Assembly: GCF_010731815.2 (NCBI RefSeq)
Contig: NZ_AP022593.1
Coordinates: 2,108,001-2,172,000, forward strand
Source of the DNA: Mycolicibacterium arabiense
GTDB lineage: Bacteria; Actinomycetota; Actinomycetes; Mycobacteriales; Mycobacteriaceae
Reading direction: 5' to 3'
Length of the DNA: 64,000 bases
Of this stretch, positions 1 through 64,000 are shown one piece after another; the first letter of the stretch is position 1, and every line of letters begins with the position of its first letter. The translations under genes were made by a program, and so were the position numbers. The notes under the pieces were generated by a model that saw nothing but the letters and a program-made list of their open reading frames with translations, had not been told where the DNA came from and did not search any database.

Positions 1-1753
<1,753 letters not shown>

Positions 1754-1774
1754 CGGCCTCGGCACGACCATCCC

Positions 1775-1830
1775 CGAGACTGCGGGGAGATCGCGATTCT
1801 CTCGACTTTCGCGCTCTCCCCGCAGTTTCG
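1775..1830. terminator. Long inverted repeat after accA3
   Basis: Arms at 1775-1790 and 1815-1830 (core ACTGCGGGGAGA against its exact complement) pair over 16 positions with one G-U. After one mismatch, five more pairs (CGCGA/TCGCG) follow, leaving a short loop. It starts 22 bases after the accA3 stop, so it could end transcription, although no U-run follows. The strength and symmetry also fit a dispersed palindromic repeat; only genome-wide counting would tell the two apart. Confidence 0.6.
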
Positions 1831-1856
1831 GCGTTTCACCAAGGAGGTGAGGACAC

Positions 1857-2189
1857 GTGGATCCCGTCGAGATCAACAACGGCACGTGGTACCTGAGGGC
1901 GCTGCGCTACGACGACCTGGTGGACGACCGCCCCGCGCTCGCCGAACTCGGCGAGACCGACCTGGACTACGTGCACGACGCCGAGGACGGCTGGGCGGAC
2001 GACACCCGCTACACGTGGGCCGTGTGCGAGCCGACCACGGGCGAGATGCTCGCCGAGGTAACGCTCGACCCGAAGACGTCGTTCATGAGCAGCCGGGCGC
2101 GCCCCGGTCACGAGGACGCCGCGGCGATGTCCGAGGACACCGTCCGCAGGTACGCCTCCGAGGTGCTCGGCCTGCGGGTCGAGACCTAG
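1857..2189 (+). CDS. Small conserved hypothetical protein
   Basis: A 110-residue acidic soluble protein of unknown function. The GTG start is chosen because a strong ribosome site (AAGGAGGT, 1841-1848) sits at good distance. The N-terminal part (NNGTWYLRALRYDD) superficially recalls the first strand of GNAT acetyltransferases, but the protein is too short for a whole GNAT domain and I see no acetyl-CoA loop, so no activity is assigned. No signal peptide or membrane segment. It lies downstream of accA3, and its TAG stop shares the CTAG palindrome with the stop of the convergent nucleotidyltransferase gene. Confidence 0.7.
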   Translation: MDPVEINNGTWYLRALRYDDLVDDRPALAELGETDLDYVHDAEDGWADDTRYTWAVCEPTTGEMLAEVTLDPKTSFMSSRARPGHEDAAAMSEDTVRRYASEVLGLRVET

Positions 2190-2725
2190 GGCTCATCGAC
2201 ATCGAGCCCGGTCGCCACGTCCCCACACTCCACCCGCACCACGTCGTCGCGCGAAGCCAGGAACGGCCGAGCACCCTCGTCGCCCGACAGCGTGCCGAGC
2301 AGCGCAGGCCAGAACCGGGACGCGATCACCACGGGGTGCCCGGGCCTGTCCCCGTAGGTGGCCCGCGCCAGGCCGGTCTCCGCCGACCGGGCCAGCACCC
2401 GCGCCACCACGTCGGCACCGACGTCGGGCGTGTCGACGGTGTGCAGCACGGCCAGCGCTGCGCCGTCGGCGGCTGACACCCCGGCCCGGACCGACGCGCT
2501 GACACCACTCGCCCAGTCGTCGGCGATGACCGCCCGCGCCGGTGCCGGCACGTCCACCACCGCGGCACCGAGCACGACCACGACGTCGTCGCAGCCGCCG
2601 TCGGCGAGCGCGGCGACCGCGCGTCCCAACCAATCACCGTGGTGGGCAAGGACTTTCGGCATGCCGTAGCGGGTGCCGGCTCCGGCGGCCAGCACGATGC
2701 CCGTGACCAGTTCCCGATTCGACAT
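2186..2725 (-). CDS. MocA/MobA-like molybdenum cofactor nucleotidyltransferase
   Basis: A 179-residue NTP transferase with the family's N-terminal signature LAAGAGTRYGMPK, where Lys and Arg bind the nucleotide triphosphate. The usual role is adding CMP (MocA) or GMP (MobA) to molybdopterin. Xanthine dehydrogenase genes lie within 7 kb (9046-12506), and the urate pathway faces this gene divergently, so it probably matures the cofactor of that enzyme. The ATG at 2725 is preceded by an AGGAGG site (2737-2742); longer versions in the same frame are not supported. CTP versus GTP specificity cannot be decided by eye. It ends in a CTAG palindrome shared with the convergent upstream gene. Confidence 0.8.
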   Translation of the reverse strand: MSNRELVTGIVLAAGAGTRYGMPKVLAHHGDWLGRAVAALADGGCDDVVVVLGAAVVDVPAPARAVIADDWASGVSASVRAGVSAADGAALAVLHTVDTPDVGADVVARVLARSAETGLARATYGDRPGHPVVIASRFWPALLGTLSGDEGARPFLASRDDVVRVECGDVATGLDVDEP

Positions 2726-2758
2726 GCGAATATCGTCCTCCTGCCCGATTCTTGACCG

Positions 2759-4675
2759 ATGACGGCCCAGACTCCGGCCCGCTCGGAGGCCACCGCCCGC
2801 AAGCGCGTGCACCCGGTGGACGAGGTGCTGCCCATCCCCCAGCTGGCGACGTACGGCTTCCAACACGTCGTCGCGTTCTACGCCGGCGCGGTGCTGGTGC
2901 CGATCCTGATCGCCAGCGCCATCGACCTGCCACCCGCGGATCTGGTCAAGCTGATCACCGCCGACCTGTTCACGTGCGGGATCGCCTCGATCGTCCAGGC
3001 GGTCGGGTTCTGGAAAGTCGGCGTGCGGCTCCCGCTGCTCCAAGGCGTGACGTTCGCGGGCGTGTCACCGATCATCGCGATCGGCCTCGCCCACGGTGGC
3101 GGCGCACCCAGCCTGCTCTATGTGTACGGCGCCGTCATCGTGGCGGGCGTCTTCACGTTCCTCATCGCGCCGATCTTCATCAAACTGCTGCGCTTCTTTC
3201 CGCCCGTGGTCACCGGCACGCTCATCACGATCATTGGGCTGTGTCTCGTGCCCGTCGGTGCGCACGACGCCGTCGTCAACCCGCACACCGGCGAGACCGA
3301 TCCGACCAACGTGCGGTGGCTGCTCTACGCGCTGGGCACCATCGCGATCATCGTTGCGATCCAACGCATCTTCCGCGGGTTCCTCTCGACCATCGCGGTG
3401 CTGCTGGGCCTCGTGATCGGCTGTGCGGTGGCATTCGCGTTGGGCGACATGGACTTCGACGCGGTAGGTCAGGCGTCGGCGTTCGGCTTCACCCCACCCT
3501 TCCTGTTCGGCATGCCCAAGTTCGACTTCGTCGCGTGCCTGACGATGATCATCGTGCTGCTCATCACGGCCGTGGAGTCGACCGGCAGCACGTACGCGAC
3601 CGGTGAGATCGTCGGCAAGCGGATCAAGCCGTCCGACATCGGCAACGTGCTGCGCGCCGACGGCATCGCCACCACCATCGGCGGCATCTTCAACTCCTTC
3701 CCGTACACGGCGTTCTCGGAGAACGTCGGCCTGGTCCGGCTGACCGGGGTGAAGAGCCGCTGGGTCGTCGCCGCCGCGGGCGCGATCATGATCGCCCTCG
3801 GCTTCCTGCCCAAGGTCGCCGCCATCGTGTCCTCCATCCCACAGCCCGTGCTGGGCGGGGCGGCACTGACCCTGTTCGCCACCGTGGCCGTCGTCGGCAT
3901 CCAGACGCTGGGCAAGGTCGACTTCACCGACCATCGCAACCTCATCATCGTGACGACCAGCGTCGCCCTGGCACTGTGGGTGACGAGTTATCCCGATGTG
4001 GCGCAGGCACTTCCGCCCGGCATCGACCTGCTTTTCGGCAGCGGCATCAGCATCGGCGCGATCAGCGCAATACTGCTCAACGTGGTGTTCTTCCACCTCG
4101 GCTCGCGGGGGCCGCGCGTCGCCGGCGGCGGCGCCATCACCCTCGACGAGGTGAACGCCATGACCGAGGAGCGGTTCACCGAGGTGTTCGGCCACGTGGT
4201 TCAGGACGTGCCCTGGGCGGTCGAGCGCGCGTACGCCGCCCGCCCGTTCGCCGACACCAGGACCCTGCGCGAGGCTTTTCAGGACGCCGTGCTGACGGGG
4301 TCGCCCGAACAACAGACCGAATTGCTGCGAGCGTTCCCCGATCTGGGCGCCGAGGACGAGGTGGGTCACGCCTTGGCCGTCGATCACGCGGCGCTGTCGA
4401 ACCTGGACGCCGACGACCACGACGACGTGGTGCACCTCGCAGGCGCGTACCGGGAGCACTTCGGCTTCCCGCTCATCATCTGCGCCCGCGAGACCGCCCG
4501 CTTCGACCGCGTGCTGCGCAACGGCTGGTCGCGGATCGACAACTCACCGGCCGTGGAGCGGGCGTTCGCGCTCATCGAGGTGGCCAAGATCGCCAACTAC
4601 CGGTTCGGTGACCTGGTGGCCGACGCCAACCCCATCGCCGCGGCCCGGTTCGGCCGGCTCGACGAATTCCAGTAG
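2759..4675 (+). CDS. NCS2 urate/xanthine permease fused to a degenerate OHCU-decarboxylase domain
   Basis: A 638-residue fusion. Residues about 20-455 are an NCS2 nucleobase:cation symporter with some 12-14 hydrophobic segments and the family hallmark FSENVGLVRLTGVKSR, expected to import urate or xanthine. Residues about 465-638 are homologous to 2-oxo-4-hydroxy-4-carboxy-5-ureidoimidazoline (OHCU) decarboxylase, with FGFPLIICAR and the final helical layout kept. The catalytic His of that family is replaced: AFPDL with Phe526 where HPDL/HPRI is expected. The usual Glu-Gln is Asp542-His543. The domain is therefore probably non-catalytic, perhaps a binding or channelling module. The stop directly abuts the ATG of an intact OHCU decarboxylase, consistent with one operon. 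Confidence 0.88.
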   Translation: MTAQTPARSEATARKRVHPVDEVLPIPQLATYGFQHVVAFYAGAVLVPILIASAIDLPPADLVKLITADLFTCGIASIVQAVGFWKVGVRLPLLQGVTFAGVSPIIAIGLAHGGGAPSLLYVYGAVIVAGVFTFLIAPIFIKLLRFFPPVVTGTLITIIGLCLVPVGAHDAVVNPHTGETDPTNVRWLLYALGTIAIIVAIQRIFRGFLSTIAVLLGLVIGCAVAFALGDMDFDAVGQASAFGFTPPFLFGMPKFDFVACLTMIIVLLITAVESTGSTYATGEIVGKRIKPSDIGNVLRADGIATTIGGIFNSFPYTAFSENVGLVRLTGVKSRWVVAAAGAIMIALGFLPKVAAIVSSIPQPVLGGAALTLFATVAVVGIQTLGKVDFTDHRNLIIVTTSVALALWVTSYPDVAQALPPGIDLLFGSGISIGAISAILLNVVFFHLGSRGPRVAGGGAITLDEVNAMTEERFTEVFGHVVQDVPWAVERAYAARPFADTRTLREAFQDAVLTGSPEQQTELLRAFPDLGAEDEVGHALAVDHAALSNLDADDHDDVVHLAGAYREHFGFPLIICARETARFDRVLRNGWSRIDNSPAVERAFALIEVAKIANYRFGDLVADANPIAAARFGRLDEFQ

Positions 4676-5179
4676 ATGTCGGGCGTCGACGAGTTCAACC
4701 GGATGAGCGAGCGGCAGCGCATGCACGTGCTGTTCGGCGTCTGCTCCTCGACGATCTGGGCCAGGCGCGTGCTCGCCGGCGGCCCCTTTCCGGACGCCGC
4801 CGCGCTGCTCGATCGCGCGGACCGGGTGCTGGCGGAGCTTCCGGACGCCGAGATCGACGCGGCGCTCGACGGTCATCCCCGCATCGGGGCACGCGCGGAC
4901 AATCCCTCGTCAGCCCGCGAGCAGGCCCGCGTCGCCGACGCCGCAGCCGAGGTGAAAACCGCACTGGCAGACAGAAACCGGGAGTACGAGGACCGGTTCG
5001 GCTACGTCTATCTGGTGTGCGCCAGCGGGCGGACGGCCGAGGAACTGCTCGCGATCCTGACCGAGCGGCTCGGCAACGATCCAGAGACCGAGCGCCGGGT
5101 GATGCGCAACGAGCTGGCCAAGATCAATCGGCTGCGCCTGGAGCGACTGCTTGCCTCCCCTGGCAGGCTGGAGGGATGA
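4676..5179 (+). CDS. uraD: OHCU decarboxylase (allantoin-forming)
   Basis: Converts OHCU, the HIU-hydrolase product, to S-allantoin with loss of CO2, fixing the stereochemistry of urate breakdown. 167 residues, normal for the family. The catalytic His67 (GHPRIG) and the following Glu82-Gln83 (SAREQ) are present, unlike in the domain fused to the permease just upstream. The ATG follows the permease stop with no gap, and the TGA overlaps the next ATG (ATGA), so translation is coupled with HIU hydrolase. Gene order permease-decarboxylase-hydrolase-uricase makes the assignment secure. Confidence 0.92.
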   Translation: MSGVDEFNRMSERQRMHVLFGVCSSTIWARRVLAGGPFPDAAALLDRADRVLAELPDAEIDAALDGHPRIGARADNPSSAREQARVADAAAEVKTALADRNREYEDRFGYVYLVCASGRTAEELLAILTERLGNDPETERRVMRNELAKINRLRLERLLASPGRLEG

Positions 5180-5496
5180 CGATCTCGACCCACGTCCTCG
5201 ACGCCGTCGCAGGCACACCAGCCGCGGGTGTCGCCGTCACCCTTCTCGACGCCGACCACACCGTCGTGTCCGGCGGGGCCACCGACGACGACGGCCGCAT
5301 CGCCCGGGTGGCCGAGACGCTGCCCGCCGGTGTGTACCGGCTCCGGTTCGACACCGGAGCGTACTTCGCGCGTCTCGGTGTGCCCGCGTTCTATCCGGAG
5401 GTCACCGTGACGTTCGAGATCGTCGACGCGGCAGCGCATCACCACGTGCCACTGCTGCTGTCGCCGTACGCCTATTCGACCTACCGAGGGAGCTGA
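5176..5496 (+). CDS. uraH: 5-hydroxyisourate hydrolase (transthyretin-like)
   Basis: Hydrolyses 5-hydroxyisourate, the unstable uricase product, to OHCU. 106 residues from the ATG that overlaps the uraD stop; longer in-frame versions would run inside uraD. The family signatures are intact: N-terminal STHVLDAVAGTPA with the catalytic His, the internal arginine in YRLRF, the FYPEV strand, and the invariant C-terminal YRGS. Cytosolic, no signal peptide. It sits between OHCU decarboxylase and uricase, one base before the uricase GTG. Confidence 0.95.
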   Translation: MTISTHVLDAVAGTPAAGVAVTLLDADHTVVSGGATDDDGRIARVAETLPAGVYRLRFDTGAYFARLGVPAFYPEVTVTFEIVDAAAHHHVPLLLSPYAYSTYRGS

Positions 5497-5497
5497 C

Positions 5498-6397
5498 GTG
5501 TCGGGCATCATCCTGGGCGAGAACCAGTACGGCAAGGCCGAGAACCGCATCGTCAGGATCTACCGCGACACGCCCCGGCACGAGATCCACGACGTCAACG
5601 TGTCGACCTGTCTGCGTGGCGACTTCAGCGCCGCCCACCTCGAGGGCGACCAGTCCGACGTGCTGCCCACCGACACGCAGAAGCAGACCGCCTACGCCTA
5701 CGCGAAGGAGAAGGCTCTGCGGTCGATCGAGGACTACGGCCTGGCACTGGCCCGCCACTTCGTCCACGACGTCGCCCCGGTCACCGCGGCCCGCATCGAG
5801 ATCGACGAATATGCCTGGGAGCGAGCGGAAGTCAACGGCGCCGGGCACGATCACACCTGGGTGCGCAAGGGCCAGGAGGTGCGCACCGCCGCCGTCACGG
5901 TGGACGCCGATGGCGAGTGGGTGGTGGCCGGGTTCAAGGACCTGGTGATCCTCAAGTCGACGGGGTCGGAGTTCGCCGGGTTCCTCACCGACCCCTACAC
6001 CGTCCTCGAGCCGACGCACGATCGCGTGATGGCGACCTCACTCGTCGCCCAGTGGCGCTTCGACACCACCGAGGTCGCATGGGAGCCCACCTACGTCGAC
6101 GTCAAGGCCCGGCTGATCGAGCAGTTCGCCGTCGTGCAGTCGCTGGCCCTGCAGCAGACGCTGTTTCACATGGGCAGGGCGGTCCTGGAGCACCATCCCG
6201 AGATCGTCGAGATCCGGTTGTCGGCGCCCAACAAGCACCACTTCCCCTACGATCTCGCGCCATTCGGCATCGACAACCACAACGAGGTGTTCCACGCCGA
6301 CGACCGGCCGTACGGGCTCATTCAGGCGACGGTCACCCGCGACGACGCTCCCCCGGCCGGCCCCGCGTGGGACGTCCAGCGCGGCTGGCTCGGCTGA
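5498..6397 (+). CDS. pucL: Uricase (factor-independent urate hydroxylase)
   Basis: Oxidises urate with O2 to 5-hydroxyisourate and H2O2 without metal or flavin. 299 residues, the usual bacterial length. Expected active-site elements are present: Lys in NQYGK, Thr in LPTDTQKQT, and the NKHHFPYD segment carrying the histidine and substrate-binding residues. The GTG start lies one base after the HIU hydrolase stop. It ends 7 bases before the stop of the convergent sigF, so no terminator separates the two transcripts here. Confidence 0.95.
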   Translation: MSGIILGENQYGKAENRIVRIYRDTPRHEIHDVNVSTCLRGDFSAAHLEGDQSDVLPTDTQKQTAYAYAKEKALRSIEDYGLALARHFVHDVAPVTAARIEIDEYAWERAEVNGAGHDHTWVRKGQEVRTAAVTVDADGEWVVAGFKDLVILKSTGSEFAGFLTDPYTVLEPTHDRVMATSLVAQWRFDTTEVAWEPTYVDVKARLIEQFAVVQSLALQQTLFHMGRAVLEHHPEIVEIRLSAPNKHHFPYDLAPFGIDNHNEVFHADDRPYGLIQATVTRDDAPPAGPAWDVQRGWLG

Positions 6398-6404
6398 GCG
6401 GCGC

Positions 6405-7193
6405 CTATTCCAGCTGGTCGCGCAGCTGCGCCAGCGACTTGGCGAGCAGCCGTGACACGTGCATCTGGGAGATGCCGACGCGTTCCGCGATCTGGGTCTG
6501 GGTGAGTGACTCGAAGAACCTCAGCACCAGCACCGTGCGTTCGCGTTCGGGCAGCGATGCGAGCAAGGGGCGCAACGCCTCTCGATTCTCGATCCGGTCG
6601 AGGTTGCTGTCCATGTCGCCGAGCGTGTCGGCGATCGCCGGCGCCTCCTCGGTGCCGCTGCCGCCGCCGTCGATGGACATGGTGTTGTACGAGCTGCCAG
6701 CGATGAGGCCTTCGACCACTTCCTCGCGGTCCATCTCGAGTTCGGCGGCGAGTTCCGTCGGCGTGGGCGCCCGACCGAGGCGCTGCGACATCTCGGCGGT
6801 CGCCGCGCCGAGGCGCAGGTGCAGTTCCTTGAGCCGCCGCGGCACCTTCACCGACCAACTGTTGTCGCGGAAGTGCCGCCGGACCTCGCCCATGATGGTC
6901 GGCACCGCGAACGATACGAAGTCCGAGCCGGCGTTCACGTCGAATCTGATGACGGCGTTGACCAACCCGACGCGGGCGACCTGAACAAGGTCGTCGCGTG
7001 ACTCGCCGCGACCGTCGAATCTGCGGGCGATGTGGTCGGCCAGGGGGAGGCAGCGCTCGACGATCCGGTCACGCTGGCGACTGAACGCGGGCGTCCCCTC
7101 GTCGAGGTCGGCCAAGGTGCGGAACATGTCGATGACGTCCGCGTACTCCGAGTTCGATCGTGCCGGCGAACCCTGGGAGGACGACGCCGTCAC
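6405..7193 (-). CDS. sigF: RNA polymerase sigma factor SigF
   Basis: Stress/stationary-phase sigma factor of the SigB/SigF class. 262 residues from the GTG at 7193, which overlaps the rsbW stop (GTGA); M. tuberculosis SigF has 261. Region 2 is FDGRGESRDDLVQVARVGL with FVSFAVPTIMGEVRRHFRD. The region 3 part follows KVPRRLKELHLRLG, and region 4 ends with an HTH (TQTQIAERVGISQMHVSRLL). It is co-transcribed with the anti-sigma gene rsbW upstream, as in M. tuberculosis Rv3287c-Rv3286c. Longer N-terminal extensions of the frame merely overlap rsbW and are rejected. Confidence 0.96.
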   Translation of the reverse strand: MTASSSQGSPARSNSEYADVIDMFRTLADLDEGTPAFSRQRDRIVERCLPLADHIARRFDGRGESRDDLVQVARVGLVNAVIRFDVNAGSDFVSFAVPTIMGEVRRHFRDNSWSVKVPRRLKELHLRLGAATAEMSQRLGRAPTPTELAAELEMDREEVVEGLIAGSSYNTMSIDGGGSGTEEAPAIADTLGDMDSNLDRIENREALRPLLASLPERERTVLVLRFFESLTQTQIAERVGISQMHVSRLLAKSLAQLRDQLE

Positions 7194-7594
7194 CGAAGAG
7201 AACTCACTCGTCTCGTCGACATGGAGATGCCTACGATCTGCCCGTCGCCCGACCCTTGGCCGTCTTGATAGGTCTTGATGTCGTCGGTCAGCGAGCTGAG
7301 CACGTGCCAGCTGAAGCTTCCGGGTTCCATGATGTCGGTCGTGGTACACGACGTCGACGCGTCGATGACGACCTCTTCCAGTTCGGAGCGCACGACCACC
7401 ACCAGCGTGGCGTCGGGAACGGCGGAGCGGATCAGACGGGTGCATGCCTCGTCGACGGCGAGGCGCAGATCGGCGACGGTGTCGGAATCCAGGTCCTCGA
7501 AGGTGCCCACCGCCGCAACGAGGGTGCGCAGGAGCGCCAGGTTCTCCAACCTGGCGGCGACCCTGAATTCGACCTTGTCGTCCACTTCTGCCAC
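7190..7594 (-). CDS. rsbW: Anti-sigma-F factor RsbW (UsfX)
   Basis: GHKL-type serine kinase/anti-sigma factor that holds SigF inactive until anti-anti-sigma factors release it. 134 residues, slightly shorter than UsfX. The N-box region reads LRLAVDEACTRL, with Glu and Asp for the kinase fold; the Asn usually expected here is not evident, so it may bind rather than phosphorylate. The GTG start has an acceptable upstream region, and the stop overlaps sigF by four bases. A candidate SigF-type promoter lies 28 bases upstream (7622-7646), fitting known autoregulation in mycobacteria. Confidence 0.93.
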   Translation of the reverse strand: MAEVDDKVEFRVAARLENLALLRTLVAAVGTFEDLDSDTVADLRLAVDEACTRLIRSAVPDATLVVVVRSELEEVVIDASTSCTTTDIMEPGSFSWHVLSSLTDDIKTYQDGQGSGDGQIVGISMSTRRVSSLR

Positions 7595-7621
7595 GCGTCC
7601 TCCTGCCGACCTCCCGAGAGA

Positions 7622-7646
7622 CTACCCCCGGCTGATTTTCATCCAC
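7622..7646 (-). promoter_or_regulatory. Candidate SigF promoter of rsbW-sigF
   Basis: On the minus strand a -10-like GGGTAG (7627-7622) is preceded by 15 bases and a GTGG (7646-7643). The mycobacterial SigF consensus is roughly GTTT-N15-17-GGGTA, so the -10 matches well and the -35 only partly. Its position 28 bases before the rsbW GTG and the known autoregulation of this operon favour it. The rest of 7595-7847 shows nothing else clear. Confidence 0.4.
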
Positions 7647-7811
7647 TCGCGAACCATCCGTTGCCCCACCGGAGGCAGGACGCGGGGTCGATGTCGTCGA
7701 CCTGGCGGCCCCCTCGCGGCATGCGCGCAGGACCGGCGAGGCACGCCATGACCCGGCTCAGGTAACCGTTTTTAGGGTCGGCTAAACCCGGGCCCAACCC
7801 GCCGGATGTTG

Positions 7812-7837
7812 CGTTTGGCGAGCGATCTTGACGGGAA
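7812..7837 (+). promoter_or_regulatory. Candidate SigF promoter of the csbD-like gene
   Basis: GTTT (7812-7815), a 16-base spacer, then GGGAAG (7832-7837). This fits the spacing and -35 of SigF promoters but has A for T in the -10. It lies only 10 bases before the ATG, so the GGGAA could instead be a weak ribosome site. CsbD-family genes are typical general-stress sigma targets, which supports the promoter reading. Confidence 0.35.
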
Positions 7838-7847
7838 GACAGCAGTC

Positions 7848-8084
7848 ATGAGCGATCAGAACAGTGGACCCGCTGAGGGCATCAAGGGCATCGTCGAGGA
7901 CGTCAAGGGCAAGGCGAAGGAAGCCGTCGGCACCGTCACGGGGCGCGGCGACCTGGTGAACGAGGGCGAGGCCCAGCAGGACAAGGCCGAGGCCCAGCGC
8001 GAGGCTGCCAAGAAGGAAGCACAGGCCGACGCCGCGCGCGCCGGCGCCGCCGCTGCAGAGAAGCGCCAGCAAGCCAACCAGTAG
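7848..8084 (+). CDS. CsbD-family general stress protein
   Basis: A 78-residue, highly charged, alanine-rich protein. The N-terminal half carries the CsbD pattern (GIKGIVEDVKGKAKEAVGTVTG followed by DLVNEGEAQQDKAEAQ), and the C-terminal half is an Ala/Glu/Lys helix. CsbD proteins accumulate under stress in many bacteria, but their molecular role is unknown. The ATG giving MSDQNSG is preferred over the upstream in-frame ATG at 7806 because family members start close to the KGK repeat. It is adjacent to rsbW-sigF, has a candidate SigF promoter, and is followed by a strong terminator, so it is probably a single-gene SigF target. Confidence 0.85.
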   Translation: MSDQNSGPAEGIKGIVEDVKGKAKEAVGTVTGRGDLVNEGEAQQDKAEAQREAAKKEAQADAARAGAAAAEKRQQANQ

Positions 8085-8096
8085 TCGATCGACGAG

Positions 8097-8127
8097 GGGC
8101 CCGGCCGGAGTGAATCCGGTCGGGCCC
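8097..8127 (+). terminator. Strong GC-rich terminator hairpin after the csbD-like gene
   Basis: GGGCCCGGCCGG (8097-8108) pairs with CCGGTCGGGCCC (8116-8127) over 12 positions, one of them G-U, around a 7-base loop. It begins 12 bases after the stop codon and is followed by a mildly T-rich tail (TTCGTCGT), as usual for mycobacterial intrinsic terminators. Confidence 0.8.
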
Positions 8128-8159
8128 TTCGTCGTGCCGATGCAGGGCTAGCCGTCCAG

Positions 8160-8495
8160 CTAGTCCAGACGTTCCGCGATGCGCTTGATCGCAGCCAGAC
8201 GTTGGTCCCACTGGCGCCCGATGGTCTCGAGTTCCGTGGCGAGCGCGCTCAGCCGCGCGCCCAACGCCCGGTATCGCACCTCGCGTCCGGACCTCATCGA
8301 GTCGACGAGCCCCGCCTCGGTCAGCACCGCCAGGTGTTTGGCAATCGCCTGCCTACTCACCGGAACCCGGGCCGCGAGCGCGCTCGCGGACAGATCCTCC
8401 CGCCCGACCTCGGTCAGGATGCGCCAGCGGGTCTCGTCGGCGAGTGCTGCCAGGACGGCGGGGACCTCACCGACCACCCCGTCGTCGCCGCTCAT
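8160..8495 (-). CDS. ArsR-family transcriptional repressor
   Basis: A 111-residue winged-helix regulator: LAALADETRWRILTEV opens the domain, VSRQAIAKHLAVLTEAGLV is the recognition helix, and SGREVRYRAL the wing. No metal-binding cysteines (ELCVCDL-type) are seen, so it belongs to the metal-independent group usually coupled to SRPBCC proteins. Its ATG overlaps the stop of the SRPBCC gene (ATGA), and both are read from a promoter region holding two identical-arm palindromes (8945-8998), the likely operators for autoregulation. Confidence 0.9.
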   Translation of the reverse strand: MSGDDGVVGEVPAVLAALADETRWRILTEVGREDLSASALAARVPVSRQAIAKHLAVLTEAGLVDSMRSGREVRYRALGARLSALATELETIGRQWDQRLAAIKRIAERLD

Positions 8496-8920
8496 CGCGA
8501 CTCGACGAACGCCACCAGTTCGCCGAGTTCGGCCTCCCAGCCACCGACGTTGCCCTCGTGCTGGCCCGCGGGATCGTCGAGCTCCTCGAAGCCGGTCTCC
8601 AGCAGCGACAGGCGCGTGCCCGACGCGATCTCGGCCAGGTCGAAGCGGACGACGGTCGAGTTGCCGGGCGCCGGGTCGGCGCCTGCCACGTGGGCCCACC
8701 GGTAGATCAGCGTCTTGGGCCGGTCGACGTGCTCGATGGTGACGCGGGATTCCGCGCCGTGCTCGGTCCACCCGAACAGTCCCTTACCACCCGGGCGGGC
8801 GTCGAACTCACAGCGGTCGCCGAACCACTCGGCAATGAGGTCCGGTTCGGTGAGTGCGGCCCAGACCCTCTCCACCGGGGCATCGATGTCGATGGACTTG
8901 GTGATCTCGAGTGTCGCCAT
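8492..8920 (-). CDS. SRPBCC (AHSA1-like) domain protein
   Basis: A 142-residue START/AHSA1-type hydrophobic-cavity protein: MATLEITKSIDIDAP, ERVWAALTEPDLIAEWFGD and the C-terminal GGWEAELGELVAFVE are the standard landmarks. Such proteins paired with ArsR regulators are common in actinobacteria; their ligands are mostly unknown. The ATG at 8920 has a GGAGAA-type site upstream, and a longer frame would run through the operator region. Translationally coupled to the ArsR gene. Confidence 0.88.
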   Translation of the reverse strand: MATLEITKSIDIDAPVERVWAALTEPDLIAEWFGDRCEFDARPGGKGLFGWTEHGAESRVTIEHVDRPKTLIYRWAHVAGADPAPGNSTVVRFDLAEIASGTRLSLLETGFEELDDPAGQHEGNVGGWEAELGELVAFVESR

Positions 8921-8944
8921 GGCGGTTCTCCTTCGGTCGGTGAT

Positions 8945-8964
8945 GTGCAACTCGATGGTTGCAC
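8945..8964. promoter_or_regulatory. Operator-like palindrome 1 (GTGCAAC-N6-GTTGCAC)
   Basis: A perfect 7-6-7 inverted repeat located 24 bases upstream of the SRPBCC start. A second copy with the same arms lies 34 bases further on. Such paired palindromes before an arsR operon are the expected binding sites of the ArsR dimer. Confidence 0.75.
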
Positions 8965-8978
8965 GATCCTCCCATTTC

Positions 8979-8998
8979 GTGCAACCCCCGAGTTGCAC
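8979..8998. promoter_or_regulatory. Operator-like palindrome 2 (GTGCAAC-N6-GTTGCAC)
   Basis: Second perfect copy of the 7-6-7 palindrome, centre to centre 34 bases from the first. It lies 47 bases before the xanthine dehydrogenase ATG, so the regulator could also influence that divergent operon. Confidence 0.75.
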
Positions 8999-9045
8999 TA
9001 TTGGATCGAGGTGCGTGGGACGCCCCCGGTGCCTACCGTCTAGTG

Positions 9046-9879
9046 ATGGACCTCGACAGCGTCGAAGCGGTCATCGCGCCGACGTGCCGCGCCGATGTGT
9101 GGCCGCTGCGACCGGGTGACGCGATGCTCGCCGGTGGCACGTGGTTGTTCTCCGAGCCCCAACCGCAGGTGCGCCGACTCGTAGACCTCACCGCGCTGCG
9201 CTGGCCACCGATCGAGGCAACCGACGACGGCATCGACCTCGCGGCCACCTGCACGCTGGCCGACGTGTCGGCGCTGTCCACCACGCTCCTGGTCGACCAT
9301 CCCGACTGGGCCGCGGCTCCGCTGTTTCATCAGTGCTGCACCGCCCTGCTGGCATCGGCCAAGATTTGGCGCACGGCCACCGTCGGCGGCAACCTCTGCC
9401 TCGCCTATCCCGCCGGGGCGATGATCTCGCTGCTGGCCGCCCTCGACGGTCAGGTCACCGTGTGGCGGGCCGACGGCACCGACTACCGGCTTCCGGTCAC
9501 CGACTTCGTGACGGGCGATTCGGCCAACGCGCTGCGACCGGGCGAACTGATCCGTTCCGCGCACCTTCCCGCTCGGGCCCTGCGCGCACGCACGGCCTAC
9601 CGCAAGCTCGCACCGTCGGCACTCGGACGCTCCGGGATCGTCGTGATCGGACGCCGCGACGCCGCCGTCGACGGCGGACGGGTCGTGCTGTCGGTGACCG
9701 CGGCAACCGTGCGGCCCCACGTGTTCGCCTTCGCCCACCCCCCGACGCCCGATGACCTGCGTGCTGCGCACGCCACCATCCCCGCCGAAAGCTGGACGGT
9801 CGACGCGCACGGGGACCCGGACTGGCGAGCGGCGATGACGTTGACGCTGGCTGAGCAGGTCCGAGTGGAGCTGACGTGA
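9046..9879 (+). CDS. Xanthine dehydrogenase FAD-binding subunit
   Basis: A 277-residue FAD-binding subunit of the xanthine oxidase family, passing electrons from the Fe-S clusters to NAD or another acceptor. The two flavin motifs are visible: MLAGGTWLF near residue 30 and TATVGGNLC near residue 112. The C-terminal part matches the CO-dehydrogenase flavoprotein C domain. The ATG at 9046 is chosen; an in-frame GTG directly before it is also possible. It overlaps the next gene by GTGA, so the two form a complete FAD plus Fe-S/Mo enzyme. Together with the urate genes 3 kb away it would provide xanthine to urate conversion. Confidence 0.88.
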   Translation: MDLDSVEAVIAPTCRADVWPLRPGDAMLAGGTWLFSEPQPQVRRLVDLTALRWPPIEATDDGIDLAATCTLADVSALSTTLLVDHPDWAAAPLFHQCCTALLASAKIWRTATVGGNLCLAYPAGAMISLLAALDGQVTVWRADGTDYRLPVTDFVTGDSANALRPGELIRSAHLPARALRARTAYRKLAPSALGRSGIVVIGRRDAAVDGGRVVLSVTAATVRPHVFAFAHPPTPDDLRAAHATIPAESWTVDAHGDPDWRAAMTLTLAEQVRVELT

Positions 9880-12506
9880 CCGTCACGGTGAACGGCGAAG
9901 CGCTGCAGGATGATCCGCGTCCTGGCCAGTGCCTGCGCACCTACCTGCGCGACCACGGCCACTTCGAGGTCAAGAAGGGTTGCGACGCAGGCGACTGCGG
10001 TGCCTGCTCGGTGCTCGTCGACGGCGCCGCCGTGCATTCCTGCGTGTTCCCGGCGTTCCGCGCCGCGGGCAGGGCCGTGACCACCGTCGCAGGCCTCGGC
10101 ACGCCCGACGATCTGCACCCGGTGCAGCGACGGTTCGCCGAGGCCGCCGGCTTCCAATGCGGCTTCTGCACCGCGGGCATGGTCACCACGGCCTCGACCC
10201 TGTCCGACACCGACGACCTGGCCCAGCAGCTCAAGGGCAACCTGTGCCGGTGCACCGGCTACCGGGCGATCGCGGACGCGGTCGCCGGACGCAGGAACGT
10301 CGAGAAGTCCGAGGGCGCAGCCGATGCCGGACGATCGATCGGCGCACCCGCGGGACTACGGGTGGTCACCGGCACCGAGCAGTACACGATGGACTTCGCG
10401 CCCCCGGGACTGCTGCACATGGCCGTGCTGCGCAGCCCCGTGGCCCATGCCCGCATCACGTCGATCGACACCTCTGCAGCGCAACGCATCCCCGGTGTGC
10501 GACTGGTACTCACCCACCGCGACAGCCCGCCCGTCGCGTTCTCCACTGCCCGGCACGACGACCGCAACGACGACCCCGACGACACCCTGGTCTTCGACGA
10601 CACCGTCCGGTTCGCCGGCCAGCGGGTCGCCGCGGTGGTCGCCGAGAGCTTCGCCGTCGCTGCGGCTGCATGCCGCGCCATCGCCGTCGAATACCAGGTG
10701 CTGCCAGCCGTATTCGATCCCGACACCGCCCGGTCCCCCGGCGCGCCACTGGTGCACGCAGGCAAGGGTCCCGAGGCGCGGATCCGCGACGTGTCACGCA
10801 ACGTGGTCGCCGAACTGCACGGCGGCCTCGGCGACGTCGCTGCGGGCATCGCGGCGGCGCGCGCCGCGGGCGGCGCGGTGGTCAGTGGTCGGTGGACCAC
10901 CCAGCGCGTGCAGCACGCACATCTGGAGACCCATGGTTGCACCGGGTGGCGCGACGAGCATGGCCGCCTGGTGATCCGGACGAGTTCGCAGGTGCCGTTC
11001 CTGGTGCGCGACGAACTGTGCCACCTCTTCGGCCTGGAACGCGATGGGGTGCACGTGTTCACCCGCCGGATCGGCGGCGGGTTCGGCGGCAAGCAGGAGA
11101 TGCTCGTCGAGGACGTCGTCGCGCTGGCCGTGCTGCGACTCGGCGAACCGGTGCGCTACGAGTTCAGCCGGTCCGACGAGTTCGTTGCCGCTCCGTGCCG
11201 TCATCCCTTCCGGGTCGACGCGACGGTTGCGGCAGGCAGGGACGGCGTACTCACCGCGCTCGCGGTCGACGTGCTGGTCGACGCCGGCGCCTACGGCAAC
11301 CACAGCCCCGGCGTGATGTTTCACGGGTGCGGCGAGTCGATGTCGGTGTACCGCTGCCCGAACAAGCGCGTCGACGCAGAGTCGGTGTACACCAACAACA
11401 TTCCGTCCGGGGCGTTCCGCGGCTACGGGCTCGGGCAGGTGATGTTCGCGGTCGAGTCGGCGCTCGACCAACTCGCCGCCGAACTCGGGATCGACCCGTT
11501 CGACCTGCGCAGGCGCAACGTCGTGGTGCCGGGTGACCAGTTCACCGACGCGCACCTGGTCGAGGACGACCTGACCTTCGGTAGCTACGGGCTCGACCAG
11601 TGTCTCGACCTCGCGCAGCAGGCGATGCGCACCGGCATTGGCGTCGCGCCGCCCGAGGGTCCGCAGTGGCGGGTCGGCGAGGGCATGGCGGTGGCGATGA
11701 TCGCCACCATTCCGCCGCGCGGGCACTACGCCGAGGCGTCGATCGAGCTGGATGCCGACGGTGACTACACCCTGTCGGTGGGCACCGCGGAGTTCGGCAA
11801 CGGCACGTCGACCGTGCACGCCCAGCTGGCCGCCGCCGAGTTCGACGTCCCGGTCGACCGGGTTCGAATCCGGCAGTCCGACACCGACGCAACGGCCTAC
11901 GACACCGGGGCATTCGGCTCGGCGGGCACGGTGGTCGCCGGGCTGGCTGTGCAGGCGGCGTGCCGCGACCTGCGCGGCCAGTTGTCGGCGACCGGAGCGA
12001 CGACCGGCGTCGGGCACGGCCGCCACGACGGCACGCCGCGGTCGGTCGCCTTCAACGTCCAGGCGTTCCGGGTGGCCGTCGACGTCGAGACGGGCGTCGT
12101 GCGGATCCTGCAGTCGGTACACGCTGCCGACGCCGGGGTGGTGCTCAACCCCGAGCAGTGTCGCGGGCAGGTGGAGGGCGGAGTGGCCCAGGCCATCGGA
12201 TCGGCCCTGTACGAACAGATGCACGTGGGCGACGACGGAGCCGTCACCACGACCACCCTGCGCAACTACCACATCCCGCAGTTGGCCGACGTTCCCGTGA
12301 CGGAGGTCTACTTCGCCGACACCGTCGACGCGCTGGGTCCGCTCGGCGCCAAGTCGATGAGCGAATCGCCGTACAACCCAGTGGCGCCCGCGTTGGCCAA
12401 CGCCATCGCCGACGCGTGTGGCGCGCGGCTGCGCGATCTACCGATGACGCCTGCGCGAGTGTGGCGGGCGCTGCGGACGGCACCGGCTGTCGGCACCCCG
12501 CCCTAG
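9876..12506 (+). CDS. Xanthine dehydrogenase, fused [2Fe-2S] and molybdopterin subunit
   Basis: An 876-residue fusion of the small Fe-S subunit (about residues 1-155) and the large molybdenum subunit. Plant-type cluster: CDAGDCGACSVLVDG. Second cluster: QCGFCTAGM with NLCRCTGY. Molybdenum part: GGGFGGKQE, GAFRGYGLGQ, and the C-terminal segment GAKSMSESPYNP, whose Glu aligns with the catalytic glutamate (usually GxGEPP, here SESP). The substrate is inferred from context (urate pathway, nucleotidyltransferase); related enzymes act on other N-heterocycles or aldehydes. Starts with GTG inside the FAD-subunit stop. XdhC-like maturation factors are not in the window. Confidence 0.85.
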   Translation: MTVTVNGEALQDDPRPGQCLRTYLRDHGHFEVKKGCDAGDCGACSVLVDGAAVHSCVFPAFRAAGRAVTTVAGLGTPDDLHPVQRRFAEAAGFQCGFCTAGMVTTASTLSDTDDLAQQLKGNLCRCTGYRAIADAVAGRRNVEKSEGAADAGRSIGAPAGLRVVTGTEQYTMDFAPPGLLHMAVLRSPVAHARITSIDTSAAQRIPGVRLVLTHRDSPPVAFSTARHDDRNDDPDDTLVFDDTVRFAGQRVAAVVAESFAVAAAACRAIAVEYQVLPAVFDPDTARSPGAPLVHAGKGPEARIRDVSRNVVAELHGGLGDVAAGIAAARAAGGAVVSGRWTTQRVQHAHLETHGCTGWRDEHGRLVIRTSSQVPFLVRDELCHLFGLERDGVHVFTRRIGGGFGGKQEMLVEDVVALAVLRLGEPVRYEFSRSDEFVAAPCRHPFRVDATVAAGRDGVLTALAVDVLVDAGAYGNHSPGVMFHGCGESMSVYRCPNKRVDAESVYTNNIPSGAFRGYGLGQVMFAVESALDQLAAELGIDPFDLRRRNVVVPGDQFTDAHLVEDDLTFGSYGLDQCLDLAQQAMRTGIGVAPPEGPQWRVGEGMAVAMIATIPPRGHYAEASIELDADGDYTLSVGTAEFGNGTSTVHAQLAAAEFDVPVDRVRIRQSDTDATAYDTGAFGSAGTVVAGLAVQAACRDLRGQLSATGATTGVGHGRHDGTPRSVAFNVQAFRVAVDVETGVVRILQSVHAADAGVVLNPEQCRGQVEGGVAQAIGSALYEQMHVGDDGAVTTTTLRNYHIPQLADVPVTEVYFADTVDALGPLGAKSMSESPYNPVAPALANAIADACGARLRDLPMTPARVWRALRTAPAVGTPP

Positions 12507-12516
12507 AGTTCGGGCC

Positions 12517-13071
12517 GTGTGGAAGGTCATTTGCGCCGTCGGCGTCCTCGCAGGCGTCGCCGCCTACCTGAGTGGGCTGGACCCCATGTGGAGCGTCGTC
12601 GTCGGCGTGCTCAGCCCGGCAGTGCCCGCGTTCCTGGTCGGTGTCGCGCGTGGGGCGCGCACCGAGAGCCCGCGCGAGCATCCGGCCGCCGACAAGGAAG
12701 CCATGTCCGGCACCGAGTTCGAGGACTACGTCGCGCGCATCGCCCGCACGTGCGGCGTCCCGGTCATCATGACGCCGCTATCCGGCGACTGGGGTGTCGA
12801 CCTCATCGTCGGCAAGCGCCCGCACCGCCTGGCGATCCAGTGCAAGCGCCAGTCCCGGCCCGTCGGCACGGGCGCCGTCCAGGAGGTGGTCGCAGGCGCC
12901 CCGATGCAGGACTGCTCTCAGACGATGGTCGTGACCAACCACGACTTCACGCCCGCCGCACGGCGTTTGGCGGAGCTACACGGCTGCGTGCTGGTCGGTG
13001 GCGCCGACCTCACCAGGCTGGCCTCGACCATCCGTGCGCTGACGGTGCCCCAGGGCGGTCAGCGCATCTGA
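12517..13071 (+). CDS. Membrane-anchored Mrr-like restriction endonuclease
   Basis: A 184-residue protein with two N-terminal hydrophobic segments (about residues 3-18 and 25-44) and a PD-(D/E)XK nuclease domain of the Mrr_cat type. Landmarks are GTEFEDYVARI, GDWGVDLIV (Asp), AIQCKRQ (Gln-x-Lys), GTGAVQEVVAG and MVVTNHDFTPAARRLAE. Mrr family members cut modified DNA, but small membrane-linked versions have no established role. GTG start 10 bases after the xdh stop. The 3' end overlaps the convergent lat gene by 13 bases. Confidence 0.85.
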   Translation: MWKVICAVGVLAGVAAYLSGLDPMWSVVVGVLSPAVPAFLVGVARGARTESPREHPAADKEAMSGTEFEDYVARIARTCGVPVIMTPLSGDWGVDLIVGKRPHRLAIQCKRQSRPVGTGAVQEVVAGAPMQDCSQTMVVTNHDFTPAARRLAELHGCVLVGGADLTRLASTIRALTVPQGGQRI

Positions 13072-14402
13072 GCGAGCACGCCACGCACCGCGTCGACGGC
13101 GGCGTCGAGGTCGGCACGCGTGACGGTCAGCGCGGGCCGGAACCGCACGCTGTCCTGCCCGCTCGCCAGCATGATGACCCCGGCGTCCCACAGCCGAGCG
13201 ACCAACGCGTCGCGCTGCGCGGCCGACGGCATGCTGAACGCGCACATGAGGCCGCGCCCCCGAGGCACGAGCACCAGGGTCGGGAACTCGTCGGCGAGTT
13301 CGGTGAGCCGGCCCAGAAGGTAATTGCCCGCGTCGGCAGCGTGAGCGAACAGGTCGTCGGCTTCGATGACCTCGAGGATGCGGCGGGCACGCACCATGTC
13401 GGTCAGGTTGCCGCCCCACGTCGAGTTGATCCGTGAGCTGACGGCGAAGACGTTGTCGGCGACCTCGTCGACGCGCCCACCCGCCATCACGCCGCACACC
13501 TGGGTCTTCTTCCCGAACGCCACGACGTCCGGCCGCACACCCAGCTGCTGGTAGGCCCACGCGGTTCCGGTGATGCCGCAACCGGTTTGGACCTCGTCGA
13601 AGATCAGCAGCGCGTCGAACTCGTCGCACAGGTCGCGCATCGCGGCGAAGAACTCCGCCCGGATGTGACGGTCGCCGCCCTCCCCCTGGATCGGCTCGGC
13701 GATGAAGCACGCGACGTCGTGCGGGTTGGCCTCGAAGGCGGCGCGGGCCTGTCGAAGCGACTCCGCCTCGAGGTCGGCGATGTCCGCCCCCGGGCTCGGC
13801 ACAGGGGCGTCGATGCGGGGCCAGTCGAACTTGGGAAACCGGGCGACCTTGTTCGGATCGGTGTTGGTCAACGACAGCGTGTAGCCGCTGCGCCCGTGGA
13901 AGGCGCCGCGCAGGTGCAGGACCTTGGTCCCCAGCTGCGGGTCCAGTCCGCGGGACTCGTTGAGCCTGCTCTTCCAGTCGAAGGCGACCTTCAGGGCGTT
14001 CTCGACTGCCAGGGCGCCGCCGTCGACGAAGAAGAGGTGCGGCAGCGCGGGGTCGCCGAGCACGCGGGCGAAGGTCTCGACGAAGCGCGCCATGGGGACG
14101 CTGTACACGTCGGAGTTGCTCGGCTTGTTCACCGCGGCGGCCGCGAGTTCGGCGCGGAAGTCGGGATCCTCGGCCAGCGCCGGGTGGTTCATGCCGAGCG
14201 CCGACGAGGCGAAGAACGTGAACATGTCCAGCATCCGCGCTCCGGTGCGGGCGTCGACGAGATGCGAACCCACCGAGCGCTCGACGTCGAGGACGATGTC
14301 GAGTCCGTCGGCGAGAATGCTCCGGCCGAGCACCTCGTGGACCTGGTCGGGTCGCACGACGGGTTCGGTCGAGTGGGGGCGGGCAGGCAGGACGGCGGTC
14401 AT
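13059..14402 (-). CDS. lat: L-lysine 6-transaminase
   Basis: PLP-dependent class III aminotransferase moving the epsilon-amino group of lysine to 2-oxoglutarate, giving 2-aminoadipate-6-semialdehyde, which cyclises to piperideine-6-carboxylate. 447 residues, very close to Rv3290c. The cofactor site IFDEVQTGCG and the Schiff-base lysine in FGKKTQVCG are visible, as is the Lat-typical start VRPDQVHEVLGRSIL. Downstream of lrpA on the same strand (49-base gap) and across from pcd, which oxidises the product. A TAGTAT -10 (14410-14415) places transcription start at or next to the ATG, suggesting a leaderless mRNA in addition to read-through from lrpA. Confidence 0.95.
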   Translation of the reverse strand: MTAVLPARPHSTEPVVRPDQVHEVLGRSILADGLDIVLDVERSVGSHLVDARTGARMLDMFTFFASSALGMNHPALAEDPDFRAELAAAAVNKPSNSDVYSVPMARFVETFARVLGDPALPHLFFVDGGALAVENALKVAFDWKSRLNESRGLDPQLGTKVLHLRGAFHGRSGYTLSLTNTDPNKVARFPKFDWPRIDAPVPSPGADIADLEAESLRQARAAFEANPHDVACFIAEPIQGEGGDRHIRAEFFAAMRDLCDEFDALLIFDEVQTGCGITGTAWAYQQLGVRPDVVAFGKKTQVCGVMAGGRVDEVADNVFAVSSRINSTWGGNLTDMVRARRILEVIEADDLFAHAADAGNYLLGRLTELADEFPTLVLVPRGRGLMCAFSMPSAAQRDALVARLWDAGVIMLASGQDSVRFRPALTVTRADLDAAVDAVRGVLAQMR

Positions 14403-14409
14403 GCCGCAG

Positions 14410-14415
14410 ATACTA
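14410..14415 (-). promoter_or_regulatory. -10 element of lat
   Basis: TAGTAT on the minus strand fits the mycobacterial TANNNT -10 and ends 7 bases before the lat ATG, the geometry of leaderless mycobacterial transcripts. It sits in an AT-rich island (14408-14458) that also contains GGAATCATTCC, a perfect palindrome at 14448-14458, a plausible binding place for the adjacent Lrp-type regulator. Confidence 0.45.
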
Positions 14416-14451
14416 ACGCATTATTTACGGCTTACGCCGATCTGACAGGAA

Positions 14452-14916
14452 TCATTCCGGTACGTAGTCACGTCCGTCGTAAAAAGTCTGTAGGATGATC
14501 GTGCTTCGGGTGCGGACGTTCGCCGCCGTCCTGATCTGTTGCAACAACCCCTCCAGCGCACGCGCCGACGGGACACGCACCAGCAGGACGTAGCTCTCGT
14601 CCCCCGCCACGGAGTGGCACGACTCGATCTCGTGGATGTGTTCGAGCCGGGCCGGCGCGTCATCGGGTTGCGACGGATCGAGGGGGGAGATGGCGACGAA
14701 CGCCGACAGCATGTTGCCGACGGCCTCGGGACTGATCCTGGCGCGATACCCCGTCACCACGCCGCGCGACTCGAGGCGACGCACCCGCGCCTGCACCGCC
14801 GAGACCGACAGCCCGGCGCACGCCGCGAGGTGCGCGAGGGTGGCGCGACCGTCGGCGACGAGTGCCCGGGCCAACTTCCGGTCGATCTCGTCGAGTTCGT
14901 CGGGCGCGTCGCTCAT
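14452..14916 (-). CDS. lrpA: Lrp/AsnC-family regulator LrpA
   Basis: A 154-residue Lrp/AsnC regulator. N-terminal HTH: DELDEIDRKLARALVADGR, then ACAGLSVSAVQARVRRLESRGVV. The C-terminal RAM (ligand-binding) domain includes GDESYVLLVRVPS. It corresponds to Rv3291c, which responds to amino acids and acts on lat. The ATG is chosen by family length. An AGACTA box on the plus strand (TAGTCT on the minus, 14923-14928) lies 6 bases upstream, indicating leaderless transcription. Divergent from pcd, so one intergenic region of 93 bases may control both arms of lysine degradation. Confidence 0.93.
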   Translation of the reverse strand: MSDAPDELDEIDRKLARALVADGRATLAHLAACAGLSVSAVQARVRRLESRGVVTGYRARISPEAVGNMLSAFVAISPLDPSQPDDAPARLEHIHEIESCHSVAGDESYVLLVRVPSARALEGLLQQIRTAANVRTRSTIILQTFYDGRDYVPE

Positions 14917-14922
14917 GGCCGG

Positions 14923-14928
14923 AGACTA
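14923..14928 (-). promoter_or_regulatory. -10 element of lrpA
   Basis: Minus-strand TAGTCT (TANNNT) separated from the lrpA ATG by six bases, again the leaderless arrangement. No clear -35 is visible. Confidence 0.4.
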
Positions 14929-15009
14929 TCGCGGGTACCGACGCCCACGCCGAGCCCCGAGACCCAAACGAACTCCCGACCTGCCGAACCAAGACGAGAA
15001 AGCGACATC

Positions 15010-16566
15010 ATGACCACCATGAACACCTCGGAGTCCTCCACCGGCGCCCAGCCGACCGCCGACGACCTGCGCGACCGGGTACGGGCCGCGCTGCAGGCGA
15101 TCGGCGCCCACGTCGCCCTCGGCGAGCCCGGCGCACCTGGGCTCGCCGCCAGCACGCCGGTCACCGGCGACGTGCTGTTCACGGTCCCCGAGACCACCGT
15201 CGAGGACACCGACGAGGCCATCGCCGCGGCGTCCCGCGCGTTCGTCGCGTGGCGCAACACACCCGCCCCGGTGCGTGGTGCACTGGTGGCGCGTCTCGGC
15301 GAACTGCTGGTGGAGCACAAGGCCGATCTGGCGACGCTGGTCACCGTGGAGGCCGGAAAGATCACCTCCGAGGCGCTCGGCGAGGTGCAGGAGATGATCG
15401 ACATCTGCCAGTTCGCCGTCGGGCTGTCGCGTCAGCTGTACGGCAAGACGATCGCCTCCGAACGGCCCGGCCACCGGCTGATGGAGACGTGGCACCCGCT
15501 CGGCGTCGTCGGCGTCATCACGGCGTTCAACTTCCCGGTCGCGGTGTGGGCGTGGAACACCGCGGTCGCGCTGGTGTGCGGTGACACCGTGGTGTGGAAG
15601 CCGTCGGAACTCACTCCCCTGACCGCCATCGCCTGCCAGGCGCTCATCGAGCGCGCGGCGGACGACGTTGGCGCGCCGCGGGACGTGAGCCGCCTCGTGC
15701 AGGGCGCCAGGGAGATCGGCGAACGCCTCGTCGACGACCCGCGCGTCGCGCTGGTGTCGGCCACCGGTTCGGTGCGGATGGGCCAGCAGGTCGGGCCTCG
15801 GGTGGCACAGCGATTCGGCAAGGCACTGCTCGAACTGGGCGGCAACAACGCCGCGATCGTGACGCCGTCGGCCGATCTCGATCTCGCGGTGCGCGGCATC
15901 GTGTTCTCCGCCGCGGGCACCGCGGGCCAGCGCTGCACCACGATGCGTCGGGTCATCGCACACCGTTCGGTCGTCGACACGGTCATCGAACGCGTCGCCA
16001 CCGCGTACCGCAGCCTGCCGGTCGGCGACCCTTCGGCGGACGGCACCCTGGTGGGCCCGTTGATCCACGAGCGGTCCTACCGCGACATGGTGGGGGCTCT
16101 GGAGCAGGCCCGCGCCGACGGCGGCGAGGTGATCGGCGGCGAGCGGGTCGACCTGGGCGAGGGGTCGTACTACGTGCGGCCCGCAGTGGTGCGCATGCCG
16201 TCGCAGACCTCGGTCGTGCACGACGAGACGTTCGCGCCGATCCTCTACGTGATGGCCTACGACGACCTCGACGACGCCATCGATATGAACAACGCCGTAC
16301 CGCAAGGCCTTTCGTCGGCCATCTTCACCACCGACATGCGCGAGGCCGAACGCTTCATGGCTGCCGACGGGTCCGACTGCGGCATCGCCAACGTCAACAT
16401 CGGCACCTCGGGGGCGGAGATCGGTGGCGCGTTCGGCGGGGAGAAGCAGACCGGCGGTGGCCGCGAGTCCGGGTCGGATTCCTGGAAGGCCTACATGCGC
16501 CGGGCGACCAACACCGTCAACTACTCCTCCGAGCTGCCGCTCGCCCAGGGCGTGACGTTCGGCTGA
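15010..16566 (+). CDS. pcd: Piperideine-6-carboxylate / aminoadipate-semialdehyde dehydrogenase
   Basis: NAD(P)-dependent aldehyde dehydrogenase that oxidises the Lat product to 2-aminoadipate. 518 residues from the ATG giving MTTMNTSESS; the longer frame upstream runs antisense through lrpA and is rejected. Catalytic Glu in LLELGGNNA and Cys in AGQRCTTMRR; the C-terminal GGAFGGEKQTGGGRESGSDSW is typical of the ALDH7 (antiquitin-like) group to which Pcd belongs. Corresponds to Rv3293 by position next to lat-lrpA. Acts in the cytosol on lysine degradation. Confidence 0.93.
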   Translation: MTTMNTSESSTGAQPTADDLRDRVRAALQAIGAHVALGEPGAPGLAASTPVTGDVLFTVPETTVEDTDEAIAAASRAFVAWRNTPAPVRGALVARLGELLVEHKADLATLVTVEAGKITSEALGEVQEMIDICQFAVGLSRQLYGKTIASERPGHRLMETWHPLGVVGVITAFNFPVAVWAWNTAVALVCGDTVVWKPSELTPLTAIACQALIERAADDVGAPRDVSRLVQGAREIGERLVDDPRVALVSATGSVRMGQQVGPRVAQRFGKALLELGGNNAAIVTPSADLDLAVRGIVFSAAGTAGQRCTTMRRVIAHRSVVDTVIERVATAYRSLPVGDPSADGTLVGPLIHERSYRDMVGALEQARADGGEVIGGERVDLGEGSYYVRPAVVRMPSQTSVVHDETFAPILYVMAYDDLDDAIDMNNAVPQGLSSAIFTTDMREAERFMAADGSDCGIANVNIGTSGAEIGGAFGGEKQTGGGRESGSDSWKAYMRRATNTVNYSSELPLAQGVTFG

Positions 16567-16636
16567 GCGGCGGCGCGCTCGCCCGCGGTGACCGCGGCTT
16601 TCCGCGCCGAAGTCGCGAAGGATTATCATCGGCGCC

Positions 16637-18541
16637 GTGAGCGAGCAGGTCGAAACACGAGAATTCCAGGCCGAGGCCCGTCAGCTGCTGCAGCTGATGA
16701 TCCACTCCATCTACTCCAACAAGGACTCGTTCCTGCGGGAGTTGGTCTCGAACGCCTCCGACGCGCTGGACAAGCTCCGTCTCGAGGCGTTCCGCGACAA
16801 GGACCTCGACGTCGACACCTCGGATCTGCACATCGAGATCGACATCGACGCGGACGCCCGCACGCTGACCATCCGTGACAACGGCATCGGCATGAGCCGC
16901 GACGAGGTGGTCGACCTGATCGGAACCCTCGCCAAGTCCGGCACCGCCGAGCTGCGCCAGAAGTTGGCGGCGCAGCCCGGCGATGCCGAGCAGTTGATCG
17001 GCCAGTTCGGCATCGGCTTCTACTCGACCTTCATGGTCGCCGACGCGGTCGAACTCCTGACCCGCAAGGCCGGCGAGACGTCCGGCACGCGTTGGGAATC
17101 GAGCGGTGACGGCAGCTACACCATCGCGGCGGTCGACGACGCGCCGCAGGGCACGGCGGTCACGCTGCACCTCAAGCCCGCGGACGCCGACGACGAACTG
17201 CACGACTACACCTCGCAGTGGAAGATCCGCGAGTTGATCAAGAAGTACTCGGACTTCATCTCATGGCCGATCCGGATGCAGGTCGAGAAGACGGTTCCCG
17301 CCGAGGAGGAAGGTGGCGAGCCGACCCTCAGCGTCGAGACCGAGACCGTCAACTCGCGGACGGCGCTGTGGGCCAAGCCCAAGAGCGAGGTCTCCGCCGA
17401 GGAGTACGCGCAGTTCTACAAGCACATCGCGCACGCGTGGGACGAACCGCTCGAAGTCATCGCGATGAAGGCCGAGGGGACGTTCGAATATCAGGCGCTG
17501 CTGTTCATCCCGTCGCAGGCGCCGTTCGACCTGTTCAACCGGGACGGACGCGCCGGGGTCCAGCTGTACGTCAAGCGCGTGTTCATCATGGGCGACTGCG
17601 ACGAGCTGATGCCCGAGTACCTGCGTTTCGTCAAGGGCGTCGTCGACGCACAGGACATGTCGCTCAACGTGTCTCGCGAGATCCTGCAGCAGGACCGCCA
17701 GATCAAGGTGATCCGTCGCAGCCTGACCAAGAAGGTGCTCTCGGCGCTCAAGGACCTTCAGGCGAACCGCCCGGACGACTACACGACCTTCTGGACCCAG
17801 TTCGGCCGGGTGTTCAAGGAGGGCCTGATCTCCGATGGCGACAACCGCGACGCGCTGCTGCGGCTGTCGTCGTTCGCGTCGACCGCCAGTGAAGAGCAGT
17901 CCACCACGCTCGCCGACTACGTCGCCCGAATGAAGGACGGTCAGGAGCAGATCTTCTACGCGACGGGTGAGTCACGGCAACTGCTCGAGCGTTCTCCGCA
18001 CCTGGAGGCGTTCAAGGCCAAGGGCTACGAGGTGCTGCTGCTGACCGACCCGGTCGACGAGGTCTGGGTGGAGTCGGTGCCGGAGTTCGACGGCCATGCA
18101 CTGCAGTCCGTCGCGAAGGGCGAGGTCGATCTGGGTGCCGCCGAGGAGAAGGACGCCGAGCAGGGCGACTTCGCCGACCTGCTCGCGTGGTTGAAGGAGA
18201 CGCTCGACGAGCACGTGCTGGAGGTGCGCCTGTCGACCCGGCTGACGTCGTCGCCGGCCTGCCTGATCACCGACACCTTCGGCATCACCCCGCAGTTGGC
18301 GCGCATGTACCGCGCCTCGGGTCAGGAGGTACCGGTCGGCAAGCGCATCCTGGAGCTGAACCCCGACCATCCGCTCGTCACCGGTCTGCGGCAGGCACTT
18401 GCCGACTCCGAGACCAAGGACGGACTGGCCGAGACCGCCGAGTTGCTGTACGGCACGGCGCTTCTCGCCGAGGGCGGTGCGCTCGACGATCCAGCCCGGT
18501 TCGCCGCGCTGCTGGCCGACCGGCTGGCGCGGACCGTCTAG
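16637..18541 (+). CDS. htpG: Molecular chaperone HtpG (Hsp90)
   Basis: ATP-dependent Hsp90-type chaperone, 634 residues. The N-terminal GHKL ATPase shows [14 protein letters not shown] (metal-binding Asn), [11 protein letters not shown] and GQFGIGFYS. The middle domain has the conserved catalytic arginine region [11 protein letters not shown], and a C-terminal dimerisation part follows. The GTG start ([14 protein letters not shown]) matches the family N-terminus. It stands alone between pcd and the convergent CoA-transferase operon, with 9 bases between the stops. The 70 bases upstream show no obvious heat-shock (HrcA CIRCE) element. Confidence 0.96.
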
Positions 18542-18550
18542 CCGACCGGC

Positions 18551-19708
18551 TCAGCGATCCGCGCGGCGGGCATCCAGTTCCGCCAGTATGTCGGCGGTGT
18601 CCGCGCCCAATTCGGGCGCGGGCCCGGCGACGCGACCGGGCGTGCGCGAGAACCACGTCGGCACTCCGGGGAAGCGCGTCGGGCCGTGCGGGGTGTCGAT
18701 CGTCTCGAACATGCCCACCGCGTTCAGGTGCGGGTCGTCGAACAGCTCGTCGGGCGTCTGGATCGGCGCAGCGGGAATCTGCAACTCGCGGAACAGCTCC
18801 AACCATTCCGCGGTGGTGCGTTCCAGCAGCGTTTGCGCGATCAGCCCGTACATGCGGTCGATCTGCTTGGCCCGTAGTTCCAGGGTCGCGAACGCCTCGC
18901 CGTACTCCTCGATCCATGCGGGTTTGACGTTGTCGACGAAGGCCTTCCAGTGCTTGTCGTTGTAGATCAGCACTGCGACGTGGCCGTCCTTGGTCGGGTA
19001 CGGCTTGCGGTCGCGGGCCACCGTCCGCGGGTAGATCGCGGGGCCGAGAGGCGGCGTGAACATCCTGCCGTTGGCGTGCTCGACGAGCATGAAGGACGCC
19101 ATGGTCTCGTACATGCTGACCTCCACCTCCTGCCCCTCGCCCGTCCGCTCGCGGTGGAACAGCGCCATCATGGTGGCGTAGGTGGCCGTGAGGCCGCCGA
19201 CCTTGTCCGCGACGATCGTCCCGACGTAGGTCGTCTCGCCGGTGAGGAGTTCCTGCACGGCAGAGACCCCGGACTGGGCCTGGATGATGTCGTCGTACGC
19301 GGGACGGTCGGCCTCCGGGCCGCGGCGGCTGTAGCCGTAGCAGTTGGTGTAGACGATGGCCGGGTTGATCGCGGCGACGTCGTCGTAGGCGAACCCCAGC
19401 TTGGCGATGGCCCTGGCTCGCATGGAGTGGATGAAGACGTCCGCCTCGGCGATGAGACCGCGCAGCGCGGCCTTGCCCTCGTCGGTGACGAGATCGAGTA
19501 CGACGCTGCGCTTTCCGCGGTTGACGTTGACGAACACGCCGCTCATGCCGGATGCCGGCCCGACCGAGATGTAGCGGGCGTTGTCACCGTCGGGCGGCTC
19601 GACCTTGACGACGTCGGCGCCCATGTCGGCCATGATCTGGGTGCAGTAGGGCCCCATCACCACCGCGGTGAGGTCCACGACGCGGATGCCTGCCAGCGGA
19701 CCGGTCAC
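18551..19708 (-). CDS. CaiB/BaiF family (class III) CoA-transferase
   Basis: A 385-residue class III CoA-transferase: LAGIRVVDLTAVVMGPYCTQIMAD, MGADVVKVEPPDGDNAR and the NVNRGKRSVVLDL segment are family landmarks. Members move CoA between formyl-, carnitinyl-, bile-acid- or succinyl-type acids. Last gene of the leftward catabolic operon; its GTG overlaps the upstream SDR stop (GTGA). In context it may activate an acid intermediate, or recycle CoA from formyl-CoA if the ThDP enzyme releases that product; neither is proven by sequence. Confidence 0.88.
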   Translation of the reverse strand: MTGPLAGIRVVDLTAVVMGPYCTQIMADMGADVVKVEPPDGDNARYISVGPASGMSGVFVNVNRGKRSVVLDLVTDEGKAALRGLIAEADVFIHSMRARAIAKLGFAYDDVAAINPAIVYTNCYGYSRRGPEADRPAYDDIIQAQSGVSAVQELLTGETTYVGTIVADKVGGLTATYATMMALFHRERTGEGQEVEVSMYETMASFMLVEHANGRMFTPPLGPAIYPRTVARDRKPYPTKDGHVAVLIYNDKHWKAFVDNVKPAWIEEYGEAFATLELRAKQIDRMYGLIAQTLLERTTAEWLELFRELQIPAAPIQTPDELFDDPHLNAVGMFETIDTPHGPTRFPGVPTWFSRTPGRVAGPAPELGADTADILAELDARRADR

Positions 19709-20631
19709 AGATCGCTCGCTGCCGACGCTCCGAAGCTGTACCGGATGTGGTCGGTGTGCCCGTTCGGTACGGGCGGGAACACCAGCGGCACGGTGTCGTC
19801 GCGGATCGCGTCGATGACCTCCGCCACGTCCTCGACCGACCACGACGGGCGGTACACGCCCGGTGTCTCGGCGACGAAGGCGCGCGCCATGCGCCCCGCG
19901 ATCGCCACGAACAGTTCGCCGGTGACCGTGCAGGACTGGTGGGCGAGCCAGCCCACCATCGGTGCGACGAGGCCGGGCTCCATCGGCGGGTAGGCCGAGG
20001 TGTCGAGCCCCTCGGCCATCCTCGTCACGGCGCCGGGGATGATCGCGTTGCACGTCACGCCGTGGGCCGCGCCCTCGAGTGCCACCACGTTCGTCAGCCC
20101 GATGATGCCTGCCTTGGCGGCGGCGTAGTTGGCGACGCCGTGATTGCCGTAGAGGCCCCCGATCGACGAGGTCAGCACCACCCTGCCGTAGCCGGCCGTC
20201 GTCATGACCGGGAACGCCGGACGCACCACGTGGAAGGCGCCGCGCAGATGCACGTCGAGTACGGCGTCGAAGTCCTCGTAGGACATCTCCGTCAGCGGCG
20301 CGCGGCGGACGTTGCCTGCGTTGTGCACCAGCACGTCGATGCGACCGAAGTGCTCGAGCGCGGCGTCGACGATCGCACGCCCGCCCTCAGCGGTCGCCAC
20401 GGAATCGGTCGACGCGACGGCTTCGCCTCCAGCCGAACGGATCTCGTTGACCACCTGCTGTGCCGGACCGACGTCGGTGCCCTCACCGGTGAGGGTGCCC
20501 CCGACGTCGTTCACCACCACCTTGGCGCCCCTGGCAGCGAGCAGCACTGCGTACTCGCGGCCGAGCCCGCGTCCACCACCGGTCACGACGGCGACGCGCC
20601 CGTCGAAGTTCAGACTGGAAGGAGATGCCAT
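19705..20631 (-). CDS. SDR oxidoreductase, MFE-2-like 3-hydroxyacyl-CoA dehydrogenase type
   Basis: A 308-residue short-chain dehydrogenase. Rossmann motif TGGGRGLGREYA, NNAG-equivalent HNAGN, and catalytic Ser/Tyr/Lys in SSIGGLYGNHGVANYAAAK. The strings GRGLGREYAVLLAARGAKVVVND and NYAAAKAGIIGLTN are typical of the (3R)-hydroxyacyl-CoA dehydrogenase domain of multifunctional enzyme type 2, so a CoA-thioester substrate is likely. The ATG lies one base after the TauD-type gene stop, and the stop overlaps the CoA-transferase GTG. Confidence 0.87.
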   Translation of the reverse strand: MASPSSLNFDGRVAVVTGGGRGLGREYAVLLAARGAKVVVNDVGGTLTGEGTDVGPAQQVVNEIRSAGGEAVASTDSVATAEGGRAIVDAALEHFGRIDVLVHNAGNVRRAPLTEMSYEDFDAVLDVHLRGAFHVVRPAFPVMTTAGYGRVVLTSSIGGLYGNHGVANYAAAKAGIIGLTNVVALEGAAHGVTCNAIIPGAVTRMAEGLDTSAYPPMEPGLVAPMVGWLAHQSCTVTGELFVAIAGRMARAFVAETPGVYRPSWSVEDVAEVIDAIRDDTVPLVFPPVPNGHTDHIRYSFGASAASDL

Positions 20632-20632
20632 C

Positions 20633-21466
20633 TCAGGCGAACGGTTCCTCGCCGGCGAGCTTCGTCCGTTGCAGCAGTCGACCGGACGTCGGATCGTATG
20701 GAGTGGCTCGGTGCATGGTCCCAGTGTTGTCCCAGATGACCAGATCGCCAACTGACCAGGTGTGCCGGTACGTGAACTGGGGTTGGGTGGCCCACTCACG
20801 GAGGCGAACCAGCAGTTCGGTGCTCGCCCGGCGGTCCAACCCGACGACGTGGCCGGCCGTGCAGCCGAGCACGAGTGACTTGCGGCCCGAGCGGTGCGTC
20901 CACACCAGGGGCAGGTCGCGTTCCCCGATCGACATCATCTGCCGAAGCGTCTCGAGCGCGGGCTCCGGCTCGTAGTACAGCAGTGTCGTCCACGTCGAAT
21001 GGGTGACCTGGAGTTGCTCGAGGGCGGCCTTGTCCTCGTCGGGCAGGTCCTCGTAGGCCGCGTAGGTGTTGCAGAACTCTGTGTCGCCCTCACCCTCGTT
21101 GCCGAGCGCCTTGCTCGACAACAGCGAGGCCAGGATCGGCACCTCGTTCATGGTCCCGTCCAGGTGCCAGTACAGCGAGCCCCGCAGGTAGTCGGCCTGC
21201 TTGTTGATGCTGGTGTCGAGGGTGACCTGATAGAGCTTCTCGCCCTTGCGTTCGGTGGCCATGGTGCCCAGCGTCTCGGTGAAGGCCACCTGCTCGTCGT
21301 CGGTGAACCCGATCTTCGGGAACACCAGCACCCCGCGCTGCTCGAGCAATTCGCGGATCGCGCCTGCGTGGTCACCCGAGAGCAGAGTGGCCTTGTCCGC
21401 GAGGATCTCGCTGCCGATCCGCGGGTGGATCTCGCGCGCACTCAGCGCGTCGACGGTCGACGTCAC
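20633..21466 (-). CDS. TauD/TfdA-type Fe(II)/2-oxoglutarate dioxygenase
   Basis: 277 residues. The iron-binding triad is visible as HxD in YWHLDGTMNE and the distal His in NTGTMHRATPYD, with the 2-oxoglutarate-binding Arg expected in the C-terminal GRLLQRT region. These enzymes hydroxylate unactivated carbons using O2 and 2-oxoglutarate. Starts at a GTG overlapping the stop of the flavin monooxygenase (GTGA). Within this operon it is a candidate for the hydroxylation step preceding the ThDP-dependent cleavage. Confidence 0.87.
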   Translation of the reverse strand: MTSTVDALSAREIHPRIGSEILADKATLLSGDHAGAIRELLEQRGVLVFPKIGFTDDEQVAFTETLGTMATERKGEKLYQVTLDTSINKQADYLRGSLYWHLDGTMNEVPILASLLSSKALGNEGEGDTEFCNTYAAYEDLPDEDKAALEQLQVTHSTWTTLLYYEPEPALETLRQMMSIGERDLPLVWTHRSGRKSLVLGCTAGHVVGLDRRASTELLVRLREWATQPQFTYRHTWSVGDLVIWDNTGTMHRATPYDPTSGRLLQRTKLAGEEPFA

Positions 21467-23301
21467 GTCGCCAACTCCAGCCCGTCCAGGTCCCCCTTGT
21501 CGCGCCATGCCTCCAGCAGCTCGTCGAAGGCGTAGAAGCCCGGCGAGTAGAAGTCACCGAGGAACGAGCCGTTGCCCTCTGCGCCCCCGCGGCCCTCGTT
21601 GTTGTAATAACCGGGCGTGCAGGATAGTTCGAATGCCGAGTTGTCGATCGACAGTTCGCGCACGGTCGACACCCAGGCATCTTGGCCATCCTGGCTGGCC
21701 TCCACCGTGGTGGCGCCGCGGCCCTGTGCCTCGGCCAGGATGTAGGCGATGTGCTTGGCCTGCTGCTCGAACATCGCCGTGGTGTTCGCGGACACCCCGC
21801 CTTGGATGAACCCCATGTGGAACTGGTTCGGGAATCCTCGGCTGGTCATGCCGTGCAGCGTCTTGTAGTCGTCCTTCCAATGGTCGAAGAGCGACAGGCC
21901 ATCTCGGCCGGTGATCGAGTCGATGGCATACCTGCGGCTGATCTCGGTGGAGATCTCGAACCCGCTTGCGAAGATGACGCAGTCGACCTCGTACTCGACG
22001 CCGCCCGCGACGATGCCGTTGGCCGTGAGCCGCTCCACGCCCTTGGTCGCCGACACGTCGACGAGCGTGACGTTCGGGCGGTTGAACGAGGCCAGGTAGT
22101 GCTCGCTGGACGTCGGCCGCTTGCACATGAAGCGGTAGTACGGCTTGAGCGCCTCGGCGGTGTCGGGGTCGGTGACGATCTCGGCGACGCGTCGCCGCAG
22201 TCGCTCCATGATCTTGTAGTCCTCTTCCTCCCGGAACGCCATGATCTGTTCGATCGTCACGGTCGCGGGATCGTCGAGGCCCGCGATCCGGTTGGTCAGG
22301 TTGCGGCCCAGTTCGGTCCAGAAGTCGCACACCAGATCCGGCTCACCGAACACGACGCCGACGAACGGCGACCAGTTGTGGAAGTTGCGCTTGCGCTCCT
22401 CCTGCCACCCCGGCTGGAGCGAGGCGGCCCAGTCGGGATCGGTGCCCGGGTTGGTGCGCTGGTCCACCGACGACGGCGTCCGTTGAAATACCAACAGCTC
22501 CTTGGCGTCCCGGGCCAGGTGCGGCACCAGCTGGATTCCGGTGGCGCCGGTGCCGACGAGGGCCACCCGCTTGTCGGCGAGCTCGACCAGTCCGCCGTCT
22601 GCGTTGCCCCCGGTGTAGTCGTAGTCCCACCGGGCGGAGTGGAACACGTGGCCCGTGAAGTCCTTGATCCCCGGAATGCCGGGCAGCTTCGGGCGGTTGT
22701 AGGAGCCCTGAGCCATGACCACGAAGCGGGCCTGGATCCGATCGCCGCGATCGGTGCCGATCTGCCAGCGCTCGGACGAGTCGTCCCAACGCAGGTCGCG
22801 TACCTGGGTCGAGAACAGCGCACCGTCGTACAGCCCGAAGTGCTTCCCGATGTTGCGGCAGTGTTGGAAGATCTCGGCACCGTCGGCGAACTTCTTCGAC
22901 GGCATGAAGTCGAGTTCCTCGAGCAGCGGGATGTAGCAGTAGGCGTCGTTGTCACACTGGACTCCCGGGAACCGGTTCCAGTACCAGACGCCTCCGAAGT
23001 CGCCCGCCATCTCGATGACGCGGATGCCCTGCACGCCCGCCTTCTTGAGGTATGCGCCGGCGAGCAGACCGGCGAACCCACCTCCGAGGATGACGACCTC
23101 GGCGTCCTCGACGATCGGGTCCCGTTCGGTCACCGTCGTGTAGGGATCCACCTCGTAGAAGTCGGCGTAGTCGCCCTCGAGTTCCAGGTACTGCGAGGCA
23201 CCCTCGGGCCGTACGCGCTTGGCCCGCTCGGCGGCGTACTTCTCCCGCATGGCGGAGATGTCGATGTCGGTCGGGACATCGGTCGGACCACAGGTCGTCA
23301 C
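21463..23301 (-). CDS. Baeyer-Villiger-type flavin monooxygenase
   Basis: A 612-residue class B flavoprotein monooxygenase. FAD motif VILGGGFAGLLAG, the Baeyer-Villiger fingerprint FTGHVFHSARWDY (FxGxxxHxxxWD) near residue 200, NADPH motif VALVGTGATGIQ, and the second ATG-type motif IFASGFE. An extended N-terminus is seen in steroid- and cyclic-ketone-type BVMOs. Expected to insert oxygen next to a ketone, forming ester or lactone. GTG start within the Rieske gene stop (GTGA). The lactonase-like beta-propeller protein encoded across the promoter could open the product lactone. Confidence 0.9.
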   Translation of the reverse strand: MTTCGPTDVPTDIDISAMREKYAAERAKRVRPEGASQYLELEGDYADFYEVDPYTTVTERDPIVEDAEVVILGGGFAGLLAGAYLKKAGVQGIRVIEMAGDFGGVWYWNRFPGVQCDNDAYCYIPLLEELDFMPSKKFADGAEIFQHCRNIGKHFGLYDGALFSTQVRDLRWDDSSERWQIGTDRGDRIQARFVVMAQGSYNRPKLPGIPGIKDFTGHVFHSARWDYDYTGGNADGGLVELADKRVALVGTGATGIQLVPHLARDAKELLVFQRTPSSVDQRTNPGTDPDWAASLQPGWQEERKRNFHNWSPFVGVVFGEPDLVCDFWTELGRNLTNRIAGLDDPATVTIEQIMAFREEEDYKIMERLRRRVAEIVTDPDTAEALKPYYRFMCKRPTSSEHYLASFNRPNVTLVDVSATKGVERLTANGIVAGGVEYEVDCVIFASGFEISTEISRRYAIDSITGRDGLSLFDHWKDDYKTLHGMTSRGFPNQFHMGFIQGGVSANTTAMFEQQAKHIAYILAEAQGRGATTVEASQDGQDAWVSTVRELSIDNSAFELSCTPGYYNNEGRGGAEGNGSFLGDFYSPGFYAFDELLEAWRDKGDLDGLELAT

Positions 23302-24725
23302 GCTTCTCCTTCGAGTTCTCGCGGGGCTCCGGTGCCCATGTACTTGGCCAACTGGGTGTGCAGGTTGACCGTGCTGCGCTCCCGGTAGGGGTTGGGCATC
23401 GTGCCGGGGAAGCCCGCCGACTTCATGCCCTGCTGCACGGCGGCCATGTTGGAGAAGTCCTGCGGGAGCACCGAGAGCCAGTTCGACGAGTCCTTCGGCG
23501 TGTACTGCCACTCCGTCTGCGGCTCTTCGCCCTTCGGATACAGCTCGAACACCGCGACCTCGAAGATGCACTTGTTCGGGTCGTAGCTCGGGTCGGGGCG
23601 CGCGCTGTAGCACAGTGCGCTGGTGAGGCCCTGGCCGATTTGCAGGTTGGGGAACAGCTGCCATGCCGTGCCGCTCTGGCCCAGGATGTCCGGCGGGATC
23701 GTCGGCCAGATCACGCCGCGCTCCTCGTCATCCCGACGCGCAGACGCCAGCCAATGCTGGAGCACCTTGTCCGCGGGCGTGCCCTCGGGTAGTTCGTCGA
23801 CGAGCCGGTTGGCCGCGTTCACCAGCGTCGCGGTGGTCGTCGCATTGGTCTGTTCCCACGTGTACATCTGCATCTCGGCGGTGGAGACACGCGGGTCGTC
23901 GCCGGTGCCGAGGCGAATCTTGGACTTCGTCTCCTCCATGCCCTTCGGTGCGTCGTAGCCGATGTTGCTGTGCCGCCCTTGTGCTTTCGCCCAGCCCTTG
24001 AACTCACCGAACCGGTTGAACTCCGGATGCGTGGTGAACACGTGGTAGGTCTCGTTGAAGGCCTCCATCGCGACTTTCCAGTTGCAGTCGAAGTAGAGCC
24101 ACTTACGCCACTTGTAGCGCATGTTCTCCAGCCCGAACGGGTCGAGGATCTTGGCGGCGGGCATCAGGTAGTCGGCGAGCGACTCGCACTCGGGGTCCAT
24201 GTTGACGAACAGCCAGCCGCCCCAGGTGTCGACCTGGACGGGCGCCAGATGCGTATTGCGCGCCGACAGTTTGCCCTTCCAGTCGTCCTGCTCGCGGATG
24301 TGGGTGCACGTGCCGTCGAGGCCGTAGGTCCAGCCGTGGAACCCGCAGACGAACGACTTGCGCGCCCGGCCGATCGCGTTCTTCGCCCCCTCGGCGTTGT
24401 CGATCAGTTTGCGGCCGCGGTGCATGCACACGTTGTGGTGTGCGCTGAACTCATTGGGCCCGGTCCGCACGACGATGATCGAGTCGTCGAGGACGTCGTA
24501 GGTCAGATAGCTCCCGACCTCGGGGATCTCCTCGACCCGCCCGACCTGTTGCCACACCTTGCGCCACAGCTTGTCTCGTTCGGCGCGGGCGTAGTCCTCC
24601 GAGACGTACGCCTCGACCGGGATCGTCATCGGGTCCGACAGGTCTTCCGGGACGGCGCCCGTCGAGTCGTCGGGATCGGCTTCGACTTCGATCGTCGCGT
24701 CGAGGTCGGATTCGGTGTGGGTCAC
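23298..24725 (-). CDS. Rieske non-heme iron oxygenase, alpha subunit
   Basis: 475 residues. The Rieske [2Fe-2S] centre is CMHRGRKL with CGFHGWTYG. Mononuclear iron site: NETYHVFTTHPEF, with the Asp in the C-terminal QDFSNMAAVQQGM. This is the aromatic-ring/terpenoid hydroxylating alpha-subunit fold. No beta subunit, ferredoxin or reductase is encoded nearby, so it must borrow electron partners. GTG start with an AAGGAAG site upstream. A 12-base gap separates it from the SDR, and its stop overlaps the monooxygenase start. Confidence 0.9.
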   Translation of the reverse strand: MTHTESDLDATIEVEADPDDSTGAVPEDLSDPMTIPVEAYVSEDYARAERDKLWRKVWQQVGRVEEIPEVGSYLTYDVLDDSIIVVRTGPNEFSAHHNVCMHRGRKLIDNAEGAKNAIGRARKSFVCGFHGWTYGLDGTCTHIREQDDWKGKLSARNTHLAPVQVDTWGGWLFVNMDPECESLADYLMPAAKILDPFGLENMRYKWRKWLYFDCNWKVAMEAFNETYHVFTTHPEFNRFGEFKGWAKAQGRHSNIGYDAPKGMEETKSKIRLGTGDDPRVSTAEMQMYTWEQTNATTTATLVNAANRLVDELPEGTPADKVLQHWLASARRDDEERGVIWPTIPPDILGQSGTAWQLFPNLQIGQGLTSALCYSARPDPSYDPNKCIFEVAVFELYPKGEEPQTEWQYTPKDSSNWLSVLPQDFSNMAAVQQGMKSAGFPGTMPNPYRERSTVNLHTQLAKYMGTGAPRELEGEA

Positions 24726-24737
24726 GTGATCTTCCTT

Positions 24738-25583
24738 TCAGGGCCGTGTGATCGCTTCGCGGAAGGACTGGTCCTTCAGGAACAGCGACGTGTTGTCGGC
24801 GCCCAGGTGGGTCCACTTGAGGTTCAATCCGCCGTCGACGAGCAGGGTCTGACCCGTCACGTAGCCGGACAGGTCCGACAGCAGGAACAGGATCGCGCCT
24901 GCCTGTTCGTCCGGGGTGCCGCGCCGCCCCATCGCGATCGCGGTGCGGTCGCGGTCGGGGTCGTCGTCGACGTAGGTCGCCGACGCCGCCGTCTCGGTGA
25001 CCCCGGGCGCCACCGCGTTGACGCGGATGCCGGAGCCGGCGAGTTCGACGGCCATGGTGCGCGTCATCGCCACGACTGCCGCCTTGGCGGTGCCGTAGCC
25101 GATGTGGAACGGCGCAGTGTTCATCCCGCTGATCGACGACACCGAGACGATGGAGCCCGGGCAGTTGGTGGCGAGCAGCTCGGCGGCGACGGCCTGACTG
25201 AAGAAGAACGCTGTCTCCAGATTCGCCGCGAACAGCGCCCGCCAGTCGTCGCGGGTCACCCGGGTGGACGGCATCCACGTCGCGGGGGCGGCGCCACCCG
25301 CGACGTTCACCAGCCCGTAGAGCGTGCCGTCGGTCTCGCGTACCCGGTTCATGACGGTGGCGATGCCGTCGTCGGTGGAGGCGTCGGCTGCGACGGTGAT
25401 CACCGATAGACCCTCGGCAGCAAGCGGACCCACGTGTTCGTCGAGGTTGTCCTGCCGACGGCTCACCGCCACGACCGTGGCCCCGGCGCGGGCGGCCAGC
25501 GCGGTCACGGTGGTCCCGATGCCACCACCACCCGCGCCCGAGACGACGACGATGCGACCGGTGAGGTCGATCAGGTCAGGCAC
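24738..25583 (-). CDS. SDR family oxidoreductase
   Basis: 281 residues. Modified nucleotide loop SGAGGGGIGTTV; VNVAGG replaces NNAG; catalytic Ser in SVSSISGM and YxxxK in GYGTAKAAVV; and the usual LLVDGGLNLKW near the end. The C-terminus is about 25 residues longer than a basic FabG-type SDR. Likely an alcohol/ketone dehydrogenase for the pathway intermediate that feeds the Baeyer-Villiger enzyme. GTG start directly after the aldehyde dehydrogenase stop. Confidence 0.87.
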   Translation of the reverse strand: MPDLIDLTGRIVVVSGAGGGGIGTTVTALAARAGATVVAVSRRQDNLDEHVGPLAAEGLSVITVAADASTDDGIATVMNRVRETDGTLYGLVNVAGGAAPATWMPSTRVTRDDWRALFAANLETAFFFSQAVAAELLATNCPGSIVSVSSISGMNTAPFHIGYGTAKAAVVAMTRTMAVELAGSGIRVNAVAPGVTETAASATYVDDDPDRDRTAIAMGRRGTPDEQAGAILFLLSDLSGYVTGQTLLVDGGLNLKWTHLGADNTSLFLKDQSFREAITRP

Positions 25584-25585
25584 TG

Positions 25586-27013
25586 CTATCCAGCCCCCGC
25601 AGGCGCCATGATCGACTTGGTCTCGAGGTACTCGTGGAAGCCGATGTCTCCCCATTCGCGACCGTTGCCGCTCTGCTTGTAACCGCCGAACGCAGAGTTG
25701 AAGTCGAAGCCGCCGTTGATCGCCACCCACCCGGCGCGGATGCGCCCCGCGACGGTCTTCGCCGTGTCGAGGTCCTCACCCGAGACGTAGCCTGCCAGAC
25801 CGTAATCGGTGTCGTTGGCGATCTCGACCGCCTGGTCGAGGTCGTCGTAGCCGAGGATGACGAGCACCGGACCGAAGATCTCCTCGCGGGCGATCGTCAT
25901 GTCGTTGGTGACGTCGGCGAACACGGTGGGCTTGACGTAGTAACCGGTGTCCAAGCCGTCGGGTCTGCCGGTGCCCCCGGCGACCAGGGTCGCACCCTCC
26001 TCGATCCCCTTGCGGATCAGCGCCTGGATCTTCTCGAACTGGGTGCCCGACACCACGGGACCGACGTCGAACCCGCCGTTCGGATCGCCCACGGTGATGC
26101 CCGCCGCAGCGGCTGCGGCGATCTCCTTCGCCTCGGCCATGCGACTGTTGGGCACCAGCATGCGCGACGGCGCACTGCAGGTCTGGCCCGAGTTGCCCAT
26201 CATGGTGACCACGCCCGAGGAGACGCTGTCGGCGAACGCCGTGTCGTCGAGGACGATGTTGGGGCTCTTGCCGCCGAGTTCCTGCGCGACCCGCTTGACC
26301 GTCGGGGCGGCATTGCGCGCGACCTCGATGCCGGCGCGGGTGGACCCGGTGAACGACACCATGTCGACCCCCGGATGGCTGGACAGCGGGACACCGACGC
26401 CGGGTCCGTCTCCCTGGATCAAGTTGAACACGCCCGCGGGAACCCCAGCGGCGTCCAGGATCTCGGCGAACACCTGCGCCGAGAACGGTGCCACCTCAGA
26501 GGGTTTGAGCACCGACGTGCAGCCGGTCGCGAGCGCCGGGAAGACCTTGACCGAGATCTGGTTGAGTGGCCAGTTCCATGGCGTGATGAGGCCACAGACC
26601 CCGATGGCCTCCTTCACGATGGTGAGTCCGCCGCGGTCCTCGGTGAAGGGGAACGTCTTCAACGACTCGATGGCCGTGGTCAGGTGTCCGAGCCCGAGAC
26701 CGACCTGCGGGCCGGCCGCGAGCCCCGCTGGTGCGCCCATCTCCTCGGTGACCGCCTCGGCGAGATCGCCTGCACGCTCCTGGTACTCGGCCAGAATCGC
26801 GTTGAGCACGTCGAGCCGCTCCTCGCGGGTGGTCACCGACCACGTCGCGAAGGCCCGTCGGGCGGCGTCCACGGCCTTGTCGACGTCGGCGGCGGATCCC
26901 AGCGAGATCTGTCCCGCCACCTGCTCGGTCGCTGGGTTCTCGACGTCGACGGTCCTCGGCTCGACCGGGTCGACCCACTGCCCGTCGATGTAGAACTTCA
27001 GGTAACTACGCAT
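25586..27013 (-). CDS. Aldehyde dehydrogenase
   Basis: 475 residues, NAD(P)-dependent ALDH superfamily. Catalytic Glu in AQELGGKSPN, Cys in GNSGQTCSAPSR, glycine motif SFTGSTRAGIEV, and the C-terminal FGGYKQSGNGREWG. It belongs to the broad-substrate 4-(hydroxymethyl)- or long-chain-type group; the exact substrate cannot be read. Directly downstream of the ThDP enzyme, which would generate an aldehyde, so it probably oxidises that product. Confidence 0.9.
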   Translation of the reverse strand: MRSYLKFYIDGQWVDPVEPRTVDVENPATEQVAGQISLGSAADVDKAVDAARRAFATWSVTTREERLDVLNAILAEYQERAGDLAEAVTEEMGAPAGLAAGPQVGLGLGHLTTAIESLKTFPFTEDRGGLTIVKEAIGVCGLITPWNWPLNQISVKVFPALATGCTSVLKPSEVAPFSAQVFAEILDAAGVPAGVFNLIQGDGPGVGVPLSSHPGVDMVSFTGSTRAGIEVARNAAPTVKRVAQELGGKSPNIVLDDTAFADSVSSGVVTMMGNSGQTCSAPSRMLVPNSRMAEAKEIAAAAAAGITVGDPNGGFDVGPVVSGTQFEKIQALIRKGIEEGATLVAGGTGRPDGLDTGYYVKPTVFADVTNDMTIAREEIFGPVLVILGYDDLDQAVEIANDTDYGLAGYVSGEDLDTAKTVAGRIRAGWVAINGGFDFNSAFGGYKQSGNGREWGDIGFHEYLETKSIMAPAGAG

Positions 27014-27040
27014 TCTCGCTCCTGACGTCGCGGTGCATGT

Positions 27041-28744
27041 CTATTGCGTCCCTTCGGCGTACCAGGTCCGGAACTCGTCGTAGCTCGGCATCTCCTCCGA
27101 GTTGACCTTCGGATCGATCGGAACGTGGATCACCGTGACCTTTCCACTGGCGTAGGCGCGTTCGATGGCGGGTCCGAGATCGGCTGCGTCGTCGACGTAC
27201 TCGCCGCGGCAGCCGAACCCCTCGGCGATCTTGTCGAAGCGGACGTCCTTGCTCCAGTGCACGCCGGTCTCGAGCGAGCCCTGACCGAACGTCCGCTTGT
27301 AGACGCCGACCTCGAGGCCCCACTGGTGATCGACACCCACCACGCATACCAGCGGAAGGTTCAGCCGCGCAGCGGTTTCGAGTTCGGCGATCGCGAACAT
27401 GAACGACGAGTCGCTGGTGAGCAGCATGACGGGCCGCTTGCGTCCGTCGGCTACCGAGGCGCCGACCGCGTACGGCAGACCGGTGCCGATGTGTCCGAAG
27501 TTCTGGTTCCACACCACGTCGTGCGGCTTGGCCTGCGAGTACGTCCACTGGAAGATCACCGTGGCGCCACCGTCGCGGACCATGATGCCGTCCTCGGGGA
27601 AGGCCTTCGTGGCTTCGACGACGAAACGTGCGGTGTGCAGCGGAGTTCCGCTGGGTGCACTCTCGGCGAGTTCGGAGATGCGGGCGGCGTCGTCGGAGAT
27701 CCACCGCTCGAGTTCGGCCGTTGCCTGCCGCGGGGAGTCCTTCAGCGCGTCGACCAGCTGCGGGACGATGGCCCGCAGGTCGCCGACGAGCGGGACGTCG
27801 ATGCGACGGTTGACCCCGATGGCGGTCGGATCGAGTTCGACGCTGATCCACTTGCGGTTGGCCTCGTTGTCGAGCCAGTGCCTGCCACGGCCGTAGTGCA
27901 CGGGTTCGCCGAGTTCGGTGCCGATCGCGATGACGAGGTCCGACTTGACCACGGCGTCGACCGCCGACGGCGAGAAGCCGTACGGGAAGGTGCGATCCTC
28001 GAGTCCCTTGATGAACGAGGTGCCGCCCGAGGTTTGGATCACCGGGCAGTTCATCAGCTTCGCCAGCGCCTCGACCGATTCTCCGGCGCGGTTGGTGTGA
28101 ACGGCGTGGCCGACGAGCAGGATAGGCTGCTCGGCCTTGCGGACGAGTTCGACGGCCTTCTCGATCGACTGCGCGCTGGCGCCCTGATTGACCAGACGGT
28201 AGGCCTCCGGCGCCAACGGCTCCGGTACGTCGAGTTCTTCGAGGATCACGTGCGACGGGTACTCGATGTAGGCGGGGCCCGGGGTGCCGGTCTGCGCGAC
28301 GCGCAGCGCGTTGCGGACGATCTCGTCGGTCTGATCGGCGTATTCGATGCTCGCCGAGTACTTGACCGACGGCGCGAGCAGGGGCGCCTGGGAGACGAAC
28401 TGGATGCGTCCGCGGCGTACCCGCTGCTCGGTGATGCGGGCCCGCTGACCGCCCAGGAAGATCACCGGCGAGTTCTCGACCTTGGCGCACATGATCGCGC
28501 CCGCCAGGTTCGCCAGGCCGGGGCCGAGCGTGCCGATCGCGAGGCCTGGCCGCCCGGTCATCCGCGAGACCGCCTCGGCCATGAAGCCGGCGGACTCCTC
28601 GTGGTGTGGCGCGACGACGGTCCACCCGCGCTCCTCGGCGGCGTGGAACATGTGGACGAAGTTGGGGTCGGGGATGCCGAACAGTGTGTTGATGCCCTCA
28701 GCCTCGAACAGCTGCAGGATTCGCTCGTAAACCTTCACGGCCAC
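27041..28744 (-). CDS. ThDP-dependent lyase/decarboxylase (acetolactate synthase-like fold)
   Basis: About 567 residues from the GTG at 28744, chosen for the GGAGAGG site six bases before it; an ATG at 28777 would add 11 residues. Three-domain ThDP enzyme of the acetolactate synthase / benzoylformate decarboxylase / 2-hydroxyacyl-CoA lyase family. The cofactor-activating Glu is in HHEESAGFMAEA, and GTLGPGLANLAG follows. The normally conserved GDG...NN metal motif is altered to TSDSSF...GVDHQWG, so binding is unusual. First gene of the leftward operon, followed by aldehyde dehydrogenase. Reaction unknown; C-C cleavage giving an aldehyde is the best guess. Confidence 0.82.
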   Translation of the reverse strand: MAVKVYERILQLFEAEGINTLFGIPDPNFVHMFHAAEERGWTVVAPHHEESAGFMAEAVSRMTGRPGLAIGTLGPGLANLAGAIMCAKVENSPVIFLGGQRARITEQRVRRGRIQFVSQAPLLAPSVKYSASIEYADQTDEIVRNALRVAQTGTPGPAYIEYPSHVILEELDVPEPLAPEAYRLVNQGASAQSIEKAVELVRKAEQPILLVGHAVHTNRAGESVEALAKLMNCPVIQTSGGTSFIKGLEDRTFPYGFSPSAVDAVVKSDLVIAIGTELGEPVHYGRGRHWLDNEANRKWISVELDPTAIGVNRRIDVPLVGDLRAIVPQLVDALKDSPRQATAELERWISDDAARISELAESAPSGTPLHTARFVVEATKAFPEDGIMVRDGGATVIFQWTYSQAKPHDVVWNQNFGHIGTGLPYAVGASVADGRKRPVMLLTSDSSFMFAIAELETAARLNLPLVCVVGVDHQWGLEVGVYKRTFGQGSLETGVHWSKDVRFDKIAEGFGCRGEYVDDAADLGPAIERAYASGKVTVIHVPIDPKVNSEEMPSYDEFRTWYAEGTQ

Positions 28745-28812
28745 TGTCGACCTCTCCATTTCCGTAGATTGCGGCATCCGCCGAGGCGGGCCGCGTCACC
28801 TGTTCGAACTAA

Positions 28813-28824
28813 TTGTCCGGACAA
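28813..28824. promoter_or_regulatory. GntR-type operator, copy 1
   Basis: TTGTCCGGACAA, a perfect 12-base palindrome preceded by TCGAACTA. The same extended block (TCGAACTNATTGTC, then GGAC) recurs 96 bases away. It lies about 70 bases before the ThDP enzyme start, in the 200-base region between the two divergent operons. The NGTNNNACN-like symmetry is the usual GntR binding pattern, and a GntR gene is second in the rightward operon. Confidence 0.65.
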
Positions 28825-28908
28825 GGCAGTGGTGTTGCACCATTTGGAGAGCATGATTCTCCTATGGCGAGCCGCACGTCAAGGGCCGATCGCGATGTGT
28901 CGAACTTA

Positions 28909-28937
28909 TTGTCTGGACCAATGCGGCTTGCTATCGT
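28909..28937 (+). promoter_or_regulatory. Operator copy 2 overlapping a promoter for the rightward operon
   Basis: TTGTCTGGACCA (28909-28920) is an imperfect copy of the operator at 28813, again preceded by TCGAACTT. Its first six bases serve as a -35 (TTGTCT); 17 bases later comes TATCGT (28932-28937) as -10. Transcription would begin at about 28944-28945, the A of the ATG, giving a leaderless mRNA. A repressor on this site would block the -35 directly. Confidence 0.6.
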
Positions 28938-28944
28938 GCGTCCG

Positions 28945-30552
28945 ATGACGACCATCGGCACTTCCCCGACCCGCTATGGCGTCGCGACCACGCCGGACGT
29001 GGCCGTCGGCTGGCGACTCGACCGGCTGACCGCGCCGAGCCGGCTGTTCGGCGCCAACGGTCTGCGCACGGGACCCGACGGCCGCATCTACGTCGCACAG
29101 GTCACCGGGAGTCAGATCAGCGCACTCGACGTCTCGTCCGGTGAGGTGGAGACGATCAGCGCCAAGGGCGGGGACATCGTCGCGCCCGACGACGTGGCGT
29201 TCGACTCCCGCGGGAATCTCGTCGCCACCGAGGTGATGGACGGCAGGGTGAGCCTGCGCGAACTCGACGGCACCACGCGCGTGTTGCGCGACGACGTGCC
29301 CTCGGCCAACGGCATCACGTTCCACCAGGATCGGCTCTTCATCGGCGAGTGCCGCGAAGGCGGACGCCTGATGGAGTTCGATCTCGGCGGCGGACCGCCA
29401 CGAGTCCTGCTGGAAAACGTGCCGTCGCCCAATGCCATGGAGGTCGGACCGGACGGGCTGCTGTACTTCCCCGTCATGGGCGCCAACGAGATCTGGCGCA
29501 TCGATCCCTTCGCCGGAGGGGCGCAGGCAGAAACGGTGGCCTCGGGTCTCGGCGTACCCGACTCGGTCAAGTTCGACGCCGACGGCATGATCGTGTCCAC
29601 CCAGGTCGCCTCGGGTCAGGTGCTCCGCATCGACCCGCGCACCGGCGAGCAGACCGTGCTCGCTCAACTCAACCCGGGGCTCGACAACTGCACCCTGGTC
29701 GACGGACGGCTGTTCGTCTCGAACTTCACCGGCGAGATCACCGAGATCCTGGCCGGCGGTCTGACCTCGACGACACTGCCCGGCGCGTTGAACTGGCCGC
29801 TGGACCTGGCGGTCGGTCACGACGGCACGGTCTACGTCGCCGACGGGACCTACTTCTATGCCGTGACGCCCGACGGCTCACTACGCACGGTCGGCATGCT
29901 GTTCTCACCCGGGTACCCCGGCTTCCTGCGCGGGCTGGTGCCGTCGGGGCCGGGCGAATTCGTCGTCACGACGTCCGGCGGGCAGGTCGCCCGTTATCGC
30001 CCCGGCAGTGGCGAAACCGAATACCTCGCAGATGGTTTCGACCAGCTGTACGGCGTGGCGGTCGTCGGCTCCGACGTCGTGGCCGTCGAGCAGGGCACCG
30101 GCAGGGTGCTGTCGGTCGGCGCAGGCGGCGTCGACGTGCTGGCGAGCGGTCTCGACGAGCCGGTCGGCGTCACAGTGACCGCCGACGGGACCGTGTTGGT
30201 CAGCGAGGTGGGCAGGGTGGTGAAGGTGACCGGCTCGGGTGTCGAGACCGTCGTCGACGACCTGCTGCGCCCGCAGGGGCTACTGGCCACGGCGGGGGCT
30301 CTGTACGTCGTCGACGCCGGCCAGAAGGCGGTCCTCGCCGTGGACCCGACCACCGGAGCCCGCGAGACGATCGCGGCGGGCCTTCCGGTAGGGCCGCCGC
30401 CCGGCGTAGTGCCCAAGCCGTTGAAGGGGATGCCGCCGTTCTCCGGTCCGCAGGGCCCGTTCGCGGGGATCGCCCAGGGTCCGGACGGCACGCTGTACGT
30501 GTCGGCCGACGGCGAGGGCAGCGTGCTGGCGCTGCGCAGGGACGTCTCGTGA
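28945..30552 (+). CDS. SMP-30/gluconolactonase-like beta-propeller protein
   Basis: 535 residues made of repeated beta-propeller blades (recurring GPDGxxYV and ADGT-VYVAD units), resembling SMP-30/gluconolactonase/NHL hydrolases but about twice the usual 300 residues, so possibly two propellers. No signal peptide. Metal-ligand Glu/Asn/Asp residues are expected but cannot be fixed by eye. The ATG at 28945 is chosen because it coincides with the predicted transcript start; an in-frame ATG at 28921 lies inside the promoter. In context a lactone hydrolase acting on the Baeyer-Villiger product is attractive. Overlaps the GntR gene by GTGA. Confidence 0.8.
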   Translation: MTTIGTSPTRYGVATTPDVAVGWRLDRLTAPSRLFGANGLRTGPDGRIYVAQVTGSQISALDVSSGEVETISAKGGDIVAPDDVAFDSRGNLVATEVMDGRVSLRELDGTTRVLRDDVPSANGITFHQDRLFIGECREGGRLMEFDLGGGPPRVLLENVPSPNAMEVGPDGLLYFPVMGANEIWRIDPFAGGAQAETVASGLGVPDSVKFDADGMIVSTQVASGQVLRIDPRTGEQTVLAQLNPGLDNCTLVDGRLFVSNFTGEITEILAGGLTSTTLPGALNWPLDLAVGHDGTVYVADGTYFYAVTPDGSLRTVGMLFSPGYPGFLRGLVPSGPGEFVVTTSGGQVARYRPGSGETEYLADGFDQLYGVAVVGSDVVAVEQGTGRVLSVGAGGVDVLASGLDEPVGVTVTADGTVLVSEVGRVVKVTGSGVETVVDDLLRPQGLLATAGALYVVDAGQKAVLAVDPTTGARETIAAGLPVGPPPGVVPKPLKGMPPFSGPQGPFAGIAQGPDGTLYVSADGEGSVLALRRDVS

Positions 30553-31295
30553 GCACCGAACTCGGGACGTCGGTGGACCACCGCTACCTGCAGGTGGCGC
30601 GCACCCTGCGCAAGGAGATCGTCGACGGGGTGTACCCGGTGGGCACCCAGCTCCCCACCGAGCACGAACTCCGCGAGCGGTTCGGCGTCAGCCGCTACAC
30701 CGTGCGCGAGGCGCTGCGCAGGCTGCGCGACGACAACCTGGTCTCGTCGCGGCCGCGCGCGGGCACGATGGTGGTCGCCCGCGACGCGTCGAATTCCTAT
30801 GCCCAGGAGGTGATGTCGATCAACGATCTGCTCGCGTTCGCCGCGGGAGCACGGTTCGCGATCGACTCCAACGCCATGGTGACGGTCGACGACGACCTCT
30901 CCGGCCACACCGGCCTCTCCCCCGGCACCCAGTGGCTCGCCGTCCTCGGGACACGCGAGGTCGACGGCGATCCCGTACCCATCTGCCGGACCGAGTACTA
31001 CGTCAACCGGGCGTTCGCCGCCGTGGGGAGGCTGCTGCACCGCCACGACGGGCCGATCTTTCCGCTGATCGAGGATCTGTTCGGGGTCAGCGTCGTCGAA
31101 GTGCACCAGGAGATCTCGGCCGTCAGCGTGTCGGCCGCCCTCGCCGATCGCCTCAAGGTCGATCAGGGCAGCGCCGCCCTCGAGATGCGTCGCACCTACA
31201 CGACGTCGGATGGGGAGATCGCCCAGGTCACCGTGAACACCCACCCCTCATCGCGTTTCCGCCACTCGATGACCATGCGGCGAGTGAAGGCTTGA
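30549..31295 (+). CDS. GntR-family regulator with UTRA ligand-binding domain (HutC type)
   Basis: 248 residues. The N-terminal winged helix reads LRKEIVDGVYPVGTQLPTEHEL and RFGVSRYTVREALRRLRDDNLV; the C-terminal UTRA (chorismate-lyase-like) domain covers about residues 90-245. Expected to sense a pathway acid or CoA ester and to bind the paired palindromes between the two operons (28813-28920). GTG start within the stop of the beta-propeller gene. Confidence 0.9.
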   Translation: MSTELGTSVDHRYLQVARTLRKEIVDGVYPVGTQLPTEHELRERFGVSRYTVREALRRLRDDNLVSSRPRAGTMVVARDASNSYAQEVMSINDLLAFAAGARFAIDSNAMVTVDDDLSGHTGLSPGTQWLAVLGTREVDGDPVPICRTEYYVNRAFAAVGRLLHRHDGPIFPLIEDLFGVSVVEVHQEISAVSVSAALADRLKVDQGSAALEMRRTYTTSDGEIAQVTVNTHPSSRFRHSMTMRRVKA

Positions 31296-31303
31296 CCGCC
31301 CGC

Positions 31304-32953
31304 GTGGACACGACGCACCCGGGGCGACGGACGGTCGCCGGCCGGACCATCCGGTGGGATGACGACTTCGCCGCCCGGGCATACGAGTCCGGCCTGTGGG
31401 TCGAATCGACGCTGGCCGACGAGTTGCGGCGCGCGGCGCAGGACACCCCGGATCGGATCGTGCTGGTGGACGGCGCACTACGGCTGACCTGCCGGGACCT
31501 GCACGGCCGAGCCGAAGCCCTCGCCGCGACGCTCGCCGCTCGAATGCCCGTGGGTAGCGTGGTGTCGTTCATGCTGCCGAACTGGCACGAGGCGGCCGTC
31601 GTGTATCTCGGCGCCACGCTCGCGGGCATGGTGGTCAACCCCATCCTGCCGTCACTGCGCGACCACGAGCTGCGGTTCATCCTCGCCGATGCCCACTGCC
31701 GGATGATCTTCATCCCGAGCACGTTCCGCGGCCACGACTACGCCGCGATGCTGCACCGGGTCACCGGGTCCCTCGACGAGCCGCCGGAGGTGGTGGTGCT
31801 GCGCGGTGACGCGAGCGGACACTCCTCGTTCGACGACCTGGGCGAGGCGCCCGCCGATCCGGTCGCGATCGACCTGGATCCAGACGCCGTCCGGATGATC
31901 ATGTACACCTCGGGTACCACGGGTCGCCCGAAGGGCGTTCTGCACACGCACAATTCGATCCATGCGCTGATCACGCAGATCGGGATGCACTGGTCGGTCG
32001 ATCCGGGTGACCGGTTCCTGGTGCCGTCGCCGATCGCGCACATCGGCGGATCGATCTACGCCTTCGAATGCCCGCTGCTGCTCGGATCGACGGCCGTACT
32101 GATGGAACGGTGGGACGCCGACGACGCGGTCGCGACGATGCTCGCCGAACGCTGCACGCACATGGCGGGCGCCACTCCGTTCCTCGACGGCCTGCTCGGC
32201 GCTGCCGAACGCGCGGGATCCGCTCTGCCCGACTTGAAGGTGTTCATCTGCGGCGGGGCGTCCGTGCCACCGTCGCTGATCCGCAGGGCGAGCGCCTACT
32301 TCGCCCGGGCGGACGTGTCGCGAGTGTACGGATCCACCGAGGTGCCGGTCACGACGGTCGGTGCTCTTGGGGAGCCCGACGTGGCGGCGGACACCGACGG
32401 TAGGCCTGGCATCGCCGACGTGTGGCTGGTGGCCCGCGATCCCGGTGGCATGGGCGGTCAGACGGGCGAGATCCGCGTGCGGGGCGCGCAGATGCTCGTC
32501 GGCTATCTGCACGCCGACGACGAGGCCGACGCGTTCGACGCCGACGGCTACTTCCGTACCGGCGACATCGGGCAGTGGGCCGACGGCGCGCTCGTCGTCA
32601 CCGGCCGCGTGAAGGACCTGATCATCCGCAACGGAGAGAACGTCTCCCCGAAGGAGATCGAGGATCTTCTCGTCGGCCGGTTGGGCATCGCCGAGGTGGC
32701 CGTGGTCGGGGTGCCCGATGTCCGGACGGGTGAACGGGCCTGTGCGGTGGTCGTACTCGCCGCCGGTAGCGAGCAGTCCCCCACGGTGACCGATCTCGGC
32801 GACTTCCTCGCCGAGCAGGGCGTGGCCAGGTTCAAGGTGCCCGAGCAGGTGGTCGTCTGGGATGCACTGCCCAGAAACGATGCAGGCAAGGTGCTCAAGC
32901 ACCGGATGAGAGATGCGCTGGTCGGCAGTGGAGGAGACACGTCATGCAGGTAG
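31304..32953 (+). CDS. AMP-forming acyl-CoA synthetase
   Basis: About 549 residues, ANL superfamily. AMP motif YTSGTTGRPKGVLHT, hinge region YFRTGDIGQW, and C-terminal catalytic Lys in NDAGKVLKH. Activates a carboxylic acid to its CoA ester; the substrate is unknown. A GTG at 31304 is used; a TTG at 31292 overlapping the GntR stop (TTGA) is an alternative that would continue the coupling pattern of this operon. Its 3' end overlaps the next SDR by 10 bases. Confidence 0.88.
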   Translation: MDTTHPGRRTVAGRTIRWDDDFAARAYESGLWVESTLADELRRAAQDTPDRIVLVDGALRLTCRDLHGRAEALAATLAARMPVGSVVSFMLPNWHEAAVVYLGATLAGMVVNPILPSLRDHELRFILADAHCRMIFIPSTFRGHDYAAMLHRVTGSLDEPPEVVVLRGDASGHSSFDDLGEAPADPVAIDLDPDAVRMIMYTSGTTGRPKGVLHTHNSIHALITQIGMHWSVDPGDRFLVPSPIAHIGGSIYAFECPLLLGSTAVLMERWDADDAVATMLAERCTHMAGATPFLDGLLGAAERAGSALPDLKVFICGGASVPPSLIRRASAYFARADVSRVYGSTEVPVTTVGALGEPDVAADTDGRPGIADVWLVARDPGGMGGQTGEIRVRGAQMLVGYLHADDEADAFDADGYFRTGDIGQWADGALVVTGRVKDLIIRNGENVSPKEIEDLLVGRLGIAEVAVVGVPDVRTGERACAVVVLAAGSEQSPTVTDLGDFLAEQGVARFKVPEQVVVWDALPRNDAGKVLKHRMRDALVGSGGDTSCR

Positions 32954-33732
32954 CGATCGTCACCGGCGCCAGCAGCGGCATCGGCTTCGGCACCGCGGTT
33001 AAGCTGGCCGAGGCAGGCATGGCCGTACTGGGCACCGGCCGCGACGAGGCGAGGCTCGCCGAATGGGCGGCCGCGGCAACGGATGCGGGGGCGGATCCCG
33101 ACCTCGTCGCGACCGTCGCCGTCGACCTGACCGCCGACGACGGACCGGCGCGCGTCGTCGACGCCGCCGTGACACGGTGGGGCCGGATCGACTTCCTGGT
33201 CAACAACGCGGGCGTCGGCAGCCCGAAGCCGCTGCACGAGACGGACGACGAATCACTCGACTACTTCCTCGGACTGATGCTCCGGGCACCGTTCCGGTTG
33301 GCGCGAGACGTGTTGCCGCACATGCGCGATGGTTCGAGCATCGTCAACGTGACGTCGACGTTCGCCGTCGTCGGTGGGCTGCGTGGCGGTGCGTATTCCG
33401 CCGCCAAGGGTGGGCTAACGTCGCTCACGCAGCACATCGCATGCCAGTACGGGCCGCAGGGCATCCGGTGCAATGCAGTTGCACCCGGTGTCACGGTCAC
33501 GCCGATGGTGGAGCAGCGTCTCGAAGACGAGCGGTTCCGCAAGATCAACACCGAGATGACACCGTATCCGCGGCTCGGGCGCATCGAGGACATCGCCAGC
33601 ACCATCGCGTTCCTGTGTTCGCCTGGCGCCGGTTTCATCAACGGTCAGACGATCGTCGTCGACGGCGGCTGGAGTTCGACCAAGTACCTGTCGGACTTCG
33701 CACTGTCCGCCGAGTGGGTCGCCCGCTCGTGA
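32944..33732 (+). CDS. SDR family oxidoreductase
   Basis: 262 residues, classical FabG-type SDR: TGASSGIGFG, NNAGVG, Ser in NVTSTFAV, YSAAKGG with catalytic Tyr/Lys, VAPGV, and C-terminal GQTIVVDGGWSS. Probably NAD(P)H-dependent oxidation or reduction of a pathway alcohol. Starts 10 bases inside the upstream ligase gene and overlaps the next ligase start by GTGA, so it is tightly co-translated. Confidence 0.88.
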   Translation: MQVAIVTGASSGIGFGTAVKLAEAGMAVLGTGRDEARLAEWAAAATDAGADPDLVATVAVDLTADDGPARVVDAAVTRWGRIDFLVNNAGVGSPKPLHETDDESLDYFLGLMLRAPFRLARDVLPHMRDGSSIVNVTSTFAVVGGLRGGAYSAAKGGLTSLTQHIACQYGPQGIRCNAVAPGVTVTPMVEQRLEDERFRKINTEMTPYPRLGRIEDIASTIAFLCSPGAGFINGQTIVVDGGWSSTKYLSDFALSAEWVARS

Positions 33733-35207
33733 ATCTGTTCGCCGTCCTCGACCAGACGGCAGCGCGGCACGGCGACCGCGGTGCGGTGTACCTCGGCACG
33801 CGACAGGTGCTCACCTGGCGTGAATTACGCGATCGCGCATTGCGACTCGCCGCGTCGTTGCGTGCTGCGCACCCCGCGGGCACCCGCGTCGCCGTCGCCA
33901 GCGAGAACCGGCCCGAGATCGTCGAGCTGATGTTCGCGGCGTGGGCGGCCGAGTGCGTCGTGGTACCGATCAACTACAAGCTGCACGAGTTGGAGATCGC
34001 ACAGATCCTCGACGACGCCGGTGCTGCCACGGTGTTCGCATCGCCGAAGATCGCCGAGCGGCTGGTGGGCGTCGCGCCCGTGCCCGTCGACGTGATCGCC
34101 GACGACGCCTACGCGGCCCGGTTGTCTTCCGCTCCGCTCGCCCCGCCCCGGGAAACCGACCCGGCGTCGCTTGCCTGGTTGTTCTACACCAGCGGCACCA
34201 CCGGCCGGTCCAAGGGCGCGATGCTCTCGCACCGGAACCTGATGGCGATGACCGTGTCCCACCTCGCCGACTTCGACGACCCCGACGAGAACTGCAGCCT
34301 GGTGCACGGCGCTCCGATGTCGCACGGATCGGGCCTCTACATCGCACCGTACGTCCTGCGCGGCGCACGGCAGGTCGTGCCGGCGTCGGCGGCATTCGAG
34401 CCCGACGAATTCCTCGATCTCTGCGAGAGCCACCCGGGGTGCAGCAGCTTCCTCGCACCGACGATGGTGGCGCGCCTGGTGGCCACGGGCCGGTCGCGCC
34501 CGGCGAACCTGCGAACCGTGGTCTACGGCGGCGGTCCGATGTACGTCGACAGCCTGAAGAAGGCGATGGCAGCGTTCGGCCCGATCTTCGTCCAGCTTTA
34601 TGGGCAGGGTGAGGCGCCGATGACCATCACCGGGTTGCGCCGCGACGATCACGAGGGCGCCGACGACGCGGTGCTCGGTTCGGTCGGCTACCCGCGATCG
34701 GGTGTCGACGTCGCGGTCGTCGGTGCCGATGGCGAGCCGGCAGCGGTGGGAGTGATCGGCGAGATCGTCTGTCGCGGTGACGTCGTCATGTCCGGCTACT
34801 GGAACAACGCCGAGGCGACGGCCGCGACGGTGCGGAACGGCTGGCTGCGCACCGGTGACATGGGGTCGTTCGACGAACGGGGCTACCTCACCCTGCGCGA
34901 CCGCAGCAAGGACGTCGTGATCAGCGGGGGTAGCAACGTCTACCCGCGTGAGGTCGAGGAAGTGTTGATCACCCACCCCGGCGTCGAGGAGGCGTGCGTG
35001 GTGGGCGAACCCGACGAGGAGTGGGGCGAGGTCGTGGTCGCGTTCGTCGTCGGTTCGGCGGACGAACGGGAACTCGACGCGCACCTGATCGAGCGCATCG
35101 CCCGCTTCAAGCGGCCCAAGCGCTACGAGTTCGTGGACGAGTTACCCAAGAACAGCTACGGGAAGGTGCTCAGGCGGGCGCTGCGGGATCGGCTGGCGCA
35201 TCGCTGA
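33729..35207 (+). CDS. AMP-forming acyl-CoA synthetase (second copy)
   Basis: 492 residues, ANL superfamily. FYTSGTTGRSKGAMLSH AMP motif, YGQGEAPM, hinge GWLRTGDMGSFDERGY, C-terminal Lys in PKNSYGKVLRR. It is more similar to the fatty-acid/cyclohexanecarboxylate-type ligases than to the first ligase, suggesting two different acids are activated. GTG start inside the SDR stop. Its last 38 bases overlap the convergent methyltransferase gene. Final gene of the rightward operon. Confidence 0.88.
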   Translation: MNLFAVLDQTAARHGDRGAVYLGTRQVLTWRELRDRALRLAASLRAAHPAGTRVAVASENRPEIVELMFAAWAAECVVVPINYKLHELEIAQILDDAGAATVFASPKIAERLVGVAPVPVDVIADDAYAARLSSAPLAPPRETDPASLAWLFYTSGTTGRSKGAMLSHRNLMAMTVSHLADFDDPDENCSLVHGAPMSHGSGLYIAPYVLRGARQVVPASAAFEPDEFLDLCESHPGCSSFLAPTMVARLVATGRSRPANLRTVVYGGGPMYVDSLKKAMAAFGPIFVQLYGQGEAPMTITGLRRDDHEGADDAVLGSVGYPRSGVDVAVVGADGEPAAVGVIGEIVCRGDVVMSGYWNNAEATAATVRNGWLRTGDMGSFDERGYLTLRDRSKDVVISGGSNVYPREVEEVLITHPGVEEACVVGEPDEEWGEVVVAFVVGSADERELDAHLIERIARFKRPKRYEFVDELPKNSYGKVLRRALRDRLAHR

Positions 35208-35844
35208 GAGCACGACGCAGACGGCGCGCGACAAGGACGTCGTCGTGCGTGTGCTGGCCCTCGGAACCGGCCGGCCTGCCGCGGAGCCGGCCTCGTTCGA
35301 TCCGAACCTCCCAGGTGTCGTCGAACAGTGCGGCCACGTCGTCATGGTCGAGGTAGTCAGCGGGGTCGAAGCCGTGCGCCTTGGCGGTCTCCACGTCGAC
35401 GTCGGCGTGGTGCACGACGAGCAGCGTTCCCCCGACCGCGACCGACGCCAGCAGCGCACGCTCGGCGTCGCGACCCTCGGAGTGCAACAACGCCGGATAG
35501 TGCGCCGTCACCAGGTCGAAGCCCCGGGGCGGCACCGCGGCGTCCTCCAGCCGGGACTGCTGCCACGCGACGCTCACTCCTGCCTGTTCGGCGCGGGTGG
35601 CTGCGCGATCCAGGGCGACCTGGGATACGTCGAGCGCCGTGACGTCCCAGCCCCGAGCGGCCAACCAGATGGCGTCGGAGCCGAGACCACATCCGATGTC
35701 CAGCGCCCGGCCTGGCCGCAGTTGCGCCGCCTCCGCCAGTAGGGCCGGATTCGGTTCGGCCGCTGGCGTTTCCATCGACCAGCCGGTGTATCGCCCATCC
35801 CACTCGGCAGCGAGGACCCGACCGGCTTCCGTTGTCTTGGACAT
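35170..35844 (-). CDS. SAM-dependent methyltransferase
   Basis: 224 residues, class I methyltransferase: motif I ALDIGCGLGSDAIWLA, acidic Asp in TALDVSQVALDRA, and a C-terminal part with HHADVDVE. The substrate is unknown; the fold resembles tellurite/thiol-type (TehB-like) enzymes, which detoxify small molecules, but this is a loose resemblance. ATG chosen at 35844 (MSKTTEAG). Divergent from the SDR at 35939. Confidence 0.82.
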   Translation of the reverse strand: MSKTTEAGRVLAAEWDGRYTGWSMETPAAEPNPALLAEAAQLRPGRALDIGCGLGSDAIWLAARGWDVTALDVSQVALDRAATRAEQAGVSVAWQQSRLEDAAVPPRGFDLVTAHYPALLHSEGRDAERALLASVAVGGTLLVVHHADVDVETAKAHGFDPADYLDHDDVAALFDDTWEVRIERGRLRGRPAGSEGQHTHDDVLVARRLRRALSDAPADPAAPA

Positions 35845-35938
35845 GGACACAGCGTGCTCCGGGCCGGCCGAGATTTGCAATCGGCTTTGCTCATCAGGCA
35901 ATCGCATGACGGGTGCGCCCATCGGCGACAATGGCGGC

Positions 35939-36748
35939 ATGCAGATCGAAGGCAGTGTCGCCGTCATCACGGGAGCAGGGTCCGGCATCGGCCGGGCGTT
36001 GGCGCGGGAGTTCGCCGCGGCCGGGGCCACGGTGGTCGCCGGTGACGTCTCCTCCGGTGGCGTACGGGACACCGCGGAGCAGGTCCGATCCGCGGGCGGC
36101 AAGGCCGTCGGCGTGGTGGCCGACGCCGCGACGACCGAGGGCATCACCAGCCTGGTCGACGTGGCACGTGCCGAGTTCGGACCGGTCGACGTGTTCGTCG
36201 TCAACGCCGGGATCATCGGTGCGCCCGGCCTCGGTGACGACGAGGCCGACTGGGATCGCATCCTCGACGTCAACCTGCGGGCGCACGTGCGGGCGGCGAA
36301 GGTGGTCGTGCCCGAGTGGCTGGAGCGCGGCCACGGCCACTTCGTCGCGGTTGCATCAGCGGCGGGCCTGCTGACCCAGGTCGGCGCGGCGGGCTACTCG
36401 GTGACCAAGCACGCCGCGGTCGGATTCGCCGAGTGGTTGTCGATCACGTACGGCGACAAGGGCATCGGGGTTTCGTGCGTCTGCCCCATGGGTGTCGACA
36501 CCCCCTTGCTCACCGGCATCACCGAGTCGTCGGACCCCGCTGCGCGGATGTCTGCGGCAGCCGTCCGCAACGCAGGCGAGGTGGTGGGTCCCGAGCGCGT
36601 CGCGGAACTCACCGTCGAGGCGGTGCGCGCCGGGACGTTCCTCGTCTTGCCGCATCCGGCAGTGCTCGACATGTATCGACAGAAGGGTGCCGACTACGAC
36701 CGCTGGCTGTCCGGGATGCGGCGGTATCAGGCCAGTCTTGGGGGCTGA
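35939..36748 (+). CDS. SDR family oxidoreductase
   Basis: 269 residues. TGAGSGIGRAL nucleotide loop, NAGI, catalytic Ser in VASAAGLL and YSVTK with Tyr/Lys, then CPMGVDTP. Longer C-terminus than FabG types, as in the mycobacterial SDRs acting on lipids or retinol-like alcohols. Probably a separate transcription unit lying between the catabolic island and the DUF222 gene. The true substrate cannot be inferred. Confidence 0.85.
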   Translation: MQIEGSVAVITGAGSGIGRALAREFAAAGATVVAGDVSSGGVRDTAEQVRSAGGKAVGVVADAATTEGITSLVDVARAEFGPVDVFVVNAGIIGAPGLGDDEADWDRILDVNLRAHVRAAKVVVPEWLERGHGHFVAVASAAGLLTQVGAAGYSVTKHAAVGFAEWLSITYGDKGIGVSCVCPMGVDTPLLTGITESSDPAARMSAAAVRNAGEVVGPERVAELTVEAVRAGTFLVLPHPAVLDMYRQKGADYDRWLSGMRRYQASLGG

Positions 36749-36771
36749 CTGGCGAACCGACTTGTCGGTGG

Positions 36772-36787
36772 TCGAATGTATGTTCGA
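36772..36787. promoter_or_regulatory. LexA/SOS box
   Basis: TCGAATGTATGTTCGA matches the mycobacterial SOS box TCGAAC-N4-GTTCGA with one mismatch. It ends three bases before the ATG of the DUF222 gene and covers the -10-like TATGTT (36779-36784), which would give a leaderless transcript starting at 36791. LexA control of 13E12-family genes is established in M. tuberculosis. Confidence 0.75.
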
Positions 36788-36790
36788 ATC

Positions 36791-38209
36791 ATGCAGGCGG
36801 ACGGAGTGCGGGAGGCGGTCGCGGGATTGCTCGCGGCCTACGACGCGCTGGCAGACCTGTCCGTTGATCTGTTGAGCCGCAACGAGATCGTTGCGGCATT
36901 GGACGGCTTGGAGACGCTGAGCAGCCAGCTGCCGACCCAACGGCACCGGTTGCTCGCGCGCCTGCAGGCCGAGACGACGTCACGGGAGATGGGTGCGAAG
37001 TCCTGGAACGAGGTCCTACGCACCCGGTGGCGGTTGAGTTCCAGTGAAGCCAGTCGCCGGCTGTCAGAGGCCGCCGACCTCGGACCGCGGCAGAGCTTGA
37101 CCGGGGAGGCGCTCGAGCCGGTGCTACCCGCGGTCGCGGCCGCACAGGCAGCCGGCGCGATCACCGCCGAGCACGTCAAAGTGCTGCGCGAGACGATGGC
37201 CAAGATGCCGGCGTGGGTCGACCCGGTCACGCGCGACCAGGTCGAGGTCGACCTGGTCCGGATCGCGATCACGGTGGGCCCGAAGGACCTACGCGACTCG
37301 GCCGACCTGCGGCTGTTCCTGCTCGACCAAGACGGCCCCGAACCAGACCACACCGAACCCGAACGGTCCCGCGGTGCCGACATGGGCCCGCAGGGCCGGG
37401 ACGGCATGACCACCTTCACCGCCCGGTTGACCCCGGAGGCGGCGGCGGTGTTCGAACCCCTGCTGGCCAAGTACGCCGCACCCGGGATGTGCAATCCCGA
37501 CGACCCCGAACCCTGCACCTCCGGCACCCCGACCCAGGCCCAGATCGACGCCGATCACCGCACTCTGGCTCAACGCCAGCACGACGCCCTGGTGGTGATC
37601 GGGCGGATCGCCTTGATGAGTGGGGATCTCGGCCAGCTCAACGGCTTGCCGGTGTCGGTGATCGTCCGTACCACCCTTCAGGATCTCGAGTCCCGCGCCG
37701 GGATCGGGGTCACCGGCGGCGGCACCAAGGTGCCGATCTCCGACGTCGTGCGGATGGGTGCGCATGCCAACCACTATCTTGCGGTGTTCGACCGCGCGAC
37801 CGGGTCGGCACTCGAGTTGTTCCGGGCCCGGCGGACCGCCTCCCCTGCCCAGCGGCTGATGTTGATCGCCCGCGACGGCGGCTGCACCAAACCCGGCTGC
37901 ACCGTGGGCGCCTACGGCTGCCAGGTCCACCACGCCGTCACCGACTGGGCCCGCGGCGGCAACACCAATGTCGACGAGATGGCGCTGGCCTGCGGAGCGG
38001 ACAACCGCCTCGTGGGCGATGGCGGCTTCACCACCACCATCACCGCCCGGGGCGACGTGGAATGGCAGCCGCCACCCGGACTCGACCACGGCCAAGCACG
38101 GCTCAACTACCACCACCGCCCAGAACTGTTGCTCCGACCGGGCGAGGACGAACCCGAGCAAGGCAACGCTGGCGAATCTCGCCCGCCGCCCGAGGATCGC
38201 GCGGCCTGA
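36791..38209 (+). CDS. 13E12-repeat family protein (DUF222 plus HNH endonuclease domain)
   Basis: 472 residues. The N-terminal DUF222 region (about 20-330) carries LPTQRHRLLARLQAE and TARLTPEAAAVFEPLLAKY. The C-terminal HNH nuclease has Cys pair CTKPGCTVGAYGC, HHAVTDWARGGNTNVDEM and CGADNRLV. This is the 13E12 family, multi-copy in mycobacteria and treated as repetitive, possibly mobile DNA-damage-inducible nucleases. The ATG at 36791 is preferred over the one at 36776, which lies inside the SOS box. In M. tuberculosis a member (Rv3294c) also lies near pcd. Confidence 0.9.
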   Translation: MQADGVREAVAGLLAAYDALADLSVDLLSRNEIVAALDGLETLSSQLPTQRHRLLARLQAETTSREMGAKSWNEVLRTRWRLSSSEASRRLSEAADLGPRQSLTGEALEPVLPAVAAAQAAGAITAEHVKVLRETMAKMPAWVDPVTRDQVEVDLVRIAITVGPKDLRDSADLRLFLLDQDGPEPDHTEPERSRGADMGPQGRDGMTTFTARLTPEAAAVFEPLLAKYAAPGMCNPDDPEPCTSGTPTQAQIDADHRTLAQRQHDALVVIGRIALMSGDLGQLNGLPVSVIVRTTLQDLESRAGIGVTGGGTKVPISDVVRMGAHANHYLAVFDRATGSALELFRARRTASPAQRLMLIARDGGCTKPGCTVGAYGCQVHHAVTDWARGGNTNVDEMALACGADNRLVGDGGFTTTITARGDVEWQPPPGLDHGQARLNYHHRPELLLRPGEDEPEQGNAGESRPPPEDRAA

Positions 38210-38276
38210 GGGCCGTGGTCTCACCACGCGTGAGTCGGGCGGAAGTGGGGTACTTCGGCGCGTAGGAGGTACACCC

Positions 38277-38801
38277 ATGGCCGACATCATCGACCTCATC
38301 TACGCCGACCACGACTGGCTTCGACGGCAGTTCTTCCGGCTCGACGACGCGAGGACCAGCCCGGAACTCGCTGCGATCTGGGGTCAACTCAGCGACCGCC
38401 TCGACGCGCACGCCGAGGCCGAGGAGACCGTCTTCTACCCCGCGCTGCTCAAGCACGGCGGTCACGACGACCCCGGCAATCCGGAGGGCGATCCCGAGGA
38501 CGAGACGGAGGACGCGATCACCGACCACAACTCGATCCGCGATGCCGTCCGGCGATCCCGTGGGCTGGCCCCGGGCAGCGAGGAGTGGTTCGAAGCGGTC
38601 TTCGAGGCGCGCAAGGAGAACGGCGAGCACCTCGACGAGGAGGAACGCGAGGCGATGCCGGACTTCATCAAGAGCGCCTCACTGGAACTTCGCCACGAAC
38701 TCGGCATGCGGTGGCTGCAGTTCTACGCCGAGCACGACACGACCAAGGGCATCGACAACACCGACAAGGACGCCGACGCCTACATCGAGGAACACGGCTG
38801 A
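38277..38801 (+). CDS. Hemerythrin-like (HHE) protein
   Basis: 174 residues, four-helix HHE fold. The iron-ligand pattern is visible: ADHDWLRRQF, HAEAEETVFYPAL, DHNSIRD and GEHLDEEEREAMPDF supply the His and carboxylate ligands. Such proteins bind O2, NO or H2O2 at a di-iron centre; mycobacterial homologues are linked to redox and peroxide responses. Preceded by an excellent AGGAGGT site (38264-38270). Monocistronic by position. Confidence 0.9.
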   Translation: MADIIDLIYADHDWLRRQFFRLDDARTSPELAAIWGQLSDRLDAHAEAEETVFYPALLKHGGHDDPGNPEGDPEDETEDAITDHNSIRDAVRRSRGLAPGSEEWFEAVFEARKENGEHLDEEEREAMPDFIKSASLELRHELGMRWLQFYAEHDTTKGIDNTDKDADAYIEEHG

Positions 38802-38811
38802 CCCAGCCGTG
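38793..38811 (+). terminator. Possible terminator hairpin at the hemerythrin stop
   Basis: CACGGCT (38793-38799) and AGCCGTG (38805-38811) form a 7-bp stem with a 5-base loop over the stop codon. No T-run follows. A second stem, GATCCGG/CCGGATC, lies at 38936-38960. The rest of 38812-39048 contains no gene I can support. Confidence 0.35.
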
Positions 38812-39048
38812 CCGACCGCGCCGCCAGTCAGGTGGCGAGACGGCTCAGACCGAGCCGCTGCGCACCAGAGGCGCAAGCTCGGAACTTGCTGTGAATAGCG
38901 GAATCTGCAGCGCGAGCGGTGAGTTCGACTCCCGCGATCCGGTGTTGTGAAGTCCGGATCCGTGTCGTACCGTCAACTTCGTTGATTAGCCATCCTAGCG
39001 ATCTAAACCTACGTTCAGCATCGGTGGCCGCTCACGAAAGGGTCACGG

Positions 39049-39495
39049 ATGCAGGGGGTTTCGATAGGCCGTCGAATCGGTCGTCGATGGATGATCCTGA
39101 CGGCGGTGGCCGTGGTCGCCGTGGCCGGATTCGCCGTGTACCGGTTGCACGCCGTCTTTGCCTCGCAGGACGTCACGTCCACGCCCAGCGGCTCTGACAG
39201 CGACATCGTTCCCTTCAACCCCAAGCACGTGGTCCTGGAGGTCTTCGGCCCACCGGGCACGGTCGCGACCATCACGTACCTCGACGTGAACGCACAGCCA
39301 CAGCGCGCCGACGCAGTTCCGCTGCCATGGGCGTACGACACGACGACCACGCAGCCGGCTGTCTTCGTCAACGTCGCGGCCCAGGGAGACAGCGACTCGA
39401 TCGGCTGCCGGATACGGATCGATGACGTAGTCAAGGACGAGCGATCGGTGAACACCTTGAACGCCTACACCTACTGCCTGGACAAGTCCGGATGA
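39049..39495 (+). CDS. MmpS-family membrane accessory protein
   Basis: 148 residues. One N-terminal transmembrane helix (about residues 14-37) followed by a periplasmic beta-sandwich domain with VVLEVFGPPGTVATITYLDVNAQ and a final Cys pair (GCRIRIDD...AYTYCLDKSG), as in MmpS4/MmpS5. It works with the MmpL transporter encoded next, and the two overlap by ATGA. MmpS proteins support export of siderophores, lipids or drugs. Confidence 0.92.
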   Translation: MQGVSIGRRIGRRWMILTAVAVVAVAGFAVYRLHAVFASQDVTSTPSGSDSDIVPFNPKHVVLEVFGPPGTVATITYLDVNAQPQRADAVPLPWAYDTTTTQPAVFVNVAAQGDSDSIGCRIRIDDVVKDERSVNTLNAYTYCLDKSG

Positions 39496-42386
39496 GCACC
39501 CAACGCATTCCGGACTTCATCCGACGGTTCTCGGTGCTCATAGCGCTGTTCTGGCTGTGCTTGGCCGTTCTCACGAACGTCTTCGTCCCGCAGTTGGAGA
39601 CCGTTGCCGAAGCGCACAACGTCTCGCTCAGCCCGCAGGACTCGCCGTCACTGCAGGCCAGCAAGCGGATCGGCAAGGTGTTCGACGAGTTCGACTCCGA
39701 CAGCTCGGCCATGATCGTCCTGGAAGGCGATCAACCGCTTGGCGCCGACGCCCACCACTACTACGACGGCCTGGTTCACCGACTCACCCAGGACACCAAG
39801 CACGTTCAGCACGTCCAGGATTTCTGGGGGGACCCGCTGACCGCGGCCGGCTCGCAGAGTTCCGACGGCAAGGCGGCGCTGGTCCAGCTCTACCTGGCAG
39901 GCAATCAGGGCGAGTCGTTGGCCAACGAGTCCGTCGACGCGGTTCGCGCAGTCGTCGATCAGACGCCACCGCCGCCGGGCATCACGGCCTACGTCACCGG
40001 CGCGGCCCCGCTGGTCACCGACCAGTTCGAGGTGGGCCGCCAAGGCACCCTGAAGACGACCTTGATCACCCTCGGGGTGATCGCCGTGATGCTGTTCTGG
40101 ATCTACCGTCGCCTGACCACGGTGTTCCTCGTGATCTTCACGGTGATGATCGAGCTGACCGCGTCTCGCGGTGTCGTGGCGGTGCTCGCGAACGCGGGCA
40201 TCATCGAGCTGTCGACGTATTCGACCAATCTGCTGACGCTTCTGGTCATCGCCGCTGGAACCGACTACGCGATCTTCCTCCTCGGACGGTTCCACGAAGC
40301 GCGTTTGACCGGGCACGATCGCGTGACTGCGTTCAACTCCATGTACCACGGGACCGCGCACATCATCCTGGGCTCCGGCCTGACGATCGCCGGGGCGGTG
40401 CTCTGCCTCACCTTCACCCGGCTGCCGTACTTCCAGAGTCTCGGCATTCCCGCGGGCATCGGCGTGCTCGTCGCAGTGGTTGCGGCGTTGACGTTGGCAC
40501 CGGCGCTGCTGGTGATCGGTCGCCACTTCGGGCTGTTCGAGCCCAGTCGTCCGATGCGTACCCGCGGCTGGCGTCGCGTCGGAACGGCGATCGTCCGCTG
40601 GCCGGGCCCCATCCTGGTGGCGACGATCGCAATCGCCCTCATAGGTCTGCTGGCGCTCCCGAACTACACGACGAGCTACGACGCCCGCCCCTATCTGCCC
40701 GCGGACGCCCCTGCGAACGTTGGCTACACCGCTGCGGAGCGGCACTTCTCGCAGGCCCGGCTCAACCCCGAATTGCTGATGATTGACGCCGACCACGACC
40801 TGCGCAACCCCACCGACATGATCCTGTTGGAGCGCGTCGCGAAGGCGGTCTTCCACTCCGACGGGATTGCGCAGGTGCAGTCGATCACCCGGCCACTGGG
40901 CACGCCCCTGGACCACACGTCGATCCCGTTCCAGATCAGCGCCAGCAGCGCATCGCAGATCAACAACCTGCCCTTCCAGCAGGCCCGCGGCAGCGACCTG
41001 CTCAAACAGGTGGACGTCATAAACGACTCGATCGAGGTTCTCCGGCAACAGTATTCGCTACAACAGCAATCCAGCGCCGTCACCGATGAGCAGACCAAGG
41101 CATTCCAGAACACGGTCGCCACTGCCCAGGATCTACGGGACAAGATCGCCAACTTCGACGACTTCTTCCGACCGATCCGCAATTACTTCTACTGGGAACC
41201 CCATTGCTACGACATCCCGATCTGCTGGGCGCTGCGGTCGCTCTTCGACGCACTCGACGGCATCAACGATCTGACCGACCAACTGGCCGACGTGGCGAGC
41301 AGCATCGCCAAACTCGATGAACTGCAACCGAAGCTGCTGGCTCTGATCCCGCCGCAGATCGCGAGTCAGCAGGCCAACCGCGACCTGACGCTGACCAATT
41401 ACGCGACCACCTCCGGCATCAACGACCAGACCGCGGCGGCACTGCAGAACTCGACCGCCCTGGGCCAGGCGTACGACGCGTCGAAGACCGATGACTCGTT
41501 CTACCTACCGCCAGAGGCGTTCACGAACCCCGAGTTCCAGCGCGGGCTGAAGCTCTTCCTCTCGCCGGACGGCAAGGCCGCCCGCCTGATCATCACGCAC
41601 GAGGGCGATCCCGCTACGCCCGAGGGCATTTCGCACGTCGACGCCATGAGGCATGCCGCGCAGGGAGCCGTGAAGGGCACGCCGCTGGCCGGTTCCAAGA
41701 TCTTCATCGCGGGCACCGCGGCCACCTACAAGGACATCCAGGACGGGGCCAAGTACGACCTGATGATCGCCGGGATCGCGGCGCTCAGCCTGATTCTGCT
41801 CGTCATGATGTTCATCACCCGGAGCATCGTCGCCGCATTCGTCATCGTCGGTACGGTGGCGCTGTCGCTGGGTGCGTCGTTCGGGCTGTCGGTACTGATA
41901 TGGCAGGACATCCTCGGCATTCAACTGTTCTGGATAGTGCAGGCACTCGCCGTAATCCTGCTGTTGGCGGTCGGTTCCGACTACAACCTGCTGTTGATCT
42001 CCCGGTTGAAGGAGGAGATCGGCGCGGGCCTGAACACCGGCATCATTCGCGCGATGGCCGGTTCCGGCGCGGTGGTGACTGCGGCGGGTCTGGTGTTCGC
42101 GGCCACCATGGCATCCTTCGTCTTCGCGGATCTGCGAATTCTGGGCCAGATCGGAACCACCATCGCCCTCGGCCTGCTGTTCGACACGCTGATCGTGCGC
42201 TCGTTCATGACCCCGGCCATCGCCGCGCTGCTAGGCCGGTGGTTCTGGTGGCCGCTGAAGGTGCGTCCGCGCCCGGCCGGCCGAATGCCGAAGCCGTACG
42301 GGTCGCGCGAATCGGCCCGTCAGCTCCTGCTGTGGGAGGACGGCGACCCAGCAGTAGCCGCGACACCGTCGCGCCCGGAGCGGTGA
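39492..42386 (+). CDS. MmpL-family RND transporter
   Basis: 964 residues, 12 predicted membrane helices in the 1+6+5 RND layout with two large periplasmic loops. Proton-relay motifs are in TM4 (GTDYAIFLLGRFHEA) and TM10 (GSDYNLLLISRLKEE). Length and pairing with MmpS fit the MmpL4/5 group (siderophore or azole/bedaquiline-type efflux) rather than MmpL3. No TetR or MarR gene adjoins it, so the cargo is open. Its 3' end overlaps the convergent membrane gene by 67 bases. Confidence 0.93.
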   Translation: MSTQRIPDFIRRFSVLIALFWLCLAVLTNVFVPQLETVAEAHNVSLSPQDSPSLQASKRIGKVFDEFDSDSSAMIVLEGDQPLGADAHHYYDGLVHRLTQDTKHVQHVQDFWGDPLTAAGSQSSDGKAALVQLYLAGNQGESLANESVDAVRAVVDQTPPPPGITAYVTGAAPLVTDQFEVGRQGTLKTTLITLGVIAVMLFWIYRRLTTVFLVIFTVMIELTASRGVVAVLANAGIIELSTYSTNLLTLLVIAAGTDYAIFLLGRFHEARLTGHDRVTAFNSMYHGTAHIILGSGLTIAGAVLCLTFTRLPYFQSLGIPAGIGVLVAVVAALTLAPALLVIGRHFGLFEPSRPMRTRGWRRVGTAIVRWPGPILVATIAIALIGLLALPNYTTSYDARPYLPADAPANVGYTAAERHFSQARLNPELLMIDADHDLRNPTDMILLERVAKAVFHSDGIAQVQSITRPLGTPLDHTSIPFQISASSASQINNLPFQQARGSDLLKQVDVINDSIEVLRQQYSLQQQSSAVTDEQTKAFQNTVATAQDLRDKIANFDDFFRPIRNYFYWEPHCYDIPICWALRSLFDALDGINDLTDQLADVASSIAKLDELQPKLLALIPPQIASQQANRDLTLTNYATTSGINDQTAAALQNSTALGQAYDASKTDDSFYLPPEAFTNPEFQRGLKLFLSPDGKAARLIITHEGDPATPEGISHVDAMRHAAQGAVKGTPLAGSKIFIAGTAATYKDIQDGAKYDLMIAGIAALSLILLVMMFITRSIVAAFVIVGTVALSLGASFGLSVLIWQDILGIQLFWIVQALAVILLLAVGSDYNLLLISRLKEEIGAGLNTGIIRAMAGSGAVVTAAGLVFAATMASFVFADLRILGQIGTTIALGLLFDTLIVRSFMTPAIAALLGRWFWWPLKVRPRPAGRMPKPYGSRESARQLLLWEDGDPAVAATPSRPER

Positions 42387-42853
42387 CGGGGCACGCCGTC
42401 GCCGGATGACTCGGGGTCCAGCACTGGCACGTCGTCCAGCCGCTTTCCGAGCCGCGCGACCTTGCGCAACTGGACGGCCATGTTCATCGAGGTCAACATC
42501 GGGATGCCCCCGATGAACGTCCGGAACGACGGGTTGCCGCCGTGCACGTGCAATACGTACAGACAGCCGACCACGTAGAAGAAGCCCAGGGTGAACAGCG
42601 AGGCCGGTATCGCGTACGCGAGCGGCGCGCGGGCGTCTGACACCAGCTCGCCGGCGTAGTCCACCTCGTACTGCGACATCGGTTCGCGTTTGCGCAGTTT
42701 GGCCAACACCCTCTTGTGGGCGCCCACTTCCTCGCCCAAGGGGTGGGGTGTCCGCTTCTCGAGTCGGCCGAGGTAGACGAAGACACACGTGGCGAAGACG
42801 ATCTCCATCACCGCCGCGAGAACCGTCAAATCACCCCACGGACCGAGATCCAT
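42320..42853 (-). CDS. Small integral membrane protein of unknown function
   Basis: 177 residues with an N-terminal helix (LTVLAAVMEIVFATCVFVYL) and a second pair of hydrophobic stretches about residues 75-120. The middle is basic and the tail hydrophilic. No recognised domain. ATG at 42853 chosen by the start of the hydrophobic segment. Convergent with mmpL and overlapping it by 67 bases, so its C-terminal tail may be shorter in relatives. Confidence 0.65.
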   Translation of the reverse strand: MDLGPWGDLTVLAAVMEIVFATCVFVYLGRLEKRTPHPLGEEVGAHKRVLAKLRKREPMSQYEVDYAGELVSDARAPLAYAIPASLFTLGFFYVVGCLYVLHVHGGNPSFRTFIGGIPMLTSMNMAVQLRKVARLGKRLDDVPVLDPESSGDGVPRHRSGRDGVAATAGSPSSHSRS

Positions 42854-42930
42854 GCCGACTCTCCTCTGCTGCCGTCGAACCTGCACGAGAGGTCAAAACG
42901 TTACCCGATCTAAGTACCTCCGCCGGATAC

Positions 42931-43047
42931 TCACAGGAACGTGACAGGTTGCAGGACCGAACGACCGCGATGGCCGCCGCCGCCCGCGAACTCGGGATGA
43001 GCAGGGCGACGCTCTACCGGAAGATCGCGCAGTACGGCATCGGTTGA
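42931..43047 (+). pseudogene. Remnant of a Fis-type HTH regulator C-terminus
   Basis: The reading frame encodes SQERDRL followed shortly by MAAAARELGMSRATLYRKIAQYGIG and a stop. This is the C-terminal Fis-like helix-turn-helix of GAF/sigma-54-activator-type or AcoR-like regulators, in which ERD...AAARELG is usually a few residues longer. Nothing upstream in the frame resembles the sensor domains, so this is a decayed fragment rather than a functional gene. Its end overlaps the kinase-like gene by 34 bases. Confidence 0.55.
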
Positions 43048-43649
43048 CCGCCTTCGTCGGCGTACGACGATGTCTCCCCCGATGCGATCACCGTCGCTCG
43101 CGCCCAGGGCCGATCGCTCGCGAGGAAGGGAACTTCCCGAGCCGTCCACTCGTCGACGAACTCGATGGGATCGTCACCTCGGGCGACGACGCGACGGTAG
43201 GCCAGGTCTGGATCGGATTGCACCCACACCGTCGCATCGAACCACGGCTGGAGTTCCCTGCGGCAGGAGCCGACGCCTTCGACGAGCACCACGTTGGTGT
43301 CAGCCGGTACGTCGACCGAGCCCGATCTGCCGCGAACGTCCCACGCCGGTGGTCGGTAGCGGATCGGCGGCCCGTCACGACGCAACGGCGACAGCACTCC
43401 GTCGACCAAGAGTTCATGCCAGTCGAAGAACGAGTGGTGCCAGGCGATGTCGTCGGTGTGGACCACCGCGACGCCCGCACGTGTCCTGGCCAACTGCGCT
43501 GCGAACGTGGACTTGCCGGACCCGCTGCGCCCGTCGACGCCGATCAGCACGATCCCCGGCTGCCGAGGGTTGGCCGACAGCATCGTCAACACCTCGGGGT
43601 ACGTCGAGTCCGTCCACTCGGTGATGGTCGGCTCGTCGTCGACGTTCAC
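43014..43649 (-). CDS. Uridine-kinase-like P-loop NTPase
   Basis: 211 residues. Walker A GVDGRSGSGKST near residue 40, a DD acidic pair after the second strand (VVHTDDIAWHH), and LVEGVGSCRR as in uridine kinase/phosphoribulokinase-type proteins. Likely phosphorylates a small molecule, substrate unknown. GTG start; a shorter start is not excluded. It lies just upstream of the aldehyde dehydrogenase operon end on the same strand, separated from it only by position, not by function. Confidence 0.8.
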   Translation of the reverse strand: MNVDDEPTITEWTDSTYPEVLTMLSANPRQPGIVLIGVDGRSGSGKSTFAAQLARTRAGVAVVHTDDIAWHHSFFDWHELLVDGVLSPLRRDGPPIRYRPPAWDVRGRSGSVDVPADTNVVLVEGVGSCRRELQPWFDATVWVQSDPDLAYRRVVARGDDPIEFVDEWTAREVPFLASDRPWARATVIASGETSSYADEGGQPMPYCAIFR

Positions 43650-43676
43650 GAGCGCTCTGCGATCGACGGCAAGGGG

Positions 43677-45167
43677 TCAGCGGCCTCGACGGCGAGGCAC
43701 CGCAAGGTACTTGTATTCGAGAAACTCGTCGATGCCGACCTTGCCGCCCTCCCGTCCCAGACCGGACTGCTTCACCCCACCGAACGGTGCGGCAGGGTTG
43801 GACACCACTCCGGTGTTCACGCCCACCATGCCTACTTCGAGACGCTCACTGAGGTCGAGCGCACGGTCGATGTCTTGAGTAAACACGTAACCCACCAGAC
43901 CCCAATCGGTGTCGTTGGCGCGGCTGATCACCTCGTCTTCGTCGTCGAAGGGGATGATCGGAGCCACCGGCCCGAAGACCTCGGTGGTCATCAAGTCGGA
44001 GTCACTGGACACGTCCGCCAGGACGGTCGGCGGGTAGAAGTATCCCGGTCCGTCCGGCAGACGACCGCCCGTGAGTGCCGTTGCGCCGCGCTGCAATGCA
44101 TCGTCGACGAGCCGCTGCACCTTCGTGCGCCCGGCCGAGTCGATCAGCGGCCCCACGTCGGTCTCGTCGTCGAGTCCGTTGCCCACCTTCAATGCCGCCA
44201 TTCGAGCCGCGAGCCGCTCGGAGAACTCATCGGCGACGTCACGGTGGACGTACATGCGATTGGCCGCCGTGCACGCCTCGCCCATGTTGCGCATCTTGGC
44301 TGCCATCGCACCGTCGACGGCTGTGTCGACGTCGGCGTCCGCGCAGACGATGAACGGCGCGTTGCCGCCCAGTTCCATCGACGAACGCATCACCGTCTCC
44401 GCGGCTTGGCGCAGCAGGATCTTGCCCACGCCCGTGGAGCCGGTGAAACTCACCTTGCGGGCCTTGCCGCTGGCCATCCAACGACCCACCACGGTTGCCG
44501 CGTCGGTGGTGTTGACGACGTTGAGGACGCCGTCGGGCAGTCCGCTCTCCTGCAGGATCGCCGCCAAGGCCAACGAACTCAACGGAGTCTGCGGTGCCGG
44601 CTTGAGCACCATCGTGCATCCGGCGGCGATCGCGGGTGCGACCTTGCGCGTCCCCATGGCCAGTGGAAAGTTCCACGGAGTGATGAGCACGCAGGGGCCG
44701 ACGGGTTCGCGGGTCACGATGATCCGATTCGCGCCGTCCCCGGTGGTGGAGTGGTCACCCGAGACGCGGACCGCTTCTTCGGAGAACCACCGCAGGAACT
44801 CCGCGGCGTAGGCCACCTCACCCCTCGCCTCGGCAAGGGGCTTGCCCATCTCCAACGTCATCACCTCCGCCAGCCAGTCCTGCCGCTCCATCACCAATTC
44901 GTAGGCGCGGCGCAAGATCTCACTGCGGTGCCTCGGCGCGGTCCGCGCCCACGCGGCCTGCGCCCCTACCGCAGCCGCCAACGCGTCGTCCCCGTCGGCC
45001 GGGGAGGCGTCGGCAACGGATGCCAACACCTCACCCGTGGCCGGGTTCTCCACGTCGAAGACGCGTCCGTCGGCGGCTTCTCGCCACTGCCCACCGATCA
45101 GCAGTCCGGTGGAGATCGAGGCGATGGAGGGGTGAGCCGAGGCGACACGGGCGGTCGTTGCGGTCAT
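43677..45167 (-). CDS. NAD(P)-dependent semialdehyde dehydrogenase (GabD-like)
   Basis: 496 residues. ALDH fold with Glu in MELGGNAPF, catalytic Cys in NMGEACTAANR, and FGGVKQSGLGREGG; the NAPFIV...KMRNMGEAC pattern is that of succinate/glutarate semialdehyde dehydrogenases. ATG overlaps the stop of the upstream FAD/Fe-S dehydrogenase (ATGA). As last gene of the kinase-phospholyase operon it probably oxidises the aldehyde released by the phospholyase. Substrate range is not certain: aminoadipate, succinate or glutarate semialdehydes and simple aldehydes are all possible. Confidence 0.88.
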   Translation of the reverse strand: MTATTARVASAHPSIASISTGLLIGGQWREAADGRVFDVENPATGEVLASVADASPADGDDALAAAVGAQAAWARTAPRHRSEILRRAYELVMERQDWLAEVMTLEMGKPLAEARGEVAYAAEFLRWFSEEAVRVSGDHSTTGDGANRIIVTREPVGPCVLITPWNFPLAMGTRKVAPAIAAGCTMVLKPAPQTPLSSLALAAILQESGLPDGVLNVVNTTDAATVVGRWMASGKARKVSFTGSTGVGKILLRQAAETVMRSSMELGGNAPFIVCADADVDTAVDGAMAAKMRNMGEACTAANRMYVHRDVADEFSERLAARMAALKVGNGLDDETDVGPLIDSAGRTKVQRLVDDALQRGATALTGGRLPDGPGYFYPPTVLADVSSDSDLMTTEVFGPVAPIIPFDDEDEVISRANDTDWGLVGYVFTQDIDRALDLSERLEVGMVGVNTGVVSNPAAPFGGVKQSGLGREGGKVGIDEFLEYKYLAVPRRRGR

Positions 45168-48073
45168 CGGAGGAACTCCTGTCGGGTAGCGGGATCGAGG
45201 ATCTGCGCGAGGTGCAGGGAGGCACTCGGCGCGTGGACGTCGGTGAGTTGCCGGGCCTGCATGTGGCAGCTGAACCCGTCGGTGAGCACGACGGCGTCGG
45301 GGTCGGCCCGCAGCGCAGGCGCGAGCGCCTGCTCGGCGACGGCCATGCTGACGTCGTAGTGTTCGCGCTCGAAGCCGAAGTTTCCGGCCACACCGCAGCA
45401 CCCCGTTGCCTCGCGGACGTTTTCGACGCCAACCGCTTCGAGCGCACGCAGTTGCGTTGCCGCACCGAACACCGAGTACTCGTGACAGTGGGTCTGCACG
45501 GTGACCGACGAAGGCGGCGTCGCACTCGGAGTCCAGCCGCGCTCACGTTGAGCACTGACCTGTTCGGCGAAGCTGCGGACGCGTCGCGCCACCCGGCGAG
45601 CTGCAGGCGTGTCGACGAGTTCGGGCAGATCCTTGCGCAGGGCTGCCGCGCAACTCGGCTCGGTGACGACGATAGGGCGGTCGGAACCGTCGTCGAGCGC
45701 AGAGGCCGTGCGAAGCAACCGCTTTCGTGCCTGTCGCAATTGTCCGGTGGAGATCCAGGTCAGGCCGCAACAGACGTCGGTGCGTACCTCGGCACGGTGT
45801 CCGGCGTCCTCGACGACGCGCACCGCTGCCCCGGCGACCTCGGGCCGGAAGCCCTTGGTGAAGGAGTCCACGACGAGCACCACGTCGCCACGCCCGGTGC
45901 GGTGGGGCTTCAGCTCGCGGCGGAGTTGGCCCTTGGACGCGAAGCGCGGCAGGGGCCGTTCGTCGGTCAACCCGCCCAGCCGCAGTGCGATCCCTCGCAG
46001 GGGACTGGCGAGCGCCCCGTTGACGAGCGGTGCGATCCGCGTCGTCACCGCCAGCCACCGTGGGAGCCAGCCCAGCGAGTAGTGCGCCAGCGGGCGGACT
46101 CGTCGGTGGTAGTAGTGGTCGAAGAACTCGGCCTTGTAGGTGGCCATGTCGACGCCGGTCGGGCAATCCGTCGAACACGCCTTGCACGACAGGCACAGGT
46201 CCAGTGCCTCCCGTACGTCCTCGGATGCCCACCCCTGCTCCACGGTCGGCGCTGCGCGAATCATGTCCTGCAGCACGCGGGCGCGGCCGCGAGTGGAGTC
46301 CTTCTCGTCCCCGGTGGCCCGGAAGCTGGGACACATCACGCCGCTGCCGTGGGAGCGGCAGCGGCCCACGCCGATGCAGCGCTGGACGGCGTCGGCGAAG
46401 GCCCCGTGCTCGGAGCCGTTCGCGTCGTGCAGAACGAACGTCGTCTGCCACGGCAGTGCGGGAATGTCCGCCAGCGCCAAGTGCTCCGTGACCGAGGCCG
46501 GGTCGACGATCACGCCGGGGTTGAGGACGCCCGTCGGGTCGAACAGCCGCTTGAAGTCCGCGAAGGCCGCCATGATCGTCGGGGAGTACATCTCGGGCAG
46601 CAGCTCCGAGCGGGCCCTGCCGTCACCGTGTTCTCCCGACAGGGTCCCGCCGTGCTCGACCACCAGACGTGCGGCCGCGGTGAGGAAGGCCGACATCACG
46701 CTGCGGCCCTGGGCAGTTCGCTGGTCGAAGGTGATCCGGATGTGCATGCAGCCGGCGCCGAAGTGGCCGTACATCACGCCGACGAGGTGGTACTGCTCGA
46801 GCAGGAGCCGGAAGTCGGCGAGGTAGTCGGCGAGGCGCTCCGGGGCGACCGCCGAGTCCTCCCAGCCCGGCCACGAGGTGACGCTGGATCCGTCGGGTAG
46901 TTCCAGCCGCGACGACAGTCCCGCCCCGTCCTCGCGAACGCGCCACAGCTTCTTGCGCTCACTGGGGTCGCGGACTTCGCGGCAGTCCAGCGCTCGCCCG
47001 TTGGCCTCGAGGTCACCTCGAAGCCGCTGCGCCTGCGCCGCGACGGCCACCTCGTCGTCTCCGTCGAGGTCGACGTAGAGCCAGGCGCGCCCGGCGGGCA
47101 GTTCGGCGACGGAGTCCGCACCGCGCCGCACCTTCATGGTCGCCACGATCTGCTCGTCGATGCCCTCCACTGCGGCGGGCGAGTACTGCAGGATGGTCAT
47201 GACGTCCCGCGCGGCGTCCACGATGTCGTCGTAGGCCACGATCAGCAGCAGCGCCGACGACGGCACGTCCACCAGCCGCATGGTCGCACCCACGACGATC
47301 GCGCACGTGCCCTCGCTGCCGACGAGTGCCCGTGCGACGTCGAAGCCGTTCTCCGGTAGCAGGTGGGCCAGATGGAAGCCCGACACCTGCCGGGGAATGC
47401 GACCCAACTCCAGTCGGAACGCCGACATGTAGTCGCCCGTGAGGTCTGCCAGACGGGCGGACAGCCATGCGGCCCGCTCGACGGCCGCCGCGTCGTCGGG
47501 GTCGGTGGCGCGCAGCGCGGTTCGGGTGGCAGTGAGCCGGGTGCCGTCGGCGAGGACGACGTCGAGGGACAGCACGTGATCGCCGGTGCGGCCGTAGCGG
47601 ACGGAGTGGTTTCCGCAGGCGTCGTTGCCGATCGACCCTCCGACGGTGGCTCGGTTCCTACTCGACGGGTCCGGCGCGAAGGTCAGCAGGTTGCCCGTGG
47701 CGTGCTGGACCGCCTCGGCGAGGTCGGCCAGGACGACCCCCGGCTCCACGACCACGGTTCGGCTTGCTGCGTCGATGGACACGATGTCGTTCATGTAGCG
47801 CGACGTGTCCAACACGACTCCGTGGCCGATCGCGTTGCCCGCCATGGACGTTCCACCACCGCGCGCCACGATGGGAACGCCCGCGCGATGGCAGGCCACC
47901 ACGATGCGGCTGACCTCGCCCGCGTCGCGGGGGAACGCGACGGCCAGCGGTGGGACGCGGTAGTTCGATGCGTCGTAGCTGTACTCGGCGAGGCGTCTGC
48001 TGCCGTCGTCGATCTCCACTCCGCCGGCGGCGAGCAGCGCGACGATCTCGGCGCCGTCCCGTACCGCAGTCAT
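45164..48073 (-). CDS. YdiJ-like FAD/Fe-S D-2-hydroxyacid (2-hydroxyglutarate) dehydrogenase
   Basis: 969 residues in one chain. N-terminal FAD_binding_4 domain (VARGGGTSMAGNAIG, GGSIGNDACGNHSVRYGRTGDH), the FAD-oxidase C domain with MYGHFGAGCMHIR and SGEHGDG, then a ferredoxin part (CIGVGRCRS...MCPSF, CLSCKACSTDCPTGVDM) and CCG domains (CCGLTW, CCGVAGNFG). The architecture equals E. coli YdiJ, shown to oxidise D-2-hydroxyglutarate to 2-oxoglutarate; D-lactate is the alternative. ATG at 48073. It is followed by the aldehyde dehydrogenase with four-base overlap, and its start lies 35 bases past the phospholyase stop. Confidence 0.9.
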   Translation of the reverse strand: MTAVRDGAEIVALLAAGGVEIDDGSRRLAEYSYDASNYRVPPLAVAFPRDAGEVSRIVVACHRAGVPIVARGGGTSMAGNAIGHGVVLDTSRYMNDIVSIDAASRTVVVEPGVVLADLAEAVQHATGNLLTFAPDPSSRNRATVGGSIGNDACGNHSVRYGRTGDHVLSLDVVLADGTRLTATRTALRATDPDDAAAVERAAWLSARLADLTGDYMSAFRLELGRIPRQVSGFHLAHLLPENGFDVARALVGSEGTCAIVVGATMRLVDVPSSALLLIVAYDDIVDAARDVMTILQYSPAAVEGIDEQIVATMKVRRGADSVAELPAGRAWLYVDLDGDDEVAVAAQAQRLRGDLEANGRALDCREVRDPSERKKLWRVREDGAGLSSRLELPDGSSVTSWPGWEDSAVAPERLADYLADFRLLLEQYHLVGVMYGHFGAGCMHIRITFDQRTAQGRSVMSAFLTAAARLVVEHGGTLSGEHGDGRARSELLPEMYSPTIMAAFADFKRLFDPTGVLNPGVIVDPASVTEHLALADIPALPWQTTFVLHDANGSEHGAFADAVQRCIGVGRCRSHGSGVMCPSFRATGDEKDSTRGRARVLQDMIRAAPTVEQGWASEDVREALDLCLSCKACSTDCPTGVDMATYKAEFFDHYYHRRVRPLAHYSLGWLPRWLAVTTRIAPLVNGALASPLRGIALRLGGLTDERPLPRFASKGQLRRELKPHRTGRGDVVLVVDSFTKGFRPEVAGAAVRVVEDAGHRAEVRTDVCCGLTWISTGQLRQARKRLLRTASALDDGSDRPIVVTEPSCAAALRKDLPELVDTPAARRVARRVRSFAEQVSAQRERGWTPSATPPSSVTVQTHCHEYSVFGAATQLRALEAVGVENVREATGCCGVAGNFGFEREHYDVSMAVAEQALAPALRADPDAVVLTDGFSCHMQARQLTDVHAPSASLHLAQILDPATRQEFLR

Positions 48074-48107
48074 CGGCTGCGCCAACCGGGCATCCGGGGA
48101 TCGTTGC

Positions 48108-49463
48108 TCAATGCAGTTCCTCGCGGAGGACGACCGCCAGGTTCTCCAGCATTCGATCCGCGTCGGCGATCGAGAACGGGAGCGGCGGGCGGATCTTGAG
48201 CACGCTGCCCCGCGGTCCCGACGCGGAGAGCAGCACTCGGCGTCTGCGCATGTGGTTGACCACCCGCAGCGTCGCCTCCCCATCTGGAGTGTTGGAGTCG
48301 CGGTCGGTCACGACGTCCACGCCGACGAACAACCCCGCCCCGCGCACCTCGGCGATCTGCTCGTATCCGCCTGCCATCGTGGCGATCTCGGACATGATGT
48401 AGCTGCCGACCTTATCGGCGTTGTCGATCAGGCCTTCGTCGACGATGACGTCCAGGACTGCCTGCGCCGCCGCGATCGACACCGAGTTCCCGCCGAAGGT
48501 GTTGAAGTAGCGGATGTTGCGGCCGAACTCGACGAGCAGCGCCGGACGGAAGGCGGCCGCGGCGATGGGAATCCCGTTTCCCATCGGCTTGCCGGTGGTC
48601 ATGATGTCGGGGACCACACCGTGGCGCTGAAAACCCCACCAGTGCCGGCCGGTACGCCCGAAACCCGGTTGGACCTCGTCGGCGATGAACAGACCGCCTG
48701 CGTCGTGGACTGCGTCGACGACCGGCTGCAGGAACCCGGCCGGATCGGCGTAGATGCCGTCGGAGGAGAAGATCGTGTCGGCGATGAACGCGGCGATGCC
48801 GAACCCGTGGCGCTGCAGATCGGCGATCGCTTCCCGCATCTCGCGAACCATGGTGGCGACCACGTCGTCGTCGCCGCCATGCCTCAGCCGGTTGGGCGCG
48901 GTGATCGTGCGCACGTGCGGACCCAGCGGGACGCCGACCCCCAACGATGGGGAGAATGCCGACACGTCGGCCGTGAGCCCATGGTAGGCGCCGGCGGTGA
49001 CGATGATGCCCTGGTTCCCGGTGTAGTAGCGGGCCACTCGCATCGCGAGATCGTTGGCCTCCGAGCCGGTGCAGGTGAACATGACGTGCCCGAGTTCGTC
49101 TGGCATGGTGCCCAGGAACTGTTCGCTGTAGCCGAGGATCGACTGCTGGAGGTACCGAGTGTTGGTGTTCAGCGTCGTGAGTTGCCGGTGGATCGCCTCG
49201 ACCACGTAGGGATGGCAGTGACCGACGCTCGTGACGTTGTTGTAGACGTCGAGGTAGTCGTTGCCGTCGGCGTCGTAGAGCAACGTGCCTGCGCCCCGGA
49301 CGATCTCGACCGGTTCTTCGTAGAACAGCCGGTACCCGGGTCCGAGCAGCCGTTCCCGGTCACCGACCTGCTCGCGCGTCCGTGGCGGCAACCGTTCGAT
49401 GTCGGACGGGTCGAAGCCGTTCACCATCGGTTCGGACGCCTTGAGGGTGAAGCCCTTGGTCAC
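48108..49463 (-). CDS. AGXT2L-like PLP enzyme (O-phospho-amino-alcohol phospholyase / class III aminotransferase)
   Basis: 451 residues. Class III PLP fold with GSEANDLAMRVAR, ADEVQPGFGR, Schiff-base Lys in TTGKPMGNGIP and FNTFGGNSVS. Several stretches follow the ethanolamine-phosphate/5-phosphohydroxylysine phospholyase group rather than ordinary aminotransferases: NNVTSVGHCHP, LNTNTRYL, RRVLLSASGPRGSVLKI. Those enzymes eliminate phosphate and ammonia, giving an aldehyde. GTG start overlaps the stop of the kinase gene (GTGA), matching kinase-then-phospholyase chemistry. Ordinary transaminase activity remains possible. Confidence 0.85.
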   Translation of the reverse strand: MTKGFTLKASEPMVNGFDPSDIERLPPRTREQVGDRERLLGPGYRLFYEEPVEIVRGAGTLLYDADGNDYLDVYNNVTSVGHCHPYVVEAIHRQLTTLNTNTRYLQQSILGYSEQFLGTMPDELGHVMFTCTGSEANDLAMRVARYYTGNQGIIVTAGAYHGLTADVSAFSPSLGVGVPLGPHVRTITAPNRLRHGGDDDVVATMVREMREAIADLQRHGFGIAAFIADTIFSSDGIYADPAGFLQPVVDAVHDAGGLFIADEVQPGFGRTGRHWWGFQRHGVVPDIMTTGKPMGNGIPIAAAAFRPALLVEFGRNIRYFNTFGGNSVSIAAAQAVLDVIVDEGLIDNADKVGSYIMSEIATMAGGYEQIAEVRGAGLFVGVDVVTDRDSNTPDGEATLRVVNHMRRRRVLLSASGPRGSVLKIRPPLPFSIADADRMLENLAVVLREELH

Positions 49464-50554
49464 GGTCGTTTCCCTTCGTTCGGACGCAGTGGGTCGGTGG
49501 TGGCGGCGATCATGGCCTCGACGGTGGACGTGGTGACCGACAGCGCGCAGCGCAGCCTGGTCCAGTCGAGCGCCGAGTGCGACAGTCCATAGTCTCGGGT
49601 GTGTGCCTGTGTACTGGATCGCCATCCGTAGACCAACGCGCGCAACAGGAGTCGCGCAGGACCGGTGATGGCGAGCAGGGCTGCCTCGCCGTCCGTCAGC
49701 GGTCGCTGCGCCCGGTAGCCACGCACGATGTCGAGCGCACTGGCCCACGGTCGCCGTTCGTCGGCGCCGATCTGGTTCGCCACCGCGACGCTGAGATCGA
49801 ACACGGTGGGGCTCCGGACGACGTCGCCGAAATCGATGATTCCCGTGACGAATTGTTCGGAGCCCGGGTCGACGACGACGTTGAACGGGCTGAAGTCACC
49901 GTGGATCATCTGGGTGTCCAGGTCGTCGATCCTGGGCGCCACCAGTGCGTCGAATCGATCGAATACCCAAGTGGCCATGGCTACGTCGTCGCGGTCGAGG
50001 ACCCACTGCAGCAGTGGCCTCGTATGGGAGAAGTTCTTGAGATCCCAGATCAGTAGCCGGGAGTCATCCGGATGCCGGAACTCCCCCAGCGCGAGATCGA
50101 GCCGCGCCAGCATCGCACCGACTCCCGCGAACTGAGCGGAAGTCGGCCTGACGGTGGCCAGGAGACTGCCCTCCAGATAGCTCAGCACGCGCATGACGCG
50201 GTCGTTGCCGTCGGGATCGACCACGGTGGTCTCGACTTGTCCGTGCCCCCCGCGAACTAATCGCTGGGCGGGGATCGGCGCAGGGGCGTCCTCCAGGTGC
50301 AGCATGACCGAGGATTGCAGATTGACTATCTCCGCGCTCTCCGACGCGGGGGCGATCTTGACGAGGAACTGCCCTCCGGTGGAGACCAGACGGAATGTGT
50401 CGTCCTTCTCGGTGGGGATGCGTTCCAATCTCCCCGTCAGGTGATAGTGCGTGCGCAGTTCGGCGACGACCTGCTGCTCGGGAAACGCCTGACCGCCGGG
50501 CTCCAGTGCGCTCTCTTGAGCGATCTGCGCGAGGAGATCCGAACTGGCCGTCAC
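49460..50554 (-). CDS. APH/choline-kinase-fold kinase (hydroxylysine kinase-like)
   Basis: 364 residues. Aminoglycoside-phosphotransferase fold: Brenner motif HGDFSPFNVVV and metal motif IIDFGD. Resembles AGPHD1/HYKK, the 5-hydroxylysine kinase, and ethanolamine kinases; it is adjacent and coupled to an AGXT2L-like phospholyase, the same partnership seen in eukaryotes. GTG at 50554 follows an AGGA site; longer starts lack support. First gene of the leftward operon, divergent from the GntR regulator, with a candidate operator upstream (50701-50713). Antibiotic resistance is unlikely given this context. Confidence 0.83.
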   Translation of the reverse strand: MTASSDLLAQIAQESALEPGGQAFPEQQVVAELRTHYHLTGRLERIPTEKDDTFRLVSTGGQFLVKIAPASESAEIVNLQSSVMLHLEDAPAPIPAQRLVRGGHGQVETTVVDPDGNDRVMRVLSYLEGSLLATVRPTSAQFAGVGAMLARLDLALGEFRHPDDSRLLIWDLKNFSHTRPLLQWVLDRDDVAMATWVFDRFDALVAPRIDDLDTQMIHGDFSPFNVVVDPGSEQFVTGIIDFGDVVRSPTVFDLSVAVANQIGADERRPWASALDIVRGYRAQRPLTDGEAALLAITGPARLLLRALVYGWRSSTQAHTRDYGLSHSALDWTRLRCALSVTTSTVEAMIAATTDPLRPNEGKRP

Positions 50555-50700
50555 GGCGTCGGATCCTGCATCGGCCCCACCCGCGTGGAGCGTCGCTGCG
50601 CGGCGGCGCAGTCGTGGGCGGGGTTCGGCATCGGCGGACCTGATCCTTTGCGATTGGGGAGCACGCACGGCGAGCGTGCGTACTGTCGAGCTAGGCGAAC

Positions 50701-50713
50701 TGTAGAACACTAG
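50701..50713. promoter_or_regulatory. Putative GntR/FCD operator, kinase side (weaker copy)
   Basis: TGTAGAACACTAG agrees at 10 of 13 positions with the motif TGT(G/T)GAACAGTTG found near the other two promoters. It lies about 150 bases upstream of the kinase start in the 235-base divergent region 50555-50789, which otherwise holds no gene. Confidence 0.4.
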
Positions 50714-50764
50714 GGCAGTCGGAGTCCAGGCGCGGTTCCTGCCGGGCATGTCAGCCATGCGCGT

Positions 50765-50777
50765 TGTGGAACAGTTG
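50765..50777. promoter_or_regulatory. Putative GntR/FCD operator, regulator side
   Basis: TGTGGAACAGTTG, 12 of 13 identical to the inverted copy at 51565-51577. It ends one base before a -10-like TACGCT (50778-50783), so binding would block the regulator's own promoter. That -10 is six bases before the ATG at 50790. Confidence 0.6.
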
Positions 50778-50789
50778 TACGCTGCCACC

Positions 50790-51467
50790 ATGTCCGTGGC
50801 TGATCGCATCCAGATTGTCGGGCGCAGCAGTGCGCAGCAGATCGCCGATGGACTGATGGACATGATCCTCGAGGGAGAACTCAAGCCCGGTGAGCGCATC
50901 CGGGAGAGCGTCATCGCAGATCAACTGAAGATCTCGCGCAACACGGTTCGCGAGGCCGTGCGACTCCTGCAGGGAACGGGACTGGTTCGGTACGTCTTCA
51001 ACCGCGGCCTGGCGGTCTGGGACCCTTCCGACGAGGAGGTCCTCGACATCTACCGAGCGCGACTCCACCTGGAGACGGCCGCTGCCGCGTCGGTGAACTA
51101 CGACACGGACCTGACGCCGCTGACCGAGGCGATGGACGCCCTCAAAGTGGCGATGAAGACCGAGGATCCACGCACCATCGTCGAGAAGGACCTCGCCATT
51201 CACCGCGCAATCGTCGGTTTGATGAACAGTCCGCGGCTGAACAAGTTCTACGACGAGTTGCTCGGAGACCTCCGCTACTTCCTGCTCATCCTGTCGCTTG
51301 ACCACCACGAGTACGAGAGCGGCTCGACCCTCGAAGAGGAGCATCAGCGGATCGTGACGGCGTTCGCGTCCCGCGACCCCGAGCTGGCACGCACGACCAT
51401 CGCCGAGATCATCACCGAGAATCGCGACGAGGTACGCAAGATCCTGGCCGTGCGTACGGCCGGCTAG
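50790..51467 (+). CDS. GntR-family regulator, FCD (FadR) subfamily
   Basis: 225 residues from the ATG at 50790, which coincides with the predicted transcript start; an ATG at 50748 would place the promoter inside the gene. N-terminal winged helix: IADGLMDMILEGELKPGERIRE and LKISRNTVREAVRLLQGTGLV. The C-terminal FCD domain (about 90-220) has the Asp/His metal-binding layout DLAIHRAIVGL and EEEHQRIVTAF. Sits between two divergent catabolic operons sharing a 13-bp motif, so it is the presumed local regulator; FCD ligands are usually carboxylic acids. Confidence 0.9.
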   Translation: MSVADRIQIVGRSSAQQIADGLMDMILEGELKPGERIRESVIADQLKISRNTVREAVRLLQGTGLVRYVFNRGLAVWDPSDEEVLDIYRARLHLETAAAASVNYDTDLTPLTEAMDALKVAMKTEDPRTIVEKDLAIHRAIVGLMNSPRLNKFYDELLGDLRYFLLILSLDHHEYESGSTLEEEHQRIVTAFASRDPELARTTIAEIITENRDEVRKILAVRTAG

Positions 51468-51564
51468 CCGCCGCTTTCCGCCAACCGGTTCCGACTTCAG
51501 CCCCACTGCCGTTTCGCTGCGTTGTCTTGCGCACTCCGATGGCCTGTGCTTAAGTCCTCCATGT

Positions 51565-51577
51565 CAACTGTTCAACA
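51565..51577. promoter_or_regulatory. Putative GntR/FCD operator, rightward operon
   Basis: CAACTGTTCAACA is the reverse complement of TGTTGAACAGTTG and matches the regulator-side site at 12 of 13 positions. It is nested in outer arms CATGTC (51560-51565) and GACATG (51582-51587) and contains the palindrome TGTTCAACA. It lies 53 bases before the aldehyde dehydrogenase ATG. Confidence 0.6.
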
Positions 51578-51630
51578 CTTGGACATGAACGGCCCATGAG
51601 GTCGTCGGCTCCAGTTCGGAGATACCTCAC

Positions 51631-53064
51631 ATGGCAGACGGCCACCTCATGTACGTCGCGGGCGAACACGTCGCCGCCGCCACCGGTGCGACCGAAGCGG
51701 TCGTCAACCCCGCCACCAACGAACGCATCGCGACGGTCCCCCTCGGTGACGCGACCGACGTAGACCGTGCCGTCACCGCAGCGGAAGAGGCCTTCGACGG
51801 ATGGGCCGCCACGCCTCCCGGGAAACGAGCGGAACTGCTGCTGAAACTGGCCGACCGGCTGGAGGCCCACGCCGAGGAGTTCGCGCAGCTGGAGTCCAAG
51901 AACGTCGGCAAGCCCATCGCGGTGGCTCGCGACGAGGTCCCGTTCGGCGTGGACAACATGCGGTTCTTCGCCGGAGCCGCCCGCGTGCTCGAGGGCCGCG
52001 CCGCCGGTGAGTACTCCCCCACGCACACCAGCATCATTCGACGAGATCCGCTCGGCGTCGTGGGCAGCGTCGCACCCTGGAACTTCCCGCTGGTCATGGC
52101 GATCTGGAAGATCTGCCCGGCCTTGATGACCGGAAACACGCTGGTGCTCAAGCCAAGCGAGCAAACTCCACTGACCACGCTGCGGTTGGCCGATCTCGCG
52201 GCCGATCTCTTCCCGCCCGGCGTCTTCAACGTCGTCACCGGTCACGGCGAAACCGTCGGTGCCGCCCTGACGTCGCACCCGCGGGTACGGATGAGTTCGT
52301 TGACCGGCGACACGAACACCGGCAAGCTCGTCGCCCGTGCCGGCGCCGACAACCTCAAGCGCCTGCATCTCGAATTGGGCGGCAAGGCACCGGTTCTGGT
52401 GTTCGACGACTGCGACGTCGAATTGGCGATCACCAAGATCTGCGAGGGCGGCTACGGCAACTCCGGGCAAGACTGCATGGCCGCCTCCCGGGTGTACATC
52501 GCCGACGGCATCTACGACGACTTCGTCACCGAACTCACCCGCGCGGTCTCGAAGGTCGCCATGGGCGACCCCGAACTCGAGTCCACCGAAATGGGCCCGG
52601 TCATCTCCGAACGCCAACGAGACCGCGTCGCGGGCTTCGTCGATCGGGCCACTTCGACCGGACCTGCCGCTCTCGCCGTCGGCGGACTCGGCACCGGCCC
52701 CGGCTTCTGGTACAAGCCATCCCTGGTCGTCGACGCCGCACAGGACTCCGAGATCGTGCAGAGGGAGGTCTTCGGCCCGGTCGTCACCACCACCCGGTTC
52801 ACCGACGAGGCGCAGGCGTTCGCATGGGCCAACGACGTCGAATACGGCTTGGCGGCTTCGGTGTTCACCCGCGACGTCGGCCGCGCGATGCGCGCCGCCC
52901 GCAAGCTCCAATTCGGCACCGTATGGATCAACGACCACCTGCCGATCGTGTCGGAGATGCCGCACGGCGGCTTCAAGCAGTCCGGCCACGGCAATGACAT
53001 GTCGATCTACTCCGTCGAGGAGTACACCGAGATCAAGCACATCATGATCAACCTCGAGTCCTGA
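51631..53064 (+). CDS. Aldehyde dehydrogenase, gamma-aminobutyraldehyde dehydrogenase (PatD) type
   Basis: 477 residues. Catalytic Glu in LELGGKAPV, Cys in [13 protein letters not shown]-terminal [25 protein letters not shown]. The LTGDTNTGK and [14 protein letters not shown] segments fit the aminoaldehyde dehydrogenases of polyamine breakdown. ATG with an upstream GGAG-like site (GGAGATACCTCAC). First gene of the rightward operon, controlled by the predicted GntR motif 53 bases upstream. Likely oxidises an amino aldehyde produced by the FAD enzyme two genes later. Confidence 0.87.
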
Positions 53065-53103
53065 CCAACCGTCCGTTCTCTCGACCACGCTGGAGTCCCC
53101 GCG

Positions 53104-53448
53104 ATGACGTCAACCAGCCGCCCGGTAGTGGCGGTCAACCTGTTCTCGATGCTGCCGGGCGTTGACCCGTCGGACTTCGAACGCTTCTCCACCGAAGTCG
53201 ACCGACCGACGTGCCTGGCCCACGGCGACGTCGTCCGGCGGTTCGACGCCTACCGCGTGGACGAAGCACCCGACGGGGCTCCCGCCGACATCTTGGAAGT
53301 CATGGAGGTCAGCGACTGGGCCGCGTGGGAGAAGCTCCGCGACACCCACCCGACGATGAAGCCCGTCACCGACGGCTTCGACCAACTCGTCGACCCGGCC
53401 ACCGTACGGACCTACTTCACCCACCTCGTTCCTGGAGAAATTCGATGA
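53104..53448 (+). CDS. Small protein, possible dimeric alpha/beta-barrel (ferredoxin-like) fold
   Basis: 114 residues. NLFSMLPGVDPSDFERFSTEVDRPTCLA and EVMEVSDWAAWEKLRDTHPTMKPV suggest the EthD/RedY-like ferredoxin fold of small dimeric barrels, but no catalytic residue can be named. Lies between aldehyde dehydrogenase and the FAD oxidoreductase, overlapping the latter by ATGA, so it belongs to the pathway, perhaps as an isomerase or accessory subunit. Function unassigned. Confidence 0.7.
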   Translation: MTSTSRPVVAVNLFSMLPGVDPSDFERFSTEVDRPTCLAHGDVVRRFDAYRVDEAPDGAPADILEVMEVSDWAAWEKLRDTHPTMKPVTDGFDQLVDPATVRTYFTHLVPGEIR

Positions 53449-55178
53449 CCAACCCCACCACCTACGATGCGATCGTCATCGGAGCCGGGCACAACGGCCT
53501 GATCACCGCTGGATACCTCGGCCGGGCCGGCAAGAAGGTCCTCGTCGTCGAAGCGCGCGACGTCGTCGGCGGCGCCTGTACCAGCGAGGAACTGATCCCC
53601 GGTGCCACCTGGTCGTCGTGTGCGTTCATCGCCAGCCTGCTGCGACCCGAGATCATCGCCGAACTCGAACTCGAACGCTACGGCCTCGAGATGTATCAGA
53701 CCGAGGCCAACGAGGTGAGCATCTTCCCCGACGGCAGCCATCTGTTCGTGTGGAAGGACATGGACAAGACGCTCAAGGAGATCGAGAAGTTCTCCAAGAG
53801 CGACGCCGGTGCGTTCCTGGACTTCGGTCTGCGAGTGAAGAAGTTCGCCTCCATCCTCACGCCGTTCCTCATGGCCCCGGCGCCGAGCCGATCGCAGGTG
53901 TTGGCCGCGTTCGAGGCCGCGGGCGCCGAAGACCTGTTCAACGAGATGGTGCTGCTGTCCACGAAGGACCTGCTCGACCGATACTTCGAGAACGAGCACA
54001 TCAAGGGTCTGTTCACCTTCTTCGGGATGATCTCGGTGTGGGGCGGGCCGTCGACGCCGGGCACCGGCTACGTCTACGGGCACCATTCCGTCGGGGAGTT
54101 CAAGGGCACCCTCGGACAGTGGGGCTTCGTCAAGGGCGGCATGGGAGGCATTACCCAGGCCATGGCCCGCAGCGCCCAGGCCCACGGCACCGAGATCCGG
54201 CTGAACTCGCCGGTCAGAAAGGTCGTCGTCGAACGGGGTCGGGCGACCGGCGTGGAATTGGCCAGCGGCGAGATCATCTCGGCACGCACGGTCATCTCCA
54301 ACGCCGACCCGCAGCGCTCCATGCTGCAGCTCCTGCCGGCCGGTGCCATCGACGCCAAACTCACGGCGAAGCTCGAAGACTACGACGCCCGCGGTTCGAT
54401 GGCTCGCATCCACCTACTCATCGACGAGTTGCCCGACTACATCGGCTTTCCCGCAGGCGAATTCGGGCCGCAGCACCAGGCCCAGGCGATCATGGGCGCA
54501 TCCATCGAGAACTTCGAGCGCGCCTGGGAGGCGGAGCGGCGTGGCGAGATTCCCGACGACTTCGTCATCGAAGCCGTCATCCAGTCCACCCACGACTCGT
54601 CGTTGGCGCCCGCGGGCAAGCACACCATGACCCTTGGCGTGCAACAGCTCCCATACGAGCTGGCCGGCACCGACTGGGACACCATCCGCGACGAGTGGGC
54701 CGATCGCGTGCTCGAGGTGCTGTTCCGCTACGCCCCGAACCTGCGAGGCCACATCCTCGAGCGGGTCATCATCACCCCCAAGGACCTCGAGCGTGACTAC
54801 GGTCTGACTGGCGGCAACATCTTCCACGGAGCCATGTTCTTCGACCAGCTCTTCAACAACCGCCCGACGCCCGAGCTGGCCGACTATCGCACCCCCGTTG
54901 CCGACTACTACCTCTGCGGGTCGGGCACCCACCCCGGTGGCGGCGTGATGGGAGCCAACGGACACAACGCCGCGCAGGTGGTCATCGCCGACCTCAACGG
55001 CACCGCAGCGCCCACCGCTGCCCGCGTCGGCCCCGGGCCGAAAGCCGGTGTCGTGGACCGTGCGATGGAGACGGTGATGGGCACCAAGACGGGCAAGAAG
55101 CTCGGCTACACCGTCGCGACCAGCCCCGCACTGCGCAAGGTCGTCAAGTTCGCCGCCCGAAGCAACACCAGTCGCTGA
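53445..55178 (+). CDS. Phytoene desaturase-like (PYROXD2-type) FAD oxidoreductase
   Basis: 577 residues. N-terminal FAD motif AIVIGAGHNGLITAGYLGRAG and VVEARDVVGGAC; the C-terminal flavin motif YLCGSGTHPGGGVMGANGHNAA is typical of the carotenoid desaturase/amine oxidase superfamily. Not a carotenoid gene by context: it is flanked by aldehyde dehydrogenase and an amino acid permease, so oxidation of an amine or a related small molecule is more plausible. ATG within the preceding stop. Confidence 0.85.
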   Translation: MTNPTTYDAIVIGAGHNGLITAGYLGRAGKKVLVVEARDVVGGACTSEELIPGATWSSCAFIASLLRPEIIAELELERYGLEMYQTEANEVSIFPDGSHLFVWKDMDKTLKEIEKFSKSDAGAFLDFGLRVKKFASILTPFLMAPAPSRSQVLAAFEAAGAEDLFNEMVLLSTKDLLDRYFENEHIKGLFTFFGMISVWGGPSTPGTGYVYGHHSVGEFKGTLGQWGFVKGGMGGITQAMARSAQAHGTEIRLNSPVRKVVVERGRATGVELASGEIISARTVISNADPQRSMLQLLPAGAIDAKLTAKLEDYDARGSMARIHLLIDELPDYIGFPAGEFGPQHQAQAIMGASIENFERAWEAERRGEIPDDFVIEAVIQSTHDSSLAPAGKHTMTLGVQQLPYELAGTDWDTIRDEWADRVLEVLFRYAPNLRGHILERVIITPKDLERDYGLTGGNIFHGAMFFDQLFNNRPTPELADYRTPVADYYLCGSGTHPGGGVMGANGHNAAQVVIADLNGTAAPTAARVGPGPKAGVVDRAMETVMGTKTGKKLGYTVATSPALRKVVKFAARSNTSR

Positions 55179-55199
55179 CCCTCACCGAAAAGGACCGCC

Positions 55200-56684
55200 A
55201 TGCTCCATCAAGACGAACCCCAGCCGCTGGTCATCGCCAAGGACGAGCCCGACGGCTCGACGGGTCTGGCACGCAATCAGATCGGCGTGCTCGGCATCGT
55301 GTTCTTCGTCGTCGCCGCGGCCGCGCCCCTGACCGTGGTGGTGGCACTGTTCCCGGTGATCATCGGCGCCGGCAACGGGATCGGCATCGCCGGAGCATTC
55401 GTACTCGTCGCCCTGGTGCTGACCGTCTTCGCAGTCGGCTACGTCGCAATGAGCAAGCACATCACCAACGCCGGGGCCTTCTACGCGTTCATCACCAGAG
55501 GTCTCGGCCGGCCGCTCGGACTCGGATCTGCATCGCTGGCGATCTTCGCCTACAACGCCATCCAGCTCGGCGTCATCGGCGGGTTCGGCTACTACGCGGC
55601 GGAATTCGTGTCCAGGCACAGCGGCACGAACGTGCCGTGGTGGGTGTTCTCCTTCATCGCGATGGGAGCCGCGCTGTTCCTCGGCGTGAGGCAGATCCAC
55701 GCCGGCGCCAGGGTGCTGGCCGTGCTGCTGACCCTCGAGACGGCGATCATCCTGATCCTGAACGTCGGCATCCTGGTCAATTCGCCAACACCCGTCAGTG
55801 ACTACTCCTTCGAACCGTTCGCTCCGTCAGCGGTGTTCGCCGGTGCCATCGGCGTCGCCCTGATGTTCGCCCACGCCTCGTTCATCGGCTTCGAGGGCAC
55901 CGCCATCTACGGTGAAGAAGCCAAGGACCCCAAGCGAACGGTGCCCCGCGCCACCTACGCGTCGGTGATCTTCATGGGCGTCTTCTACGCCGTCACGGCC
56001 TTCCTGATCGTCAACGCGGTCGGCGTCGACGACGTCGCAGGCCTCGCCGAGACCGAGGGTGGCAACCTCGTCTTCGCGGTCAGCGACAGCGTTCTCGGCC
56101 GCGCGGGAACCGAGGCCTTCCAGCTCCTGGTGATCACCAGCCTGTTCGCGGCCATCCTCACCTTCCACAACAACGTCGCCCGGTACCTGTACTCACTGGG
56201 ACGCCAGGGCGTCATCTGGTCGCGCCTGGGTACCACCCACCCGACCCGCCACTCACCTGCAATCGCTTGCTACGTCCAAATCGCCATGGTGGCTGCGGTC
56301 GTCGCGATCTTCGCGATCCTCGGCCTGGACCCCTACACCACGCTGTTCACCTGGTGGACCGGCGTCGGCGCCGCGGGAATCATCCTGCTGCAGACCATCG
56401 CCAGCGTCTCCATCTTCGTGTTCTTCCGCCGCTCAAACGTCGACAAGCGACCGTGGAACACGTTCATCGCACCTCTGCTCGGCATCGCCGGTCTCATGCC
56501 GTTCCTGTGGTACGCCGTCACGGGGATGGACGTGCTGCTCGGCGGCGGTGGCTGGCTGCAGATCTCGTTCACCGCAATGCTGTTCGCCTCGTTGGCCATC
56601 GGCGTCATCGGCGCCTACGTCATCAAGGCCCGGTCACCACATCGCTACGAACTGTTGAATTCGACGCTCGGCGACCGCATCTAG
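55200..56684 (+). CDS. APC-family amino acid/amine permease
   Basis: 494 residues with about 12 membrane helices. APC signature around TM1 (GLARNQIGVLGIVFFVVAAAAPLTVV) and the TM6 region GFEGTAIYGEEAKDPKRTVPRA. Probably imports the amine or amino acid degraded by this regulon. ATG 22 bases after the FAD enzyme stop, with AAAAGGA upstream. Last gene of the rightward operon, convergent with the next flavoprotein gene. Confidence 0.9.
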   Translation: MLHQDEPQPLVIAKDEPDGSTGLARNQIGVLGIVFFVVAAAAPLTVVVALFPVIIGAGNGIGIAGAFVLVALVLTVFAVGYVAMSKHITNAGAFYAFITRGLGRPLGLGSASLAIFAYNAIQLGVIGGFGYYAAEFVSRHSGTNVPWWVFSFIAMGAALFLGVRQIHAGARVLAVLLTLETAIILILNVGILVNSPTPVSDYSFEPFAPSAVFAGAIGVALMFAHASFIGFEGTAIYGEEAKDPKRTVPRATYASVIFMGVFYAVTAFLIVNAVGVDDVAGLAETEGGNLVFAVSDSVLGRAGTEAFQLLVITSLFAAILTFHNNVARYLYSLGRQGVIWSRLGTTHPTRHSPAIACYVQIAMVAAVVAIFAILGLDPYTTLFTWWTGVGAAGIILLQTIASVSIFVFFRRSNVDKRPWNTFIAPLLGIAGLMPFLWYAVTGMDVLLGGGGWLQISFTAMLFASLAIGVIGAYVIKARSPHRYELLNSTLGDRI

Positions 56685-56712
56685 ACCTCGGGTTCGGCCG
56701 GTGGCCGCAGGG

Positions 56713-58383
56713 TCACCGCGCCAGGGCCTGATGTACTGATCGTACGGCGCTGGCCCCTTCGCCCACGGCGGCTGCGACGCGCTTCATCGAGCCGGCGTGG
56801 ACGTCGCCCACGGCGAACACCCCGGGCAGTGACGTCTCGAACGGAAGCGGTCGCCGGTTCAGCGTCTGCCAACTGCCCTGCAGGACCGTCTCGGGCAGAG
56901 CGGAGTCGGTGACGATGAAGCCCTTGGCGTCCCGCAGGACACCGTCGCACCACTGCGTCGCCGGACGGGCACCGATGAAGCAGAACAGTCCTCGGCAGTA
57001 CTGCGGCGTCGACGCAGCGCCGGCGTCACGGGTGACCGTGATTCCGTCGAGGTGCGTGCTGCCGTGCAGGGCGGTCACCTCGCTGCCCAGTCGAAGGGTG
57101 ATGGCGGGGTGTTCGTCGATCCGGTCGGCAAGGTAGGCGGACATGCTCGCGCGCAGGCTGGTGCCCCGCACGACCAGATCGACCCGAGACCCGCTGTCCG
57201 CCAGATGCAGTGCGGCCTGACCGGCCGAGTTGGCACCGCCGAGAACGGCCACCGGTTCACCACCGCAGGCTTCGACTTCCAACTTGGTGGCGGCGTAGTA
57301 GATGCCCGCACCCTCGAAGTCCGTCCACCTCGGCAACGGCAGGGTGCGGTAGGCCGCCCCCGTGGCGATCACGACCGTGCGTGCGTTCATCACTACCCCG
57401 TCGGCCAGTGCGATGCCGAGATGCGGACCGTCGACGACGATCGCCGTGGCGCCGGCCGGGCTCAGGAGTTCGGCACCGAACTTGTGCGACTGGATCATCG
57501 CGCGAGCGGTGAGGTCGGCGCCCGATATGCCGGCGGGAAAGCCCAGGTAGTTCTCGATCCGGGAACTCGCCGCAGCCTGGCCGCCAATCGCCGTCGCCTC
57601 CAGCAGCACCGTGTCGAGGCCTTCTGATGCCGCGTAGACGGCGGCCGCCAATCCCGCAGGCCCCCCGCCCACGATGACGACGTCGCGCACCCTGGTGTTC
57701 GCACCGGGGTGGACGACACCCGACATACCCAATGCGTGCGAGACCGCCTCGGCGGTGGCCAAACGCACCGTGCCCGTCGGGGTGACCAGCGCAGGGAGGT
57801 CCGCTGACGTGATTCCGTGCAACGTCATCACCGCCTCGGCATCGCCTGCTTCGACGTCCACCCACGTGTGCGCGATGCCCGAACGTGCCAGCCACGTGCG
57901 AATCGCCAGGCTGTCGCTCGACAGGCTGCTCCCGACCAACTGCACGCTTTGAGTCGCGGCGCCGCTGAGCATCATCTGCCGTCGCGCCAGCAACGCACGA
58001 AAGATGATGTCCGACAGCGCGACTTCGCGATCCATCAGTTCGCGGAACCGGCCTGACGTCACCCTGATCACGTCACCGGCCGACACCACCCGGGCCGTGA
58101 GGACCGTCGCCTGCCCGGTGAGCAGATTCAGTTCACCCAGGAATCTGCCGGGCCCGTCGATCGCAATGGTCACGTCCTCGCCGAGACGGGCCGAGCCCAC
58201 GACCTCCACGGTCGCGCCGACGAGATAGAAGAAGTCGTAGTTGGATTGCCCCGGCTCGAACAGGAGGTCACCGACCGCGACCGATTCACGGACGCCGTAA
58301 CTGCCGAGTTGGCTCACCTGATGCTCGTCCAGCGCCGGGTAGGCGTTGTTCGCGCCGTACACCTCATTCACGAGCGAATGCAC
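56713..58383 (-). CDS. Cyclic-nucleotide-binding domain fused to thioredoxin-reductase-like flavoprotein
   Basis: 556 residues. Residues about 20-140 are a CNMP-binding (CAP_ED) fold with GDLLFEPGQSNYDFFYLV and GRFLGELNLLTGQ (phosphate-binding cassette). A short thioredoxin-like linker (about 150-220) follows, then a TrxR-type FAD/NADPH module with VVIVGGGPAGLAAAVYAASEG, GGQAAASSRIENYLGFP and VFAVGDVHAGSMKRVAAAVGEG. The redox CxxC of true reductases (about where GIYYAATKLE stands) is absent, so it cannot reduce thioredoxin in the classical way. Substrate and ligand unknown. Confidence 0.85.
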   Translation of the reverse strand: MHSLVNEVYGANNAYPALDEHQVSQLGSYGVRESVAVGDLLFEPGQSNYDFFYLVGATVEVVGSARLGEDVTIAIDGPGRFLGELNLLTGQATVLTARVVSAGDVIRVTSGRFRELMDREVALSDIIFRALLARRQMMLSGAATQSVQLVGSSLSSDSLAIRTWLARSGIAHTWVDVEAGDAEAVMTLHGITSADLPALVTPTGTVRLATAEAVSHALGMSGVVHPGANTRVRDVVIVGGGPAGLAAAVYAASEGLDTVLLEATAIGGQAAASSRIENYLGFPAGISGADLTARAMIQSHKFGAELLSPAGATAIVVDGPHLGIALADGVVMNARTVVIATGAAYRTLPLPRWTDFEGAGIYYAATKLEVEACGGEPVAVLGGANSAGQAALHLADSGSRVDLVVRGTSLRASMSAYLADRIDEHPAITLRLGSEVTALHGSTHLDGITVTRDAGAASTPQYCRGLFCFIGARPATQWCDGVLRDAKGFIVTDSALPETVLQGSWQTLNRRPLPFETSLPGVFAVGDVHAGSMKRVAAAVGEGASAVRSVHQALAR

Positions 58384-58483
58384 CAGTGCAGCACCATCGA
58401 AGTCTAGGCGACCGAGGGCATACCGGGAGGCGCATCGTGCCCGCGATCCCCCGCTCGATCAGTCCGACGTGTTTACCAACCGG

Positions 58484-59374
58484 TCACGGCGACACGCGCA
58501 ACAGATCGCTCAACCCCAGGCGGTCGTAGAACTCGCGCCGTACGCGATCGCCCACGCCGTTGACCTCCTCGGCGCCGTCGTTGGCCGGATCGACGTGAAC
58601 CCGGAAGGGCCGCTGCCCCTTCGGGGTGTCGACGACGTCGCGGATGGCCCGTGCCACCTCGTTCGGGTCCGCCGACGACGGCGACAACTCGTTGAGCTTC
58701 TCGGTCACCTGGTCGACGAGACCCCCGTAGCGAGCCTCGTAGGCCGACGCGGTGTCGGTGTCGGTGGGCCGGCCCGCATTGGCGAAGTGGTTGGTTCCCG
58801 TGGTGAACGAACCGGGCACGATGATCGTCGTCTCGATGCCGAACCGGACGAGTTCGGCGGCGTAGCTCACCGCGATGGAGTCCTCCGCCGCCTTGGCAGC
58901 GAAGTACGGGGCGAGGTACGGCGGGGTGCCACCGCGGGTACTGGTCGATCCGACCCACACCAGCAGACCGTCGCCACGTTCCCGCATGTGCGGCAGTACC
59001 GCGCGGTTCACGCGTTGGGTCGACAGCACGTTGACGTCGTACACCTGCGCGAGATCCTCCGGGGTGAAGGACTCCGTCGGGCCCAGCACCATGTGACCGG
59101 CGTTGTGCACCACCACGTCGACGTGACCGACCGCCGCCACCATCTTCTCGATGGCCTCGTCGACCGAGTGCTGATCGCTGACGTCGAGTTCGATGGGCCG
59201 CAGGTCCACCGAGTGCTCGGATGCGAAGTCGGCGGCATCGGCCGCAGCCCGTTCGTTCTTGGTGTCCAGCTGACGCATCCCGGCGAAGACGGTGTGCCCA
59301 CCCATCGCCAACTCCCGCACGGTCATCGCTCCGAAGCCACTTGACGCGCCGGTGACGACGATCGCCCCGCCCAT
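58484..59374 (-). CDS. SDR family oxidoreductase
   Basis: 296 residues. TGASSGFGAMTVREL, HNAGHM, catalytic Ser in VGSTSTRGG and YFAAK with Tyr/Lys. C-terminal extension of about 50 residues, as in SDRs acting on larger lipophilic substrates. The ATG overlaps the upstream SDR stop by one base (TGATG), so the two form an operon downstream of the AraC regulator. Confidence 0.85.
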   Translation of the reverse strand: MGGAIVVTGASSGFGAMTVRELAMGGHTVFAGMRQLDTKNERAAADAADFASEHSVDLRPIELDVSDQHSVDEAIEKMVAAVGHVDVVVHNAGHMVLGPTESFTPEDLAQVYDVNVLSTQRVNRAVLPHMRERGDGLLVWVGSTSTRGGTPPYLAPYFAAKAAEDSIAVSYAAELVRFGIETTIIVPGSFTTGTNHFANAGRPTDTDTASAYEARYGGLVDQVTEKLNELSPSSADPNEVARAIRDVVDTPKGQRPFRVHVDPANDGAEEVNGVGDRVRREFYDRLGLSDLLRVSP

Positions 59375-60114
59375 CAGATCACCCCGCCGTTGACGTAGAT
59401 GGTCTGCCCGTTCATCCACCGGGCCGGGCCGGCGAGGAAGGCGACGACCTCGGCGACGTCGGCGGGTTCACCGAGGCGTTCCAGCGGTGCCATGCCCGCC
59501 ATCTGCTTGACCTGCTCGTCGCTCTTCCCGTCCAGGAAGAGCGGCGTGGCCGTGGGGCCGGGGGCCACCGTGTTCACGGTGACGTTGCGGCCTCGCAGTT
59601 CCTTGGCGAGGATCAGGGTGAGAGCGTCGACGGCGCCCTTGCTCGCGGCGTACGTCGAGTACGTCGGCAGCGCCAGTTTCACTACCGACGACGAGAAGTT
59701 GATCAGGGCGCCTCCGTCACGGAGGTTCTTCGCCGCCCATTGCGACACCACGAAGGTCCCTCGGACATTGGTGCGCATCGTCCGGTCGAAGGTCTCCAAC
59801 GACGTCTCGGCGAGGGGGGCGAGCATCATGATGCCCGCAGTGTTGACGATGACGTCGACGCCACCGTAGCGACTCGTCACCTCGTCGAACATTGCGGAGA
59901 CGGCGTCCTCGTCGGCGACGTCGGCTTGAACCGCGAACGCCGACCCGTTCGCATCCGTGACGGAGCGGACCACCTGTTCGGCACGGTCAGCGCTACCGGA
60001 GTAGTGGACGGCGACCGAGAAGCCGTCGGTGGCAAGACGTTCGACGATCTCTCGGCCGATGCCGCCCGACCCTCCGGTCACCACGGCAACCCGTGCCTCG
60101 TGGGCGTTGCTCAC
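59374..60114 (-). CDS. SDR family oxidoreductase (FabG-like)
   Basis: 246 residues, the canonical length: TGGSGGIGREIVERL, NTAGIM, Ser in NFSSSVVKL, YAASK with Tyr/Lys, APGPTATPLF, and C-terminal GQTIYVNGGVI. NAD(P)-dependent ketone/alcohol interconversion, substrate unknown. GTG start at 60114; longer starts run antisense to nothing recognisable and lack support. The AraC regulator immediately upstream (138-base gap, same strand) is its likely activator. Confidence 0.87.
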   Translation of the reverse strand: MSNAHEARVAVVTGGSGGIGREIVERLATDGFSVAVHYSGSADRAEQVVRSVTDANGSAFAVQADVADEDAVSAMFDEVTSRYGGVDVIVNTAGIMMLAPLAETSLETFDRTMRTNVRGTFVVSQWAAKNLRDGGALINFSSSVVKLALPTYSTYAASKGAVDALTLILAKELRGRNVTVNTVAPGPTATPLFLDGKSDEQVKQMAGMAPLERLGEPADVAEVVAFLAGPARWMNGQTIYVNGGVI

Positions 60115-60252
60115 TTCCGACCTCCCACGGCTTCGTACCCTCGACGAAGAACCGTCGCCCAAAGCCTGCCGCGCCGTACGCCACCTCGGTGACGCGATGT
60201 TGCGCCATTCGGTCGGCGGATTGCTGGATTCCGGCCCGATGACGAAAGTCGG

Positions 60253-61149
60253 TCAGCGCGCCGAGACGCGTGCGAGGCGGTACGCCGTGGGAGACGTGCC
60301 GTGATGCCTGTGGAACGCCGCCGCGAAGTGACTGGCACTGCGATATCCACACCGGGCGGCCACCCAACTGACGGTGCTCGTCCGCGCCACGAGCAGTTCG
60401 GCGGCACGTTGCATGCGGATCTCCACGAGGAATCCGTGCGGTGTCACCCCCGTCGCCGTCTTGAACGACCGCAGGAAGTGGTGCTTGCTCAGCCCGGCGA
60501 CCGCCGCCAGCTGTTCGAGGGTGATCTCGTCGGCCAGGTTGTCCTGCATGTATCCGACGACGTGTGCCAGCGCCCTGGCGCCGAGACCGCGGCCGCGCGG
60601 TGCGCTTCGACACGTCAGGTGCCGCTCCACCACGTGGGCTGCGAGGAACTGCGCCGCCGAATCGGCGTAGAGCGACGACGCCTCCGACTCCAACGCCCAC
60701 CCGATGGCACTCGTCACCGTGGAGATCACGGGGTCGTCGACGGCGAGCGCATCGGGCAGGACGTCCAGTGCCCGGTCGTCGTCCTCGGCGCGGACACCGA
60801 CGAACAACTCGGGTGCCAGGTACACCTGCAGCGACGTCAGCGGTCGAGTTCCAATGGCGCGCCATCGCAACGTGCTCGCGTTGCCAGGTGCCGTGATGCC
60901 GGTGGAGCCGGGACGGTATACCGTGCTGCGCCACCGTCCGTCGCTGACCCCTTCGATCGAGTACATGCCTCCGGTGACCATGACGACCAGGAAGTTGGCC
61001 GTCGGCAGCGTGGTGAACTCGTCGGCGATGGGCCGCTCCACGTACGTCCGGGCAAGCACCGATTGCCACTGCAGGTGGTGACTGCTCGACTGCCTCGTCG
61101 CAGGCAGCTGCACCTCCGCGGCGTCGCACTCGGCGAGTGTGCTCAGCAT
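60253..61149 (-). CDS. AraC-family transcriptional regulator
   Basis: 298 residues. C-terminal double HTH: ITLEQLAAVAGLSKHHFLRSFKTATGVTPHGFLVEIRMQRAAELL and the second helix pair VSWVAARCGYRSASHFAAAFHRHHGTSPTAYR split the domain as usual. N-terminal half (about 1-180) is a cupin-like sensor part without a recognised ligand. Lies upstream of two SDR genes in the same direction, and is expected to activate them. Confidence 0.9.
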   Translation of the reverse strand: MLSTLAECDAAEVQLPATRQSSSHHLQWQSVLARTYVERPIADEFTTLPTANFLVVMVTGGMYSIEGVSDGRWRSTVYRPGSTGITAPGNASTLRWRAIGTRPLTSLQVYLAPELFVGVRAEDDDRALDVLPDALAVDDPVISTVTSAIGWALESEASSLYADSAAQFLAAHVVERHLTCRSAPRGRGLGARALAHVVGYMQDNLADEITLEQLAAVAGLSKHHFLRSFKTATGVTPHGFLVEIRMQRAAELLVARTSTVSWVAARCGYRSASHFAAAFHRHHGTSPTAYRLARVSAR

Positions 61150-61339
61150 GACGTCATCGATCGGGCACTTCCATCTGTGGCTTCAGTGACGTGAATCTCA
61201 ACGTCGCGATTGCCCAGACACTTCCCGCATCCGTGGGGTTGGCGAACTCACCCCGGGAGTACTGCGTCAAGGCGATTAGGCTGGGTAATCAGTGGGCGCA
61301 GCGTTGAGCCTGTCTCAGTTTTCAGCTCGGAGGAGTTTC

Positions 61340-62272
61340 ATGCGTCAGCGGCGGCCGGGAACGGCGATGACCAGATTGGCGATCGTCTGCGCGGCGGCGC
61401 TGCTAGCCAGCGGTTGCGAGGCGCAGGTCTGGGGTACGCCGCCGGCCGCGTCGAATGCGCCGCAGGCGCCGGTCACCGCACCGCAAGCGCCACAGTGGGC
61501 AGCACCCCAGGCCCCGCCCGCCGGCCCTCCGGCATCATTCGAGGGCCTCGACGCCCGCGTTCGTCAGGCGACTGCCGACGCAGCCGAGTCGGGGGCCGAC
61601 CTCGAGATAGCCGTGATGGACCGCACCACCGGCCAGGTCGTCACCAACGGCTCGAACGAATCGTTCCCGATCGCGTCCGTGGTCAAGCTGTTCATCGCCG
61701 ACGACCTGCTGCTGCAGGAGTCGGAGAGCAAGACGACCCTTTCCGCGGCGGATCGCAGGTCACTCGACGTCATGCTGCGTTCCTCGGATGACAGTGCAGC
61801 GCAGAACTTCTGGGACCGCAGCGGCGGGAACGCCGTCATCGCGCGGATCAAGGCCCGGTACGGCTTGGGGGGAACGACGGCGCCCTCCAACGGGCACTGG
61901 GACGTCACCACGAGCACCGCAGGCGACCTCGTTCGCTACTACGACATGCTGCTGGACGGCGCCGGCGGGCTGCCTCCGGAGCAGACGAACGTCATCATCG
62001 GCAACCTCGCCCAATCCACGCCGACGGGGAACGACGGCTATCCGCAGCGGTTCGGCATCCCCGAGGGCCTGTACGCCGAGCAGGTGGCGGTCAAGCAAGG
62101 CTGGTTCTGCTGCTGGAACGGCGGCAACCAGCTGCACGTGACCACCGGGGCGATCGGACCCGAGCGCCGCTACGTGATCGCGATCGGCTCGCTGGACCCC
62201 ACCGGCGCCGCGGCTGCCCGCGAGCACATGACTCAGGCCGTCAAGACGATGTTCCCGGGCGGCAAGGTCTAG
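61340..62272 (+). CDS. LppW-like lipoprotein with serine-hydrolase (beta-lactamase) fold
   Basis: 310 residues. Signal peptide with lipobox LLASGC (Cys26), then a Pro/Ala-rich linker to about residue 70. The domain has an SxxK at ASVVKLF, an SDN-like SSDDSAAQ, and KQG in VKQGWFCC where class A beta-lactamases have KTG. Resembles M. tuberculosis LppW, a beta-lactamase-fold lipoprotein. With KTG altered, lactamase activity is doubtful; a role in the cell envelope is likelier. ATG with strong GGAGGAG site. The stop shares a CTAG with the convergent gene. Confidence 0.85.
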   Translation: MRQRRPGTAMTRLAIVCAAALLASGCEAQVWGTPPAASNAPQAPVTAPQAPQWAAPQAPPAGPPASFEGLDARVRQATADAAESGADLEIAVMDRTTGQVVTNGSNESFPIASVVKLFIADDLLLQESESKTTLSAADRRSLDVMLRSSDDSAAQNFWDRSGGNAVIARIKARYGLGGTTAPSNGHWDVTTSTAGDLVRYYDMLLDGAGGLPPEQTNVIIGNLAQSTPTGNDGYPQRFGIPEGLYAEQVAVKQGWFCCWNGGNQLHVTTGAIGPERRYVIAIGSLDPTGAAAAREHMTQAVKTMFPGGKV

Positions 62273-62862
62273 CGCGTTCGCTTCTGCGGCGGACCGGCAC
62301 GACGCGCGTCGACGATCGTCAGCCAGATCGCCGAGGCGAGGAAGTAGAACGCGCCGAAGGCGGCGTACGGAGCAATCGCGGTGATCTGGGGGGCCGTGGC
62401 CGCAGCGGCCTTTGCGATGAAGCTCGCTCCAGCGGCGGTCGACTGAATACCGCTCAGCATCATCGGCCACTGTCCGCTGCTCTTCCGGCGTCGAATGGCC
62501 GTGGCGAGTTGTAGCAGACCGGTCGCAGAGGCCCACACACCGAAGACGCCGAGCACGGCGTTCATGCTCGTGGTCAATGCGACGGCGACCGCGATCGTCG
62601 TCACGGTGCTGACCGCCATGTTGAACGCTTGGGTGGGATTGCGTCTGACTCCCCCATTGCGCTGAGCGTCAACGAGATTGGCGATCGCATCCCATGCCGG
62701 GTAGATGAGTAGCAACGCGGCGACGATCGCCGTTGCGCTGTCGGCGAGAGCGTACGCGGCCGCCACCCACACGATCGAGAATCCAGCACGCGCGAAGTAA
62801 TAGCGCTTGAGCCACGCGTTGTCCTCCCTGGCGTCCCGCACCTCGTCAATGCTCTTCGTCAT
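62269..62862 (-). CDS. DUF308-like small membrane protein
   Basis: 197 residues with about five to six hydrophobic helices (e.g. IVWVAAAYALADSATAIVAALLLIY and the C-terminal YAAFGAFYFLASAIWLTIV broken between). HdeD/DUF308-type organisation; function unknown, often stress- or repressor-controlled. Divergent from the TetR gene, with three operator-like repeats between (62898-62980), so it is the likely TetR target. Confidence 0.75.
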   Translation of the reverse strand: MTKSIDEVRDAREDNAWLKRYYFARAGFSIVWVAAAYALADSATAIVAALLLIYPAWDAIANLVDAQRNGGVRRNPTQAFNMAVSTVTTIAVAVALTTSMNAVLGVFGVWASATGLLQLATAIRRRKSSGQWPMMLSGIQSTAAGASFIAKAAAATAPQITAIAPYAAFGAFYFLASAIWLTIVDARRAGPPQKRTR

Positions 62863-62897
62863 GTCTGGCTCCTTCGATCATCTCGGTTGGCATGATT

Positions 62898-62912
62898 GTT
62901 ATCATCGTTACT
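62898..62912. promoter_or_regulatory. TetR operator-like repeat A
   Basis: GTTATCATCGTTACT agrees with the near-palindrome GTTATCGACGGTAAC of the other two sites at 10 of 15 positions. It lies 36 bases before the membrane protein ATG, on the promoter side. Confidence 0.45.
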
Positions 62913-62920
62913 GATGCAGT

Positions 62921-62935
62921 GATATCGACGGTAGC
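62921..62935. promoter_or_regulatory. TetR operator-like repeat B
   Basis: GATATCGACGGTAGC, 13 of 15 identical to GTTATCGACGGTAAC. Central of three repeats in the 118-base divergent region. Confidence 0.55.
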
Positions 62936-62965
62936 ACAGCGGCCGCGGTCGCAACCTGCCACGGT

Positions 62966-62980
62966 GTTACCGTCGATAAC
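62966..62980. promoter_or_regulatory. TetR operator-like repeat C
   Basis: GTTACCGTCGATAAC, reverse complement of the consensus, directly touching the TetR ATG at 62981. A -10-like TACCGT (62968-62973) lies inside it, so the tetR transcript is probably leaderless and autorepressed. Confidence 0.6.
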
Positions 62981-63694
62981 ATGCCTGCCGATACCCGTGC
63001 ATCCACATCCGACCGGTTACTGGAGGCGGCGGCCAACCTCTTGCGCGAGGGCGGTGTCGACGCCGTATCGACTCGCGCGGTGGCCGCGGCTGCGGGCACT
63101 CAACCGCCCATCTTGTACCGGCGTTTCGGTGACAAGGAGGGCCTACTCGAAGCGGTTACGGTCCGCGTCCTCGAGAACTACATCGCGAAGAAGCGCAAGT
63201 TGTTGAGGCAGTCCGAGGATCCGGTGGCCGAACTACGGGCTCTGTGGGACCTGTTCATAGAATTCGGGTTCGCCCAACCCGAGTGCTTCGCCCTCATATA
63301 CGGGCAACCGAGGCGGGGGAAGGCAATCTCCGCCGCCGCCGAGACGACGGTGACCTTGCTCCAGGACGCGATCGCTCGAATCGCCGACGAGGGACGGCTG
63401 CGGATGAGCCTCGAACGCGCCACGGCTCTGTTCCAGTCCTGCGGAGTCGGTTTCGTCATCACGCAGTTGATGGTGCCCGCCGCGCAGCGCGATCACGAGA
63501 TGAGCGAAATCGCACGCGAGAATGCGATCGCGAGCATCACGGTCACGTCCGGACTGATCAAGTCGCGCAACACGCTCGCAGGACGCGCGAGTGCACTGCG
63601 ACAAGTCCTCGACGATCACGAACTGCCGTTGACGACGGCGGAACGGAATCTCATGACCGAGTGGCTCAATCGCATCGCCGACAAGCGACGATGA
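62981..63694 (+). CDS. TetR-family transcriptional regulator
   Basis: 237 residues. N-terminal TetR HTH: LLEAAANLLREGGVDAVSTRAVAAAAGTQPPILYRRFGDKEGLL. The C-terminal ligand domain is helical and not further assignable. Divergent from a small membrane protein, with three copies of a 15-bp near-palindrome between them, the last abutting this ATG. Confidence 0.92.
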   Translation: MPADTRASTSDRLLEAAANLLREGGVDAVSTRAVAAAAGTQPPILYRRFGDKEGLLEAVTVRVLENYIAKKRKLLRQSEDPVAELRALWDLFIEFGFAQPECFALIYGQPRRGKAISAAAETTVTLLQDAIARIADEGRLRMSLERATALFQSCGVGFVITQLMVPAAQRDHEMSEIARENAIASITVTSGLIKSRNTLAGRASALRQVLDDHELPLTTAERNLMTEWLNRIADKRR

Positions 63695-63716
63695 CACCGA
63701 AGTCGGTCGAGAACGA

Positions 63717-64000
63717 CTACAGCGACTCGGCGCTGATACCGGAGAGGTCGGGCACGTTCTGCATCAGCTCGATGCGGGTGCCGTCGGGATCGGTCAGGTA
63801 GACGAACCGACCAGACGTCGGGTCCTCGACATCGCCGAGCACGGTGCGCGTCGACTCCAGGAACGTTCCGCCCGCGGCGACGATCGCGTCGGTCAGGCCA
63901 TCGACGTCCTCCACCCGGAACGAGAGATGGGTGAAGCCGAGTTCGGTCATCGGCTTGCGCTCCCCCGACCCGGTCGTCGGGACGTCGACCCACAGCAGCA
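63717..64000 (-). CDS. VOC-family (glyoxalase/bleomycin-resistance) protein, N-terminus beyond window
   Basis: The C-terminal 94 residues are visible. HLSFRVEDVDGLTDAIVAAGG, the GRFVYLTDPDGTRIELMQ strand and the LPD-type end are the second half of a vicinal-oxygen-chelate module, with the metal Glu in RIELMQ and His in THLSF. An in-frame ATG exists at 63950, but coding clearly continues upstream (LLWVDVPTTGSGERKP) past the window edge, so the gene is cut. Function cannot be set. Confidence 0.8.
   Translation of the reverse strand, partial: LLWVDVPTTGSGERKPMTELGFTHLSFRVEDVDGLTDAIVAAGGTFLESTRTVLGDVEDPTSGRFVYLTDPDGTRIELMQNVPDLSGISAESL

Follow-up and report, generated by a model that had tools for sequence, protein, structure and literature searches.

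Gene content and candidate operators of the cluster

The window, a 64,000-nucleotide stretch of Mycolicibacterium arabiense DNA, contains two divergent arms of genes around a regulator. On the minus strand lie the genes for an APH-fold small-molecule kinase (49460-50554), a putative PLP-dependent ammonio-phospholyase of the class III aminotransferase fold (48108-49463), a GlcD-GlpC-like fusion protein that is a candidate FAD and Fe-S D-2-hydroxyacid dehydrogenase (FeS; 45164-48073) and an aldehyde dehydrogenase of the SSADH/malic-semialdehyde type (ALDH1; 43677-45167). The kinase stop and the start of the PLP enzyme gene overlap as GTGA, in agreement with the coupling proposed in the sequence-only reading, and the FeS and ALDH1 genes overlap as ATGA. 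Membership is uncertain for a small P-loop kinase-like protein encoded 3' of ALDH1 (43014-43649, minus strand), which has weak AAA_18/PRK matches (PRK06547, 77 bits, under the cut-off of 173) and a counterpart behind ALDH1 in four other loci (L051, L052, L053 and L058). On the plus strand, a GntR/FCD regulator gene (50790-51467; the start may lie further upstream) diverges from the kinase operon. It is followed by a gamma-aminobutyraldehyde-type dehydrogenase (ALDH2; 51631-53064), a 114-aa HapK/REDY-like protein (53104-53448), an FAD oxidoreductase of the CrtI/CrtO - amine oxidase superfamily (53445-55178) and an APC-family permease (55200-56684). The ORF list and profile searches agreed with the positions and families given earlier for the named genes. 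The earlier list had missed the 114-aa gene, which overlaps the start of the FAD gene; the FAD gene actually starts near 53445, and the divergent GntR/FCD gene is part of the unit.

Three operator-like repeats were found: AACTGTAGAACACTAG before the kinase operon (50698-50713, plus strand), a minus-strand repeat before the GntR gene (50765-50776, reading TGTGGAACAGTT on the plus strand) and AACTGTTCAACACTTG before ALDH2 (51566-51581, plus strand). The first was kept in all 13 of 13 aligned rows, the window among them, with a single substitution in the core of the L058 copy; the second, likewise kept in 13/13 rows, showed small core changes and was too divergent for the genome-scan pattern. The third was also kept in 13/13 rows, one base of its central pair differing in L034. 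Exact matches to the operator pattern numbered 10 across five genomes, all within this cluster; allowing one mismatch added no site elsewhere in the own genome. The regulator itself contains PF00392 and PF07729, its best NCBIfam match being phnR_burk (108 bits, below the cut-off of 271.5). Thus, the left arm, the GntR gene and the right arm are joined by candidate operators into one local GntR/FCD regulon, which includes ALDH2, the FAD oxidoreductase and the permease on the right, as earlier proposed.

We compared 13 other distinct Mycolicibacterium-type loci whose PLP enzyme is close to that of the window (83% or more), counting L032/L054 and L033/L057, which are the same genomes, once per pair. 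All eight named genes occurred together in 11 of the 13, more than expected by chance. L034 lacks FeS but has the rest of the cluster (its genome carries a 48% FeS paralogue elsewhere); in L059 the cluster is cut by the contig end and FeS is internally short. FeS therefore seems less constrained than the rest. Among own-clade locus rows, 14 carried the gene for the 114-aa protein, two genomes being counted twice; it was also present in 6/6 paralogous trios, and one homologue (L134:9198-9524) reached 24.3 bits with PF11639, just below the threshold of 25. GntR homologues (51-57%) also lie near APH-PLP genes in L035, L062, L063, L070, L076 and L078. The cluster appears to be a nine-gene self-regulated unit in a group of mycobacteria, serving amino-alcohol breakdown by phosphorylation and elimination.

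The kinase and the PLP phospholyase

The kinase matched the APH domain with 87 bits, and His218, Asp220, Asn225 and Asp241-Asp244 were invariant over 19 aligned rows. The kinase gene is intact; fold comparison did not single out one family. Kinase and PLP enzyme match the two ends of one model of fused APH-aminotransferase proteins (NCBIfam PRK06148/PRK06149), the kinase corresponding, as a separate protein, to the N-terminal portion of PRK06148. The fusion proteins have a peptidase-like middle part. In contrast to the fusions, the window encodes two separate, overlapping genes, with scores far below the full-length cut-offs.

The PLP enzyme scored 351 bits against the A1RDF1 phospholyase of Arthrobacter (5g4i) and 342 bits against human ETNPPL (6tor), the next family reaching 172. 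In the tree, 37 rows including both proteins and the window enzyme formed one branch (support 100/99); Lat from the window, a racemase and three class III paralogues lay outside it. ETNPPL is the human row, and long branches were flagged by the program, including those of ETNPPL and A1RDF1. Twenty-two columns were kept in at least 36/37 rows and missing from all 5 rows of the outgroup, a gap being scored as absence; they include Asn75, Arg103, Arg142, Asp229, Pro293-Met294-Asn296, Tyr319, Asn321 and Lys423. The window enzyme has the fold, the GKPMGNG region, these 22 columns and ~42% identity in common with ETNPPL and A1RDF1 (5g4i/5g4j), whereas the bacterial set branches apart from both, and the kinase partner, the regulator and the enzymes downstream are particular to the window cluster. 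An ordinary omega-aminotransferase was ruled out by the PDB ranking, the tree and the signature columns. Note that most named relatives in the protein search were labelled aspartate or 4-aminobutyrate aminotransferases. The PLP enzyme belongs to the phospholyase clade, its release of phosphate and ammonia being predicted from the family. The proposed pairing of an APH kinase with an AGXT2L-like phospholyase held up, the enzyme grouping with phospholyases and not with omega-aminotransferases.

The name of ETNPPL denotes a phosphoethanolamine lyase, and ethanolamine or 1-amino-2-propanol could be converted by kinase and lyase to acetaldehyde or propionaldehyde for oxidation by an aldehyde dehydrogenase. 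None of the residues compared separates phosphoethanolamine lyases from the rest. Where ETNPPL and A1RDF1 have a His before VGH, most bacterial rows have Ser, Ala or Cys; the residue is Ser in L102, a locus of the same build as L104. L104, an Enterobacterales homologue, adjoins a true ethanolamine permease (636 bits over 382); the kinase of L102 has no real BLAST match to the window kinase (E 0.003). Kinases from ethanolamine and aminopropanol settings resembled the window kinase weakly or lacked any match. The window permease (PF13520) scored 36 bits with TIGR00908 against the cut-off of 381.75 and was rejected as an ethanolamine permease. ALDH1 moreover carries a clamp for acid semialdehydes (see below). 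As to aminopropanol, PMC6620236 describes an aut/RMM microcompartment locus for 1-amino-2-propanol in Rhodococcus and Mycobacterium. It has a GntR regulator, permease, class III PLP enzyme, APH kinase and aldehyde dehydrogenase in common with the window; shell genes, in contrast, are absent from the window cluster, the two PF00936 matches of the genome lying ~2.1 Mb away (C2:4253971-4255191). That separate shell-protein locus has kinase, aminotransferase, SDR and APC genes of aminopropanol type as read by eye; its PLP enzyme is ~26% identical to that of the window, and the window kinase has no match there at E 1e-5. Ethanolamine is a possible but disfavoured substrate, and we consider this route as a whole unlikely.

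The downstream dehydrogenases and the aldehyde formed

ALDH1 scored 593 bits with TIGR01780 (SSADH), below the curated cut-off of 646, and its best specifically named solved relatives were SSADHs. For malic-semialdehyde dehydrogenase, PMC11353897 describes a carboxylate clamp of Arg166, Arg284 and Ser447, with Cys290 and Glu256. ALDH1 keeps all five residues, and the clamp was conserved in the window and in 42/42 relatives from within the order (one, L149, from a window-type cluster). The same positions are W/G/A in the pcd product, which is 29.7% identical to ALDH1, and W/G/I in ALDH2. The R/R/S clamp is compatible with any short acid semialdehyde. A class III aminotransferase adjoins the ALDH1 relatives in 32/42 loci and a tartrate/D-malate-type (TTC) dehydrogenase in 20/42, as in the proven carnitine route, which runs from malic semialdehyde via D-malate to pyruvate (PMC11353897). 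The malic-semialdehyde and D-malate dehydrogenases of that route recall the clamp of ALDH1 and the TTC neighbours of its relatives; the route employs a monooxygenase or aminotransferase, whereas the window has a kinase-lyase pair and an FAD/Fe-S enzyme in the operon. No close AT3 was found in the own genome (best 35-41%). From the clamp residues and the gene neighbours of its relatives, ALDH1 most likely oxidises a carboxylate-bearing, probably C4, semialdehyde. Clamp-bearing aldehyde dehydrogenases also lie near phospholyase-clade genes in five other loci, with a kinase recognised in L035 and L081 and none recognised in L109, L112 and L115; the latter three weaken our best explanation slightly. 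Aldehyde dehydrogenases lacking the clamp occur near other phospholyase genes as well.

FeS had been read as a YdiJ-like D-2-hydroxyglutarate dehydrogenase. A distant likeness stands: the two-domain FAD and Fe-S layout and an Arg at the 443 position are common to E. coli YdiJ (PMC9504171), and the human D2HGDH catalytic set Arg386/His434/His441/Glu475/His476 is kept (residue roles from PMC7801405). However, FeS reached only 465 bits with NF049975 (YdiJ; cut-off 1350) at 26.8% identity, and it differs from YdiJ at residues 390, 401 and 432. Thr390, Lys401 and Asn443 of the human enzyme are replaced by Ala, Trp and Arg, so that three of the four distal-carboxylate residues are lost and Tyr432 is kept. 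The same signature was present in FeS copies with other neighbours.

These features bear on the pathway first suggested for the cluster, from 5-hydroxylysine via phosphohydroxylysine and 2-aminoadipate semialdehyde to 2-aminoadipate, D-2-hydroxyglutarate and 2-oxoglutarate. The human kinase and phospholyase for hydroxylysine are reportedly a pair of the same kind as that of the window. FeS keeps the 2-hydroxyacid catalytic set, and lat (TIGR03251, 736 bits over 521) and pcd (NF050084, 810 bits over 730) do lie in the same window. However, these two genes are ~29 kb away with no operator match in the own-genome pattern scan, and were rejected as pathway partners. HglS was absent from the own genome (G000; no PF07063 match, with the control positive in 2/14 named genomes). 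The operon encodes no 2-aminoadipate semialdehyde dehydrogenase of pcd type, as judged from the clamp and identity of ALDH1, though an unrelated enzyme may have the same activity. The clamp in ALDH1 and its lack in pcd disfavour the hydroxylysine product and favour a short acid semialdehyde. With FeS far under the YdiJ cut-off as well, the kinase-phospholyase regulon stands from the sequence-only reading, but the route through hydroxylysine was rejected and is in our judgement very improbable.

Alternatively, the pathway may end in malate: from a 4-amino-2,3-dihydroxybutyrate-like substrate, to our knowledge not a common metabolite, the lyase would form 2-hydroxy-4-oxobutanoate, ALDH1 D-malate and FeS oxaloacetate. 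Among the 42 relatives of ALDH1, a tartrate/D-malate-type (TTC) dehydrogenase adjoins in 20, FeS in 4 and both in none, but this exclusivity was not significant (Fisher p 0.11). In G199 both are present on different contigs, and TTC homologues (58, 51 and 48%) lie at other places in the own genome. Several D2HGDHs oxidise D-malate according to PMC9504171 and PMC7801405, and Tyr432 with the Arg at 443 of FeS could hold a second carboxylate; in contrast, E. coli YdiJ, having the same Arg, is described in the former as strict for D-2-hydroxyglutarate, and L034 lacks FeS. A malate end seems distinctly unlikely.

A proposed route for C4 amino-hydroxy acids

Our best explanation overall, held tentatively and somewhat short of probable, is a substrate-inducible catabolic regulon under the local GntR/FCD regulator, in which a C4 amino-hydroxy acid would be converted to its phosphate ester, then to a semialdehyde and finally to a C4 diacid. 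The kinase would phosphorylate a vicinal amino-alcohol at its hydroxyl, after which the PLP phospholyase would expel phosphate and ammonia to leave an aldehyde, both as predicted from their families; ALDH1 would then oxidise a carboxylate-bearing, most likely C4, semialdehyde. We infer the substrate identity and the order of reactions: the most likely substrate would be GABOB (4-amino-3-hydroxybutyrate) or a close C4 relative, passing through its phosphate ester and succinate semialdehyde to succinate. FeS would act on a D-2-hydroxyacid, which could be D-malate arising in a side branch.

The right arm, with its permease, its flavoprotein of the amine oxidase superfamily and ALDH2, may supply GABOB from a hydroxylated diamine that the cell takes up, for instance 2-hydroxyputrescine. 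ALDH2 belongs to the NCBIfam PRK13473 subfamily (aminobutyraldehyde dehydrogenase; 701 bits, over 615) and is under the cut-off of the ABALDH equivalog TIGR03374 (603 against 909), its best PDB matches being 4dal and 6c43. The FAD oxidoreductase matched PF01593 (66 bits) and the CrtO model (286 bits, below 1000). The same genome holds a second, paralogous version of the right arm (62%) beside acetaldehyde dehydrogenase and 4-hydroxy-2-oxovalerate aldolase, which makes the chemistry proposed for this arm less certain. In the paralogous trio locus, a 320-aa gene had no Pfam or NCBIfam match.

In its full form, we propose that the pair degrades the acidic C4 amino-alcohol GABOB, made within the regulon from 2-hydroxyputrescine, to succinate semialdehyde without transaminase or cobalamin, with an optional D-malate arm via FeS; with all these particulars the scheme is plausible but doubtful. 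ALDH1 falls short of the SSADH cut-off, and FeS, kept in 11/13 loci, would not be needed, both of which run against GABOB; the lack of FeS in the otherwise complete L034 cluster speaks for it, and the FeS paralogue elsewhere in that genome against.

Among the matches listed for bacterial kinase-phospholyase pathways (open-licence papers), nothing concerned this cluster, which is weak evidence of novelty. The cluster shows that proteins of the phospholyase clade form a bacterial branch with a kinase and a regulator of its own, the solved kin being human phosphoethanolamine lyase and the Arthrobacter phospholyase. It points to C4 amino-hydroxy acids together with hydroxylated diamines as a concrete substrate class, and suggests that such systems should not be read by default as hydroxylysine, ethanolamine or aminopropanol pathways.

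A conserved two-arm cluster with a common operator-like motif

The window (contig C2:2108001-2172000) belongs to a 6.45-Mb, two-contig genome of the Mycobacterium/Mycolicibacterium type, hereafter the own genome. Its nearest named matches are Mycolicibacterium, with the PLP enzyme at 95% in M. lacusdiani (the search may have excluded the records closest to the own genome). The left arm (minus strand) encodes, in order, an APH kinase (49460-50554), the PLP enzyme (48108-49463), an FAD/Fe-S dehydrogenase (FeS; 45164-48073) and an aldehyde dehydrogenase (ALDH1; 43677-45167). The kinase and PLP genes overlap in GTGA, and those of FeS and ALDH1 in ATGA. The right arm (plus strand) encodes a GntR/FCD regulator (50790-51467), a second aldehyde dehydrogenase (ALDH2; 51631-53064), a 114-amino acid HapK-like protein (53104-53448), an FAD oxidoreductase (53445-55178) and an APC permease (55200-56684). 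The genes named in the sequence-only reading were recovered, but the HapK-like gene had been overlooked. Note that a small P-loop kinase-like protein is encoded immediately behind ALDH1 (43014-43649), likewise in four relatives.

The PLP enzyme groups with ETNPPL/A1RDF1 (phospholyase clade), and the cluster is a genuine and conserved regulon whose phospholyase is of a known kind. The genome scan yielded 65 loci, and homologues at E 1e-100 or better were present in 27 of 118 genomes of the genus. Besides the window, 13 distinct loci have a close PLP enzyme (at least 83%), and all eight named genes are present in 11 of them. L034 lacked only FeS among the eight, its PLP and ALDH1 genes almost abutting; in L059 a contig end cuts the cluster and the FeS gene is internally short. 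At most of the more distant loci a kinase, belonging to one of three kinds, lies close to the PLP gene and the remaining neighbours vary; examples of loci where no kinase was recognised there are L072, L105, L109, L111, L112 and L115. GntR homologues (51-57%) lie close to the kinase-PLP pair in L035, L062, L063, L070, L076 and L078.

The own genome contains a second phospholyase-clade PLP enzyme (52%; L040, C2:3263500-3283400), whose gene adjoins genes resembling 5-oxoprolinase subunits by eye; this stretch also encodes a tartrate-dehydrogenase homologue. A further branch of phospholyase homologues occurs in mycobacteria and Williamsia (L041-L046, L049, L110), mostly with an APC permease, an SDR and a kinase of another cluster; by eye, these loci are reminiscent of a shell-free aminopropanol-type system.

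Alignment of both intergenic stretches in 13 rows (the window and 12 others) showed the motif AACTGT(TC/AG)AACA repeated before the kinase operon, before the GntR gene (in reverse) and before ALDH2. Five genomes were scanned with the pattern AACTGTNNAACANTNG, exactly and with one mismatch, with the reversed pattern as control. The 10 exact matches, two per genome, all fell inside the cluster. Allowing one mismatch gave no match beyond the cluster in the own genome (the third listed match being the reverse reading of one site) and 2, 5, 3 and 2 matches outside it in the other four genomes, about the reversed-control count. The GntR-proximal site of the window is too divergent for this pattern, and lat and pcd, in the same window, carry no match. 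The GntR/FCD protein may bind the motif and respond to an inducer.

Substrate class of the left-arm dehydrogenases

FeS had been read as a YdiJ-like D-2-hydroxyglutarate dehydrogenase. It retains the general 2-hydroxyacid residues and has Tyr432 and, as YdiJ does, Arg at 443, but scored 465 against a YdiJ model cut-off of 1350 and shares 26.8% identity with E. coli YdiJ. Among its relatives of solved structure, D-lactate and lactate dehydrogenases score highest (147 and 136 bits), followed by glycolate oxidase (111) and human D2HGDH (92). Three of the four distal-carboxylate-binding residues of human D2HGDH (roles from the available part of PMC7801405) are absent, and the signature is identical in 15 of 15 aligned FeS relatives, including copies in other contexts. 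By family, FeS is a D-2-hydroxyacid dehydrogenase, with D-2-hydroxyglutarate, D-malate and others as candidate substrates. YdiJ is strictly D-2-hydroxyglutarate-specific, while some other D2HGDHs accept D-malate as well (PMC9504171, in excerpt).

The best solved relatives of ALDH1 bearing a specific name are succinate-semialdehyde dehydrogenases (SSADHs). In human SSADH, and by model also in Acinetobacter malic-semialdehyde dehydrogenase, the carboxylate of the substrate is gripped by Arg166, Arg284 and Ser447 (available part of PMC11353897). ALDH1 retains all three, as do 42 of 42 examined relatives; the clamp is not retained in the window's pcd product (W/G/A) or in ALDH2 (W/G/I). Five loci have a clamp-bearing aldehyde dehydrogenase at most 8 kb from a phospholyase-clade gene: L035 and L081, where a kinase was recognised, and L109, L112 and L115, where none was (the PLP match being partial in L115). 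Genes of this clade can also have an aldehyde dehydrogenase lacking the clamp nearby, as in L050, L062, L067, L070, L099, L106 and L107.

ALDH1 neighbourhoods were examined in 44 regions, mostly around best matches, from 112 ALDH1-matching and 26 FeS-matching genomes of the order; omitting L151 and L154 (no ALDH1 of at least 58%) left 42. A class III aminotransferase was close by in 32. A tartrate-dehydrogenase-family gene (TTC; assigned at 514.6 against a cut-off of 470.4 in L153, the sole one scanned) was present in 20, FeS in 4 (one a window-type cluster), both in none and neither in 18, a mutual exclusivity that is not significant (Fisher p 0.11). In genome G199, TTC adjoins ALDH1 and FeS is on a different contig. 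The ALDH1-TTC pair fits the proven sequence from malic semialdehyde via D-malate to pyruvate (PMC11353897, in part), which points to ALDH1 as part of a C4-semialdehyde module whose usual aminotransferase is replaced in the window by kinase and lyase. In the own genome the module's class III aminotransferase lacks a close copy (best 35-41%), and TTC homologues elsewhere in that genome reach 58, 51 and 48%.

Class III aminotransferase, SSADH-like dehydrogenase and TTC genes cluster at 20 loci of the order (L150, L153, L157-L168, L170, L173-L175, L178, L179), where EutA-like, amidase and D-2-hydroxyacid dehydrogenase genes often accompany them. These loci probably encode a malic-semialdehyde/D-malate pathway.

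Candidate substrates of the kinase-lyase pair

Hydroxylysine, a candidate in the sequence-only reading, is an unlikely substrate: a search of the own genome found no HglS homologue, and ALDH1 is not a pcd-type aldehyde dehydrogenase. Use of ethanolamine would accord with the lack of EutB in the own genome, and in Enterobacterales a phospholyase homologue adjoins a genuine ethanolamine permease (L104, 636 bits against a cut-off of 382). However, the window permease scores only 36 against the same cut-off, and the kinase of L102, a locus built like L104, does not convincingly match the window kinase. In L102-L104 (Hafnia, Ewingella and an Enterobacterales relative), kinase, phospholyase homologue and APC permease of one cluster are adjacent, and the one permease scanned, that of L104, exceeds the ethanolamine permease cut-off; these loci likely encode an ATP-dependent ethanolamine route.

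Against 1-amino-2-propanol as the substrate, the own genome has a separate shell-protein locus (L190, C2:4245001-4265000) with, by eye, its own kinase, class III aminotransferase, SDR, APC and aldehyde dehydrogenase genes. This microcompartment locus resembles the aminopropanol (aut/RMM) locus in layout (as described in the available part of PMC6620236), and its PLP enzyme is ~26% identical to the window phospholyase.

As to substrates and reaction order, which we infer, a C4 amino-hydroxy acid remains the best candidate. In the upstream half, right-arm enzymes would convert 2-hydroxyputrescine to 4-amino-3-hydroxybutyrate. With ALDH2, above the aminobutyraldehyde subfamily cut-off and below the equivalog cut-off, sharing the regulon with an amine-oxidase-superfamily flavoprotein, this proposal is consistent but unproven. 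The right arm has a 62% paralogue (permease, ALDH2-like, HapK-like, FAD oxidoreductase) in six mycobacterial loci (L132-L136, L144). Scanning L132 (own genome, C2:1808000-1827900) with family models placed the paralogue beside an acetaldehyde dehydrogenase and a 4-hydroxy-2-oxovalerate aldolase; a 320-amino acid protein there had no Pfam or NCBIfam match.

Our literature search found no description of the pathway setting of this phospholyase. The analysis leaves a short list of candidate substrates, of which hydroxylysine is an unlikely one.
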